From Rhizophagus irregularis (taxonomy: Eukaryota; Glomeromycota; Glomeromycetes; Glomerales; Glomeraceae): DNA of 64,000 nt. Below are positions 1 to 64,000 of the stretch, one piece after another. The number at the start of each line of letters is the position of its first letter. The first letter of the stretch is position 1. The notes below the pieces were generated by a model that worked only from the letters and a program-made list of their open reading frames with translations, had not been told where the DNA came from and did not search any database. The stretch spans positions 1,426,001 through 1,490,000 of the forward strand of contig NC_089437.1 of assembly GCF_026210795.1 (NCBI RefSeq), read 5' to 3'. The position numbers and the translations under genes are program-made.

Positions 1-330
1 TCTTCAATACTGTTTTTAGTTTCCTCATCCTTGATATCCTCATACATCTGTGCAATAACATTTTCTTCTAGTGTCCCAAAAATGTTTGTCAAAATCATTA
101 AAATTGGATTATGTGATGATGAATGAACTAGGACATTTGGTACCTGTCCTAGCTATGAATGCATAACATTGGGATCCCCGATATATCCTTATTCTTTTGA
201 GCCTCGAGAGAAATAAAACATTAATATATATAAAATTGAGTTTTTGCGTCGCCATTTGCACTGAGAGTATTTGCACTAGTTGCAAATATAGGAAATCTTG
301 TCTTCTGACTTGGAAAATAAATGGCATTCT
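1..330 (-). pseudogene. coding remnant of an unrecognised protein in duplication copy A
   Basis: Read on the minus strand, the first 60 bases are open and give EENVIAQMYEDIKDEETKNS. In copy B a 10-nt deletion breaks this frame, but the protein then continues open to about 27345 (ENLKLQEYDTFEKGFAIYLT and beyond). Together the copies look like one ancestral gene running from copy A through the unseen left flank. Further minus-strand codons (for example ANGDAKTQFYI) are visible at 230-330 in another frame. I do not recognise the family. Several frame changes make a working gene unlikely here. Confidence 0.4.
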
Positions 331-1649
331 CGCACGATCTGTAGATATTTGTTGAACTTTTATTAGTTGCGACGTGACTTAATAATTTATTTATTCTTAT
401 TATTAACAAATTGCAAAACAGAAGCAGTGAAATTCGCGTCCAGCAAGTTTAACGACCAAAAGGAAGAAAATAATCATTTGATCAGTACCATTTATAAAGT
501 AACGTGACTTGATCATCAATGATCTTTTCTTATTAATATAAAAATCCGGTTTTGTAGTTTGTCCGATTAAACTCCAAGAAGCCAGCATCTCTATAATGAA
601 AGAAAAAAAAACGTTAGAAAATGTTTCTTAAGGATAAATAAAAGAAACACCTCCCCCCCTTTTACCATGTCAGTTCCGCAGTTTATTCAATTTCAACTCT
701 AACTGGTTTTTCTATAATAAAAGAACAAGAAACGTTAAAACATCTTTTAAAAATAATTAAAAATAACACCCCCCTTTACCTTGTCGTATAAGTCCAATTC
801 TTCCAAGAGTATTTATTGTGTGAAGTTCATAATAATTACATCGATTCAAATGAAATGAACAAATTAAAATAAATATGATTATAAATATTTATATCTGGTG
901 TCTCTACAAAAAGAATAAAGAACATTAGAAACGTTTCTTAATTAACACATACCAACCACCCATTTACCAGTCCGGTTCATGCATCCTTAAAAAAAATAAT
1001 AATAAAAAATAAATTTCGGTTAAAAGACTGAAAGAAAATAATAAAAATAATGGGTTGAAATCTCAAAAAGAAAAATAAAACAAATTTTGATTTAAAAAAA
1101 ATTGAAAGTAGATTAAATAAATTTCAGTTAAAAAACCAAAAAAAAAAAATAGCAAAAATAAAAAAAAATCGGGTTGAAAAATTGAAAAAGAAAAAAGAAA
1201 AAATTTCAGTTAAAAAACTGAAAAAAAAAAATTAAAAAAAAAATCAGGTTGAAACCCGAGAAAAAAAAATTAAAAAAATTTGATTTGAAAAACTGAAAAA
1301 TTTATTTTATTTTATTTTTATTTTTAATATATATCGACAAAGAATGCTAACCCTTAGCAAAGGGCAGACTACATCAATATATAAGTCACTAGCTAACCCC
1401 TATTCCTAGAGGAATCGTTCCGCCAATTATTGTCAAAGACTCTAAGGCGTAACAAATCTAAATCGGGACCTACCAAAACTAAAAATAAACCTATCTAAAT
1501 TAAAAAAAAAAGAAGAAAAAAAATTATAATATAAAAATAAATATTCATATTCTATAAAAAATGTTATATGAGAAAATGAGAAATATAAAATGGCCATCCA
1601 TCGGCATGTAAATAATAAGTTAATAACACAAGACATAAATCATCCATCT

Positions 1650-1800
1650 CAAAATCAGAGGTTATATTCAAAATTTGGAGGTATAGGTGCATCCGTAATA
1701 GGACGCACAGGTGGTGAATCTTGTTTTTTCTTCGCTGTTTCTTGCGAGGTTTCTGGTATTTTTTATAATATAGTTTTTTCGATCGAGTGGTAATAACAAG
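1650..1800 (-). pseudogene. short proline-rich coding remnant
   Basis: The minus strand reads IPETSQETAKKKQDSPPV and then RPITDAPIPPNFEYNL before a stop, a natural-looking hydrophilic C-terminal tail. The same reading exists in copy B at about 29255-29390, so it predates the duplication. No start or upstream domain could be assigned, and the plus-strand reading of the same bases looks like noise. Confidence 0.3.
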
Positions 1801-2765
1801 AGCGCGCTCCGCTCCTATTCTTTCAAGATATCATTGTGAAAATATTTACGACGAAAAAATTCTATGATCACGTGTCGCACAACTGAATCATTTGATCTCG
1901 AAGTCGCTGAGCTTTATAGGAACCAACTGATGAAGAATTAAATAAATAGAATGTGAAAGGTCATTAGATGAAATTGGCTGAAAACAATGAAGGAAACGGA
2001 AGAAATACGTCATGGACATGGGTAAGAATTAAATCTTTAAGAAAAGAAATATGGTTTTTCATGATCGAATTAGTCTATGTCAAAGTGTTGTCACAAAAGT
2101 TTGGCCAGAGACCCCTGAAATATGTCAAATCACGTAACATGCACTTGCGAGTTATGCAACACGAAGGACTTAACCGGTTTCCGTTTTAAAACAAGTTCAA
2201 AATAAATCATATTTCATATATTTTACATTTTGTAGTCACAAATTAGCACTGAAATCATATATGGATTTTTTGCAGTTGACTCACGGATCACGAATTAAAA
2301 CTATACCAGGACCCGAGCAATACATAAGAAAGAGTTTGCATAGAATGGACCAAAATATGGGCAGGTACTTCCTTTTTTTTGATAATTCCAGGCGGAATTA
2401 CGTAATATACTAATATTGAAAAACGCGGCAAAATTTTCATTTTAACGTGTCGAAATACCGAAAACCGTAACAAAAATCTTTTATAAACGCACATAATTCA
2501 CTCACAACCTCATTTTCACCTATTATTTAAAGTGGTTTTGCTCTTCAACGCTAAATTTAATAAGGTGAAATACAGAAAACGTGGCAAAAATAATTTTATA
2601 CACATCCTTTACTTCACCGGTTCACCTCATTTCACTTATTATTTAAAGTGGCTTTGCTCTTCAACAGTAAATTTTAACATGGCGCAATACAGAAAAACGT
2701 GGCAAAAATACTCTTGTACAATAAAAATATGAAAAATATAATTTAAAGTACTTTGAAATACGTAC

Positions 2766-3535
2766 GGTTCTACCGTAAGTTTTATTATAGAAGTTTGTTT
2801 TTGATACTTTGGTTTTATTATGAAGAGAAGATTTATCTTTTTATTATTTAAACTTTTTGGGTAAACAAGAGGTCATACTTTTAAAAGATCTTTTAAGTGA
2901 AAGTTATTGTAAAAAAAAAAAAATGCTTCAATTTATAAATATACAAATTGTTGATCTCTCCTTTAACAAAAGGAGAAATATGGCATGATGGTAGATGAAG
3001 AGGAGTGATGGGATACGAAAAGGAGTGATGAGAAGATAAAGAGGCGTGATGAGAGACGAAAATAAGTGATGGGAAGATCTTACAACATTCAACAAGGTGA
3101 GAATGTACATATTTCACTTCGACTATTGGGAGGGAACTTTAACATGGATTATAATAAGTATTGATACTTACTTCCATCTTAGACGGGTGAATAACATATA
3201 GCTATATCTATTATATTCTTTTTATTTTTTTATATGTTATTATAAATTTCATTAAAATAATAAAAGAAATGCGCATTACTAATATATATATATATATAAA
3301 CTTTTTAGTTTTTGATCATCACAACAAAACATTAATACATTTATTAAAAAAAAAAATAAACCATTGTGAAAAGTATGTGCTATTCCCCTAAGGAAATCTA
3401 TATTAGTAGTTTTTTTGTATTTATTAAATCTAACGAAGAAATACGTAATTCCCTATTTCATATATTAAAAGATACATGTAAAAATATTTATAAAATATTT
3501 ATATTTAATTTTATATATGTGTCCGTGAAACGTTT
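2766..3535. repeat. intergenic, with a small GAGTGATGAGA minisatellite (2990-3075)
   Basis: Four imperfect units of about 20 bp (core GAGTGATGRGA followed by an AAGA-like spacer) lie at 2990-3075. The rest is AT-rich, with poly-A at 2911-2923 and a TA run at 3283-3297. No gene is supported. Confidence 0.5.
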
Positions 3536-3775
3536 GTCGGTGAAATGATTGTCGGTGAAGTAATTGTTGGTGAGTTAAACGCGACCCGTGTCTGTCAGGA
3601 TATATGTTGGATAATGTCATATCGGGAAAACTAACATGTCGGTATAATGTCCATTAGGGAAGGTGTCATGTCGGTAAAATGTTCATTCGGGAATATGTCT
3701 TGTCGGGCAATCATCGTCGGGCAAAGGGTATTTTGGGAAAAAAGGTTGTCGGGAAGTTGTCCGACATCGTTCACG
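3536..3775. repeat. degenerate GTCGGTGAAATG repeat
   Basis: About a dozen drifting copies of GTCGGTGAAATG / GTCGGGAAxxTGTC occur head to tail. A related array lies at 15113-15300 and a trace at 19812-19860. It is a dispersed short-unit satellite with no coding content. Confidence 0.6.
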
Positions 3776-4009
3776 TGAACGGTGACGGTTAAACATCAGT
3801 GATTCTTTTTGTAGTTTGTAGTAGTACAAGTGATTCTTTATTTTATTAAGGCAATAATCGACAAATGTAATTCGAAAACGGCGATAAAACAAATTAATTA
3901 AAAAAAAATCAATTAAATTACATTATTATCTATTTTTAAGTCAACAAATTAATTAAATTAATTAAATTACATTATTATCTACTTTAAGTCTAAAAATTAA
4001 AAATTTAAT

Positions 4010-4306
4010 CTATCTATAATTTTTAGCTCTGTCAACTCCGTTAACTCCCTTAGTACCTTTAACTTCCTTAGTACCGTTAACTCCCTTAGTACCGTTAACT
4101 TCCTTAGTACCGTTAACTTCCTTTGTACCGTTAACTCCTTTAGTACCGTCAACTCCCTTAACACCATCAACACCGTTAACTCTCATAGCTCCCTCATAAT
4201 CGTAATTTGGGTCATAATTGAAATAAGGTGAGTAATCGTAATTTTCGTCACCTTCATTGGAATCTTCAATGGAATTTACATTGGGCTCTCTAGTAGCATC
4301 TTTCAT
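4010..4306 (-). CDS. small repetitive protein with VNGTKx hexapeptide repeats
   Basis: This is a 98-codon frame from an ATG at 4306. The N-terminal half is acidic and Tyr-rich (SNEGDENYDYSPYFNYDPNY). The C-terminal half is about ten tandem hexapeptides of the form V-N-G-T-K-G/E, encoded by an 18-bp minisatellite (units near TTAACTCCCTTAGTACCG). The repeat keeps frame, with mostly whole-codon changes, which argues for translation at some time. There is no signal peptide or membrane segment, and I know no family for it. It may be the last exon of a longer gene, since a weak AG acceptor lies just upstream at about 4320. Confidence 0.45.
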   Translation of the reverse strand: MKDATREPNVNSIEDSNEGDENYDYSPYFNYDPNYDYEGAMRVNGVDGVKGVDGTKGVNGTKEVNGTKEVNGTKGVNGTKEVKGTKGVNGVDRAKNYR

Positions 4307-4369
4307 ATTAACACCTTTGCAGAAACCCTATCAATATAAAAAATATGTTAGAGATATTTTTAAAATATA

Positions 4370-4700
4370 CCAAACATATGATATTCATATTTATGTTAAC
4401 TCTGTTTTAACTATATGTTGACAATATGCTGAACATATAATATAGAAATCTAATTTTTATATAATAACTATATGTTATATATATGGTAAAAATATTTTTT
4501 AAATGTGGCTATTATATGTCGAATATGTATCAAAGATATGATAAAAACATTATTTCGAAATGCCAATTTTATATGGTCATCATATGTCAAATATGTATCA
4601 ATAATATAATAGATATTTAATTTTATAACGATTATACATATGAAAATATATTAAAAACAGAGTAATAATAACAAAATAGTAAAATAATCATGTGTCAATA
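4370..4700. repeat. degenerate ATATGTCAAATATGTATCAA repeat
   Basis: Loose copies of a 20-30 bp AT-rich unit containing ATATGT and AATATG recur here. A similar array lies at 7930-8235 before the lipase gene. No coding signal. Confidence 0.45.
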
Positions 4701-4790
4701 ATATAAAATAATGCAACAATTGTACTATAAAGATATTTTGATTTTTCTTGTCTTTTTCGTTAAATTAAATTTGTGCATATGATTGATTCA

Positions 4791-4908
4791 GGAAATTCGC
4801 GAATTCTGATAATGAATCAGAGGAGACCTACAAAGTGAAAGATGAAGTTACTGTAATTGACGACTTTTCACAAGAGTTCCGAAATAAAAAGTCCTACAAA
4901 AGAAAATA
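4791..4908 (+). pseudogene. orphan terminal exon of an unrecognised gene
   Basis: After a good acceptor (TTGATTCAG at 4783-4791) a plus-strand frame runs open for about 38 codons to TAG. It reads NSDNESEETYKVKDEVTVID and ends in the basic tail NKKSYKRK. The composition is much more protein-like than the surrounding AT-rich DNA. No upstream exon was found, so it is probably a stranded 3' exon. Confidence 0.35.
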
Positions 4909-4949
4909 GAAAAATATTAATAAAAAGCTGTATTATAATAAAGTTTAGA

Positions 4950-5360
4950 AACTTTTTTTTTCGGAACTCACTTGAGAATCCAATGCCCACAACGAAGTTA
5001 GTTTCCATACAAAAAGGGGAAACCCGTTAAAAAAACCTTTTACTTTATAACATCTTTTTTCGAAACTCAAGTATCTGGGATTCTGTTTTTCCAAGTTGGA
5101 TCCAATTTCCTTACAAAAAGGAAAAAAAAGCTATAAAAACTTTTTTTTATAGTTACAAATTCCTTTTCAAAAAACTCACTTGGGAAGTCACATCAGAGCT
5201 AATTCCCCTAAAAAAAAAAAGAAAATGGTAAAAAAGTCTTTTGTATGAAATTTTAAGTTCCTTTTTTTCGAAACTTACTACTAATTAGGATTCCAGTTTC
5301 CAAGCCGGAGCTGATTTCCCTTCAAAAATGGAAAAAAAAGAAAACTTTTTTAAAGTTTCA
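4950..5360. repeat. four degenerate tandem units of about 100 bp
   Basis: Units begin near 4953, 5047, 5160 and 5262. Each has TTTTTTCGAAACTCACTT, then GGATTCC.., then AGCTGATTTCC and AAAAAGGAAAAAAA. On the minus strand each unit contains AAGTRAGTTTCG, which resembles a splice donor. A more distant relative lies at 5490-5570. I could not build a protein from it. Confidence 0.5.
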
Positions 5361-5379
5361 AATTTCTGTTAGTGTGATG

Positions 5380-8245
5380 TCCGAAGTGAAAATATAAAAC
5401 TTTCAAGTCGCAGAAGGATCTGGTAACGAAAATAATCATTCCCGCTCTATTCAAAGTGTTAGATACCAACACATATCTGGTTAGTGAAGGCGTGCTTCTT
5501 TGGAACTTACCTGTTCTGTGCTGCTGCATATCCAGACTTCTCTAAAATTAGAAAACCCGAGGCTGATTTCTCACTGAAATCATATGTGTCCAAGCCATTT
5601 AAAATAAAAGAAAAAAAGAAAAAAGAAATTAGTAATCATTTTTTAAAAGACGAAATATAAAATTTTTAAAAAAAATAATACACTCACCAAACTTCCACGT
5701 TCAGAGAACCAAAAAGCTGCCTAGAGAAGAAATGAAATGAAATATCAATAATTGTTTCAAGAGGTAGGCTAAAAATATTCCTCTTTACCAAATCCTTGTC
5801 CAAGAACTTTCAAAAAATACGGAAATTTACATTTGTCTAAAAAAAAAGTGAAGGAAAGAGAAAGTACGAGAGAGAGAGATAAGGGAAAAATGAAGGAGGG
5901 GAATTACGAAAGAAAAGGAAAGGTGAAAATGAGAGTTTAAACTTTTTTTTAAACTTTTTTTATACTTTAGACTTTTTTGTTTAAAAAAGTATTAAATCAC
6001 GTGATACACGTGATAATTTAATATAAATATAGTCTCATTTTTCCGATAAAAAAGTTTCTTATAAAAATTTTTTTTCATTTCTTTTTTATAATGTAGAAAC
6101 CATTGTGTAGTTTATATAATTATTACAGCAATTAAATAACATTTAGTCCTTATATAAACTAATTTTATCTATCTAAAAGAAACTGGGCTATCTATGACTA
6201 TGCATACGTTACTATTTAATGCATCTTCTTGTTCTTCCCCTTTCCCTGTAATTGCTTTTCTTTTTCTCCTTCTCTTCAACAATAAAATGCTTTTTACCCT
6301 CTTTTATACTTACCTTTTCCACCTCTGATATCTTTTCCTAAGTATTATTTTTTAATAAAGTTCAAGTTCTTCTTGTGAAACTTCCTTTGCTGCTAAGTAT
6401 ACTGGAACCTTATTATACAAAACTAAAGCCTGCATCTGATAATACCCTAAATTCTTCACTTAATTTCTTGGTATTTTGCATGTAAATAGGGAAAATTAAC
6501 GTGCAAATTCATCATCTCTTTTTTTAAAAAAAAAAATTGTTTCCATATAGCTCTGTGTGAATAATTGTAATCCCCTCTTCTCCTTTAAGTCTGTACTTCT
6601 CTCTTCACTATTTCTACTTTTAAGGGTTTCTTTTTATATAGGTTCTTACTCTTTGAATTTTAAATTGCTTTTTATTCTTATACCTAATTTTTTTAACATC
6701 CTTAACAGTTATCATAATATATTAAATCACCAATTCTTCATCTTCTGGATTATTTACTTTTTTAGTTAGTACAATTACTTGAATTCTTAGACGTTGTGTT
6801 ATTTTCATGTAAAAATTTTTGTTGCACCTCTCGCAGCCAACGTCAAAGGTCAGAGGTATCCTTTCCAAATTTCTTCTATATTATCTGTAGGCTATTCTCA
6901 ATATTCCTCTTGCTAATACTTCTACTATTTAATCTTTTATGCTTGTTGAAACACAAATATTTTTATATTTCTGTGTTTTTCACATACCACTAGAGTAAGA
7001 AGCTTAAAATTTTGGATTTCCGATGAATATTTGCTCTTTAAATGGATCTAGATATGTAAAATTTTGGTGGTAATTGGTATATAGATCATATTCCTTATAC
7101 TTGGCTGTAACTTTTCCGGGATTGTCTGTACAAGTTGGAGTCATGCAAATTAATCTCAATTGATATTATGTGATTATAAACAATAATGAAAGTATTTTTT
7201 TTTATTTTAAATTTGATGAATGTTTACTAATTGTTCATTTATTTTATTTTTTCTTTTTAGGGATTTTTTGAAGCATCTTAACTATACTTTTTATTAGTGA
7301 TGCAAGAATTCTGGGTTTATTAGTATAAACAGACTTGAGGTTAAAGGTCATAAGCTATCCCACCAGCTGGCAAAGTGTATGAAATTTCTTTTAATTCACA
7401 AAGAAAGCCTTGCTAAAGTTATCTTTGGTGTAGGTCTAGTAATACATTGCCTTAATTGAGCGTGGCTACGAAGTTTATGATTCTTAAGTAAACTCCAATA
7501 TATCCTATGTTTAATTACACAATTTATTTACGTTATTATACATTATTGCTATATCAATAAATTAACAGCTAAATAATGACTGAATGACTTGTTATATTAT
7601 AATAATGCATTAATGTTATTATAAATGGCAAAGCCAATCAAAATTTTTACGTATTTTCAGATAGTATTTTCATTAATGGATTAATATTGTATTAACATTA
7701 TTATTGCTTCTATATTGTCAAGTTGAAGTGAAAGGATAAAAAAGGATAAAATCTATAATTTAAATTTTTTTTAAAAAAAATAGTTGTATTATTTAAAATT
7801 TAAAAAAATTGTTCATATAGACAATATAAAGTAGTGATGCACTGAACTGGACAATCGAGACGAAAAAAATACCTTGATTGACCTGTTAGTCACATGATAG
7901 TCACATGCTAGAAGCGTTAAAGTCACAGTTTCAGTATATATCAACAACATATTCAAAATATATTATTCATATATTAACAACAATATTCAAAATATGTTAT
8001 TAATATATCAACAGCATATTTGAAATATATTAACAATGTATTCAAATTATTCACTATATCATTAATTTAAGTACATATTCGAAAATATTGTAAATTTATT
8101 TTATTCATATTACAAAAATATTTACTACATTATATTAGTTTAAGTTTAAATTTCAACATATATTAAAAATATTATAACATTATTTTATTAATATTACAAA
8201 CATATTACGTATATTAAAATATGTAGAACATATATATACCATCTG
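5380..8245. other. long stretch without a supported gene
   Basis: A GAGAGA/GGAAAG purine run lies near 5840-5935. 6180-7000 is pyrimidine-rich on the plus strand. Minus-strand scraps such as MQALVLYNKVPVYLAAKEVS (about 6355-6435) suggest old coding sequence, but no chain of exons holds together. 7140-7930 shows nothing recognisable, and 7930-8235 is the ATATTCAAAATAT satellite. Confidence 0.4.
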
Positions 8246-9400
8246 TTAGTAACATGTAGTGATTATGTATAACATATTTTGCGAAAACCAGAGGTTTCTG
8301 CAAAGACCATAATAGGGACCCGAATGATACTTTAGGTCTATATCATCAAAAGATAACGATGCAGAACAATTTGGATCTTCAGCCACACATTCCTGAAAGG
8401 CATCTGGATCTTGATCAGGATTACTTATATATAATTCTTCACCAAAATGTTTATAGGACCCAATAAGTGGAATTGCCCATGATGTAGGTAATTGAGGAAC
8501 TGGATCACCATGAATTACAGTTCTTATTGCTCTTAGGTTATCATCAACATATTTAGCAAATTTTTCATCACCAACTCTTGGTTGACCAAATGTAGCAAGA
8601 AACAATTTTTCATTTTTAGCTAATTCTGGCGCTTTATGTATAAGATCTAATGCCGACAATGAAGCAAGTGCTATGATAAAAAAAAAAGACTGTTAAAAAG
8701 TTATAATTAAATATGTAATTTTTTTTTGATTTATTGAACTTACCACCACCTAAACTGTGACCCATAAATCCGATCCTGAAATCGGGCTTTTCTTGGATTA
8801 ATTTTAAAAGATCATCGGTAACTTGGGGTTGAATTTGTTCCCAAGCATTAAGAAATCCATGGTGTACCGTACCAGGTGCAGGATCCCAAGTGTCGTGATA
8901 AATGACAAAGTCAGAAATGTAATTTCTAATACTTGTTGGTTCCGTTCCTCTATATGCTACGATGATTAATTGTTTTTCTGGATCCGTGGCTATGTAACCT
9001 ACATATTTATTATTTTGTTAGTAAACGCAAAAAGTTAACGATGTGTGGCACAGTAATAATATAAAATACCCCTTGTGTTAAGCCGAGGGTTGCTAAAATC
9101 TTTAACCAATTGGGTACCCTTAGTTCTCTGACACATTTCTCCACAGTCCCAATTTTGAAGAGGAGCCTTAACTTAAGCAGTAGCAGCGTAATTAGCAAAG
9201 CTCTGTAAATTAGGAATTGATGTAATGGGACCAAGAGTATTAGGTACTGGAGCAGCTTCGATTAATGCTGATAAAAAGATTAAAGAAATTAAAGAAATTA
9301 ACTTGAAGGATAATGTGTGTTGTAAAAGATGTGAAAAGGAGTTATGCGTGTATTTGGTAGGAGTTGCTTTGCAACTTGAAGAAATAATTTGCTGCTGCAT
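8246..9400 (-). pseudogene. secreted class 3 (fungal) lipase, one nonsense codon
   Basis: Three exons, 9070-9400, 8744-8998 and 8246-8670, splice in frame to 336 residues. All the triad motifs of an alpha/beta-hydrolase class 3 lipase are present: GHSLGGALAS (nucleophile Ser), VIHGDPVPQLP (Asp) and KYHSGPYYG (His). A hydrophobic signal-like segment (LISLISLIFLSALIEA) lies at residues 34-49, so the product should be secreted and cleave triacylglycerols. Its N-terminal stretch is longer than usual, and no other ATG lies nearer the signal. Both introns are GT-AG and interrupt typical lipase sequence cleanly. The only defect is TAA at 9173-9175 in exon 1, just after ANYAATA, where lipases continue into the N-terminal lid region. 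CAA or TAC/TAT could be the ancestral codon. It may be a recent pseudogene, an allele or a sequencing error. The family call is secure; function of this copy is not. Confidence 0.85.
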
Positions 9401-9483
9401 TGCTTATTGCTTTACAGAGGAAATATTTTAGTATAATGTTTTAGTGTAAAAGAATGAAATGCTGTCAGATAAAAAAACACGTT

Positions 9484-9491
9484 CTTTTATA
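9484..9491 (-). promoter_or_regulatory. TATA box of the lipase gene
   Basis: TATAAAAG on the minus strand, about 85 bp upstream of the lipase ATG at 9400. It stands out from the AT-rich background by its consensus form and its position. Confidence 0.5.
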
Positions 9492-9499
9492 CATTTTTT

Positions 9500-10500
9500 G
9501 GAGTTATGATCGCATCTTTATTGAAATTAAATTAATAGTAAATCATCACACTTTTTCTTTATATCGACAGATTTGATCAAATACCCTGTAAATAATTCTT
9601 AGTAATTGGACACTTTCAGTGATTGGACTCTTCATAGCGAGCTTATTGACTAAATCATTCTTTTTGAATTGTAATTAAAAATTTCCAAGACTTTTGATGA
9701 TCAACTATTTGACCGTCGTTAATATTTGTCCCACATTTGACATGTTAGGATCATTTTGTTTATTATAAAGGGTTAAAATATTGAAGATCTTTTAATGTGG
9801 GACCCGATGACCGTTTCGGTATTTACGAATAAAAATACATTTCCGAAATTGCAATTAATGTGGAACAAAATAAAATATTGAATCCCGATCCCGATGGATA
9901 ATTCCCGATAATCCCGACATATTAGCAGATGTAATTTTCGTCAATACTGATCCAAATCTAAAGGGGAAAAGAATGAAAAAAAAATTAGCAAAAAAAATAC
10001 TAGATATGAAAAAAAAATTATTATTGAAAATGAGGATTGAAAAAAAGGTGCTTACTATAACACCGCAACATCAACCCGATTTCTGATTTAGATTTAAGTC
10101 TAAAAAAAAAAAGAATAATTTTAATAATGTACTTATTAATAGAAAAATATATAAAATTAAATGAAAAAATTATATAACAAAAATAGTATAGGTCTATTAT
10201 AAAGGAAAAAAAATATAAAAAAATTGGTTTAAAAATAGAAAAGAAAATTAAAAGAAAAATTTTCAGTTTTAGAAAAATCAAACTGAAAAAGAAATTAAAA
10301 AAGAAAATCAGTTTAAAAAAAACCAAAATAAAAATTGAAAAAAAAAATTCGGTCTAAAAATAAACCGAAAAAAATAAAAAAACAAAAGAGTTACTTTGCA
10401 GGATTGTTACTACGCAGTTAAGTGATAGCCAACGATTTAGTATCCAACACGTAACGTCGTAACGACATGTATCGAGATTGTACCCCAAACAAATCTAAAA
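9500..10500. other. gene-free, with CCCGAT repeats and A-rich low-complexity DNA
   Basis: 9884-9925 has short CCCGATCCCGAT / CCCGATAATCCCGAC repeats. 9960-10390 is A-rich, with many GAAAAA..TTAAAAA blocks like those in the duplication at 1010-1310. No gene seen. Confidence 0.5.
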
Positions 10501-10503
10501 AAC

Positions 10504-10800
10504 GTGGATTTGGATTTATTGAAACATTACACCACCTTACACCTTATTTGCGATACGGCTATTAGATGGTGGAAAGATTTAAGGCTATATATATACCAAA
10601 GATTTATGAACCTATCAAACCACTTGCGACGCTTGATGCAGATCTTGATTATAATTCCTACAATAAAATCTTGTCATGGTCACGATATGGTTTCGATTTT
10701 AAAGTTTCTGCAAAGTATTGCGTATTATATTTTTCAAGAATATGATAATGTTTTGTTGGATCTTAATAAAGTTATACAATTGGAACCATCAGGTGTCTAA
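10504..10800 (+). pseudogene. degenerate TPR-repeat fragment
   Basis: The frame ends in QEYDNVLLDLNKVIQLEPSG, which matches the second helix and C-terminal edge of a tetratricopeptide repeat (pattern: YDxALxDLNKxIxLEP). TPR tails are common on signalling proteins of these fungi. Upstream, IKPLATLDADLDYN in another frame also looks coding, so frameshifts are likely. Downstream, at 10820-10930, further coding-like scraps continue without a clean frame. I treat it as a relic of a TPR-containing protein. Confidence 0.45.
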
Positions 10801-11792
10801 CATATTATCAGTTACACAATGAAAGATATTGATAATTGATTATCTGATGATATATTAGTAAAAACTCAACTATTTCATTTAGAATATTTACTGAATAAAA
10901 TATTTCAGTTCTAATATTAAAGATAGCAAATTACTACCTTTAATTAGATGTGAAATAAATATATAAAATTGTACTATGAAGCAAAGCAATTGTTATACAT
11001 ATATACTATATCATAATAGGATTTATATTACTTCATATATCAGTCTCATATATTTATCTATGATTAAAAGAATACGTGGATTTTTGAATGTTAATGATAG
11101 TAATGATTTTTCTAAATGAATTTAGTAAACATACATGTATGTATGAAAGTAGTAATTCATGAATTTCTTAAAGTGAATAATAATTAATATATATTAATTA
11201 ATAACGGATTATTTTAGAACCACAAGTTTACTTTCAATTTCAAGAAAATGATACAGATAGGTAAGTAGGTAAGTTTATATTTTGAAAAATTTAATACGTA
11301 ATAAAATCATTAAATTAATCAATCCAATCTTATCAGGAAAGATGATATATTTTAAAATGAAGAACTTATTTAGACTTTCCCATACTAGTAAATGGTAATA
11401 ACTAATAAGTATGATTATGTTATTTGGAAAATACTAAGTATTATCTCTTTTTTTTTACTATTAAAAAATGTTATGATTCTAATATAAATATGTGGTAAAA
11501 CTTGAAGATTTAGGTTGGATTAAGTATCAAGCTTTCAATAATTACACGTGCACATAATCCTCAACTAGTAAATGTTTACTTAGGTGATTTATTACCTGAT
11601 CATCACAAAATTTGTCTAAATGTTCCAAAACTTTTAAAGATAAATACTTTTCAAGAAAAGAAATGGAAAATTTGCTTGAGCTGACGATATAATTAATCAC
11701 TTATAACGATATTTTTTTTCAAAATTTATTATTACTATTTATTTTTATACATATAATACTTAAATTTATCATAACTATAACTTAATAAATGT
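10801..11792. other. AT-rich stretch without a supported gene
   Basis: Possible decayed continuation of the TPR relic up to about 10930. Beyond that there are only AT-rich sequence and an A/T-run block at 11440-11470. No feature supported. Confidence 0.4.
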
Positions 11793-12316
11793 ACAGTCAC
11801 CACTGGTTATAACGAACCTGTTTGTACCGAAAACTTGTTGTATTGAACCAAGTTTCACAGAACCGATTTTTTTATAATTAATTGCACTGGATAAAACGAA
11901 ATCACATAATAAATTACTATATACCGCATCCGAACTTATTTTAGCCAGCCCAAGTATATCAGTTACATATTTAGTATACCGAACTATCACGTGACTTTAA
12001 TTAGTAATATAAAAGAATGGACTACCGGAAAAATTATTTCTGCTAGTATCAGATAAAATTTTCATTTGAATAGCTGGTAAATACTTAAAAAATTGATGAA
12101 CACATAAATTTTAAATAAACATAGTGTAATCTGTTATAGTAAGTCATGTAATCATCCGAACTATAAATATTACAGTATATGCTGCTATAATTTAATTGGA
12201 TAAAATTCATATACCGAACAGTTCGGTATATAATATGAATATCATATATCGAATTCACCATATACCGAACCAAAACGCTTGGAACGGCAGGTTTGTTATA
12301 TCTAGTGGCGACTGTA
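11793..12316. mobile_element. pogo/Tigger-like miniature element (MITE)
   Basis: The ends are inverted repeats of about 29 bp with few mismatches. The left starts TACAGTCACCACTGGTTATA and the right, reverse-complemented, starts TACAGTCGCCACTAGATATA, both followed by ACRAACCTG. The TA ends and the CAGTC..TATAAC form match pogo/Tigger elements of the Tc1-mariner superfamily, which duplicate TA. An inner palindrome (CATATACCGAACAGTTCGGT and onward) lies at 12209-12238. There is no transposase, so the element is non-autonomous. Confidence 0.8.
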
Positions 12317-12569
12317 AATTTATATTTATTCTAATTAAAGATTATAATTTATTTAAACAAAAAATATATATATATTTATTTCAATTATTTTGCAGCAATG
12401 ATCCTTCCTGATCAAAAACTTAAGAGAAAAAAATAAAGAAACCACGCTTACCCATGGCCCTGCATCTCCAATCCAAACCTAAATGTTAAAGGCGCGTCAT
12501 TCTTTGACATTTTTTAGGGAAAAGAGCTTAATCGATATCACATGTTTTCATAAATCAATTTTAATTCCT

Positions 12570-12870
12570 GAGGGCGCAGCAAGGGTATTTGATTGAAATA
12601 CGGTACCCGACTACTCCAGCGTAACATGAAAAAAATGTCACAAAATGGACGGTATTACGCAACTTGACTGAAATTAAGTGTGGCGCACATGTGACGGATA
12701 GTGCGTGACGAGTAGAATTTGTTACTAAAAAAATTTCTAAGTCCCTCAGATACTTATGAAAAATGGAAACAAAGAAGGGTGTGACGCCGGTAATGAAAAA
12801 TATCATGTGATTTTTTCGTGACATTTTCAGGTTACTCGGGTATTTGCCAAATTTCATAAATCCTCCGCAA
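12570..12870. repeat. dispersed repeat related to copies at 43.6-44.1 and 58.56 kb
   Basis: AATTAAGTGTGGCGCACATG followed by GATAGTGCGTGA recurs with small changes at 58568-58605. CTAAGTCCCTCAGATA and the GGGTGTGACG..ATCATGTGATTTTTT part match, in reverse complement, the miniature element at 43624-44099. It looks like a fragment of that family. Confidence 0.6.
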
Positions 12871-13194
12871 TAATATAAAACCAATTAAAAAAAGTTTTTA
12901 GGTTTGATAAGAATCAAAAAGTATTTGAAAAAAAAAATTCCGGAATGGCTAAAAATAAAATATGATTAATAAGATAAATAAACCTTTATTTGGTTAATAG
13001 GCACAAATATCAATATCATTTCCATATTTACACAAATTATTGTACTCGAAATTCTTTTTCTTTCATTCTGTTATAAAATTCAATATTTTGTTACTATTTT
13101 TTCTCATAATAGAACTTAATTAAACAATTTTACCATAATCCTACAGAAAAATATAAAGTGATGTTACGTAAAATGATGTTTTGATACTTAAAGG

Positions 13195-13354
13195 GGCAAA
13201 AATATGAATCTTGACCCGTCACATGGATTAATCTTGACCCACTGCATGCACGTTGTCGATCACATATATTTTACAATACACCATGAATATCGATAACGTG
13301 ATGCAGGTGGGTCAAGTTTCACGTACGTGACGGGTCAAGATTCATATATTTGCC
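13195..13354. mobile_element. 160-bp fold-back MITE with target duplication
   Basis: Left arm GGCAAAAATATGAATCTTGA and the reverse complement of the right arm, GGCAAATATATGAATCTTGA, pair for about 70 bp with few mismatches, both continuing CCCGTCAC. The element is flanked by TTAAAGG at 13188-13194 and 13355-13361, so the target duplication is 7 or 8 bp. It has no coding capacity. Confidence 0.85.
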
Positions 13355-13383
13355 TTAAAGGGAGGAAAATTTAAGTAATTACA

Positions 13384-13930
13384 GTCAACGCTCGTTATAG
13401 TGAAGCTTGTTATAGTAAATTTGGCTTATAACTTTTTTTATTCCCCAATTCACTTACTAATAAATCTTATTCGCTATAGTAAGCTTACTAATAAAATCTC
13501 AATATTAGATATAGTAAACTTTTTAAAAATTTTATATAGAACGTATATTATAAACAAGCCGACTACTCAAAGAACGAATAATTCATTATAGCTGATATTA
13601 TCGATCATATAATCAGGTTTTCAGAGGTAAACTTTTGAATAAGTTTATAAATATTTACATGAAGTTTGTAAAAAATTAGGCATTACTTTTATATAATAAT
13701 TAAAATTTCTAAGAATTTAACTTTTATTACCCCATAACAAAAGTTTAATTAATTTGTATATATATCATTTTAGAAAGTACTGTCGGTCAGTAACTTAACA
13801 ATGAAAATGTAACATAATTATTGATTTTAAAAGTGAATCACAAGTTTATTATAAAGTTTAAAGGTAGTATCAGATTTAAGGTCAGACCTCGATATGCCAA
13901 TATTTGATATACCGATATATTGAAAATTTG
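13384..13930. repeat. solo pogo-like ends
   Basis: ACAGTCAACGCTCGTTATAG at 13380 and CAGACCTCGATATGCCAATA at 13883 both look like single termini of pogo/Tigger-type elements. I found no matching opposite end for either, so they are truncated copies. Between them is AT-rich filler. Confidence 0.5.
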
Positions 13931-14129
13931 ATATAACGATAAAATTTTACTTCAATTATATGATATTTTTCAAAGATTTTCATATAGGTCGCAAATAGCA
14001 CTTTGCGCAGCTTTAAACATGCTTTCAGCGAGCTACTCTGCCATGGTTAATATTTGAATAAAGTACTAATAAAGTTATTAAGGAAATTCCTGATGGTAAG
14101 CTCTTCATTGATTAGTTTGCTTTAAAAAC

Positions 14130-14291
14130 CCAGTAAATAGTATTTGTATAAAATTATACTGACCAAATGGGTTCATTGGCTCAAAATTAGCTCAAATTTA
14201 TGCAAAAAATAATCCAAATTTAAGCCAATCTAGAGCCAATTATACATGGATGAGCCCATTTGGTACAAATTCATACAAAAACTATTTACTG
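14130..14291. mobile_element. short inverted-repeat element, copy 1
   Basis: Begins CCCAGTAAATAGTATTTGTA and ends with the inverted match ..ACAAAAACTATTTACTGGG. Inside, CCAAATGGGTTCATTGGCTC pairs with the right-hand GATGAGCCCATTTGG. It is about 160 bp and non-coding. A second copy starts 310 bp further on. Confidence 0.8.
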
Positions 14292-14443
14292 GGAAAGAAA
14301 ATCTTATTTATTTTACCAATTTGTTTTTAGATGGATTTTGAATAATCATTTAACAATGTTTTTTTTCATATTTTAAATTATTATCATTTATTTATTTATT
14401 TATTATTTTATCTTGGATTATATACTAAACACTAAGACTAGAT

Positions 14444-14606
14444 ACCCAATAAATAGTTTTTGTATAAATTTATACCAAACGGGCTCATTGGCTCGAAATT
14501 AGCTCAAATTTATGCAAAAAATAATCCAAATTTAAGCTAATCTAGAGCCAATTATATATGGATGAGCCCATTTGGTACAAATTTATACAAAAACTATTTA
14601 CTGGGA
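14444..14606. mobile_element. short inverted-repeat element, copy 2
   Basis: Close copy of 14130-14291 in the same orientation, sharing GAGCCAATTATAYATGGATG and both termini (CCCAATAAATAGTTTTTGTA at the left, ACTATTTACTGGG at the right). The target duplication is unclear. Confidence 0.8.
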
Positions 14607-14738
14607 TAGAGTAGTAAGTGTTTTACAAAATTCTTAGTTTGTAATTTAAATAATTTTAATAAATGTATTCAAATTATTAAATGACCTCATGAAAGCTGTC
14701 AAACAATAATAAAATAATTAAATAACATTTCTTTTATG

Positions 14739-14963
14739 TAGGGATTGGAATCGAAAATCGAATCTTTTCAAGATTTTTCTTATAGACGACAAACCTGACA
14801 TTGAATCAGTTTCTAATTTCAGCAAAAATAATCAGCACTTGGCCGGCATGAAAATTACTTTGAAGTCAGGTTAACTTATATGTAAAAAATTGCTGAGAAT
14901 CGATTCTCGAGAATCGATTTTAATATGTTTTGTCGATTTTCGATTAATCGATTCCAATCCCTA
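14739..14963. mobile_element. hAT-type MITE with 8-bp target duplication
   Basis: Left end TAGGGATTGGAATCGA and right end, reversed, TAGGGATTGGAATCGATT form the terminal repeats. CTTTTATG flanks both sides (14731-14738 and 14964-14971). TAGGG-type ends with an 8-bp duplication are the signature of the hAT superfamily. Inside is the palindrome GAATCGATTCTCGAGAATCG. It carries no transposase. Confidence 0.9.
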
Positions 14964-15112
14964 CTTTTATGTGTATATTAATAAAATTCTATTACAATAA
15001 ATAATTCACTAATAATTGTGACTATGTTATTTCACAATAAAAACTATTAAATATTAAATTAATAAAATTATGGCTAATGTTATCGATTATCAAATTACAG
15101 TAAAAAATTAAA

Positions 15113-15300
15113 ATTCGGTGAAATGATTTTCGGTGAAACAGCAGTGAAATGAATAAATGAAATGATTTTCAGTGAAATAACCCTGTCGGTGAACCAGCCC
15201 CGTCAGTGAAATGAAATGATTTTTGGTAAGATGATTTTCGGTGAGATGACTGTCGGTAAGTTGATTGTTGGTGAAATGATGATTTTCAGTGAAATAGTAT
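15113..15300. repeat. degenerate TCGGTGAAATGATT array
   Basis: At least nine drifting copies of TTTTCGGTGAAATGA / GTCGGTGAA / TTTTCAGTGAAAT. Same family as 3536-3775. Confidence 0.65.
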
Positions 15301-15550
15301 ATTTAACTTATTTAAGTGTGTACTTGTAAATCCCAATTCATTCGTAGTACCAAATTTATAAAATTTTACCATTTTTTCTAAAAAAAATAGATAAATAAAT
15401 AAAATTCTATGGAAAAATTCATTCATCAGAATGGTAACTCATTTGATCTGCAAAAATCAATTTCCGATTAAATAAGAAAAATTCTCATGGATATCTGTAA
15501 CCTTATTGTCTTTACTAATATGTAATTAATTTTAAAGTGTTTCACAAGCA

Positions 15551-15655
15551 GGGATTGGAATCAATTATTGAATCTTTTTAAGATTTTTCATAGTCGGTCA
15601 ACCTGACTTTAAATAAAGTTTCTATTTTTAGCGAAATGATCAGTGCTTGTAAATT
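15551..15655. repeat. half copy of the hAT-type MITE
   Basis: AGGGATTGGAATCAATTATT, then ..AATCTTTTTAAGATTTTTC.. and GTCAACCTGACTT match the left half of 14739-14963. The right half is missing. Confidence 0.7.
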
Positions 15656-15659
15656 GCAA

Positions 15660-16050
15660 CTCCTATTCACAAATAATAATGTCCTCATTGTATAATCAAT
15701 ATTTTTCTTATTAATACGTCGCAAAAATGTTTAAGTTGATCTACGTGTCATACAGTATATTTATTTGGCATATTTCAGGGGTCATATAGGTAATGTTACA
15801 TAAATCGTAATACATATTGTCTATTGTAACAAAAACAAATTTTGTTAGTTCAGTACGGTAAATACTAGTCCTTTCGCTAACTCTTCGGACAATTAAATAT
15901 TTTTCTTAAAATGTAAATATTTCGCAAAAAATTAATGTTTATTAATATACTTAATAATACTTTGCAATATTTAATGAATTATTATTAATATTATTTAGTA
16001 ATTAGAAGTTTTTTTGCTTTATATTAAATAAAGATTATAACTAGTTTTAA
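15660..16050. other. intergenic, nothing recognised
   Basis: AT-rich sequence between the half MITE and the MULE terminus. No open frame, repeat or motif stands out. Confidence 0.5.
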
Positions 16051-19000
16051 CCGGGGGTGATATAACTCGGGTGATATCACCTATTAATTTTATTATAATT
16101 TAATAAATTTGATATGGGTGATTTAACTTAGGTGAAATCACCTATAATTTTATTAATAATTTCGATACGAATAAATTTAATTCAGGCGATATCACCTGAT
16201 TACATTAATTTTACATGATGATATAATTGTTTACATTTGATCGTTTCCATTATTATTTATGAATGATGTAATCAAAGCCACCCGTTTTAAAAATTCTCTC
16301 CCAAACGCTACTTTTTCTGTTTTCGTTAAAAAACTTCGCTTGTTTCGCGTTTCTAAAAAATTGTTTGCGAGATAAAATTAATATCACTCGTTGCTTCTAG
16401 TGTATTACTTACATAAACTTTAATGCAAAACTTTACAATGGAAGATATTACAACCTTTCCTTATGATTCTTTATATAACGATAATTCCGACTTGTTATTC
16501 AACGCTTATTATAATTCTTCATATAATGATTCTGACCAATCATTCAATTCTTATCATAACTCTTTATACGATTCTTTTAATCTGATGCTTGATTTTTCAT
16601 ATGATTTTTCCGACCTATTCCTTGAAAATCATGAAAAAGATAATAGAATCCAAATAGAAAATGAATGTATGGTGAAAAATCATCAGAAAGAAAATAGTGA
16701 GTATTGTGATCAAATGAATCTGACCTTTTATTCGGATAATTCCTCTAATCTGATAGTTAATTCTCACGTGTTCTTCTAATTTATTTCTTAAAAATTATAA
16801 ATAGATAGCAACGTTCAAATAGTAAATAAAAGTATGATAGATATTATAGATTATCAAAGTGATCATCAGGAAGAAAATAGTAAGTAACTGAATGTTATGA
16901 TCATTTGATTCTAACCTGTTATTTGTCTCTTATTGTATAATTCCCCGATCTGATATGATTCTAACATAACCTTTTGATCTATTCTTTAAAAATCATAAAC
17001 AGATAATGAAATTCAAATGGAAGTGGAAGATCATTCGGAAGATTATTGCAGCAAAGAATATGATGATGATAGCGAGTATGAAAAAGAAGAAGATGGATTA
17101 TTAAAGTTAAATAAAGGAATGAAATTTGAAACATGGGAACTTGCTGAATCATACCTTGATGAATATGCGAAGCAAAATGGATTTTGCTTTCGTAAAATAA
17201 GACGTGTATTAGATCCAAATGATAATACAATTGTTAGACGCTGAACATATGAATGCACACATGGCCAAACTCATGAAGCTCAAAAGGTTATTTTAGCAGA
17301 AAATAGAAGGGATAGAGATTCTGAAATGATCGGATGTCCTTGGCACATTAATCTCGCATTTCCCAAATTTTCAAATGGAGTTCGGATTAATAGTATAATT
17401 GGTAAACATAACCATGAGATGAACCCCCATATTTCTGAAATAGCACCAAGATTTCGAAAGCTAACTGACAAAATGCTTGAAAAAGTAAAATTTTGGACAA
17501 TTCAAGAAAAAATGGGCATATCAACGCAATATAACCTTTTAGTAGCCTTGTTTCCAGATAAAGTAATTAATAAAAAAGACTTAAGTAATGCTATTCAACA
17601 ATTTAAAAAACAAGTAAAACCTAGTAAAAATGATGCATGTCAAATGCTTACCGAATTATATCTTAAAAAAGATGATGATCCAAGATGGATTATAAAACCG
17701 CGCTTTGATGTTGGAGAAAGAAGATTAAATTCGCTGTTTTGGATGTCTCCAGACCAAGTTAATGCTTACGGAAAATATCATGATATTGTAATTATTGATA
17801 CAACATCAAGGACTAATCAATTTGATATGATATTGATGTTAGTTATAGTTGTTGACAATAATTTTAGAAATTTAATAGTAGCAGTGGCTATTTTGGAAGA
17901 TGAAACAGAAGCAACTTTTTCGTGGACTCTACAAGAATTAAAAAATTCTTGTGATGTTACACCAATTACCTTGTATTCTGGTGCTGATCTGGCCTTAATA
18001 TCAGCTGTGAAAAAGAACTATCCGGAAACACATCATTTTCATTGTATCTTTCATATAGAACTGAATTTAAGAAAGAAACTTAAGGGAAAATTGCAAGACC
18101 AATTTGAACCCTTTCATGCTAAATTTTTAGCAATGCGTAATTCTTTATGTCCTAAAAAGTTTGAAACAGGATGGGAAGAATTTATTAATGAATTTCCAGC
18201 TTCGAACAATATCTTACAAGAGTTTTATATCCTTGTAAAAAAAGTTGGGCGCGTTTCGCTATTAACCAAAATTTTACTGCTGGAATTCAGAGCACACAAC
18301 GAGTAGAAGTAACTAATAGAATTATTAAAGAAAAATTAAATAGGTCTTCATGTTTAACAGATGTTATTGGAGAAATTCAAAGGATATTTGACCAACAATC
18401 AAAAAGAGCAATATTAAGTGAATGTAAAAATGAAATTCCAACAAGAGGAATACCTTCTATAATGGATGAATACTTTCCAAATCTTGATAAAATTTTACGT
18501 GAATACTTAACACCTCAAATTCTTCAAAAGCAACGCGATCAAATGGTTCAGTCATTATGCTATGACACTGTATTAATTAAAGATTGGCAACCGCTTTTAG
18601 AAGTAAGTTTAATAGTTAATAAGAAATGAAAGTTAAAGATAGTTATTAACAATTAAAATATTTTCTTTTTTTCTTTAGATGATGGATGATTCTTATCAAC
18701 AAGAAATAGCTAGAGAGGATGACTATGACCAACCTCAATCTTTATTTTCTTTATTAGTAGAGAATATACCTTATAATAATATTCTACAAGTGTGGAAAGT
18801 AACAAGACATTGTGGACAAAATTCAGAACCACAATATATTATTCTTCTTAATGATGGTTCACATTTATGTACTTGTCTTTGGCTTATTAACAGAGGGATT
18901 ATATGTAGACACTTTTTCCGTGTTATGTCTTATTCAACTAATGCGCAATTTCATATATCACTTATTCCACACCGTTGGTATAACAATAATAAGTATAATA

Positions 19001-19735
19001 TTGAACAGCGTGAGAAAAATATAGTATTATTTCATAATGAAGAAAATATTCTAGCTGACGAGTCAGAACAACCCTCATTTCAACATCTTATGAATTTTAG
19101 GCAAACACCTAATGTTGTACAATTGCAGGATCCTAAACAAAAATATGGATTTGGCATGGGATATGCTAAAAAAGCTCTTGATTTGGCTGTTCAAACTGAT
19201 AAGGTTGATGAATTTGTTGATCAAGTGAAATATTTTATTGAGAATACAAAAGCAGAATTATCCGAACAACAGGAAAATTTGACTTCTATGCATATTGGTG
19301 ATCCATTATGAGTACAACATAAAGATAGACAACCTAATAGATACAAGTCATGTGGTGAACCCCAAAGAAAAAAATCAAAGTATATTCGAGACATAACTAA
19401 CATTACCAATAAAAATTGTGAAAAAGTTGTAGAAAGTCAAGTTGGTAAAAGAAGAGAAAGGCATTGTAAAAAATGCAATCAACCAGGTCATTATACTCCA
19501 CGATATCCAAATGCTTAATAAATTGGTAACTAAATTATGTTAGTTTTTTTTATAGCATGTACAAGCTATTTTATTAGGAAATAAACGAAATAAACTATAT
19601 AATAATTGTCATATAATATAAAAAATTATGTAATAAAATTTGCCATTAAATTTATTAAAATTTTTTATACGTGTGAAATCACCTGATTTTAGCAAATTAT
19701 TTATAGGTGAAATCACCTGGGTGATATTCACCTGG
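16051..19735 (+). mobile_element. Mutator-like element (MULE) 1
   Basis: The ends are related inverted repeats built from a palindromic motif. The left carries GGGTGATATCACCTATTAA plus later GGTGAAATCACCTAT and GGCGATATCACCTG. The right carries GGTGAAATCACCTGGGTGAT and an inner GTGAAATCACCTGA. They enclose one transposase gene on the plus strand. I could not find a convincing 9-bp target duplication, so the outer boundaries may be off by several bases or eroded. Confidence 0.7.
16423..19518 (+). pseudogene. MULE transposase (FAR1-type zinc finger, MULE, SWIM, zinc knuckle), inactivated
   Basis: Exons 16423-16696, 17003-18602 and 18679-19518 join at GT-AG sites. The first gives an Asn/Ser/Tyr-rich leader. 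Next come a FAR1/WRKY-GCM1 DNA-binding zinc region (TYECTHG, GCPWHINLAF, KHNHEM), the MULE catalytic domain (VIIDTTSRTNQFD for the first Asp, then SGADLALIS and the C-x2-H signature HCIFHI), a SWIM finger (CTCLWLINRGIICRHFF) and a C-terminal zinc knuckle (CKKCNQPGHYTPRYP, last Cys replaced by Tyr). It would cut and re-insert the element. Defects: TGA at 17242-17244, a frameshift in the A-run near 18236-18243 (the true frame resumes at SWARFAINQNFTAGIQ), and TGA at 19309-19311. Both TGA codons could be former CGA. The intron at 16697-17002 contains a decayed repeat of the exon edge. Confidence 0.85.
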
Positions 19736-19799
19736 AGAGAAATTAGCAAGATTCTTAAATAAAAATCTAATTTTTTTCGTACAAAAGGTATACTTTTTC

Positions 19800-20140
19800 C
19801 TTTTATTTTGAATATCGGTAAGTTGAACTGTTGATGAAATAATTATCGGTTAAATAGACTGAACCATATAACAATCAATTGAATAAAATGAAAATAAACA
19901 TGATGCTATATTGTTATCTAGTCAATTAACGTAATTTTATGGAAAAAAAAAGATAGTTTGGGCTTCCATATTTTTTTCATCGCTGCAAAATCAATTTTCT
20001 GAATAATTAATTTTTCGAATGAAAATCAATTTCCGACTCTTAGCCTTTTGTAGTTATTATAATACAAGAGTTCATGTTTAGAGAGGAGCTGGTTAGTGTA
20101 AATGCTAATGCAAGATTTAGTAAATACTACTTTTTTAATA
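19800..20140. other. intergenic
   Basis: A trace of the TCGGTAAGTTGA/TCGGTTAAAT repeat at 19812-19855. Otherwise AT-rich with no gene. Confidence 0.4.
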
Positions 20141-20142
20141 AA

Positions 20143-20640
20143 AAAAACGTTGAACCCGGTGTTTTTCATTAAAAAAAATAAATAACATCAAATTTGACGT
20201 TTTTTCATTAAAAAAAAAATAAAAAAACGTCAAATCTGACATTTTTTTATTTAAAAAATAAATAAATAAATAACGTCAAAACTGATGTTTTTTCATTTAA
20301 AAAAAATAAATAACGTCAAATCTGACGTTTTTTGACTTTTTTCATTAAAAAAAAAATAATAAATGTTAAACACGACATTTTTTCATTAAAAGAAATAAAA
20401 AAAATATTTTTTAGTCAACCCCGATTTTTTTCCATTAGAAGAAATAAAAAACATTTTAAAAGATGTCAAACCAGACGTTTTTTCATTAAAAGAAATAAAA
20501 AACGTTTTTTTTAATTAAAAAGTGTCAAACTAGATGTTTTTTCATTAAAAGATATGGAAAAATAAATATTTTTTTCATTAAAAAAAAAAAATAAAAAATG
20601 TTTTTTTTTGAACTTTTTTCTTAATAATTTGAATATAAAG
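20143..20640. repeat. array of palindromic AACGTCAAATNTGACGTT repeats
   Basis: About nine units of 45-60 bp alternate a TTTTTTCATTAAAAAAAATAAA spacer (broken by differences) with AACGTCAAATTTGACGTT or decayed forms. The early units are clean palindromes; the later ones keep GTCAAAC..GACG. Every unit could extrude a small hairpin. No protein coding. Confidence 0.75.
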
Positions 20641-22799
20641 TTTCGGCATTTTTATATATAAAATTTCAAAAAAAAAATGCCAAAACATTTTCTTAATAAC
20701 TTATGTTGGGTTATCAAATTCATGACCTACCTCTGGTCGAGGTCTTCTTGTAATATTTTTCATAATAATATATTAAAAAAATGTTTTGCACCATTTTTTT
20801 TTGATATTTTATTATGAAAGAACTTTTTCACTACATTTTTTCAAAGCAATACCATGAACACTCAGTACAAAATTAATAAGAAACAGTAAAATAATGATGT
20901 TTATTAAATTTAAAATATATATTTTTTTTTATTAAAGTGGTAAAAAAGAAAATTAGCATTTCTGTAATATGCTATTGAAATCATTATTTAATTTAAAGTT
21001 GGTAAAATTTTTAAAATCTCATAAACTTAAATATGAATTTTACAAAATTAATTAAATTTAAAAAAAATCAAACTTTAGTTAATAAATTAAAAGGTTTTTT
21101 TATGCCAAAAAAAAAAGAAAAAAAATTTTTTGTGTTATGCAGTTGAAAAAAAATATTTTTTTGTAAAATGATCAACTAGAACTGTACCGCTATGGCCACC
21201 TGGCGGCGGCCTTCAAAATAAAATTAGGTGTGCCATGAGCATAAATGCATAGTCAAATAAACACTTTTTTTAAAGAACTCCTAATTGCTTTATTATACTC
21301 AAATTAAATATTTTTATGGACGAAATGTATTATTTTTAATGGACGAAATGTAATTAAGGGTTCTCTTAAATAAAATAACAACATTATGTTAATTTTGTAT
21401 TTTTCAATATCCTACACACTGAAAATAATATATCAATTTGTCCAAAATTTTAAAATTTGGATTTTGAAGAATATTTGAATAAGTCAAGATTAGACTTCTT
21501 TATCCAATTTACAGTAAGAACGAGTGATTTGCAAATGCTTTTAACGCTAGTACCAAAATAGATAAGTTAAAAGCGTTAGAAGTGTTAGAAACATCTTTGA
21601 TAATATAAAAGCTCCAAATACAAAATTATAGATTTATCGCACAGCCCTATAGGATCATGCTGATTTTGCTTGACCAATATTTTCATATATTGCCGATCAC
21701 TATACAATATTAAGAATCAACTAGGGTGGCGTCAGGAATTAAGTTGGCACGGTCTTTAATATTTTTCAGTTAATGTTATTTATTGTGAGTTTGTATTTAT
21801 GTTTTTGTTTGTAATAATGTAGAATATATTAAGAAAAAGAATCTGTTTATGGATTTTTTTCGCTTTATTATCAATTTTCTAATCCGCTTTTAAGTATCTA
21901 AATTATCGTAGTATAGAAAACAGCTACTGATTTCTTCCTATTTGGTATTGGTTTTGTACTTTATAAAAATGTATTACAGTATATGAATAAAGTTAATTAC
22001 TATGGAGTAGTGTCTAAATAATCATCGAAACACTTACCCAGTATATTCTTTTTTGGTTAGATTTTACTAGACAAATTAAGAAAATAAAACTTCAAAAAAT
22101 TTATATTCTTCTATATTCATTATTTATTATAGATTTAGATTATATATAAAATTATGATTTTTTTTAGATTTATAAATTTATTCTTAATCTAAATCCTACT
22201 TGATTCGATTATAGATTATAGAGTAGAACCTTATTCTCTTTTTTATCGAATTCGCACCTTATAAATAAATTTTCCCAAAAAAAAAAAATAATAGATATTG
22301 ATAAACATTACATCATGAGAAACAATTACCTCATTTTTACTCTTAAAATGTATTAATAAAAGATTATTTATTCATGAACATGAAAATTTTATTATTAATA
22401 ATAATAATAATCAATAATATTTTTCTTCTTATTATCCATTTTATTTACATTCATGTTAATTATTAATAATAAATTAAATAATATCATATCGTAATTTATA
22501 CGAAATTATTAATAGATATCATAAAAATATTTTGTAATTTTTTTGTTTATTTTGTTAAATAAAAATTATAAAAGGAGAAAAAGGAGGAACTAAACATATC
22601 AATCGTAATTTGTAATAACGAAAAAAAATTGAAAAAAATTAATATGAAAAAAAACCCCCAAATTATTTTAGATTGAGAAAAAAAAATTTATCATGAATGA
22701 AATGAATAAAAATTATTTCACATCAAGAAAAATAAAATCAATTTAAATAAACCTTAAAAAAAATGCGGTTTTGTAAAATTTGCAAAAAAAAGAAGAAAA
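20640..22799. other. AT-rich stretch, one dispersed repeat end, no gene
   Basis: 21649-21680 carries CCTATAGGATCATGCTGATT, a motif also found at about 40112 and 58417. The small GC-rich patch at 21188-21215 (CCACCTGGCGGCGGCC) is isolated. 22260-22800 is A/T runs. No coding signal. Confidence 0.5.
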
Positions 22800-23745
22800 A
22801 TGCCTGCAAAACTCAATATGATTTGTTATGTACATAATATTGCTAAACGTTTAACACAAGACTTTACTGTGAAAGAAATTACTGGTATTACAAGAACTAA
22901 AAATGATGATCCAACTAAAGTTATTTATCTAAAGATTAAAGCCTTTATTCCGTCCAATTAAAATATTGAATCCAAAATCGAAGATTTTGAAAATGGACAA
23001 ATCGTTATAATCAAAGGAAAATTTATAGGATGCGATGGATGGTATACCGTATGTATTTCATATTTTGTTATGTAAAAAAAAAAATTGTAATAAGCTAAAA
23101 AATATATTTTTTTTTATATATAAATATATATATGTTTTTTTTTCTCAAATGATAAGGTAAACGCTACTTCGATCAAGCTATTGCCAATTCTAGATTTTAA
23201 TGATATCTGGTTAATGTAACACTAATAGGATTAACTACTAAGACAGTCATGAATATTAATGGTTATTTGACCCTCAATTTCTACGTAGAAGAAAGCTTAG
23301 GAAATTGTGAACTGACTGAATTCTGGGTTGAAGCTAGACATGATTCTAACAATAGATATTTGGCCAATAAAACAAATTCAATTAACCAAAATATGCGTTC
23401 AACAACTGTGATCTTAGTAGGTGTGATATACTGACTATGTTTCGCCGGTTATTAATGAGATTACACAAGAAGAAACCACTGAAGGAAAACATGTACTACC
23501 AAAAAAATAACAACACCTCTCAACAATCCCTGAATCTTCCTTGGATGAATCAACAAGGATCTAATAATAATAGATCTTACCATCCTCCTCAGGGTGCGAC
23601 GTCAAGGCGAAGAGGACGAACCACTCTCGCTCAAATGGAATCAACTAATACCCAGAATCTATCTGCTGCTTTAGAAGCGAACCCTATTCCCACTAATATG
23701 AACCAGATTCCTAATAATGAAATTTCGGAAGAAAATGATAATTGA
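22800..23745 (+). pseudogene. OB-fold-like protein, decayed (plus-strand copy)
   Basis: It starts ATG at 22800 (MPAKLNMICYVHNIAKRL) with exons 22800-23048 and 23157-23745. The protein reads as two beta-rich segments (DFENGQIVIIKGKFIGCDGW; MNINGYLTLNFYVEESLG) resembling single-stranded-nucleic-acid-binding OB folds, then an Asn/Gln and Arg-rich tail (RRRGRTTLAQ). Breaks: TAA at 22959-22961 (probably CAA), a frameshift near 23208 (then VNVTLIGLTTKTVMNINGY), another near 23430 (then TDYVSPVINEITQEETTEGK) and one in the A-run near 23502. OB-fold is inference from pattern; similar proteins recur in these genomes, but I cannot name a function. A paralogue faces it at 24037-24597. Confidence 0.6.
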
Positions 23746-24036
23746 ATATTATCAATATTTTCTTTTTTTTTTCTCTTAACCCTTTTTTTCTTCCTTTTTT
23801 CAAATTTCAAATTTCAAACAATACGTCCTTAGTCAATTATTACTAAAATAAAAATAAATCAATCTATTCTGATATTTTCTGATATATCAATTTATTCTAA
23901 ATAAACCATAAACTTTTTTTTCTAGTACAAATTAAAAACAATTCAATAAAATTTCATTTTCAAAAGAAAGAAAAAATACTTTTCCCATGAATACTAAATT
24001 ACTCTGTGTAACTAAAACTCGTATATATGGATTATC

Positions 24037-24597
24037 TCATTGTGTAGTACGAAACACTAAAAATGTCCAAAAGCTAATCACAAACAAAAAAATGGTGGCT
24101 AATCTAAAAAATATACTGGCTAGTTTTATATTAAATTTGTCAACATCATATTCCTTTCCAATAAATTCATTAACATTAAATTTGATACTTTTAAATAAAT
24201 CATCATCATCTTGTACTTGTTTTATAACGTAACTATGAGAAAAACAAAGATTGAACTAATCGTCAAATGATCACCTGCATTTGCTGTCATCTAAATTTAT
24301 TTTTTATTTTTTAATTTTAAAAAAAGAATTAATAATTATTTTCTTTGGGTGTTATTATTTTTTTTACATAAATAATAAATTAAAATTACCTCCAAAATAT
24401 CATCATGAAGAGGTTCCTCATTGAGAAAAATTTTCCTGTAAACCTAACTACATCACCAGATGTAACATTTTGAAACTGATGGATTTTTTGGAAAAAAGGA
24501 AGTATTATCTTCTAATAGTTTCTTTTATAATAAAATTATTACTTTCTCATTCAATAATTGAACGAATTACACAAATTAAAGTGAGTTTTGCTGGCAT
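24037..24597 (-). pseudogene. OB-fold-like protein, decayed (minus-strand paralogue)
   Basis: The minus strand opens MPAKLTLICVIRSIIE, matching the start of the plus-strand copy (MPAKLNMICYVHNIAK). After stops and shifts it continues VTSGDVVRFTGKIFLNEEPL, aligning with ENGQIVIIKGKFIGCDGW, then an intron whose donor (GAG|GTAATT at about 24388) falls where the plus copy has its own. It resumes as NAGDHLTISSI, then VIKQVQDDDDLFKSIKFNV and a hydrophobic tail. At least two nonsense codons and two shifts are present. The conserved start and intron position make the homology firm; the fold is inferred. Confidence 0.6.
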
Positions 24598-24599
24598 AG

Positions 24600-25465
24600 T
24601 ATTTATTTATTTTTATGTAAGGAATAGATATTTTTTTTACTAATATTTTTCTTAAACGATTTTTTTTTCTTTTTTTCTTTTTTTTCAAAAAAAAAGAGAT
24701 ATTTATTAAATATTTTTTTTTATGAGTGTTATTAAATTAAAAAATGAAGTCAATATTTCTTCATAAATAAATAAGAATCATTTTTTTTTTATGATCAAAT
24801 ATTTTGATGTAATTATTATATATTTGTAAAAAAAAAATCATTTATTTATTTATAGATACTATAACATTTGTCCGAATTTTTTTAACTTTGAATGGGAAAA
24901 CTTGATTACATAATGATTGACATTTACCGAAATCTTCCATTTATTTAACCGGTAATGGTAAAAGAATAGATAACATTTTTTTTTAATTAGGAAAAAAAGA
25001 AAAAAATAAATTATTTTATTTATTTGTGATATTTATTTATGATCCTGTTATCATTTTTACCATTTTGTTACGTACATGATTACGTACATGATCGTCATTT
25101 TTTTTTAATTTTTTTTTTTAAAAAAAAATATATATATTAACCTGCCATCCGTAGAGAAGCTAACTGCAGATCAATACTTGAAGCTTGAAGCTTGAAGCAT
25201 ATACTTAAGTGTAGGCTTAAGCATAAGCTTCAAGCTTTAAGTATAATATAAAAATGCTGGAAAAGTTTAAGCTATATTTGGGCATCAAACTAACCATATA
25301 TTGAATTTCATGGTTAGTACAATCAACAAATTTATTAAAATAATTCTACGATTAAAGCTAGATACATTACACAGGCTTTTCGGCATTCTTATCTTCAAGC
25401 TAAATAGTTTATTTCTGTACAATATTGATAACAGTAATACAATAATTAAATGATGAACATTTACA
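24600..25465. other. A/T-run-rich stretch with a small AGCTTGA repeat
   Basis: 25178-25240 contains GAAGCTTGAAGCTTGAAGC and inverted echoes (AAGCTTCAAGCTT). The rest is poly-T/poly-A blocks. No gene. Confidence 0.5.
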
Positions 25466-25469
25466 TCAT

Positions 25470-27080
25470 TTATGTGTCCGAAATATTAATTTTTAAATTT
25501 ACCCATTGTAAAACTCCACTATTTATCAAGTTTACCAAATTATTAGTATTCATAGTAATTTCTAGATTAGTATTGTTAGGATTAATTTCTTGTAATGGTT
25601 TATGTAAATCTTTCAAATTATTCGTATTTGATATTTCACAATTAAAGGTAAATAAAAGCTAATTTAAAAAATATTAATTAAAATATACTAAATAAAGAAA
25701 ATGAAACCAAAAAACTTCAATAATGTTTTAACCTTCTTTAGCTGTAACAAATCCTTTATTCTTTTCATCTTATAATTGTTATCAATATCAAATGTATTAA
25801 CATCAAATTCCTCTAAATAATAAATTTAAATAAATTTATATTTTTCATTAATATAATAATAAAATATTTGGTTTATTACATACCTTGTTTTCTTTTAGTA
25901 TATTTACCAAATTATTAATCATTCCAATTTGTTCTTGTTCTCTTAATAATTCATATGAATCTAAACTTTCTACATTTTTATGTCGAGTTGCTAATTTCAT
26001 TGAATCTCTTGAAAAACCCAATTTTTGAAGCCCTTGTACAAGTGTTTTACGTCTAGTATTTGTAATTTTTCGGTTAGTGCAATCAATACCACACATTTTG
26101 CATATTTCATTCATAAAGCTTTTTTTTCAACATGAATTCTCTTATACCAGCATCCTGTAAATAAAGCTAATAATATAAATTAATGGATTAATAAATAAAC
26201 TAAATAAACAGATTAATGAAATAAATAATAACATTAAATTTACCATCTGGTTTGTCACATTCTTGAAGATAAAAATTTGGCTCAGCCACTTGAGGACGGT
26301 AGGACAAATATTTTTCATAAACTCCAATTATATCTGGATTATTTAGTAAGATAAGTTTATCAGCCTTTCCATGATTTCCAATTTCCACTCGCTGATTTGT
26401 TTTGGATCGATATATAAGTATATTAAAACCTCCATCTTCACGTTTTTTAAAATCTTCAGCCATTAAATAAAAATGTTCTCCTCAATGTAAGCCTAATAAT
26501 ATTGCGTTGTAAAAAAACTTTTTTAAGTAGTGATTGTGATCCATTAAAGAATGGTTTAAAATATTTTGAACTTCTTCGTTAGACAATCCATTAGAACCAT
26601 TTTTTCTCCATATCCTAAATCTGTCAAATATTTAATTTTCCCTGAATAAACTTTCCAGAATTGCTTATATATTTTGTTATCATATAAATTGCAATTTGAT
26701 ATGACTGAAAATAACAATAAATTGCTGAAACAGCCGCTTTAATTGAAGAAATGGAATATTCATTGCCATTTTGCTGTTTCATGGCTGCTAAAAATTGTGC
26801 TAATTGAGAATCCAACACTTTTGTTTCGGATATCTCCTCTAATTTTTTTTCATAATTATTTTTAGCACGAAATAATTCTACAGCACGTATCCAATTATTG
26901 GTAGAATATTCTGTATTCTTAACTTTTCCAATTTCACAGAAGAAGTTCACATTTTTTTCTAAATTGTCACTTGAAGCCTTATTCAAAAATCAAAATTATT
27001 ATGAATATTATTAAACATTTTCTATCTAATATACAACTTACTGAAGTTTTTTCATAAATTCTGTTATTTTCACGAGGCAT
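25470..27080 (-). pseudogene. Crypton-like tyrosine recombinase, inactivated
   Basis: The minus-strand ATG is at 27080. Exon 1 (27042-27080) joins in frame to the exon starting 26977, giving a helical core-binding region (STNNWIRAVELFRAK, QLAQFLAAMKQQNG). Later exons give LGLH-stop-GEHFYL, DGGFNILIYRSKTNQRVEIG, YEKYLSYRP, and the C-terminal catalytic part NTRRKTLVQGLQKLGFS plus TRHKNVESLDSYE with the putative nucleophile Tyr. Two more small exons (about 25720-25812 and 25470-25660) extend the C terminus and can be spliced in frame. Cryptons move by a tyrosine recombinase and have no terminal inverted repeats, and I see none. TGA at 26482-26484 and loss of the expected Arg (His present) and of the HxxR His (Asn present) show that it is dead. 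Confidence 0.7.
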
Positions 27081-27167
27081 AATGACAAAAAAGAAATTTA
27101 TTTATAAAGAAAAAAAAAGAACTGGGAAGAAAAAAAAGCTTATAATTAAATAAACTTTATATAGAGC

Positions 27168-27290
27168 ATGATCTGCATTAGCACGATATTGTACGGTGGT
27201 ATTTACATTGGCTAACGTCACTTCGTGACGTTAACCAATATAAATACAACACCGTTCAATATCCATTAATTATCTCGCATGATTTCCAGA
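27168..27290. mobile_element. fold-back hairpin element
   Basis: Near-perfect palindrome centred at about 27230. The left arm GATATTGTACGGTGGTATTT continues to ..GGCTAACGTCAC, then TTCGTGACGTTAACC.. and ..CACCGTTCAATATC close it. The arms are about 38 bp, with a weaker outer part reaching GCATGAT on both sides. No target duplication was identified. Confidence 0.75.
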
Positions 27291-27344
27291 AAGATAAGTA
27301 ATTCTATTACAAAGTATCTTTTCAAGTGTAATTAAGAAGGACAT

Positions 27345-27520
27345 TTTTTACCAAAAATCAGAATTTCCCAAAAATTCAGAGGATTCGTAAGATATATTGC
27401 AAACCCTTTCTCAAACGTATCATACTCTTGTAGTTTAAGATTTTCCTTGGTTTGCTTTATGTCCCGAACAATAATGTTTTCCAGAAATGATTCAATACTG
27501 TTTTTAGTTTCCTATCCTCA
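27345..27520 (-). pseudogene. coding remnant next to duplication copy B
   Basis: Minus-strand open frame of at least 55 codons, including ETKNSIESFLENIIVRDIKQ and LKLQEYDTFEKGFAIYLTNP. It joins, across a 10-nt deletion at about 27513, the EENVIAQMYED peptide that copy A still has in frame. Unrecognised family. Confidence 0.4.
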
Positions 27521-30500
27521 TACATCTGTGCAATAACATTTTCTTCTAGTGTCCCCAAAATGTTTGTCAAAATCATTAAAATTGGATTGTGTGATGATGA
27601 TGGTGTTTCTTATGAACTAGGACATTTGGTACCTGTCCTAGCTAGATGTTATATGAATGCATAATATTGGATTCTTTGATATTAATCCTTATTCTTTTGA
27701 GCCTCAAGAGAAATAAAACATTAATATATAAAATTGAGTTTTTGCGTCGCCATTTGCTTTGAGAGTATTTGTACTAGTTGCAAACATAGGAAATTGTCTT
27801 CCAGAATGGTTTGTCTTCTGACTTCTGGAAAAATCAATGCCATTCTCGCACGATCTGTGGAAATTAGGTAAGTTGATATTGTTGAACTTTTATTAGTTGA
27901 AGGAAACCATGCGACGTGACTTAATAATTTATTTGCTGTCTTAGTTATTCTTATTATTAACAAATTGCAAAACAGAAGACTATCAAGCAGTGAAATTCGC
28001 GTCCAGAAAGTTTAACGACCAAAAAGGAAGAAAATAATGTTTTGATCATTTGATCGGTACCATTTATAAAGTAACGTGACTTTGATAAATCAATGATTTT
28101 TTCTTTTTAGTGGTGGTAAAAGTCCGGTTTTGCAGTTTGTCCAATTCAACTCCAAGAAGCCAGCATCTCTAAAAAAAACATTAGAAAATGTTTCTTGAGG
28201 ATAAATAAAAAAACACCTCCCCTTTTACCATGTCAATATAAAGTCCAGTCCCGCAGTTTATCCAATTTCAACTCCAAGAAACTGGTTTATCTATAATAAA
28301 AGAACAAGAAACGTTAAAAACATCTTTTAAAATAATTAAAAATAACACTTCCTTTTACCTTGATGTATAAGTCCAATTATTCCAAGTTCCAAGAGTATTT
28401 ATTGTGTGAAGTTCATAATAATTATATCGATTCAAATGAATTTCCAGGTAATGAACAAATTAATAAGAATATGATTATAAATATTTATATCTGGTGTCCC
28501 TACAAAAAGAATAAAGAACATTAGAAACGTTTCATACCAACTACCCATTTACCAGTCCGGTTCATTCCAAGTCTAGCATCCTTAAAAAAAAAATAATAAT
28601 AAAAATAAATTTCGGTTAAAAGGCTGAAAGAAAATAATAAAAATAATGGGTTGAAATCTCAAAAAGAAAAACAAAACAAATTTTGATTTAAAAAAAATTG
28701 AAAGTAAATTAAATAAATTTCAGTTAAAAAAAAATAGCAAAAATAAAAAAAAATCGGGTTGAAAAATTGAAAAAGAAAAAAGAAAAAAAATTTCAGTTAA
28801 AAAACTGAAAAAAAAAATTAAAAAAAAAAATCAGGTTGAAACCCGAGAAAAAAAAATTAAAAAAAATTTGATTTGAAAAACTGAAAAATTTATTTTATTT
28901 TATTTTTATTTTTAATAGATATCGACAAAGAATGCTAACCTTTAGCAAAGGGCAGAACTACATCAATATATAAGTCACTAGCTAACCCCTATTCCTAGAG
29001 GAATCGTTCCGCCAATTATTGTCAAAGACTCTAAGGCGTAACAAATCTAAATCGGGACCTACCAAAACTAAAAATAAACCTATCTAAATTAAAAAAAAAA
29101 AGAAGGAAAAAAATTATAATATAAAAATAAAATATTCATATTCTATAAAAAATGTGTTTACATGAGAAAAATGAGAAATATAAAATGGCCATTCATTGGC
29201 ATGTAAATAATAAGTTAATAATACAAGACATAAATCATCCATCTCAGAATCAGAGGTTATATTCAAAATTTGAAGGTATAGGTGCATCCGTAATAGGACG
29301 CACAGGTGGTGAATCTTGTTTTTTCTTCGCTGTTTCTTGCGAGGTTTCTGGTATTTTTTATAATATAGTTTTTTCGATCGAGTGGTAATAACAAGAGCGC
29401 GCTCCGCTCCTATTCTTTCAAAATATCATTGTGAAAATATTTACGACGAAAAAATTCTATGATCACGTGTCGCGCAACTGAATCATTTGATCTCGAAGTC
29501 GCCGAGCTTTATAGGAACCAACTGATGAAGAATTAAATAAATAGAATGTGAAAGGTTATCAGATGAAATCGGCTGAAAACAATGAAGGAAACGGAAGAAA
29601 TACGTCATGATATCATCCGGGACATGGGTAAGAATTAAATTTTTAAGAAAGAAATATGGTTGTTCATGATCGAATTAGTCTATGTCAAAGTGTTGTCACA
29701 AAAGTTTGGCCAGAGATCCAGAAATTGACTGTATATAGGGGTCAGGTGATGAAAAAATCTTTTACTATGAGCTGTACGCATTTTTTCAGGGCTATGATAA
29801 TGTCAGTCGGCTACTATAATGGGAAATAAAATTATGAGTGGAATTATCAAAAATTATCTAAAAAAGGAAAGATTTTCATGATCTTTTTTAGTTCAAAATA
29901 CGCAAACTCAAACCTGACCTTTTATATATATTTCTGGGTCCTATACTCCTATTTGACCCCTGAAATATGCCAAATCACGTAACATGCACTTGCGAGTTAT
30001 ACAACGCGAAGGACTTAACCGGTTTCCGTTTTCCTAGCATAGTTACGGTACGATTTCATTTACATAAAACAAGTTCAAAATAAATCATATTTCATATATT
30101 TTACATTTTATAGTCACAAATTAGCACCGAAATCATATATGACTCACGGATCACGAATTAAAACTATACCAGGACCCGAGCAATACATAAGAAAGAGTTT
30201 GCATATAATGGACCAAAATACGGGCAGGTACTTCCTTTTTTTTGGATAATTCCAGGCGGAATTACGTAATATAATATTGCTCGACAGAAAAACGTGGCAA
30301 AAATTTTCATTTTAACGTGTCGAAATACTGAAAACCGTGGCAAAAATAATTTTATGCACATCCTTTACTTCGCCGGTTCACCTCATTTTCACTTATTATT
30401 TAAAGTGGCTTTGCTCTTCAACGCTAAATTTAATAAGGCGCAATACAGAAACGTGGCATAAATCATTTTAAACACATCCTCATTTATTATTTAAAGTGGC

Positions 30501-30625
30501 TTTGCTTTTCAACAGTAAATTTTAACATGGCGCAATACAGAAAAACGTGGCAAAAATACTCTTGTACACTTCATCATTTATAATAATATGAAAAATATTA
30601 TTTTAAAGTACTTTGAAATACGTAC
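27485..30625 (+). repeat. segmental duplication, copy B
   Basis: Collinear with 1-2765. It is longer because of an insertion at 29726-29956 and about 35 extra bp near 30035-30070. It ends at ACTTTGAAATACGTAC (about 30625), immediately before the TATA box of the small secreted peptide gene. Confidence 0.9.
29726..29956. mobile_element. candidate MITE present only in duplication copy B
   Basis: Copy A reads CCAGAGACCCCTGAAATATG without a break. Copy B has about 230 bp between GATCC and GACCC at the same place. The insert ends are imperfect inverted repeats: CCAGAAATTGACTGTATATA..GGTCAGGT against, reversed, CCCAGAAATATATATAAAAGGTCAGGT (written in parts). GATCC/GACCC may be a 5-bp target duplication with one change. 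A deletion from copy A is the alternative. Confidence 0.6.
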
Positions 30626-30644
30626 TATTATAGAAAAATTTTCT

Positions 30645-30652
30645 TATATAAA
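30645..30652 (+). promoter_or_regulatory. TATA box of the secreted peptide gene
   Basis: TATATAAA, 78 bp upstream of the ATG at 30730, followed by an A/C-rich, G-poor leader typical of a fungal 5' untranslated region. Confidence 0.55.
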
Positions 30653-30729
30653 CACTGAGAAAGAGAAAAAAATATATCTTTCAAACAAATTAACAAACAA
30701 AAAATTATAAATAACAACACTAATAAATA

Positions 30730-30936
30730 ATGCAATTAAAACACTTATTGTTGATTTTTTCCCTTACTGTTGCTTTAGCAAGTAAATAATCACCTCTTTA
30801 AAAAAAATTTTTTCTCTTTTTATTAATATTAATTACTAAATAAATTTTTTAATAATTCGTTACTGAAATAGATGCATTACCACAAGATCATGAACGTAGT
30901 GAGCTTAAACGTGACCCGGACTTACCCATGATGTAA
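30730..30936 (+). CDS. 38-residue secreted peptide precursor with a Lys-Arg processing site
   Basis: Exons 30730-30781 and 30872-30936 join at GT-AG (acceptor GAAATAG) to 38 codons plus TAA. Residues 1-19 form a classic signal peptide (MQLKHLLLIFSLTVALANA) with a likely cut after an Ala near 17-19. The rest is hydrophilic and carries Lys-Arg near the end, followed by the heptapeptide DPDLPMM at the C terminus. This is the layout of a Kex2-processed precursor that releases one short peptide outside the cell. The intron splits the signal peptide from the mature part. A TATA box lies 78 bp upstream, and AATAAA-like signals follow at about 31018. The gene starts 20 bp past duplication copy B and has no partner beside copy A. 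I know no named homologue; a signalling role is inference. Confidence 0.6.
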
Positions 30937-30939
30937 CAA

Positions 30940-32040
30940 GTACTTTGCAATAACAAATAAGTTTTGACCGGTGCAAAAACTAATTTATGCGTTTGAAATA
31001 TGTAAATTTAATGAGAAATAAAAGTAATCATACTTAATTTAGGGGTTTTTTTTTAAAAAAAAAATTATTCATTTCAAAATTGTCACTAGTATTAGCAAAC
31101 ACTACTGATCTACTACATTTTGATAAAGCATTTTAATAAAAAGGCTTACCGACAATAGGAAATTAATTTGTAAAACTAATAAGTTACTTTATACCGATTC
31201 GTGCTAATCATGACAGTCTTTTGGTTGTAAAATATATAATGAAATTAAATGAGCCAGAAGCATCAAGTCGCTAGATGAAAAAGTGTTGACTGGATCAATT
31301 GTACACAAAATATCCCATTGTCCATGATGTACAGTATATCGATTAAGTTCTGTCATTGCACAATGATCACGATAAAAGATTGACCATATTGTCTGTTTTC
31401 TTCACGTACGAATTAGATCCAATCTTTAACTATTAATATTCTTTTTATCGATAACTGTGTTTATTTCGAACTCGTACTTCGGATACGTTTCCATCAAGAT
31501 GTAGATTAAATGGGCTTTGTTTTTAATGGATTAATTTTATTTTGTTTTTGTTACTTTTGTTTTTTTTATAGTGTTTGTTTTTCTCTTTTATTTTACACAA
31601 GTTTAGGACGAAGTTTATTATATCAAATTTAATCAATTTATAAGGTCTGGTCGTGGTATAAGTAGTAAGGAAAAAGCAGAAAATATAGAAAACAGGCGAA
31701 AATATTAAAAAAATCAAAAAAAATTATAAAATAATTATAAAATAATTTTTATTTAGTAGCTAGGCAAACAAATTATTCGTTGAGACTCAGCAATTAGAGT
31801 GTATCATTAGTTAGTTAGATCGTTTAGATATATCGATTAGTTATAGGGTTGTTGATGATTTTTTTTTGTCAATAATTCTAGGTATTTTTTACATAATGTT
31901 TCTTTTTAAGATCTCATTAATTAATAAAATGCGTTACTAATTACAAGTTTATTTCGAACCTGATGCAATGTTAAAGCAATAAAAAAATAATAATAAATAA
32001 AAGCGATTATACATATCACAATTATCACATGCATGGTATA
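30940..32040. other. AT-rich intergenic stretch
   Basis: A possible 3' region of the peptide gene to about 31060, then no coding frame, repeat or RNA gene that I can support. Confidence 0.4.
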
Positions 32041-32054
32041 TAAAACAGTAAATA

Positions 32055-32207
32055 AACTAGGAAACGGGAACCGTTGTAAGTCCGGAGCAGAAAACTAAAA
32101 TTTGCGATTTCATTGGGCGATGATCATATGGAGGATATAGAAATTCACGTGTTCGATTTTTTTTCACAGTGCTATATTGTCCTTCGCTTCGCTCCGGACA
32201 ATAATAA
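32055..32207. repeat. dispersed TCCGGAC-ended element (inverse of 63345-63500)
   Basis: GGAAACGGGAACCGTTGTAA then GTCCGGAGC..AAAACTAAAATTTGC..GATTTCATTGGG, ending TTGTCCTTCGCTTCGCTCC-GGACAA. The same sequence in reverse complement makes up 63345-63500, and part of it recurs at 63641-63675. Its end is a palindrome of GTCC and GGAC around CGAAGCGAAG. It is non-coding. Confidence 0.8.
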
Positions 32208-32209
32208 AC

Positions 32210-32770
32210 AAATATAAATATATAATTTATGCATAGTAAATCATTCTTATTAATTTATTCTATTCAGCTTGTTATAGTTTTGATGATTTTGGAAAAGTTA
32301 CGATCATCAAAAAGTTTCAGTTGTCAAGATGGGTCTATTGAGGATATTATATTGTTTCATTATATATAGATGTTCTTTAAGCAAATTAATAATTTTGAAA
32401 ATGCGTACGTAGGTAAACGCGAACCTGCAATATTAAACTGGTTACAAGTGAAATTAGAACAGGCGTTATCAAAACATTTAATAAATTATTAAAAATTATG
32501 AAGTTTTCGTATTGACAATAAGAGTTTTACAGTAACTTTTTTGATTATTTCTCAACAATGTTCCAACCAAATTAAAGCTTTTTTATGAGAAAAGAATCGA
32601 GCAATAATAGGTAACTGTATTTTTAAATTGTACAGTACATGTATATTATTATAAAAAAATCGCATATTTTTGTTAAAAAAAATTATTTTTATATAATTTG
32701 TAAAAAAAAATCAAAATTTGTCATATAATTTATTATTAAAAAAAAATTTTAAATTGTACATTTTTAAAAA
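32210..32770. other. AT-rich intergenic stretch
   Basis: Nothing recognised; A/T runs from 32640 onward. Confidence 0.4.
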
Positions 32771-32773
32771 AAG

Positions 32774-32940
32774 GGAGATGTTTGGGAACGGTAAAATATT
32801 GGAACAAAATTTGGTAGGTTTTGTTCCGAATTTTGTTCCGAACCAGTTACTATTTGAACCGATTCTATCGGTTCGGCACGCTCTGACCCGCTCCGGTTCT
32901 GCGAACCGGAGCTGAATCGACAGAGTTGTTTCCATCCCTA
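32774..32940. mobile_element. candidate hAT-like MITE fragment
   Basis: On the minus strand the right end is TAGGGATGGAAACAACTCTG, a typical hAT terminus. The left side shows only a weak match (AGGGAGATGTTTGGGAACG). It contains the perfect palindrome CTCCGGTTC-TGC-GAACCGGAG and GTTCCGAATTTTGTTCCGAA. Higher GC than its surroundings. No clear target duplication. Confidence 0.5.
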
Positions 32941-32944
32941 ATCG

Positions 32945-33960
32945 ATCTATATAAAACGGGTGATAATAACACGTCTAAAAAGTATTCTTATTTCATTCGA
33001 CCATTGAATATCAAAGATAATAGCCATTTGAACAAAAAACTTTATATGGCGTCATCGGTTAAGAAATTTACTGGATCCATTACTCTCTTTCAAATAAAAC
33101 TCGTTAAAGTGTATCTATTTTTCTTGTCTAAAAAATTATTTTAGTGATGGCAAAAGTTTTATCTAATAAATTTTGGACCGAATACGTTTGGGACTGCCCA
33201 CAAAGTGGTAAAAAGTCCTTTTTTGTATTTCGAGTTATCAACAGTTAAAAACTTCGTCACACTAGTAGAAACGTGTCTTTTAATCTTTAGATTATCAATT
33301 ATTACGCCAAGATTTCTAAAAAATAATGCTCTATTCCCTAAATTAGAATTTTGCCATGACCTTTTCTTTTAATAAAAAAAAACGAAATTTTTATTTTTCA
33401 AATATTTTTTTTGGTTTTTTTTTAAAATGACTCAAAAAAAATAAACTACAAGTAACGTATCAAAAAAAAACTACAAATTTGACACAAAAAATCGTAACGA
33501 CATGCTAAAGAAGTTTTCCTTATGGCTATTAACTCGATAAAAATAATCAACAGTAAGTAAAATAATTAATATAAAAAAAAAATTCTTTTATGATTTTTTT
33601 AATATATTATTTTTTTTGACATGAGGCCGTGAATAAGTTATCAGGTTTTGGTAATAGATTTTATATAAAATACTGTATATTTAACAATTCAAGAATGAGA
33701 CAATTAAGCCCTTTTAAAAAAGACATACGCCAAATATGGCATATTTATGGAAAAACAAGCAGAAATTATTGGTTGGAATGATATGCTAGGCTCATAGATG
33801 TATCTACTGATTGAAATAAGCAAAGATAGTATGTCAAATACTATTAGTGAATAATTAATTTACTTCATATTGAAAAATATAGGTGAAGATAAAATATTTA
33901 AATGGCCAAATGTATGTATCAATTTACTAAAAATAAAAATTTCTATTAATTCTACTAATA
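32945..33960. other. no supported gene
   Basis: AT-rich. A possible tiny exon (GEDKIFKWPN between AG and GT at about 33884-33914) may belong to the zinc-knuckle relic downstream. Confidence 0.35.
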
Positions 33961-34190
33961 TTAGAAAACCAGGTCTTCGTGCAAGGCTAATAAAAAGACA
34001 CGAAAGCCCACTTCTAACATAATTTCTGTAACGGATTCAGATCATGAAGAAGTTGAAGAAAATGAAGATTTTTAACAATGAAAATCAAAGAAGCTGCAAA
34101 GGAAGTAGCGGATACAACCACATCAAATATCCCGTCACGCTCGAATGTCTGGTCGCATGTCTCATCACGCTTATCCTCACCACGTCTCAT

Positions 34191-35234
34191 TAGGGTGTGC
34201 GGTCAATTAATCAAATCAAAACTATATATGGTACCATATAAAAATTTATTATTGAAGATTTTTTGCATATAAAATTTTTTTTTATTAATAAACAAATAAA
34301 CAATAATAGTATTGTATAGTTAATTATTATACTTTTTATACCTTTCAGTCATATACACTTATATTAACAATTTAACAATTATTTTATTATAATTATTCAA
34401 TAAACTGTTTAAAAAGTGTTGACACAATATTAGACCCAAATTGAACTTCTTGAAGTGGAGTCCTTTGTTTAGTTCTTTGTTTTCGCATTTCTTTTAACCC
34501 ATCAGTCAAGTTTTCTTTTGTGATTTTGTCTGATGATAGACGAAGCTTTGATTGTTTTACCGATGGTGACATATTTGGGTGCGTCTTTAAGTCCAATTTG
34601 TTAAAAAGACCTTCCACTTGCTGTTGATGAATAACAATGAAATAAATATAGCTTTTAACGAAATCATAAAGATTAGGAAATCTATATAACTTTGGATCTT
34701 TGTAACTACAGAATTGTTCAAACTCCTCAAGAAAATCATTGTTATGCAATAGTAATTCACGTTTATATGACTTGTATATACCCATTGCTATTTTCCAAAC
34801 TTTAATTAGATGCACAGCTCTAACGGCTCAATATTTTAAGGCGAAATTTTGTAAAAATCAATATTAAAGCCATACAAACAAGGTTACGAGACTATTTCTT
34901 ACATTTGATATGAAAAACTTACATCTGATATAATTGTTTGGAAATTTTTTTCAGTTTTAAGATTTAAATTGGTATCTTCTTTTAACTGGCTGGTTGATGT
35001 AAATAAAAATGTCGTAACTTTGTAGCTTTGGTATGGAAAAACTGATTTATATTTAAAAAATTTGGAGAAAGAAAGAAATTCGAACTGGGCATCTAAAAAA
35101 AATAGCTTATTTTTTTATAGTTAATTTATATATAGTATTATAAAGCTATAATATCGATCAAATTTTTGCCAAAAATGTTGAAAATCAGTGTGACCACATA
35201 TAGTTTTGATTTAATCAGTTGACCGCACACCCCA
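34191..35234. mobile_element. 1,044-bp DNA transposon with 9-bp target duplication
   Basis: Terminal inverted repeats of about 40 bp: left TAGGGTGTGCGGTCAATTAA, right (reversed) TGGGGTGTGCGGTCAACTGA, both continuing ..ATCAAAACTATAT. ACGTCTCAT is present on both sides (34182-34190 and 35235-35243). It encloses a minus-strand gene relic. YAGGG-type ends suggest hAT, which would give 8 bp; a 9-bp duplication would suit Mutator-type better, so the superfamily is open. Confidence 0.88.
34393..35062 (-). pseudogene. gene relic inside the 1-kb transposon, possibly transposase C-terminal region
   Basis: Two exons on the minus strand. An upstream exon at about 34925-35090 reads AQFEFLSFSKFFKYKSVFPY..LKTEKNFQTIISD and ends at GTAAGT. 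A downstream exon, 34393 to about 34827, starts VHLIKVWKIAMGIYKSYKRE. The latter contains YIYFIVIHQQQVEGLFNKLD followed by LKTHPNMSPSVKQSKLRLSS, which has the spacing of a hAT dimerisation segment but lacks its best-conserved residues. It is too short for a full transposase, so the element is probably non-autonomous. The transposase assignment rests mainly on its place between the terminal repeats. Confidence 0.45.
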
Positions 35235-35488
35235 ACGTCTCATCATCACAATCTGGTATTTATCAATTTAATATAAAATTTAAGTTTATAAATTATCTAA
35301 TAATAATTTATTTTTAATTTAAACATAAAAATACTGTAGGAAACTTAACTTGCATCTATTGTAACGGTTTCCACTGGGTAGCTTACCGCGATAAAATCCC
35401 TAAAGGTCACTGTGTTAAATGCTGGTCCAGCAAATCTTACCAAGTGAAAACTTGTAAATTTAACGCTAGAAAGGAGCCATGGTTTTAA

Positions 35489-35935
35489 AAATAATTTTTT
35501 TTTATTTTTATTTTTGTCCAATTGGGGTTGGACGTGTCTGATTGGGGACAGACTATATTTTTTATATTTTTTATAATTTTTTATTCTTTTTGTCCAATTG
35601 TGTCTGATTGGGAGGGTCAGACTTTTTTTTTATAATTATTTTATAATTTTTAATATAATTTTTAAAAAAATAAATTTTTTTATAAAATTACGTATGCAAT
35701 GGTAATTTGCATAGGCGTATAAATTATTAATAAATATACCAAAAAATGTAGAGTAACGAATCTTATGTCAATCAACGCTACTTTGGCGTCGTTTAAAAAC
35801 ACGTATAACAATGTATAAAAATGCGTATATTGATTGTTAAAAATGTGTATACTGACGTGTCAGTAAACACATTTAATAATAATGATTATACATACAGTAC
35901 ATTAATACAGTAAGTACATTAGTAATAATATCTAA
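35489..35935. other. intergenic, with TGTCCAATTG / TGTCTGATTGGG repeats
   Basis: 35515-35620 holds alternating TTTTTGTCCAATTG and GTGTCTGATTGGG blocks. 35790-35875 repeats AAAAACACGTATA / AAAAATGCGTATA / AAAAATGTGTATA. No gene. Confidence 0.5.
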
Positions 35936-35939
35936 TTAA

Positions 35940-36760
35940 CTACATATAATCAAACTCATTTGCATGCTCATCATACGAATTCCACAACTCGTACATAAAA
36001 TGATATTTAAGTTTGTGAAACGCATTCTGGTATTCTGAACCTGAATCTATAAGAAAAGTTAAGAAATGTCAAATATTTTAAAAAAGAAATAATGAATAAT
36101 TTAAAGAAAAAATCCCTCACCGAATTTCAATATGACGGACATTCTTTGTATCACCTTGTGTAGAATTACACTTCGGACTAATAAAAATATGAAAAACGTA
36201 CCATTTCCATATATAGATTTCTTATAGTAAATTTTTTAAAAACTTATTAAATACACGGAATTTTTATTCGGAATCTCTAAAAAAACGTATATCAAAAGTA
36301 CAAAACGTATCATTTCCTACAGATTTCTTATAGGGTTTAAGCTATATTTGCAATTTGCAATAACAAATTAAATAAATAATTCCAGCTATTCTTACAGAAT
36401 AATATAAATACGTACTTCATTTAAATATTTTTCTATTTTTCTGTTATATTCTGTGATCCATTTAACCTTTTCAAAGCAACGGTTATGTGCTCAGGCTCTT
36501 TTTTTCCAATTTCCATCATTTTTTGATTTCACGTTGCAGAATACATTTTTGCGAACAATTTCTTTTATACCTATTCAAGAAATTTATAAACATGAATTTA
36601 TCTACTATCTCTTACATTATACATTGTATCTTTTATAAACTTATCAGGATTTCCACTGGTTCATCCTCCATTATTCTATAGGGTCACGTTCTTTACATCA
36701 TAATTTTTCACTTAATTCGTAATCCATGTACCAATCGGACCACCCCTTAAATCTGCATTT
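35940..36760 (-). pseudogene. decayed multi-exon gene, unrecognised
   Basis: Minus-strand exons 36121-36177 and 35940-36046 splice in frame and end with DSGSEYQNAFHKLKYHFMYE then LWNSYDEHANEFDYM and a stop. Upstream, at about 36410-36585, IKEIVRKNVFCNVKSKNDGN..AHNRCFEKVKWITEYNRK is open except for one TGA. At about 36610-36740, SDWYMDYELSEKL and NGG-stop-TSGNPDKFIKDTMYN appear. The last resembles the region ahead of the kinase domain in TKL kinases of these fungi. Whether all pieces belong to one gene is uncertain. The last exon pair is the best supported. Confidence 0.4.
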
Positions 36761-36769
36761 CCAATATAG

Positions 36770-38860
36770 GAATATCCACCAATTTTTAATCGAATAAATT
36801 GAAATTTTTAATGAAAAAACTTTGACATTTGCTTTATTTTATCAAAGTATCAAAAATAACTCTTAAAAAAGTCAAACTTTCACCAATAAACTTTAAATTT
36901 CTTCAAATCGTAATTTGTGTAACCATCGACACAAAACCGAAAATTTTTTTCACTTAATAATTTGAAAATAAATGCTTTAAATATGTTTAGAACTAATATT
37001 TTAAGATAAAATTACCATTTTTAAATTCCTAAAGATTGATTTATAAAAGTTTCATATAGGCATTAAAAATGGGAAAATGGATTATTGTTAGTTAACCTTA
37101 AAATAGGAAATATTTTTACATTTATTATATCATTTTTTTTTTAATATTCTATTAATATATGTCCAAAGTATATATGTGTGAATTTTGAGACTTCTTGCTA
37201 GTACTTTTATTAGAAAAAAAATGATAAATAATTTTTACTAAAATTTCGCTAATTGATGATATTTAAAAGCAATTTGCAAAATTTTGAGTTTTGAAATACT
37301 TAAATTTATATTTTTACAAAATAGATTTAATCTCTAAGTTTTTTTTAAAAAAAAATTTAATTGGTTTGGCTAAAAATTGACCGACTTTACTTTTTTTGGA
37401 AGTGGAGATTTGATTTTGCCGATCACTAGGTCCGATTCATTCGTGGATCGGCAATTAAAGGTTTATTTCAATACGAACAATTTTTGATCCTCTGAAATTT
37501 ATTCAGAATTTTTGGACGAACTTTTTTTTTTTTTGAATGAAATTTTTTTATACTTTGTAAGTTACTAAAAAGGATACGACTATTTTTTTTTTTTTTGAGC
37601 CATACTTTTTCCGACGCATTTTGATTGTTTACTACTCGTGACACTTGCGGAAGCTTTATTTAACTACAGTATGAAACAGAAATGAAAACTGTCAATGTGT
37701 TGACATTTAATATAATAAATCATAGACTTTTCCATTCTCTCAGTCCTCACCATCTTCTTCTCCTCCTGTCTCTTTTTCTCGCACGTCATCTTTGCCGCAG
37801 CATCTCCATCCGCTGAAAAGGAATGGATGCATAGAGCTTCGATTCAAGGTCCCGTTAGGACCTCTTATTTCTCGAATTTTTCTGTTGCGTCGAACGGTTC
37901 GGATTTGTAGCTTTAAATATAGATTTATGTAGGGGCATTTTCCGGGTAGTTGAGCTTAGGTTTTCTCTATAGGGGTTTAGGGATATGCGGGAAATTTCAT
38001 ATGATTTATTAAAAATTAAGTTTGTTTTTTTGCTTAGCTTTTTTGTTATATATTAGGGATTTTCGTGCGACTAATTTATTTTATTAATTCTTTATAATAA
38101 AAATATAGTAAAAATAGGATATAGTATGTCAAAATATAAATATTTATTTATATATAAAATCAATAAATACTAATAGGTAAAATAGTATAAAAAAGTAAAA
38201 AAATTAGTTTATCAGTAAAAATTTATGCGAAAGAAATGATTAATAAGGTCTGCATGAGAGTATTTATATTAAAAGTTGAATCACTGTTACGCAATTTTGG
38301 AATCCATGATACAACTGAAACATGCACCGCAATGCTGATTTTGAATTTTGATGAACTGAAATTTATGTTAACAATCGGTGTAAATACTAATATCGTTTTC
38401 ATCTAATTAGTATTATTTATTTCGGAAATAATAGGGTTTCCCTTCTCAGGAAATAAATGGGTAATCAATCCCCTGGAGCGTGTCATTAAATTAACGTGAT
38501 TAAACTCAAAAATTAGTATGAAGGCAATCATGAGTGACACTTAGTGCGACAGAGGATTACTGAAAAAATTTGCGCCGCTTTTTTATTTTTATTTTATTAT
38601 AAAAATAGTATAATTTTTGTGTAAACCATTAATGAAAAAAAAGGGAAGCTGGGACAATTGGTACATCTCCGGCACATGACAATGTACAATAATACTTCGG
38701 ACTTTAATTACTCATATCGGTCATATGAATAAAAAATACTTACACGAAAAAAATTGCAAATAATAATTCCTTATGACATGTAACACATAATCTTGATGTC
38801 ATGATATGGGTTTCGCCATGAGTAATTTCAAATAATATAAATAGCTTACCTTTTAACGTT
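36770..38860. other. long stretch without a supported gene
   Basis: 36210-36330 and nearby hold a short direct repeat (AAACGTACCATTTCC / AAACGTATCATTTCC). 37416-37452 is a small inverted repeat around GCCGATC. 37740-37960 is less AT-rich with a long CTTCTTCTCC tract and could be a leader or promoter, but no frame follows. Otherwise featureless. Confidence 0.4.
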
Positions 38861-38869
38861 TTCATTTTT

Positions 38870-39930
38870 TCACCATCTTTTTATCTTTTTTTCGACTTCT
38901 TTTTTCTTCTTTTTTTTATTTTCCGTCTTCTCTTTTTACTACTTGTCTTCCTTTTATCATCGTCCTCTTTTAGGTCTGTCTTCTCTCTATCTAGGTCTTC
39001 GCCCCTTTTCTTTACGTCTTCCTTTAGGTATGTGGGATGGAAGTGTGGGTTTGAGTGTGGGTTTGTGTGTAGGTGGTGTTTTATCTTCTTTTTTTTCATC
39101 ATCTTTTTTTAGGACTATTTTCTTTTTTTTCGTCTTCTTTTTTTTAGGTTTAATTGTGATGCACGCTTTCGTTGTTGCTGAGAACTCCCGTACCATTCAA
39201 AAGCGTTAGGAAGTCTTCTCTTAGGCCTCTTTTCTTTACATCTTTCTTTAGGTATGTGGGTTGGGAGTGTGGGTTTGCGTGGGTTTGGGTATTGGTTGGG
39301 AGTGTGAGGTACGTGGGTTTGTGTGTGGGTTTGGGTGTGGGTTAGGAGTGTGGGTTTGCGTGATGTGGGTGTTTGGGTTGGGAGTGTGGGTTTGGGTGTG
39401 GGTTGGGTGTGTTGTTTTAAAATCTTTGTTTTTTTTCGTCTTCTTTTTTTTAGATCTAATTGTGGTGCACTCTTTCGTTGTTGCTGAGAACTCCCGTACC
39501 ATTCAAAAATGTCAGGAATTCTTCTCTTAGGCCTCTTTTCTTCGTCATCTTTTTAGGTATGGTGTGGGTTTGGGTGTGGGTTGGTTTGGGTGTGGGTTTG
39601 GGTGTGAGTTGGGAGTGTGGGTTGGGAGTGTGGGTTGGGAGTGTGGGTTGGGAGTGTGAGTTTGCGTGGGTTGGGTTTGGGTATGGGTTGGGTTTGTTGT
39701 TTTAAAATCTTTGTTTTTTTTTGTCTTCTTTTTTTTTAGGTCTTGATGCACTTTTTTGACCATTCAAAAACGTCAGGAAGTCTTCTCTTAGGCCTCTTTT
39801 CTTTACGTCTTTTTTTAGGTATGATGTGGGTTTGGGTGTGGTTGTGAGTGTGAGTTTGGGTGGGTGGGTTTGGGTGTGAGTTGAGTGTTGTTTATCTTGT
39901 TTTTTTTTCGTCATCTTTTTTTAGGTCTAT
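38870..39930 (+). repeat. G/T-rich tandem array of about four 230-300 bp units
   Basis: Each unit has a pyrimidine tract ending TTTTTAGGTATG, a block of TGTGGGTTTGGGTGTGGG type, a second pyrimidine tract (TTTTCGTCTTCTTTTTTT), and a conserved tail with GAACTCCCGTACCATTCAAA and GTCTTCTCTTAGGCCTCTTT. TTTAGGTATG marks unit starts near 39023, 39249, 39553 and 39815. The plus strand has many spaced GGG runs. Frames on both strands translate the repeat, but none looks like a constrained protein. Confidence 0.75.
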
Positions 39931-40099
39931 CTGGAATAAAAAATTACTGGCTAGTTAATTCATAAAAACTACATGTCATTAGCTTTTAAATAAATCAGTC
40001 AGATATCCAAGCAGCAGCGAAAGCTTGGACTTTTTCTGTGGTGTCTCCATTAAAACAGAAATTGATATTTTCCCCATTATAACCATTAATAACTATTAT

Positions 40100-40266
40100 T
40101 GGTCAGTCTAATAGGATCATGCAGATTTTGACGGACTGATATTTTTTGTTGATGGCTAAATAATTGATATTTTTCTTTTATTGGCTAAATATCAAATATA
40201 TTTGCAGTTTAATTATACTTTTTATATACTCTTACTATAATAATAGCATGATCTTGCGTGACTGAC
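40100..40266. mobile_element. candidate short element with GTCAGTC ends
   Basis: Left GTCAGTCTAATAGGATCATG and right (reversed) GTCAGTCACGCAAGATCATG. The left-end motif ATAGGATCATGC..GATTTTG recurs at about 21653 and 58418. It is non-coding and no target duplication was recognised. Confidence 0.5.
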
Positions 40267-40276
40267 GCAATAATCT

Positions 40277-40352
40277 AGTTATTGGTTATGGTGGATAAAA
40301 TATCGTGTCATCCCTTCGGGGTGACCGATATTTTACCCCCCAACCAATAACT
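40277..40352. mobile_element. fold-back hairpin element
   Basis: AGTTATTGGTTATGGTGGAT..AAAATATCGTGTCATCCC pairs with GGGGTGACCGATATTTTACC..CCAATAACT around a TTC/TTCG turn. The arms are about 37 bp with a few mismatches. CTAG lies just outside both ends. Confidence 0.8.
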
Positions 40353-40359
40353 ATTATCT

Positions 40360-40474
40360 AGTGGAATTGTTCACCTTATTAACAGAAATGGGATCACATA
40401 ATCTACTTGTATTGGCTTCATACTTGTTGAATATGTCAATCCTTAAAATTGATAAATTAATCATGAATGATTGA
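40360..40474 (+). other. short open frame left of MULE 2, uncertain
   Basis: VELFTLLTEMGSHNLLVLAS and on to IDKLIMND before a stop reads like protein, but no upstream exon was found and it does not join in frame to the coding-like sequence right of the MULE. Confidence 0.2.
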
Positions 40475-40483
40475 CAAAATTAG

Positions 40484-43292
40484 AGGTCGTCTAAAGCGGA
40501 GCAGAGTCACGTGACTTAACCAATTATTACAAGCCACAAGCCACGATGTCAAAAAAATTTTTCCATGAAAAAAATTTTTTTTTTTTAATCGTTCATATTA
40601 AAAAAATAAAATAAAACTAAAAAAAACCATAAAAATTTCGCAAAAAAATCATGAAAAATAATGAAAAAGCGAATTTTTCTTTAGAAAAACCATTGAAATT
40701 TCAAAAAATACCATGAAAAAAAACAAAAAATACCATGAAAAAAACAAAAAAAATCAAATTTCAAAAAAATAAACCACCAAATTTTCACGAATATTTTATT
40801 ATAATTATTTAAATTGTATGATAATAGGATTTAAAGAGGCTTCTAATGTAGAAATAAAAGCCTCTGTTCTCTCAGCATTACCCCCCTCTTCAACACTCCA
40901 GTATCTATCGCGGACTCTTTCAGTCAATTCGAACACAGTAAGTTTCCAACTTTTGGCTTTTTTTTGTTGTTCTGTTTGTACAAACTCTATCACTAATTCA
41001 CGATGTTCATATACTTCAAACCCGCTCTCCTCAAATATTTTCTGAAACATTCTCCATACATCAGTAGTTAATAATTTCACGTCTCCATACATATGTTCGT
41101 GAAAAATATGTTTGCACGGTAACAAGTATCAATTGCGAAACAAACAGTGACAATCAAGTGAAGTCAAACCCGGTGTACCTTTACCTTTCTCCAATCTATC
41201 CATTACGGCACAGGCCTCTTTAATAAGTAGATGTTGAAATGGTAAGGGGAATTTGTGAATCTTGATAATATCCTTTTCTACACCATAAGCTGATACTTTT
41301 TTGACACGAAAGTCAAAGGTGGCACTTTTGGAATCAGATTGTTTTTTACAATCAATGGCAACGATATTATGGACGGCACCTAAGATGAATGAATAAACAA
41401 AAAGTGAGTGTCTGAGTGAGTTAATAAGCAAACGTTACATAGAAAATTCGTGTTATTATGTAATTACCTTTAATATGGAAAAGAAGAAAAAAAATTGCAA
41501 ATTTTATAGATTCAAGCATCAAAATAAGAGGCAGAAGGGTGGAAAAAACAACAAAAAAGTAGAATTTTACCAATTAAACCATGTAAGGACGATGTTTTCC
41601 TTTTCAATTCACTGTGGTAAGATTCTAACGGATTTGTGGAGGTGACTTGCAAAAGCAAAGGGGAATGTTGGCGCGCCCACAATGCCCATTGTTGTGTATT
41701 TCTCATGTAATTCCTTCTAATATAATTCTGAATAGTAGGAACAGGACAGTTGTTAATAGCTTCTTGAATCAGTTTTTCGCAACCGATCTTTGTCCTTTTA
41801 TGCATTGCTGCGATCATAACATCACGGGTTTTTTTTTCATGAATTTTTGACATTCACGTCCGCATAATATGTACAACACAAAGTAATACTTCGCACTCTT
41901 GCTCACCGGCGTTTACACCAGGAAAAACAATTTTAACACTTTTAAACTCAACACTACTTTGATCAGATAGGATGTAGCGGGGAGTCCAACGGCAATAGCT
42001 GCGAATTTTTTTTAAAGCTTCTGCAACAGTGTCACTATCCTCACTGCTCACAAAAAAGTGCGCACCTATATTCCAGCATCCGTAAGTGTCGCAAACGTAC
42101 AGTGTAAATAGACGCCAATCATATCTATTTGTTTTATGGGTGGAATCAATTAGAGTCAACCATCCATGATTCTCAAGTTTCTCAAGTTGCTCGGGATGTG
42201 CAAAAACAATGCCCTTAGTAGATCGTTGGTGGACACGATAAATTTCAACTTGATATCCTTGCTCTTTTAAATACGATACTGATTGTGAAATATCAAACTT
42301 TAAATCAGAATTGCCAATGAGATGAACTTCCATAGGTCCACGAACTTTATACTTAATGTTTGTTACTTTCTTGCGCTTCAATTCTTGTGCACTTGCACCA
42401 AGACCTAATTCAATCGTTGCATATTCTTTAACGGCAGCAGTAATTGCCGGAGGCAAATAATTTTTGACAGCTTCTTTTTCCACTAAAGTTCGAATAACTT
42501 GAGGACGTTTAAGCCTATCAACATCTAACAATGAGTGTGTATAGTTGGAAGAGTCTTTATAACGTCCAACTTTAACTATTTTCAACGAGACTAACCATTC
42601 AACTTTAATTTTAGCATGACATAATCCAGATGGTCTTGTCTTCGTTATTTAGCATTTTTCATTAGAAATATTTTCTTTTTGTCGTGTACTAGAGTCTCGA
42701 TGCTTTGTAAAATGGCAAGTAAAGATCTTCCAAAAGTTTCCATTTACTTGTTTATATGAAGTCCATTGTGTCCATATATTTGAAACTAATGGCCACCAAT
42801 TTTCATTGAAATCCTCTATTTGAACTTCCAAAGAGCAATTTACATCAAAAAGGAGATTCCGCTTTTCTTCTGAAGTGATATTTGTCATTTGCGCGGCAAC
42901 CAAAGTGGTAGCAGAAGTATTAATCGAAGAAACAGACATGATAACAAAAAAGATGGAAAAAATGTTTAACTTAACTATTAATTTATAAGTTTAATATTAG
43001 TAAAAAGAAAAAGGACTAAATAAAAAAAACTTACAAAAAAAACAAAAAAAAAAATATTTACAATATTTTTTTTGAAATACGTGAACTTAATATGAAAATA
43101 GTACGATGCTATTCATAAAACGAACAAAAGGACGAAGGAAAAGGTTTACATGATTTGTAAATCCTAAGGCTTAAAAGAAAGAAAGAGCCTGATAAAAAAA
43201 TTTTTTTTAAAAAAAAATAAATAAATAAACAGCCGTGTGGCGGTGCAAATACATGGCGTATCACGTGACTCTGCTCCACTTTAGACGTCCCC
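40484..43292 (-). mobile_element. Mutator-like element (MULE) 2, complete with 9-bp target duplication
   Basis: CAAAATTAG flanks the element at 40475-40483 and 43293-43301. Terminal inverted repeats: left AGGTCGTCTAAAGCGGAGCA, right (reversed) GGGGACGTCTAAAGTGGAGC, both running on into GAGTCACGTGA. A 9-bp duplication is the Mutator signature. It contains a single transposase gene on the minus strand. Confidence 0.92.
40805..42939 (-). pseudogene. MULE transposase with three in-frame stops
   Basis: Exons 41571-42939 and 40805-41379 splice (donor G|GTAAAA, acceptor CATCTTAG) to 648 codons in one unbroken frame. It has an N-terminal Cys/His region (SGLCHAKIKVEWLV), then the MULE catalytic domain with first Asp in LTLIDSTHKTNRYDW, second in RYILSDQSSVEF, the C-x2-H mark in LLCVVHIMRT, and Glu in NPLESYHSELKRK. 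A C-terminal SWIM finger follows (LDCHCLFRN..YLLPCKHIFHEH). It would mobilise the surrounding element. In-frame stops are codon 97 (TAA, 42649-42651), codon 362 (TGA, 41854-41856, where Trp is expected after HIMRT) and codon 540 (TGA, 41129-41131, inside the SWIM finger). There are no frameshifts. Each stop could come from one C-to-T or G-to-A change. Confidence 0.88.
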
Positions 43293-43301
43293 CAAAATTA
43301 G

Positions 43302-43442
43302 AAATCAATGGCGATCAACAAATCAAAATTAGTTTTTATGTTAAACAAACTGATCAGAATGATCAGCGTAAATATACGACTCGATGCCCCAGAAAATTTA
43401 CGATCATTGCAACTATTAAATTCACTGGTGCAGGAACACTGT
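43302..43442 (+). pseudogene. coding fragment right of MULE 2
   Basis: Directly after the target duplication a frame reads LEINGDQQIKISFYVKQTDQ..RKYTTRCPRKFTIIATIKFTG and stops. Strand alternation and length recall the OB-fold-like genes at 22.8-24.6 kb, but the similarity is loose. The 5' part is missing or lies beyond the MULE. Confidence 0.3.
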
Positions 43443-43623
43443 AACTATATGATCCACAGCCTTAGATATCAGGATGGTTAAAATTATCGAATGGCACATT
43501 ACATTTTTTTTAATATAAAAAGTATGTGGAGTCTCTGGAAATTCAGTACGATCTACACAAATTTCATCATCTTCACAAGTATAGTCATAGTCGAAAATGA
43601 CATCTGGGTCATCCTCTCTTGCA

Positions 43624-44099
43624 ATCTAGCCTAGCATTACCCAAAAAAATCACTGGTCACGTGACCGTATAAAAAATCATCACATCCGTCACACCCTCAG
43701 TGTTTTCATTGTTTATATTTACAACCCTAGCCATGGCGAAAAAAAAGTGACTGACACGTGACTGCATTTTATTCATCACAACCGTCACATCTACCGCGTT
43801 TCCACTTTTTATATTTATCTGAGGGACTTGTTTTTTTCAAGTAGGTAAAAACTTATTCGTCACCCCTTATTCTTCACCGGTTATTTTCACGTGTTAGTGC
43901 ATACCACCGTAATGCGGGCTAAAAGTCACGTGTCAGTCACTTTTTTTCGCCATGGCTAGGGTATTTATCTGAGGGACTTAGTTTTTATTCTTTTTATTTG
44001 TCACACATTATATGTCACCGCACTGTTCTCGTGACTGTGCATAATTCTGCATAATGACGGCCACCAGTGCTTTTTTTTTGGGGTAACGCTAGGGTAGTT
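43624..44099. mobile_element. Mutator-type MITE with 9-bp target duplication
   Basis: TCTCTTGCA occurs at 43615-43623 and 44100-44108. Ends: left ATCTAGCCTAGCATTACCC, right (reversed) AACTACCCTAGCGTTACCCC, both followed by an A-run and CACTGGT. No transposase. It is related to the repeat fragments at 12570-12870 and 58560. A second inverted-repeat pair sits inside. Confidence 0.88.
43725..43961. repeat. nested inverted repeat inside the MITE
   Basis: CCCTAGCCATGGCGAAAAAA (continuing AAGTGACTGACACGTGACT) at 43725-43763 is repeated in perfect reverse complement at 43924-43961 apart from one base in the A-run. TATTTATCTGAGGGACTT is also repeated directly at about 43811 and 43962, so an element has probably inserted or rearranged within the outer one. 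Confidence 0.85.
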
Positions 44100-44209
44100 T
44101 CTCTTGCACAATTTATCAACATTAGGTTTGGTTCATCTATGGAACAAATGGAAGATATGTAAGAATATTCTTCAGGAAATATGAGCCTTTTACATGAAAT
44201 ATAAACAAC

Positions 44210-45070
44210 TGAAATTAATTTCTTTTTTCGTTAGTTGGCTACAATTGAAACAACTAATTAATATAATAAAAATATTTTACTTACAAGCCTATCTATTAAT
44301 TAACGAAATTGAAATAAATGAATATGGTAAATTAAATCAATTTTAAATCATAACCAATTTAGTTTTAAAGTAATTTCCAATGTCACTTAAATGCTTAATC
44401 ATTTTGACGCTGATTCAGAGTCAAGTTTGATGTCTATTGATTGAATCAATTTTAATTCATAGACAAATATAATAAATAATATCATCTTTTATATGATAAT
44501 TGGGTAATTTGTATACTGTTCATATTATTAAAAATACAGATATAATCAATTGTCTAACATTATATTTTCAGCATTTACATTTTAACGTTAAATTGACGCG
44601 TTCTTTTAGTATAAATGATAAAATTATCTCGGTTTTATATTTCTAATTAAGACGATTTTAATAAGCTATAATCAACTTTGTAGATAGTTAGTAAATAATT
44701 TTTCAATTCACTATTAATTAACAGAACATAGAATAGGTCAAAATCCAAATCAAATCAAATCATTTGAGATTTTAAATTTAAGTTTATTACTTAATGCTTT
44801 GTAAAACGAGTGATTTTATTAAAACATTGTGGCTTAAAATAACCTATTAATTACAGCTCTATTTAAATTATATATTCCTTTCAATATCTAAAAAGTATTA
44901 GAAATAATAATCATAAATATTAAAAATTATGTAATAGCTAATATTAAATGGATAACATGATGTGTATTACAAAATTAAATACAAATTACTTTTAAAAAAA
45001 AATTTAAAAATGTTTTTCAATTTTATTTACAAAGTATAAGATTAAATTTATCTAATAAAAAAATTTACCC
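44210..45070. other. AT-rich intergenic stretch
   Basis: No coding frame or repeat supported. The last 100 bp may be the 3' region of the kinase gene. Confidence 0.45.
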
Positions 45071-45073
45071 AAA

Positions 45074-47560
45074 TTATGCGATTCTATTTACATTTTCTGC
45101 TGCCTTCTGATACCAATAAATCGCTTTTTCTAAATCAATATTTGTGCCTATACCATTTTTGTAACAAAATCCAAGTTCATTTTGTGCTCCATTATGGCCT
45201 TGTTCAGCTGATTTTTTATATAATTCAAACGCTTTAACTTCATTTTTTTCAATACCTTTTCCATATTTATAACATTTACCTAATTTGTATAATGCAAATT
45301 TATTTCCTTTTTCCGCTGCCTTGTTATACCAATAAACTGCATTTACTAAATTTATCTCTGTACCAATACCATCTTCATAACATGATCCTAAAGAACTTTG
45401 TGCATCAGTATATCCTTGTTCAGCTGATTTTTCATATAGTTCAAACGCTTTAACTTCATCTTTACTAACTCCATCTCCATGTTTATATAATCTACTTAAA
45501 TTATATTGTGCAAATTTATTTCCAATTTCTACCGCTAGTTGATACCAATATATTGCTTTTCCTAAATCCTTTTCTACCCCTATACCACTTTCATAACAAA
45601 ATCCTAAATCATTTTGTGCATCACCATACCCTTGTTCGGCTGATTTCTTATACCATTCAAACGCTTTAATTTTATCTTTATTAACGCCTATTCCACATTT
45701 ATACCATCTACCCAAATTATATTGTGCAGATTTATTCCCATTTTCCGCTGCTTTTTGATACCAATAAAAAGCCTTTTCTAAATCTTTTTCTATACTTTCG
45801 TAATAAAACCCTAAATCATTTTGTGCATTACTATGATCTTGTTTAGCTGATTTATTATACCATTCAAGCGCTTTAGTCTCATCTTTTTCAACGCCTATTC
45901 CATATTTGTAACATCTACCTAAATTATGTTGCGCAACTTCATTCCCATTTTCTGCCGCTTTTTGATACCAATAAACTGCTTTTACTAAATTTTTTTTCGT
46001 GCCTATACTATCTTCATAACAACATCCTAAATCATTTTGCGCGTCACTATACCCTTGTTCAGCTGATTTCTTATACCATTCAAATGCTTTAACTTCGTCC
46101 TTTTTAACACCATCCCCAATTTCATAACATACACCCATTCTATATTGAGAAGTTTTATTCCCATCTCCAGCTTCTATTTGATGCCAATTAAATATTTGCA
46201 TATTAGACCCACTTTTATATTGTGAAGAATAATTCAAATCTGTTGTTCTTTTGCTTAACACTTCTAAATTATAATTATTTTTTATTGAAGAATTATCTTC
46301 TTTTCTTTCGTTAAAATAATTATTTTTTAATGATTTAAGAGTCGAAACAAGTTCTTCCATATGAGGACGTTCATTTGGTTCATATTTCCAACATCCTGAT
46401 AAAAAATAAATAAATAAATAAATATGTTTATATTATTTATAATTTTTGTTAAGCGTTATGTTAATATAACTTACTTGTATATAAATTGCTATACTCAATA
46501 GGGGTACCATTAATAATTTCACCTCGTCTACCACTTATTACGGATAAGAGAAAACTTACATCATCACAGGTAAAATCATCTTTAGAAAAAAATGGTCGAT
46601 ATCCACTTGAAATTTGCCACATGATAACACCGACGCTATATACATCGGACTTTTTATCTAATTTGTAATCTTTATTATTAAGTTTTTTTGGATCTATATA
46701 AGCCATTACACCCACTATTTTCGATGCATTATTTGACGCTTCAACAATTTTTCTTGATAAACCAAAGTCTGCCACTTTAATATTTTTTTGATGTATGAGT
46801 ATATTATTTGCATGCTATAATATCGCGTTAAAAAATTATAATAAATAGTTTAGGATTTTTATTGTTAAATAAATCAGATGTAATAAATGATAAAATATTA
46901 CCAGATCACGGTGAATAATATCATTTTCATGCAAGCAATATACAGCACTTGCTAATTGTAATGCCAAACAAATTTTATCCCCCCATGTAAGTTCATTAAA
47001 ATGTTTATCTAGATAGGCATTTAACGTACCACTATCGGCATATTCCAAAACCAAAGCGTAATTGTTCGTTTCGCCTGAAGAAAATAAAAGAAATAATTAA
47101 ATAAAGAAACATATTTTAATAAAAAAAAAATCAATACGCTATTCTCTCTCTGATTCTTACAAGTTGCTTCTTTTGTGACTCCATAGAATTTTAATATATT
47201 TTCATGAAAATGAGCTTTCCGATGTAATATCAGCTAAAAAAAAAAAATATTCAATCTTTTTATTGATTTTTATTATTACTATATGAAATGATAATAATAT
47301 AATTTTCTTACCTCATTAACAACTCCTTTAATAGCAGTTCTTTGATTATTATTATCAAAAGATTTTAAAACTAAAATTGTATCAGTATTTTTCCAATTGG
47401 CACTATAAATACTTCCAAATGCACCATTTCCTATTTTTTTTATATTTTTAAATTCAGAATATTTATAATAATCTAAATAACTATTATCTATTGAATTCTC
47501 TAACCATTTAATGTAATCAATTTGATCATTCGAATATTCAATATCTTCCATACTTGACAT
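45074..47560 (-). CDS. TKL-type protein kinase with ten Sel1 repeats
   Basis: Five exons (47312-47560, 47161-47233, 46902-47074, 46475-46814, 45074-46395) splice in frame to 718 residues. The kinase domain has the glycine loop GNGAFG (44-49), Lys66 in LVLKSF, the catalytic HRDLHANNIL (Asp164) and DFG at 181-183, so it should be catalytically active and phosphorylate proteins on Ser/Thr or Tyr. From about residue 357 to the end there are ten Sel1 repeats of 36 residues, which form a helical scaffold for protein partners. The repeats alternate between two types (..[13 protein letters not shown] and ..[13 protein letters not shown]). Repeat 4 lacks a few residues. Start: ATG at 47560 gives a short acidic leader, and no earlier in-frame Met follows a plausible context. 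Kinase-Sel1 fusions are greatly expanded in Glomeromycotina. A related pseudokinase lies upstream on the same strand. I see no defect. Confidence 0.92.
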
Positions 47561-48682
47561 TTTTTTTTAATGTTCTTAAAAAAAACAATACGATCGTAAA
47601 CAGAAAAACAGTAAAAAGAGAAAATGTCGATCATTGAGCGCGTATCAATCTACCTCATTGTAATTTCACGTGATAATGTTTATTTTTTGATCGAGCGAAT
47701 ATTAAGGTTAATCAGTAATCTGATGTTTGTTTATTTATATAACATTATCTAATTATATTTGTTGAATTCATCAATCTAACCAATTTAATTATTTATTTGT
47801 TTGTGAATATATCATATAAGCTAAAAAGAGTAGGTAATCGTAAAAAAAAAAAATTTAAGTGGGTTAATGGTGACACAAATTATCTAAGCAGAAACTTAAA
47901 TAAAGCAAATGTCATATCTATACCTTACTGCGCCTGTAGAAGAATGGCTTATCGTAATAATTTGTGGAATTGGCACTATAGGCGGAAAAGTCTCGATATT
48001 AAAGAAAATAATTCATTTGTTGTAAGATTTTATGTTATACCAAGTTTAGATAACTTTTTATTAAACTGTAGAAACCAATTCTAATCTTAAGCCACATATT
48101 GTCCTCAAACAACATTTCCTCCGACACTAACAACACATTTTATAATACACCATACCCTTTCAACTCATCTATGAAAAATAATTTGTAATCCTGATAAAAA
48201 TGGAGAAAATTTCCCCCTAAAAATGGTTATCAATTGTAGAAATTACATGTGCAGTACAAACTAAATGTATATTTATTTATATATATGTTTTTTTTGGCTT
48301 TATTTAATTTTTTAATTAATAAATATATAACAAATTACAGTTTTCATTAATAATGTCCAGTCGTCACTGACAACTGTCAATTAATACTTGCTGATGCAAT
48401 TCATGGATATCAAATCCACAAGTCAGAATAGAATCGAAATCAAATCTCTGAAAGTCAAAAATCGACCCATTTGATTGATTTTAATATGACTAATATGATT
48501 TAATTCGTCAAAAAATAAAACTTTGTAAAAGATTGAACAAACCATCCAACCAATTATAGTGAGATCCCATCAAATAAAGTCTTTAAATCTGCTACTAATA
48601 GCGAAGGATGGACTTACAAGCGTTCGTTATATGTTTTCCTTGCATTTAATAACATAGACCAATAATGAAACTAGCTAATAAA
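47561..48682. other. intergenic between the two Sel1 kinase genes
   Basis: Holds the promoter of the 45-kb kinase gene (its start is at 47560) and the 3' end of the pseudokinase gene. A plus-strand frame at 47797-48084 lacks an ATG and recognisable content. No repeat seen. Confidence 0.4.
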
Positions 48683-51235
48683 TTATCTCAACATAATCTC
48701 ATAATACAGTGGATCATTACTTTTCTAAAAGAAAAAAAATTAACGTATCAATATATATGTATATGAAAGTATCGCATTAAAATTAATTTTATTTTACTTA
48801 CGATAATATCTTGATCACACCATTGTCTTAATTTTGTATAAGCCCAATCTAATCCTAATAGCAAGGCCTGTTCATACCACCTTTTCGCTTCGCCTAAATC
48901 TTTATCAATATGATACCCATTTTCATATCCTTCAGCAACAATTTTCATTGCTTTTTCATACCTATTCGAAGCAGCTCTTAAATACCATTTAAATGCTTCA
49001 TCTTCATCAGTCTTTTCATTTTTTTCACCAATTCCACCATCATAACCTCCATTTTGATAACATTTTGCTACCTTATATTGTGCGATCATTAACCCATTTA
49101 TAGCGGCTTTTAAATACCATTGAAAAGCGGCAAGATTACTTTTAATAGCTCCAAAACCTTTTTTATAACAATCACCAATTTTATATTCAGCATTAATATA
49201 ACCACCTTGAGCAGATTTCATATACCACATAAACGCTTCTTTACTAGTATCTCTTAACATCAAGTTCTTCTTACCGAAACAATTAATCGAGATAGTATTA
49301 TTATAATAATATTCTGCTAACATAAATTGACACCAAATATTCCCTTCGTTGGAATATTTTTTCAACAGCATATAAGCTTGTTTGACACTCTTTTTTGTAC
49401 CACAACCAATGAGATGAGCATTAGCCAGTAAAGCTTTTGATATTGGATCATTATTATCTTTACCCATTGTATAACAATGAAAAGCCAATATTTTATCTTG
49501 TAACGTTCCTATACCGTTCTCATATAGTATACCAAGTAATGATTCATAAAATTTTTGAGATGGAACATTTTTAACTGAATCGAATAATGACGTGGGATCT
49601 AATTGTTTTGATTTTAGCCAATATTGTAGTTGTTTTGGAAAACTATTTAAATCTATTCTAACCTGTGATTGATAGAATTCAAATAATTCCTCAATGAAAT
49701 TAATTTGAGAAGTTACACTTATCGTACTTTGTTGTGTAGTTGTAAGTACACTAGGTGCTGCCGATATTTTAGAAGACGGTGATGGTGATGGTGTTGATCG
49801 AAAGAAACTAGTATTTATTAATCTTGAATTTACATTAATGGGATGTTCATAAAAGCTAACTCCACTTCTCCTAAACGATTTTGAATTGTTATCTCCAATT
49901 AATTCTGCTGAACTATACCTCCTTTCCTTCCTTTCTTGTTCAGTTAACGCTTCAATAGCAGAATTTTTAAGATCTGGAAATGAAACAGAATTACGTGGTT
50001 GATTTATTATTTCTTCGTTCTTTTTTTTGAAATCTAAATTTTTTTGTTGAATATTTTCTTGTTCTGTTTTTTCCTGTGGTTGTTGATTAATTTTTAATTG
50101 TGATTCAACCATAATTTGCTCAGAATTCAAAGATTCCTTTATTTCATCTACTTCATCACATGTTGATTGTAAATCTGTAACAGCTGTTGAAAGTGTACAT
50201 CGTTCTTCAGGATTATATTTGGTTAAATTATTAAAAACCTTAATATAATTTTTAGGACAATCTTTTGGAAGTTTTTCATTTAAATCTTGAATAGTATTAA
50301 CATTAGATTTTTCTTTCTCTATATTCTCACTTTCCAAATTCTCATATGGAATCATTCCGTCACATACGACTACAAGTTAAAATTTTTGAGATTTTAGATT
50401 TCCTTGAAAAAAAAAAAAATTGAAACGAAATAAAACTCACCACTCCAAAGAATAAGTCCACAAGAATAAATATCAGACAAATATGGATTTCTAAAAAAAA
50501 AATCAATTGTTATTTTATTTGTACACGCTTGAATAGAAAACGCAAAAAAAAAAAATAATTAAATACTTACTTTACAAGCCATGAATTAATATTTTCATCT
50601 TTACAAATTCTTTCTGGAGCCAGCCAACATAAAGAATCTTTTTTAAAACTTTTTTTTTCACCATCATCTTTTTTATTTACTCCTCCTTTGACTGCAAAAT
50701 CGGTTAATTTAATTATACCATCATCCGTCACTAATATATTTGATAATTTTAAATTTAAGTGTAAAATATGTTTTTCATGACAATAATCTAATCCTAATAA
50801 TATTTCATTTAATAATTTAAATTTTTCTTCCCAAGTTAATGAAGAAGATTTTAGATGATCATGTAAATTGCCTTTAGATGCATATTCAAATATTAATGAT
50901 AAGTTTTGATTTGGTAATGACATTATACCAAAACATTTTATTATATTTTGACTTGAACGTAATCTATAATATGTATAAAATTCTTGTCGTGTCGTTTCTT
51001 GGTCATTCTAATTATTTTTATAAAATAAAATAATTTATTAATAAAAAAAAAAATTTTTATAATTTAATAAGGAAAAAAAATTGTTTTTTCTTTATCGTAC
51101 CTTACTCAATTTAATCGCTACATCTTGACCTTTATAATTTCCTATATATACATTTGTTTTATTTCCATTATATTCTATAGGATTTTCATTTTTAGTAATT
51201 TCATCTTTCTTAATATACATTTTACGTAATGCCAT
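48683..51235 (-). CDS. Sel1-repeat pseudokinase
   Basis: Exons 51101-51235, 50571-51007, 50441-50490, 48802-50369 and 48683-48724 splice in frame to 743 residues. The N-terminal 250 residues are a TKL-like kinase fold with the ATP Lys kept (VAIKLSK, Lys42), but there is no proper glycine loop, HLN in place of HRD (128-130, in HILHLNLKLSNIL) and DFA in place of DFG (148-150). Catalysis is therefore unlikely, and it is probably a scaffold or allosteric partner. WLAPERI and the SDIYSCGLILW helix are intact. A Gln/Glu/Ser-rich linker follows (about 260-440), then about six irregular Sel1 repeats (for example EAFMWYMKSAQGGYINAEYK) to the C terminus, one with a 10-residue insertion. The last 14-codon exon is inferred from a clean GTAAGT/TTTTAG pair; without it the frame would run on 17 codons from the donor. 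Confidence 0.88.
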
Positions 51236-51239
51236 TTTA

Positions 51240-53500
51240 ACTTTTTTTGGTATATTAAATTTTTTCGTTAAATATAATAATATTTTTTTTTTTTAAAAAA
51301 AAAAAGAATTTATAATAAAAAAAGAGAAATTTTTTGAAAAAAATATAAAAAAAATATAGAAAAATATAGAAAATATTTTTTTTCTCATTTTTTTTTAACG
51401 AAAATGGGTATACTTTATAATGGATTTTTTTTCAAACAATGAAAAGTTTATCAAAAAGGCAGTCATTAAAGTTCTTTCTTTGCATTTTGCATGTAATAGA
51501 CCCAATTTAAGTAAATGACACATTCTTTTTTTAAAAAATTTCCCGCCAAAATTCATTTAATGAACGTCTATCCTCTTAAAATCAACAAGTCTGAAATATG
51601 TTAATTATGTTCGACAATTGTTACCCGCAGCCTTTTACATAATACATAAAAGTCAAATGTTTATACATAAGCATCCCTTTTCAATGAAATAATATTTACG
51701 TATTTGATTTTACCCGTGAAATCCATTCGATTTACCGTATTGTATTATACGGAAAATTTCTGAAATTTGACGCAGAAATTTTCCGGGAGATTTTAAATAA
51801 CTAGACAATATTTCTATCCGCAGTTTTTCTTTGTAATATATTATTAATCTGCATGGATCAATGGATGCAAAGAGTTTCTTGAGTTTTTTACAATGGTAAT
51901 AATTTGACAATTTAAGAAGTTCACCTACAGGTTGGTGATATTATTTATTTTCAACATTTTCCTTTATTAGTTTGAAACTAATTAACAGAATGAACTTTGG
52001 AAGGCCTTATTAAAATGTAAGTACAAGGGGAAAAGATTTCTGATTGGCCAAAATATAAATAACATAATGTCAATCAAATTTACCAAATTGATGTTATTCA
52101 AAAACCAGGAAAAGGTTGTATTCAAAATTTTAAAATTGATAAAATCTTTCATATAATATATTTTTTTTTCTGGATATTTTTAGTATATCTTCCATATATA
52201 TTACTTGGAAATTTTCAGAACAAAAAATTGTATTTTGTATTTTTGTATTTTTTTTTTATTTTCTATTTGAAAAAAATATTCACTATATGAAAAAATTTTA
52301 ATAATTTCAATAATTTTATAATTTTAATAATTTTAATAATTTTAATAATTTTAATTTTAATAATTCTAATAATTTTAAAAATGGTAATAAATATATAATA
52401 TATGTATAGTATTTATCTAGCTTAAATAGTAGGCAAAAAATATATAAAAAAATAAAAATGGAAATTATAATAATAATATTCTTTCACTTTTAATAAAATA
52501 AATTAAAAAAAAAAAAGTAATAAAAAATAAAATAAATAAATAAAATAAAATAAAATAATACTAAAAAAGTTTATCAATTTTCAATTTAATATTAAATTAA
52601 CTTAATATAAATATTTATATATTATTAAAGATTTATTACATAAAATATTACTATTATAAAATAATTAATTTATTTTAATAATTTAAGTATAATTTGATTA
52701 ATTTTTATTTTTTACTTAATAAGTTCTGAAAAGTGATAATCAAATAATTTCTTACATACAGATAACTGATATGTATATGTACTGTATATATATATCTTGT
52801 TAGATTATTAATAAAAAAAATTTTATTTTTAACTATAGACGAAACTGAGGTAATACAGGGAAGGGAATAGGCAGTAATATTTAATCTGCATATCCTATAT
52901 CACGTGATGATAACGACCTAGTAACGTAATGTGTAAAACAAGTATGCATCCCCTTTTGAAGTAAGAGCTAATAATTATTTATAACATATAAGTTTAAACT
53001 GGATTCCAATAACAGGCAATGCAAAATTTGACCATGTTGTCCAATGTTGCAATTGTTGCATGCGTTAAAATCTTGTTACAGATCATGTTTCAACTTCACA
53101 CCTGTTGGAAATATCTGTATCACTTTATGAAGAGTTTGATTTGGTAATTTTTTTACTTATAGAGCGTTATAACATTGGTTTCATTGGCTGAAATGGCCGA
53201 AGTGATAACATAAAGATTAATTCAACAACGATAACACCATCATCGGTGACGGGAATAGCTAACGATTTCTGTAATCTGTAACAATCATTAATATGAAGTC
53301 CTTGAGATTATACGCCAATTTCTTTAATTTACCAAGTTCTTGAAAAATATAATCAGTTTAAAGTTTACAGGAAAAAAAATTTTATTTACTTAAAATAAAA
53401 AATACAAAAACAAAAGTACAAATAAATAATTAAAAAATTACAACAAACAAAATGAAATATATCCCAGATGAATCATTTTCTATTTTAATTTACTAATGAT
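51240..53500. other. AT-rich intergenic stretch
   Basis: 51280-51400 is poly-T/poly-A promoter-side DNA of the pseudokinase gene. 52310-52380 repeats AATAATTTT. 52500-52560 is an AAAATAAATAAAT run. 52850-53300 is somewhat less AT-rich but holds no frame that I can support. Confidence 0.45.
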
Positions 53501-53522
53501 TCATTCATTCCGTGATATATTA

Positions 53523-56500
53523 TCAATAACCTTGATGATTATTATATCCTCGATCATTTTGATTATTATAATTTTGATGATTATAATTATAATTATTTTG
53601 ATTATAATTATTCTGATTATAGTTGGTTTGATTATAATTATTTTGATTATAATTATTTTGATTATAATTATTTTGATGATTATTTTGATTGTAATTGTTT
53701 TGGTTATAACCTCGTTGGTTATATTGTTGTGGTGGAGTAATTGGAGGTGGGAGTGGAGGCGTGTAGCCGCCTCTCGGTGCGGAATTATTGTAATTATTAA
53801 TTTCTCTAGGTTGTTGTCTATAAAGAGAAGAGGCATCATCACTATAATTACTATAATTATCAACAGAAGGTGCAGGACTTTCTTGTCGAAGTAAATGTAA
53901 CGAGGATGAGCTATTATTATCATATTGATATCTAGGTCTTGGTTGTTTAGGATAAACGTTATTATTAGGATAAACGTTATTATTAGTATTAGGATTATTG
54001 GGATTATTGGGATTATTGGGATTATTGGGATTATTGGGATTATGATAATTAGGATTATTAGGACTATTAGGAGAATTTGGAGGTAATCTTGGATTATTAT
54101 TTGGATGCATATTTCTTTGTTGATGATGATTCTGATTCTTCTGAGGGAAATTATTTGCTGACGCGTATGTAGTACCAGAATAATTGCTAGCGGTATCACT
54201 GTAATCTATGTAATAACCAGGTTTTTGTTCTTCATAATAAGCTTGCTCATCCCATTCCAATTCTTTATTATCAACCGTTTGAATATTAAAACTTTGATTA
54301 TTTTTGCCTACTATCATTGACATGCTTCTAATTGTGCCCCTTCTATTAACTTTTGTTTCATCAATTCTACCATTATAAACTTTACTCAATAAATGTTTAA
54401 CATTTGAATGCACCATTGGAGTAATCAATTCTGCTGTTAATACAGGGTGTCCAAATCTATTACTAACTTTATCGTTAGTATTGGAAACTATATTATTATT
54501 ATATTCTGGATCGGAATTTTTTCGTTTATAATAACGAATTGGTGCATCAAATCTTTTTGCACAAATAAATTTAACTATTAATGTCATTGCAGGTAATGGA
54601 AGTAATGCTACCGATTGGATATGAGCTCCTTTCAAGTTCATCACAGCGACCATTATCACTTGCCAGAATAATAAAGAAGCGATGAGTCTATTAAAAACTA
54701 CCCTCCAAAATGTTCCTCCCGTCTCTATTTTCGTTGTAAACACGTACCTAAAAATGTAAAAAAAAATAGAGGTTTCATTAGTTATTCATGAATTCAGTTA
54801 ACTGTTGCTCACGCGTGCTTATCTCGTGTACTTACATTAATTGATATCTGTAAACCACAAGGGCCAAACTAAAGTAAGCGAAACAAAAGAATAAAATCAA
54901 AGGTGCAATCACGCTATATAACATTCCAACGGTGAAGAAAAATAAATGAATATTATAATAAACAGGATAATCAAAATCTGGAGGTCTACTAAATTCTTTA
55001 ATGTTTCTTGGAGTAGGTTGAACGAAAAATTTTTTTATGCTGATTAAAATTAATGAAACTATTTGTGCTAGATCAAATATGGCACCAACTCCTCTTAGAC
55101 TAATATAATTAATCCAAAATGATGAGACTTTAATTAAAGAATCCGCTAATTCGTCCAAGAAATCCGCTTCCTTAACAACTTTATAAAGATCTTTAAAGTC
55201 TGTATTACCAGCATTTATTGTGGCCCTAATTTTACCGTATAAATCAACCAAAGTGGAAGATAATGTATACATTACAATATTATTAATTAAAAAGAACAGA
55301 TATAATTTTCCTAAAACTGCTCTATCCAATGATGATTTTGTTGCTTTTCCTTGATATCTTGATATTATTCTTAATATTTGAGGAAGTACGATAAAAAATG
55401 CACCCATTATCATTGGACCCATCCAAGATTCTATAAAACCCGCTAAAAAGTCATTCGCGTAAAAAATATCTCCTGTAAATGGCGCTATCTTAACTATATT
55501 TTGAATTTGAGCTGCCGTTGTTAAAAAACCAATAGGAAATAACCAAAAAAAGCATAATAAAAGAAAGAATGCATATCCGATCAATCTTTTTGTTCCCTTG
55601 ACAGCATTTGTCACCGTTAAATTATTCCAAATAATATCTTTTGGCCATGGCGCTAACAATATTTGAGGTTCATTCAAGGTAACTTTGCCTTCAAATTTTT
55701 TCGCTACTGAATGCGCATCAGCGATATTTGTGAATGAAACAAATCCGTAATTAATGGCTTTCCTTTCCTTTATTCTTTCCCTTTCACTATAAATTTCTTC
55801 TTCTAAAGATTGTATTCGTGATGTATAATAATCAATACTATCAACTTTTTCTCCTCCACATCTTCCGCCTAAACTATGTTTTGGTCTTTTACTCGAAATA
55901 TGATTAGGATCTTTTAAATATTTTACTAATACTGATTCAAGCTCTCTAACAGCCTTTTCATGTTCTTCAATCAATTCCGGTAATCTACCAACTTTTCTTG
56001 ATATATGCACTTGTGATACTTGTTGTTGGTTAACTTTTAAATTTCCTATAACATATTTTTGTAATCCTTCATCTGATTGCATATTTGATGGTACTCCAGT
56101 GATCAATATTGTTCTTGAATGTAATGAACTTTGATATTCTTCTGATCGAAAATATTGTTTTTTCAATGCTGAATATTCTTTATATTGTTTGTATAAAAAT
56201 CGAAATATGATCAATGAAAATATCCATGTAAACGCTACATGAATCCAAAACCAACGCGACTGAAATATAAAGGAAATTCAGTTAGAAAAAAAATACCATC
56301 GCTTTTTAAAAGAGTTAAACAATCACAATAAAAAAAATAACTCACATTTCTTAAAAATGATATGCTCAAGTATTGCAATGGATTATCAGTTTTAGGAAAC
56401 TGTTTACGATCTTGCCTAGTACCGTATAAATTTGCACCAGCAATTGCTAATCCAAGTAAAAATAACCATAAAAACATATTTCTGCACATTCTAATAAATC

Positions 56501-56954
56501 TCAAAAACATCACCGCATCTAATCCTATTTTTTCTATTAATAATTCTTCTGGTGCTGATATTACCGGTTTAATCCATGAAAATATTCCTTGATTTTCAAT
56601 CTTTGGAGGTTGTTTTCTAAAGTAAAAAAAAAATCAAAGTTAACAAATCAATAATTTAGAAATCATAATAAAATAATCATGAAAATTATCACACTTACTT
56701 TTCTGATGAATATTTTTGTTTGGGTGCATAAACAACTAAAAAGATTAAGTTCAATTATTAGGATATAAGTAAAACTTTTTCGCTGCTTTCATTTTAATTC
56801 CACATTAATATCATTACTTACTTCCGTTCCTAGGTCTCAAAAAACCAAAAACTATGAGAGTACCAACACCAATGGCCGTATTAACAGCCAATTGGGAGTA
56901 CATACCCGTAATAGTTATTTTGGTTTCTCGTTCTTCTGGCGGTACATAACTCAT
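53523..56954 (-). CDS. CSC1/OSCA-type calcium-permeable stress-gated cation channel with Asn/Gln-rich tail
   Basis: Exons 56822-56954, 56699-56735, 56346-56616, 54836-56259 and 53523-54747 splice in frame to 1,029 residues. Order: TM0 (about 18-38, QLAVNTAIGVGTLIVFGFL), the family mark IGLDAVMFLRFIRMCRNM, TM1 and TM2 (to about 170), a cytosolic loop with RNA-recognition-like SRTILITGVPSNMQS and GFVSFTNIADAHSVA, then the pore region (RSN1_7TM/DUF221) with LFPIGFLTTAAQIQNI, GPMIMGAFFIVLPQILR, INYISLRGVGAIFDLAQ and RVVFNRLIASLLFWQV. It should sit in the plasma or another membrane and pass cations under osmotic or mechanical stress. The last 250 residues are unusual: about 850-880 is a tandem NNPNNPN tract from a 9-bp unit, and about 967-1020 is QNNYNQNNYNQ, prion-like in composition. 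No defect seen. Confidence 0.93.
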
Positions 56955-56959
56955 CTTTA

Positions 56960-58820
56960 ATAACTTTTAAGGAGAGAAAGAATATATAATATAGATTGAT
57001 GATATACTACAAATTACAAAAATTCTAATGTACAAGAAAAGGAATTGAAATTTTTAATTCGTAATGAAAAAAAAAAATTCACAGTGAATTTGTTAAAATG
57101 ATAAAACGATCAATTAAATTTAAATTCTATTTATTTAGGGAAAGAATTACTTATTTAGAACACAAATATGTAAAAAATCAACAATATATTAATATAATAA
57201 TACTATAGTATAATATATTAATATATCATAAATTTTACATAATACATGTTTGTTCCGAAAGTCTTTGGAAGGTCCAGCCTTTTCAAAATAAAAAAAAATA
57301 TAAAAAAATATAGAGGTAAAGTAACAGTTGGGTAAAGTAAAGAGTGAAGAAAAGAGAGGGTTAAATAAGAGAAAATGAAAGAAAGAATACTTTGTATGTT
57401 AGAATAGTAAAAGAAAGAAAGAAAGTAAGAAAGAATTAATCGAAATAAAAAAGAAAAGGCGTTTTTTAATGGATGGCGACGAAAGTTATAGAAAAGGACA
57501 ACAAAAATTTATAATACAAACATTAATAAATTATATTACCAATTAAAATCGGGTTTAAAGGCCAAAAGATCTTCATTATACATAATTTTTATAAATATGA
57601 AACGTCCTAACTGTTGAGCATGTGTTCGTTACCATTTGTGTTATTGTCTAAATATAGTTTAAAGTTAAATGACATTTTTGGTGGCAACTTAAAAAGTGGC
57701 TGATGTGCATTTTCTCAAACCTCAATTTGGGTAGCACTTCTATCATACTGTATATAATTAATAAAAATTTGACCGAAATTATCTGTCATCAAATCCGATG
57801 ATCCCGACAACTAATTCCGCGATACATGGTTGACGAATCAATTGATAGAATGATTGAACAGAAACATGGTGCGGATCTGCATAAAATTATTAAAATTATT
57901 TGTATTTTCAACATGTACTGTATGTACTGTACGATTGTATATCTGTATAACTGTATTATTTGTGTAAATAATTCATAACAAAATTAATATTTATTCCGAA
58001 TTTTATAATAAAATAGAAATCTCAGGGGCAAAAAAAAACCGACAATCACGTGTATGGACGGTGCACAATGTATATCAGATTTAGAGACTACAATACCCGG
58101 CCCGGACCGGCAATAGACCCGGATTCTCTTTAATTTTGAGCAACCCATCTATTTAATTCCGGCCGAAATTTTTAAATTTTTCATCCGGACATCATATTAA
58201 AAGTGCTTAGCATAAAACTTTACAATTACCGAAAATCACAGCCACAATATTTAGTTGCAATCACTAATCAAAAAATTATAATAATTTGCGATAATTTAAT
58301 TTTTAATTAAGAATCTGTGTTAATCAATCATGAACTGATTTATTTACTCCTAAGAAGTTTCAGAGTTGTCTCACTTAAGTAGATACAACATTTCAAATTG
58401 AAATATTATGCAGCCTATTAGGATCATGCCGATCTTGGTAGAGCCAGTAAAAAGGATGGGATAAAATATTGGTTATGAATAAAAATGACGTTATTATAAA
58501 AAAAATGTTAAAATTATGCATGATTTTGAGTGCTATGCATAACAATACATGTGAGAGTATTACTGAAATTAAGTGTGGCGCATATTTGGCAGATAGTGCG
58601 TGAATAAGCGTGATGAATAGGATTTTTCCATCTTTTCAACAAAAAATGGAGGTGACCCGTTGATGAAAAATGTCACAGGATACGGCGATACTCATTACTC
58701 ATGCATCAAATTTGCCGATTCCATTTTAGCATTAGTCTCTATAATGATCAACACAATATTTAAACAATTAATGTTCTCAATCGACGTTAAATTCTCTTTC
58801 TCCCATTTAAATCTAAAAAA
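56960..58820. other. intergenic with several dispersed repeat fragments
   Basis: 57340-57460 is purine-rich (GAAAGAAAGAAAGTAAGAAA). 58098-58135 is a GC-rich patch (CCCGGCCCGGACCGGC) that may be an element end. 58413-58450 has the CCTATTAGGATCATGCCGAT motif shared with 21.65 and 40.11 kb. 58560-58680 matches 12.67 kb (AATTAAGTGTGGCGCATAT). No gene seen. Confidence 0.5.
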
Positions 58821-58823
58821 GGA

Positions 58824-60322
58824 ATGTCAACGCACTTTTTTCAAAAATTAAGCCAAAATTATATTGAGATCTTAAAAGATGATGAATATTATGATATTAC
58901 AATTGAAGTTGGTGAAGATCCGGATGTAAAAATATTTCGTGCTCATATGATTATCCTGTGTTACCGCTCTCCTTTTTTACGACGTACTTTAGCCTCCAAT
59001 AAAATTCGTAATGATGGTAATTTAAATCATATTAAGTTACCAAATATTTCACCAGAAATCTTTCAGGTTATTTTAAAGTAAGTACTTTTTATAACCTTAA
59101 ATTTAATAATGAACTTTATTAATAAATATTTATTTATAGGTACATTTACGGGGGAATCTTTTCTTTAGACGAACAAGATACTATAAATATTTCAAAAATA
59201 TTGACTGCCGCTGATCAACTTCATCTTCAAGAATTAGTTGATTATTTACAAAAGTATTTAATTAAAAATAAATCAGAATGGATTGAACAATATTTTGGAC
59301 TTATTCATCAAATAAGTTTTCAATCAAATTTATTATTAGAACTTCAACAATTTTGTACTGATTATATCGCTGAATTTCCTGAAAAAATATTTAAATCGCT
59401 TGATTTTACTTCAATTTCCGAAAAATCTTTAATCTCACTTATTAAACGTGATGATTTAAAAATTGATGAAGTTAAAATTTGGGATTATGTACTAAAATGG
59501 GGTCTTGCACAGAATTCATCAATTATTTCTGATCCTGCAACTTGGTCTGATAATGAATTTAATATGATGAACATTACCTTACAAAATTGTTTACCTTTTA
59601 TTAGATTTTTTGGTTTATCTTCTAAAGATTTTTTTCGAAATGTTCGACCTTATAGAAAATTTTTAAAAGATCAACTTTATGAAGAATTATTGGAATTTCA
59701 TTTGGATACTGAAAGTCAAATACCAAATAATATTTTATTTCCTAGATCTAATGAACTTTGTTCAAAAATCATTAATATAAATATTGTATCCTTAACTTCA
59801 GCGTGGATTGATAATACAAGTATTAATAATAAATTCTCTCATATAAGAGATTTTTATTTACCTTATAAATTTAAATTATTATTAAGAGGAAGTAGAGATG
59901 GTTTCACTCCTAAAAGTTTTCACTCATTATGTAATAATAAACCTCATACTATTACATTTATTAAAGTAAAAGGATCAGAAGAAATTATTGGTGGTTATAA
60001 TCCTTTAATATGGAAGAATTCATGTGAAGGTGAATGGGGTAAAACGAAAGATAGTTTTATATTTTCTTTTAAAAATAAGAATAATGTTAAAGATACAATT
60101 TTAAGTCGTATAAAGGATTTGGATCGAGCTTTATTTTATTGTGATGAATTTGGTCCTGCATTTGATACTGATCTTTTAGTATATGTGAATGATGATGATT
60201 GTTTAAATGAATATAATTCTAGTGGGTGTAAACAACGTAGTTATGAAAAAAAGGTAAGGGATTTAGTAAAATTTTCAATAGATGATTATGAAGTATTTCA
60301 AATCATGAAGAAAGAATCATGA
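58824..60322 (+). CDS. BTB-BACK-TLDc domain protein
   Basis: Exons 58824-59077 and 59140-60322 join in frame (AA|G) to 478 residues. Residues about 20-105 are a BTB/POZ domain (YYDITIEVGEDPDVKIFRAH, LCYRSPFLRRTL, NISPEIFQVILKYIYGG). About 120-220 is a BACK region (FCTDYIAEFPEKIFKSLDF, LKIDEVKIWDYVLKWG). About 280-465 is a TLDc domain (FKLLLRGSRDGFTPKSFHSL, HTITFIKVKGSEEIIGGYNP, DSFIFSFKNKN). BTB proteins of this class usually act as dimeric substrate adaptors for Cullin-3 ubiquitin ligases, and TLDc is linked to oxidative-stress resistance. Large families of this architecture are typical of these fungi. The ATG at 58824 lies 18 codons before the BTB start. Its bases seem intact. Confidence 0.92.
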
Positions 60323-60324
60323 TA

Positions 60325-62060
60325 ATATGTATTGATGGAGTTGGATGAAATAAATCGTGTGTGTATATTACTATAAATTGGAATTGGTCTTTCTTTTACG
60401 TTGTTTTAATAAAATAAAAATTCATAAGTTGGAACTAGGTCTTAAAGTAAAATCTGTCAAATTCGGCCGCATTGCCGGAATTAAAATTTTGGCGATCCCA
60501 AGATTGTACGACAACCAAACCCAAATTTTTTTTTTTTTTTTCGAGCCGAGCGAAAAATCTCTACTGTACTTCTACTTTTGCGACTGAAAAGAAAAACCTT
60601 TGTTTCTATTTTTTACAAGAACTTAAAATTAACGTCGCAAGCGAGAAGATAATAATCAGGATTTTCTTGGCATAGGTTCTCTCAACATAAAATTGAAAAA
60701 AGGTTTGATAAATGGGGAATACCAGGTGGGATTTGTAATATTACTAGAAAAAAGGCAGTGTTTGCTCTCCTCTTACCGCAAATGTTGATAAAAAATACGG
60801 CCTCAAAAGTGAAGCTACGAAAGTTATTCGAACCGCAAATCCATGAATTTTAAAGACGAGGACAAGCATATGTAGCGGATATTTTGTTCAAGCTGAAAAA
60901 TTCTGATTTTTAGTTTTAAATAATTTAGGAACTATGCATAATGAATAATACAATTCAACAATATTTTTACTTCTTTTAGTATTATTAATTAGAATAATGT
61001 CATCATCAAAAATGAGATTGATATTGATATCATTTTGTTGAAATACATATTGTTGAAAGGCGTTACGCGAACAAAGTTTAGTTTGAACACGAGTATATGA
61101 AATAAATTAGACGGAATTAATTACGCAGTTAAGGTATGGAGATTATTTTAGCGAATTTCATTTCGTTTCAATTATATGGTTTTTTGAGACTTAGTATTAA
61201 TGAATTTACAGGTATTATTAGGAAAGAGGATAATGTAAAGAGTAAATTGGTTAAAGGCTTCACTCAGAATAGTTCGTACAAAACGAACGAGTGTGGATTT
61301 GCCATTATGGTATCGGTTACATATGCTATAAAAAAATCTTTTATTTTTATACCATTAAATAAGAAGAAATAAGAAGATCTTGAAAAGAAGACCTTGGAAA
61401 AAGGCTCTTAGGAACATCAAGTTTTATTAAAGGTGTGAAAAGAATTTGGAAATAATGATTGGTCAAAGGTAGAGCGCGTCGAGATGGATCCCTGAGAGTA
61501 AGAGGGTTGGTTCTTCTTTTTATTAAATTATTATTCAATGATTCTTCTTTTTATTAAATGGCTCTTCTTGTCGAGCCTGGAAAGGTCTCAGTTCTGGACA
61601 GAACATTTCAATAACAATGAAAGGGATGTTCCTTTATCCCCTTTCAGGTCTTTATAGACCTGACAAAAGTTATAATCTACAGTCATTACTCATTAGCGTC
61701 ATTATCACAGAATATGGACAACATTTGACAATATATTTTATATATATATACTGTATATTATAGATAAGTTATGAACCCATGTAATCTATTTATCTAATAT
61801 CAATTTTAAAGCAATTTATTTTGAGGTTAGTATATAGTATTAATTTTGAAATAAATAGTGTAAAACTGATTCTATTATTTAGTTTTAGTTAAATTTTTGA
61901 AAATAGGATCTATAAGTTCATTAAATATTAAATAAAACGAATTCAATACTTCTTTACAGTTGTATAATTCTAAATTAATACTCTACTTTAATATATTAGC
62001 TTTATTCAAATTTAGTTTAACTTAATCATCACTTTCACAATTAAATCCATCACTCGAGCA
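60325..62060. other. no supported gene
   Basis: 60520-60540 is a poly-T run. A 78-codon plus-strand frame at 61136-61372 and scraps near 60680-60900 look protein-like in places but show no motif and no splice partners. 61605-61670 has nested small palindromes (AGGTCTTTATAGACCT; GAAAGGGATG..CCCCTTTC). Confidence 0.4.
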
Positions 62061-62067
62061 AGGGATG

Positions 62068-62325
62068 TTAGTCGGAACGGAAAATAAAAAAGAATTCGCA
62101 GCATGGTAGTTGTCCTTTAACTTTTCTCTTATGTAGAATATGGGTAGTATTTTCTATAAATATAGATAAATTAAAATTAATTAATTTGCAAGTTACAATA
62201 TATTATAGATTTTCAAGCTTACCATGTTCAGAATTCTCAGATGAAGAAGTTGGTAGTGTTAAAACATTTGTTGCCAGCAACAAAAGTACGCATAATAAAG
62301 TAATAACAAACAAATTATTCTTCAT
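62068..62325 (-). CDS. 62-residue secreted peptide precursor with a Lys-Arg site
   Basis: Exons 62223-62325 and 62068-62153 join at GTAAGC/TTTATAG to 62 codons plus TAA. Residues 1-23 form a signal peptide (NNLFVITLLCVLLLLATNVL core). A Ser/Glu/His-rich pro-region follows, then His-Lys-Arg and a C-terminal peptide KVKGQLPCCEFFFIFRSD with a Cys pair. This layout matches a Kex2-processed secreted peptide and the precursor at 30.7 kb. A different frame over the same exon continues past the stop with Cys codons (VPTNIPCSSDGFNCESDD), so an indel in the T-run near 62088 may have shortened an originally longer four-Cys peptide. Both readings should be kept open. Function unknown. Confidence 0.5.
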
Positions 62326-62370
62326 GATAGAATCACAGATTTATAACAAGTAATTGGCGTTGTTTTGAAA

Positions 62371-62378
62371 TTTATATA
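62371..62378 (-). promoter_or_regulatory. TATA box of the second secreted peptide gene
   Basis: TATATAAA on the minus strand, about 46 bp upstream of the ATG at 62325. It lies in a TA-rich run, so confidence is limited. Confidence 0.35.
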
Positions 62379-62399
62379 TATATATTTTTATAAGGATAG

Positions 62400-63290
62400 G
62401 AAATGAATTTTTTTTGGAACTTTGGAAAGAAGTGGACCATATTTATAAGACTAACCACAGTAGAATTCGTAATAAGACAATAATTCTGGTTACTAAGTGT
62501 AAATAACAATATTAAACTTATGATAATAGGAAGTTAACGTCTATAATAGAAACGTGTAATATAAACGCATTTTTTAGAAATTCAATTATTTTGCTGATCC
62601 TGGCCGAGTTACTCTACAATAGCAGATCGTAATGAAACGTTTCTTATATGGGACAAAAAAAAATTGATTCTTTGATCCAATTTTCAGGTCTCAATGAGAA
62701 AATTTAAAATAGTTATTAAGAAATCTTGAATAATAATAAATGATCATAGATCATTAGTACATTTCTATTACAAGTTATTGACTAATCACTGTTTATTGAT
62801 TTGATATATTATTGTTTAAAGAAAAATTTGAATGAATTTTAATTGTATCAAATATTTGTAAAGTATATACCTTTGTTTATAAGATTCATTATTATCATTT
62901 ATTATTTTTGCTTTCTAATCTTGAAAAAAAGAACGTCTTTTAAAAATTCCCAAATACAAATACATTATACTCAAAATTAATTATTGACTTATTGACACAA
63001 AATTGTAGTAAAAAGAGAATCACAAATTGTAATAAAAATCAAACTGGGAGATTTCTCACAATTACAGTATTATGAAAAATCTGGTAATGAGATTTAAGAT
63101 CAACAAAATGTATAATTCTTTAAAGTAAATACATTCTTTGAAATTAAACTTACGTCAAAAAAAAAATCAAATTGTCTAATTATGAAGAATATTTAAAAAG
63201 AGTTTATAGTAAATTATTAAAATTTGTGGAAAATTGGAAATACAATTTGGTAATTGTTTGTATTTTTGGTATTTTTGAGGATTCAATGAA
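62400..63290. other. AT-rich intergenic stretch
   Basis: No coding frame, repeat or RNA gene supported. Confidence 0.45.
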
Positions 63291-63297
63291 AAAATTA

Positions 63298-63680
63298 TTG
63301 TCCGGAGCGAAGCGAAGGACTATATATGTCTACGCACTATGATGATTGTCCGGAGCGAAGCGAAGGACAATATATGTCTACGCACTATGAAAAAAAAATC
63401 GATCACGTGAGTTTCTCTGTCCGCCACGTGATCGTCACCCAATGAAATCGGCAAATTTTAGTTTTTCGTTCCGGACTTATAACGGTTCCCGTTTCCTAGT
63501 CTATGGAAATAACGTGTAAATTTTCAATCACGTGAGTTTCTCTGTCCAGGCGTTATGCTGCTAATCAGCAGAAAATTACCAGAATTCCAAGGCGTTATGC
63601 TACTAATTAGTAGAATATCTCTAAATCTTTATTTATTATACCTCGCTCCGGACTTACAACGGTTCCCGTTTTCTGGTTTA
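63298..63680. repeat. cluster of TCCGGAGCGAAGCGAAGGA palindromic repeats
   Basis: ATTGTCCGGAGCGAAGCGAA then GGAC..ATATATGTCTACGCACTATG occurs twice in tandem (63298-63340, 63351-63390). 63345-63500 is the inverted copy of 32055-32207. ATCACGTGAGTTTCTCTGTC occurs at 63403 and 63529, and AGGCGTTATGCTRCTAATYA at 63549 and 63589. 63645-63672 repeats the TCCGGACTTACAACGGTTCC end. Confidence 0.85.
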
Positions 63681-64000
63681 AATTTGGCAATTGGAATACC
63701 TAAATTGTCTTTTCATATAGACGAGTTTCTTACATTGGAATAATTGAGCACAAATTTAATATTATCAAATAGGTTATTGTGCTATTTATTAGGAAGTGTT
63801 CGTGCAACTTCTGTAAATTCTTTACCTAAATCTGGACTAATAATATGATTCCATTTTTGGAAAGTTATTAAGGTAACATTTTAATAAATATGATTGGTCA
63901 AAAATCACGTGATTGTTCAAATTTTTTTATTTGTCGACGGCCATATGATACACACACAACAATGTTACACGACTATTAAAACACGTTTTATATTACAAAA

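What the first reader, a model, noticed from the sequence alone, without database searches (positions are those of the whole stretch)
30730..30936. A 38-residue Kex2-type secreted peptide precursor hidden in two tiny exons
The sequence shows a 52-nt and a 65-nt exon with clean GT-AG borders, a strong signal peptide, and a Lys-Arg followed by only seven residues (DPDLPMM). A TATA box and leader precede it. Kex2 cutting after Lys-Arg is established fungal biology; that this releases a signalling heptapeptide is inference. Genes this small are missed by normal length cut-offs, so a family of ultra-short precursors could be undescribed in this lineage.
Basis: partly seen in the sequence, partly recalled or inferred. 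Interest (0 to 1): 0.75.

Follow-up and report, generated by a model that had tools for sequence, protein, structure and literature searches.

The report
Minimal pheromone-like peptide precursor gene
The tiny two-exon gene is real: it is one of the shortest members of a large family of pheromone-like secreted peptide precursors in what looks like a mycorrhizal fungus, where a shared promoter and signal-peptide cassette sits in front of very different final peptides.

Summary
Exons 30730-30781 and 30872-30936 around a GT-AG intron encode MQLKHLLLIFSLTVALAN-ALPQDHERSELKR-DPDLPMM. It is not chance: 26 other loci of the same genome share its DNA, and the signal-peptide exon occurs at 38 places against 0 in a reversed control. 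Several paralogues are typical Kex2-processed repeat proteins (KEPs), with up to 28 KR sites. KEPs of this style were already reported from Rhizophagus irregularis (PMC6339444). The window gene is a repeat-less homologue: one KR remains, and a second site looks decayed to Glu-Arg. KR is followed by Asp-Pro, an X-Pro dipeptide that Ste13-type peptidases remove, so DLPMM is a likelier product than DPDLPMM. Six other complete models are 50 aa or shorter; the published screen required three repeats. Not found in the papers searched: a conserved upstream cassette (element about 200 nt before ATG, TATA box, leader) that marks family genes; 12 of 14 loci fetched for the element carry the signal-peptide exon downstream. 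Whether this copy works or is a relic is open, about 55:45. Transcription, the peptide, and conservation in other species could not be tested.

The parts
30530..30557 (+). upstream element GCGCAATACAGAAAAACGTGGCAAAAAT, 200 nt before the ATG
   Evidence: 22 places in the genome at up to 3 mismatches, 0 in reversed control; 18 of the 22 are followed by a family signal-peptide exon on the same strand 168-414 nt further on
30610..30652 (+). second conserved upstream block, including the TATA-like TATATAAA at 30645-30652
   Evidence: majority-base frequency 0.68-0.85 per 10-nt bin at -120 to -80 in 39 aligned upstream regions, against 0.44-0.56 at -160 to -130
30653..30729 (+). presumed 5' leader
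   Evidence: between TATA-like box and ATG; matched in many paralogues; transcription start not known
30730..30781 (+). exon 1, signal peptide MQLKHLLLIFSLTVALA plus first base of the next codon
   Evidence: family signal-exon at 49 places in the fetched loci; pN/pS 0.38 over 37 open copies
30782..30871 (+). phase-1 intron, GTAAAT...ATAG
   Evidence: same splice position in the complete paralogue models
30872..30936 (+). exon 2, NALPQDHERSELKRDPDLPMM and stop (N is split by the intron)
30892..30897 (+). Glu-Arg codons at the place where paralogues have their first KR; probably a decayed Kex2 site
   Evidence: alignment with L002, L003 and L004, which have AAACGT there; inference
30907..30912 (+). 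Lys-Arg Kex2 site
   Evidence: KR is the recurrent site of the family
30913..30918 (+). Asp-Pro, Ste13-type X-Pro dipeptide
   Evidence: 103 of 132 family KR sites are followed by X-Ala or X-Pro; Ala+Pro are 8.4% of residues in long ORFs of the window
30919..30933 (+). DLPMM, likely mature pentapeptide
   Evidence: same five residues end the intact paralogue L002; release is inferred

Best explanation
The locus is a minimal, repeat-less member of a dispersed family of Kex2-processed secreted peptide precursors in an arbuscular mycorrhizal fungus, probably Rhizophagus irregularis. Each family gene has an upstream cassette (element at about -200, TATA-like box, leader), a 52-nt signal-peptide exon, a short phase-1 intron and a variable second exon. 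The preproprotein enters the secretory pathway, signal peptidase cuts after Ala-Leu-Ala, a Kex2-type protease cuts after KR, a Ste13-type dipeptidyl aminopeptidase removes Asp-Pro, and DLPMM is secreted; the peptide probably acts as a signal, on the fungus itself or on its partners. Shown: sequence, gene model, family, Ste13-style dipeptides, cassette, and domains of a Kex2-type and of two DPPIV-type enzymes in the genome. Inferred: transcription, processing and signalling. I put the chance that this copy is still functional at about 0.55; it may have arisen from a precursor with more repeats.
For: Family by DNA: 26 other loci. Signal exon: 38 places, 0 in reversed control. Of 49 signal-exon places in the fetched loci, 37 have ATG, GT donor and open exon 1, 27 give a complete model and 21 of these have KR: 9 with one or two sites, 12 with three or more. 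X-Ala/X-Pro after KR at 103 of 132 sites. Exon 1 under purifying selection in the family as a whole: pN 0.140, pS 0.365 over 37 copies. Genome has one P_proprotein (Kex2-type) match of 67 bits and DPPIV_N matches at two places. The window copy has all splice sites, ATG and frame; under neutral decay on its own branch an intact ORF would survive with probability about 0.05-0.09 (branch 0.08, 0.2-0.3 indels per substitution). Published: seven R. irregularis KEPs show differential expression (PMC6339444, passage).
Against: No transcript or peptide data. Exon 1 of the window copy differs from L002 and L003 at 9 of 52 sites each, more than upstream (12/221, 17/227), intron (7/88, 7/88) or 3' flank (49/437, 51/499), so no purifying selection can be shown in this copy. 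The conserved tail lies beside an equally conserved 3' UTR, so its identity with L002 may only be recency. A second Kex2 site looks lost. The neutral-survival figure is only modestly small and depends on the assumed rates: it is 0.18 at 0.1 indels per substitution.
Confidence: 0.6

Rival explanations
1. Decaying relic: the window copy is a leftover of a longer KEP gene that lost its inner repeats and by luck stays open.
For: Of its close relatives, L003 has a stop after the first repeat, L004 lacks the ATG and has a stop, L027 keeps only the 3' end. First KR appears as ER. Exon 1 diverges at least as fast as the flanks. Of 49 signal-exon places only 27 give a complete model by the script's rules. 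A promoter-only copy lies at 2187-2765 of the window.
Against: ATG, both splice sites, frame, KR and X-Pro all remain; survival under neutrality about 0.05-0.09 at the measured rates; six other models of 50 aa or less with KR are complete, so short does not mean broken.
Confidence: 0.4
2. A chance open frame with no relation to peptide precursors.
For: Two tiny exons in A+T-rich DNA are a weak signal taken alone.
Against: 26 related loci, 38 signal-exon places against 0 in the control, splice position and KR-X-(Ala/Pro) shared.
Confidence: 0.02
3. The unit is a repeat or mobile element that merely carries an open frame.
For: Copies on many contigs, incomplete copies, a promoter-only copy in the window; homology to L002 and L003 runs from about 30.2 to 31.5 kb.
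Against: Matches end at different points in different copies, unlike a mobile element with fixed ends; conservation is in separate blocks with valleys between; exon 1 has pN/pS 0.38. No transposase reading of the unit was made.
Confidence: 0.08

Closest known systems
KEX2-processed repeat proteins (KEPs) of Rhizophagus irregularis (Le Marquer et al. 2019, PMC6339444)
   Same: Secretion signal, KR sites, X-Ala/X-Pro Ste13 signature after KR; homologous paralogues in this genome (e.g. L010, L012, L016) have the repeats.
   Different: The window gene has no repeat and one KR site. [quoted passage not shown] Table S2 was not available, so I cannot say which paralogues are in it.
Ascomycete alpha-type pheromone precursors (MF-alpha)
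   Same: Signal peptide, KR followed by X-Ala/X-Pro, short unmodified peptide; some precursors have only one peptide (PMC6339444, passage).
   Different: No MF_alpha Pfam match in 7 family proteins scanned; no STE2 match, though that search's controls were silent too; STE3 is present.
SP7 and its relatives in R. irregularis (PMC5293756, passages)
   Same: Secreted, repetitive, with predicted KEX2 sites in the same fungus.
   Different: Relation to this family was not tested here.

Membership tests
KEP (definition of PMC6339444) | secretion signal peptide | tested here: inconclusive
   Hydrophobic core, Ala-Leu-Ala end, family conservation; SignalP not available.
KEP (definition of PMC6339444) | at least four fragments on cutting at KR/RR (or KK) | tested here: not met
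   One KR in the mature part gives two fragments.
KEP (definition of PMC6339444) | at least three similar repeats | tested here: not met
   No repeat in the 38 residues.
KEP-type family of this genome (homology) | same promoter, signal exon, splice position as genes with KR repeats | tested here: met
KEP with Ste13 signature | X-Ala or X-Pro after KR | tested here: met
   KR-DP in the window; 103 of 132 family sites.
Alpha-type pheromone precursor | MF_alpha / MF_alpha_N domain | tested here: not met
   No such match in window protein or six paralogue proteins at E <= 1.
Alpha-type pheromone precursor | Ste2-type receptor in the genome | tested here: inconclusive
   No match, but the controls did not ring either.
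Alpha-type pheromone precursor | peptide triggers a mating response | not testable with these tools
   Needs experiment.
SP7-like effectors | sequence relation to SP7 | not tested
   No SP7 sequence was used.

The most novel reading that the evidence does not exclude
The upstream cassette plus signal-peptide exon is a co-regulated module that fires dozens of alpha-pheromone-like precursors, each giving different 3-8-residue peptides (for example YGY, WGYF, QWWDLPMM, DLPMM, PWAW): a diversified peptide code for self/non-self or partner recognition in a fungus for which no peptide pheromone gene was found. The window gene would be a one-peptide letter of that code.
Probability: 0.1. Interest if true: 0.85.

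Novelty: new variant of a known kind. Interest (0 to 1): 0.45.

Why it matters
Halary et al. found STE3 and the downstream pathway in arbuscular mycorrhizal fungi but no peptide pheromone gene (PMC3834313, passages). Screens for KEPs need several repeats, so precursors with one or two peptides are invisible to them. This window gives one such precursor, six more complete models of the same size, and a DNA cassette by which further members can be found in other strains and species without relying on gene annotation. That makes it testable whether the family is co-expressed, and when.

Tried and rejected
A chance open frame was rejected on homology. MF_alpha membership was sought and not found in 7 proteins. 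The same scan gave one paralogue (L015) an Antistasin match of E 7.6e-5, above that family's cut-off but with no stretch passing on its own, which I take for a low-complexity effect of its repeats, and L009 an Apidaecin match of E 0.22, under the cut-off. Ste2 was not found, but that search cannot show absence. A test of selection on the window copy alone was tried and has too few sites. No collection with other Glomeromycotina genomes could be searched, so conservation across species is untested. Paper searches for the family name KEP1, the string KRDA, short-peptide terms and promoter or motif terms gave nothing on short members or on the upstream element; supplements could not be read.

Limits of the counts. 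Genome searches give lower bounds. The scan is ungapped, so it misses signal exons with insertions or deletions, among them L007, L008, L020, L026, L028, L030 and L056, seen by eye or; they are not among the 49. In one search the acceptor was chosen by likeness to the family consensus, which left several loci without a model (for example L059 and L017, which have KR in an open frame). L033 counts among the 21 although its KR site lacks the Ste13 signature. In one search the loci L055 and L056 passed only the looser DNA rule; the opposite-strand control was positive at 2 of 21 and random window segments at 27 of 3000.

Full report
Observation. The window reads ATG at 30730, a 52-nt exon, GTAAAT...ATAG (90 nt), and a 65-nt exon ending in TAA at 30936; the product is MQLKHLLLIFSLTVALANALPQDHERSELKRDPDLPMM. 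A search of both strands of the window for models of this kind finds this one only, and none in reversed sequence.

Where it lies. The genome has 146.7 Mb in 32 contigs. No tool names it; size, base composition, Sel1 and kinase genes next door and the KEP style fit Rhizophagus irregularis, which is inference.

A family. Blastn of 30700-30960 finds 26 other loci of this genome. A 30-base pattern of the signal exon has 38 places at up to 3 mismatches, 0 in the reversed control. Reading the loci shows one plan: signal exon of 52 nt (MQLKYLLLIFVFTIVLA-like), donor usually GTAAAT after the first base of a codon, a short intron, and an exon 2 that starts Asn/Asp-Ala-(Ala/Glu)-Pro and goes on with KR-bounded units. 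L010, L012, L015 and L016 repeat KRDA(E/V)PEAYGY-like units; L021 repeats KREDFN; L029, L036, L039, L043, L057 have other units. An ungapped profile gives 49 signal-exon places in the fetched loci. Of these 37 have ATG, GT and an open exon 1, 27 give a complete model, 21 of those have KR; 9 have one or two KR and 12 three or more; 7 are 50 aa or shorter, the window gene included. The other six short ones are L002, L009, L013, L031, L048 and one of the two genes in L029.

Processing signature. 103 of 132 KR sites are followed by X-Ala or X-Pro; 28 sites belong to L021, where only 2 fit, and without it the figure is 101 of 104. Ala and Pro make 8.4% of residues in long ORFs of the window. The genome has one P_proprotein match of 67 bits, the mark of a Kex2-type protease (the match has one stop inside, possibly an intron), DPPIV_N matches at two places as expected of Ste13-type enzymes, one STE3 gene and no STE2 match in a search whose controls stayed silent. 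In the window gene KR is followed by Asp-Pro; by the Ste13 rule this leaves DLPMM.

Close relatives. L002 is intact and ends KRDADAQWWDLPMM. L003 stops after its first repeat and keeps a related tail out of frame with it; L004 lacks the ATG, has a stop and keeps KRDPGLPM in its remains; L027 keeps only the 3' part. The window codons Glu-Arg at 30892-30897 stand where these relatives have Lys-Arg. The likely history is loss of inner repeats and of the first site.

Function or relic. For function: intact ATG, splice sites, frame and KR; simulated neutral decay on the window branch (0.078 substitutions per site, 0.25-0.29 indels per substitution in the 3' flank) leaves an intact frame in about 5-9% of runs with branch 0.08 and ratios 0.3-0.2; with ratio 0.1 it is 18%. 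Against: exon 1 differs from L002 at 9 of 52 sites while upstream differs at 12 of 221, intron at 7 of 88 and 3' flank at 49 of 437. Family-wide exon 1 has pN/pS 0.38, and window against L002 has 5.0 changes over 36.5 nonsynonymous and 4.0 over 11.5 synonymous sites, too few to decide. I put function of this copy at about 0.55.

Upstream cassette. In 39 aligned upstream regions (profile score 60 or more, at least 300 nt held) conservation comes in blocks: majority-base frequency 0.75-0.82 at -190 to -170, 0.44-0.56 at -160 to -130, 0.78-0.85 at -100 to -80 with the TATA-like box, 0.50 at -70, and 0.84-0.93 in exon 1. The 28-base element GCGCAATACAGAAAAACGTGGCAAAAAT occurs at 22 places at up to 3 mismatches, 0 in the control. 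In 18 of the 22 a family signal exon follows on the same strand; of 14 loci fetched for the element (L044-L057; L057 had also been hit) 12 have it, 2 of them by the looser rule; random window segments are positive at 27 of 3000 and the opposite strand at 2 of 21. One element without a gene lies at 2682 in this window, within a copy of the promoter region at 2187-2765. Shared descent explains some of this similarity; the valleys between blocks suggest that the blocks themselves are kept.

What is known. Le Marquer et al. 2019 (PMC6339444; passages and section 24 read) define KEPs, report many in R. irregularis, most with Ste13 signatures and rich in Tyr, and require three repeats. Kamel et al. 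2017 (PMC5293756, passages) report KEX2-cleaved repeat proteins including SP7 relatives. Umemura et al. 2020 (PMC7329392, passages) list a KEP type shared by Rhizophagus, Diversispora and Trichomonascus; whether it is this family is untested. Halary et al. 2013 (PMC3834313, passages) found STE3 but no peptide pheromone gene. Mateus et al. 2020 (PMC7490403, passages) did not see pheromone genes upregulated in co-inoculated roots. My searches showed no paper on the short members or on the upstream element; the library holds open-licence papers only.

Verdict. Real gene, known kind, unlisted variant: a repeat-less homologue of KEPs.

Noticed in passing
window 2187-2765: A copy of the gene's upstream region (83.6% identical to 30065-30625), with the upstream element at 2682 but no signal-peptide exon after it: a promoter-only relic 28 kb away.
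   Followed up: partly
window 30309-30584: The upstream region repeats itself: 30389-30490 and 30480-30584 are 83% identical, and 30309-30362 matches 30519-30572.
   Followed up: no
L005 1533-1900, L006 1533-1900, L007: Paralogues with the same promoter, signal exon and intron but an exon 2 without KR (e.g. NAAPFDPNNKMASDVDCISTDFENCYRITGAV): the cassette also heads bodies that are not Kex2-cut repeats.
   Followed up: partly
L058: An open frame with YGY-type KRDA repeats followed by a long run of KRQEE repeats (326 aa open frame); no signal exon was sought by hand.
   Followed up: no
window 17245-18306 and 41854-42648: Two MULE-type transposase reading frames.
   Followed up: no
window 45074-51007: Sel1-repeat frames and a protein kinase frame.
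   Followed up: no
window 8246-8692, 54832-56277, 59126-60322: Class 3 lipase fragment, RSN1/PHM7-type membrane protein, BACK-TLDc protein.
   Followed up: no
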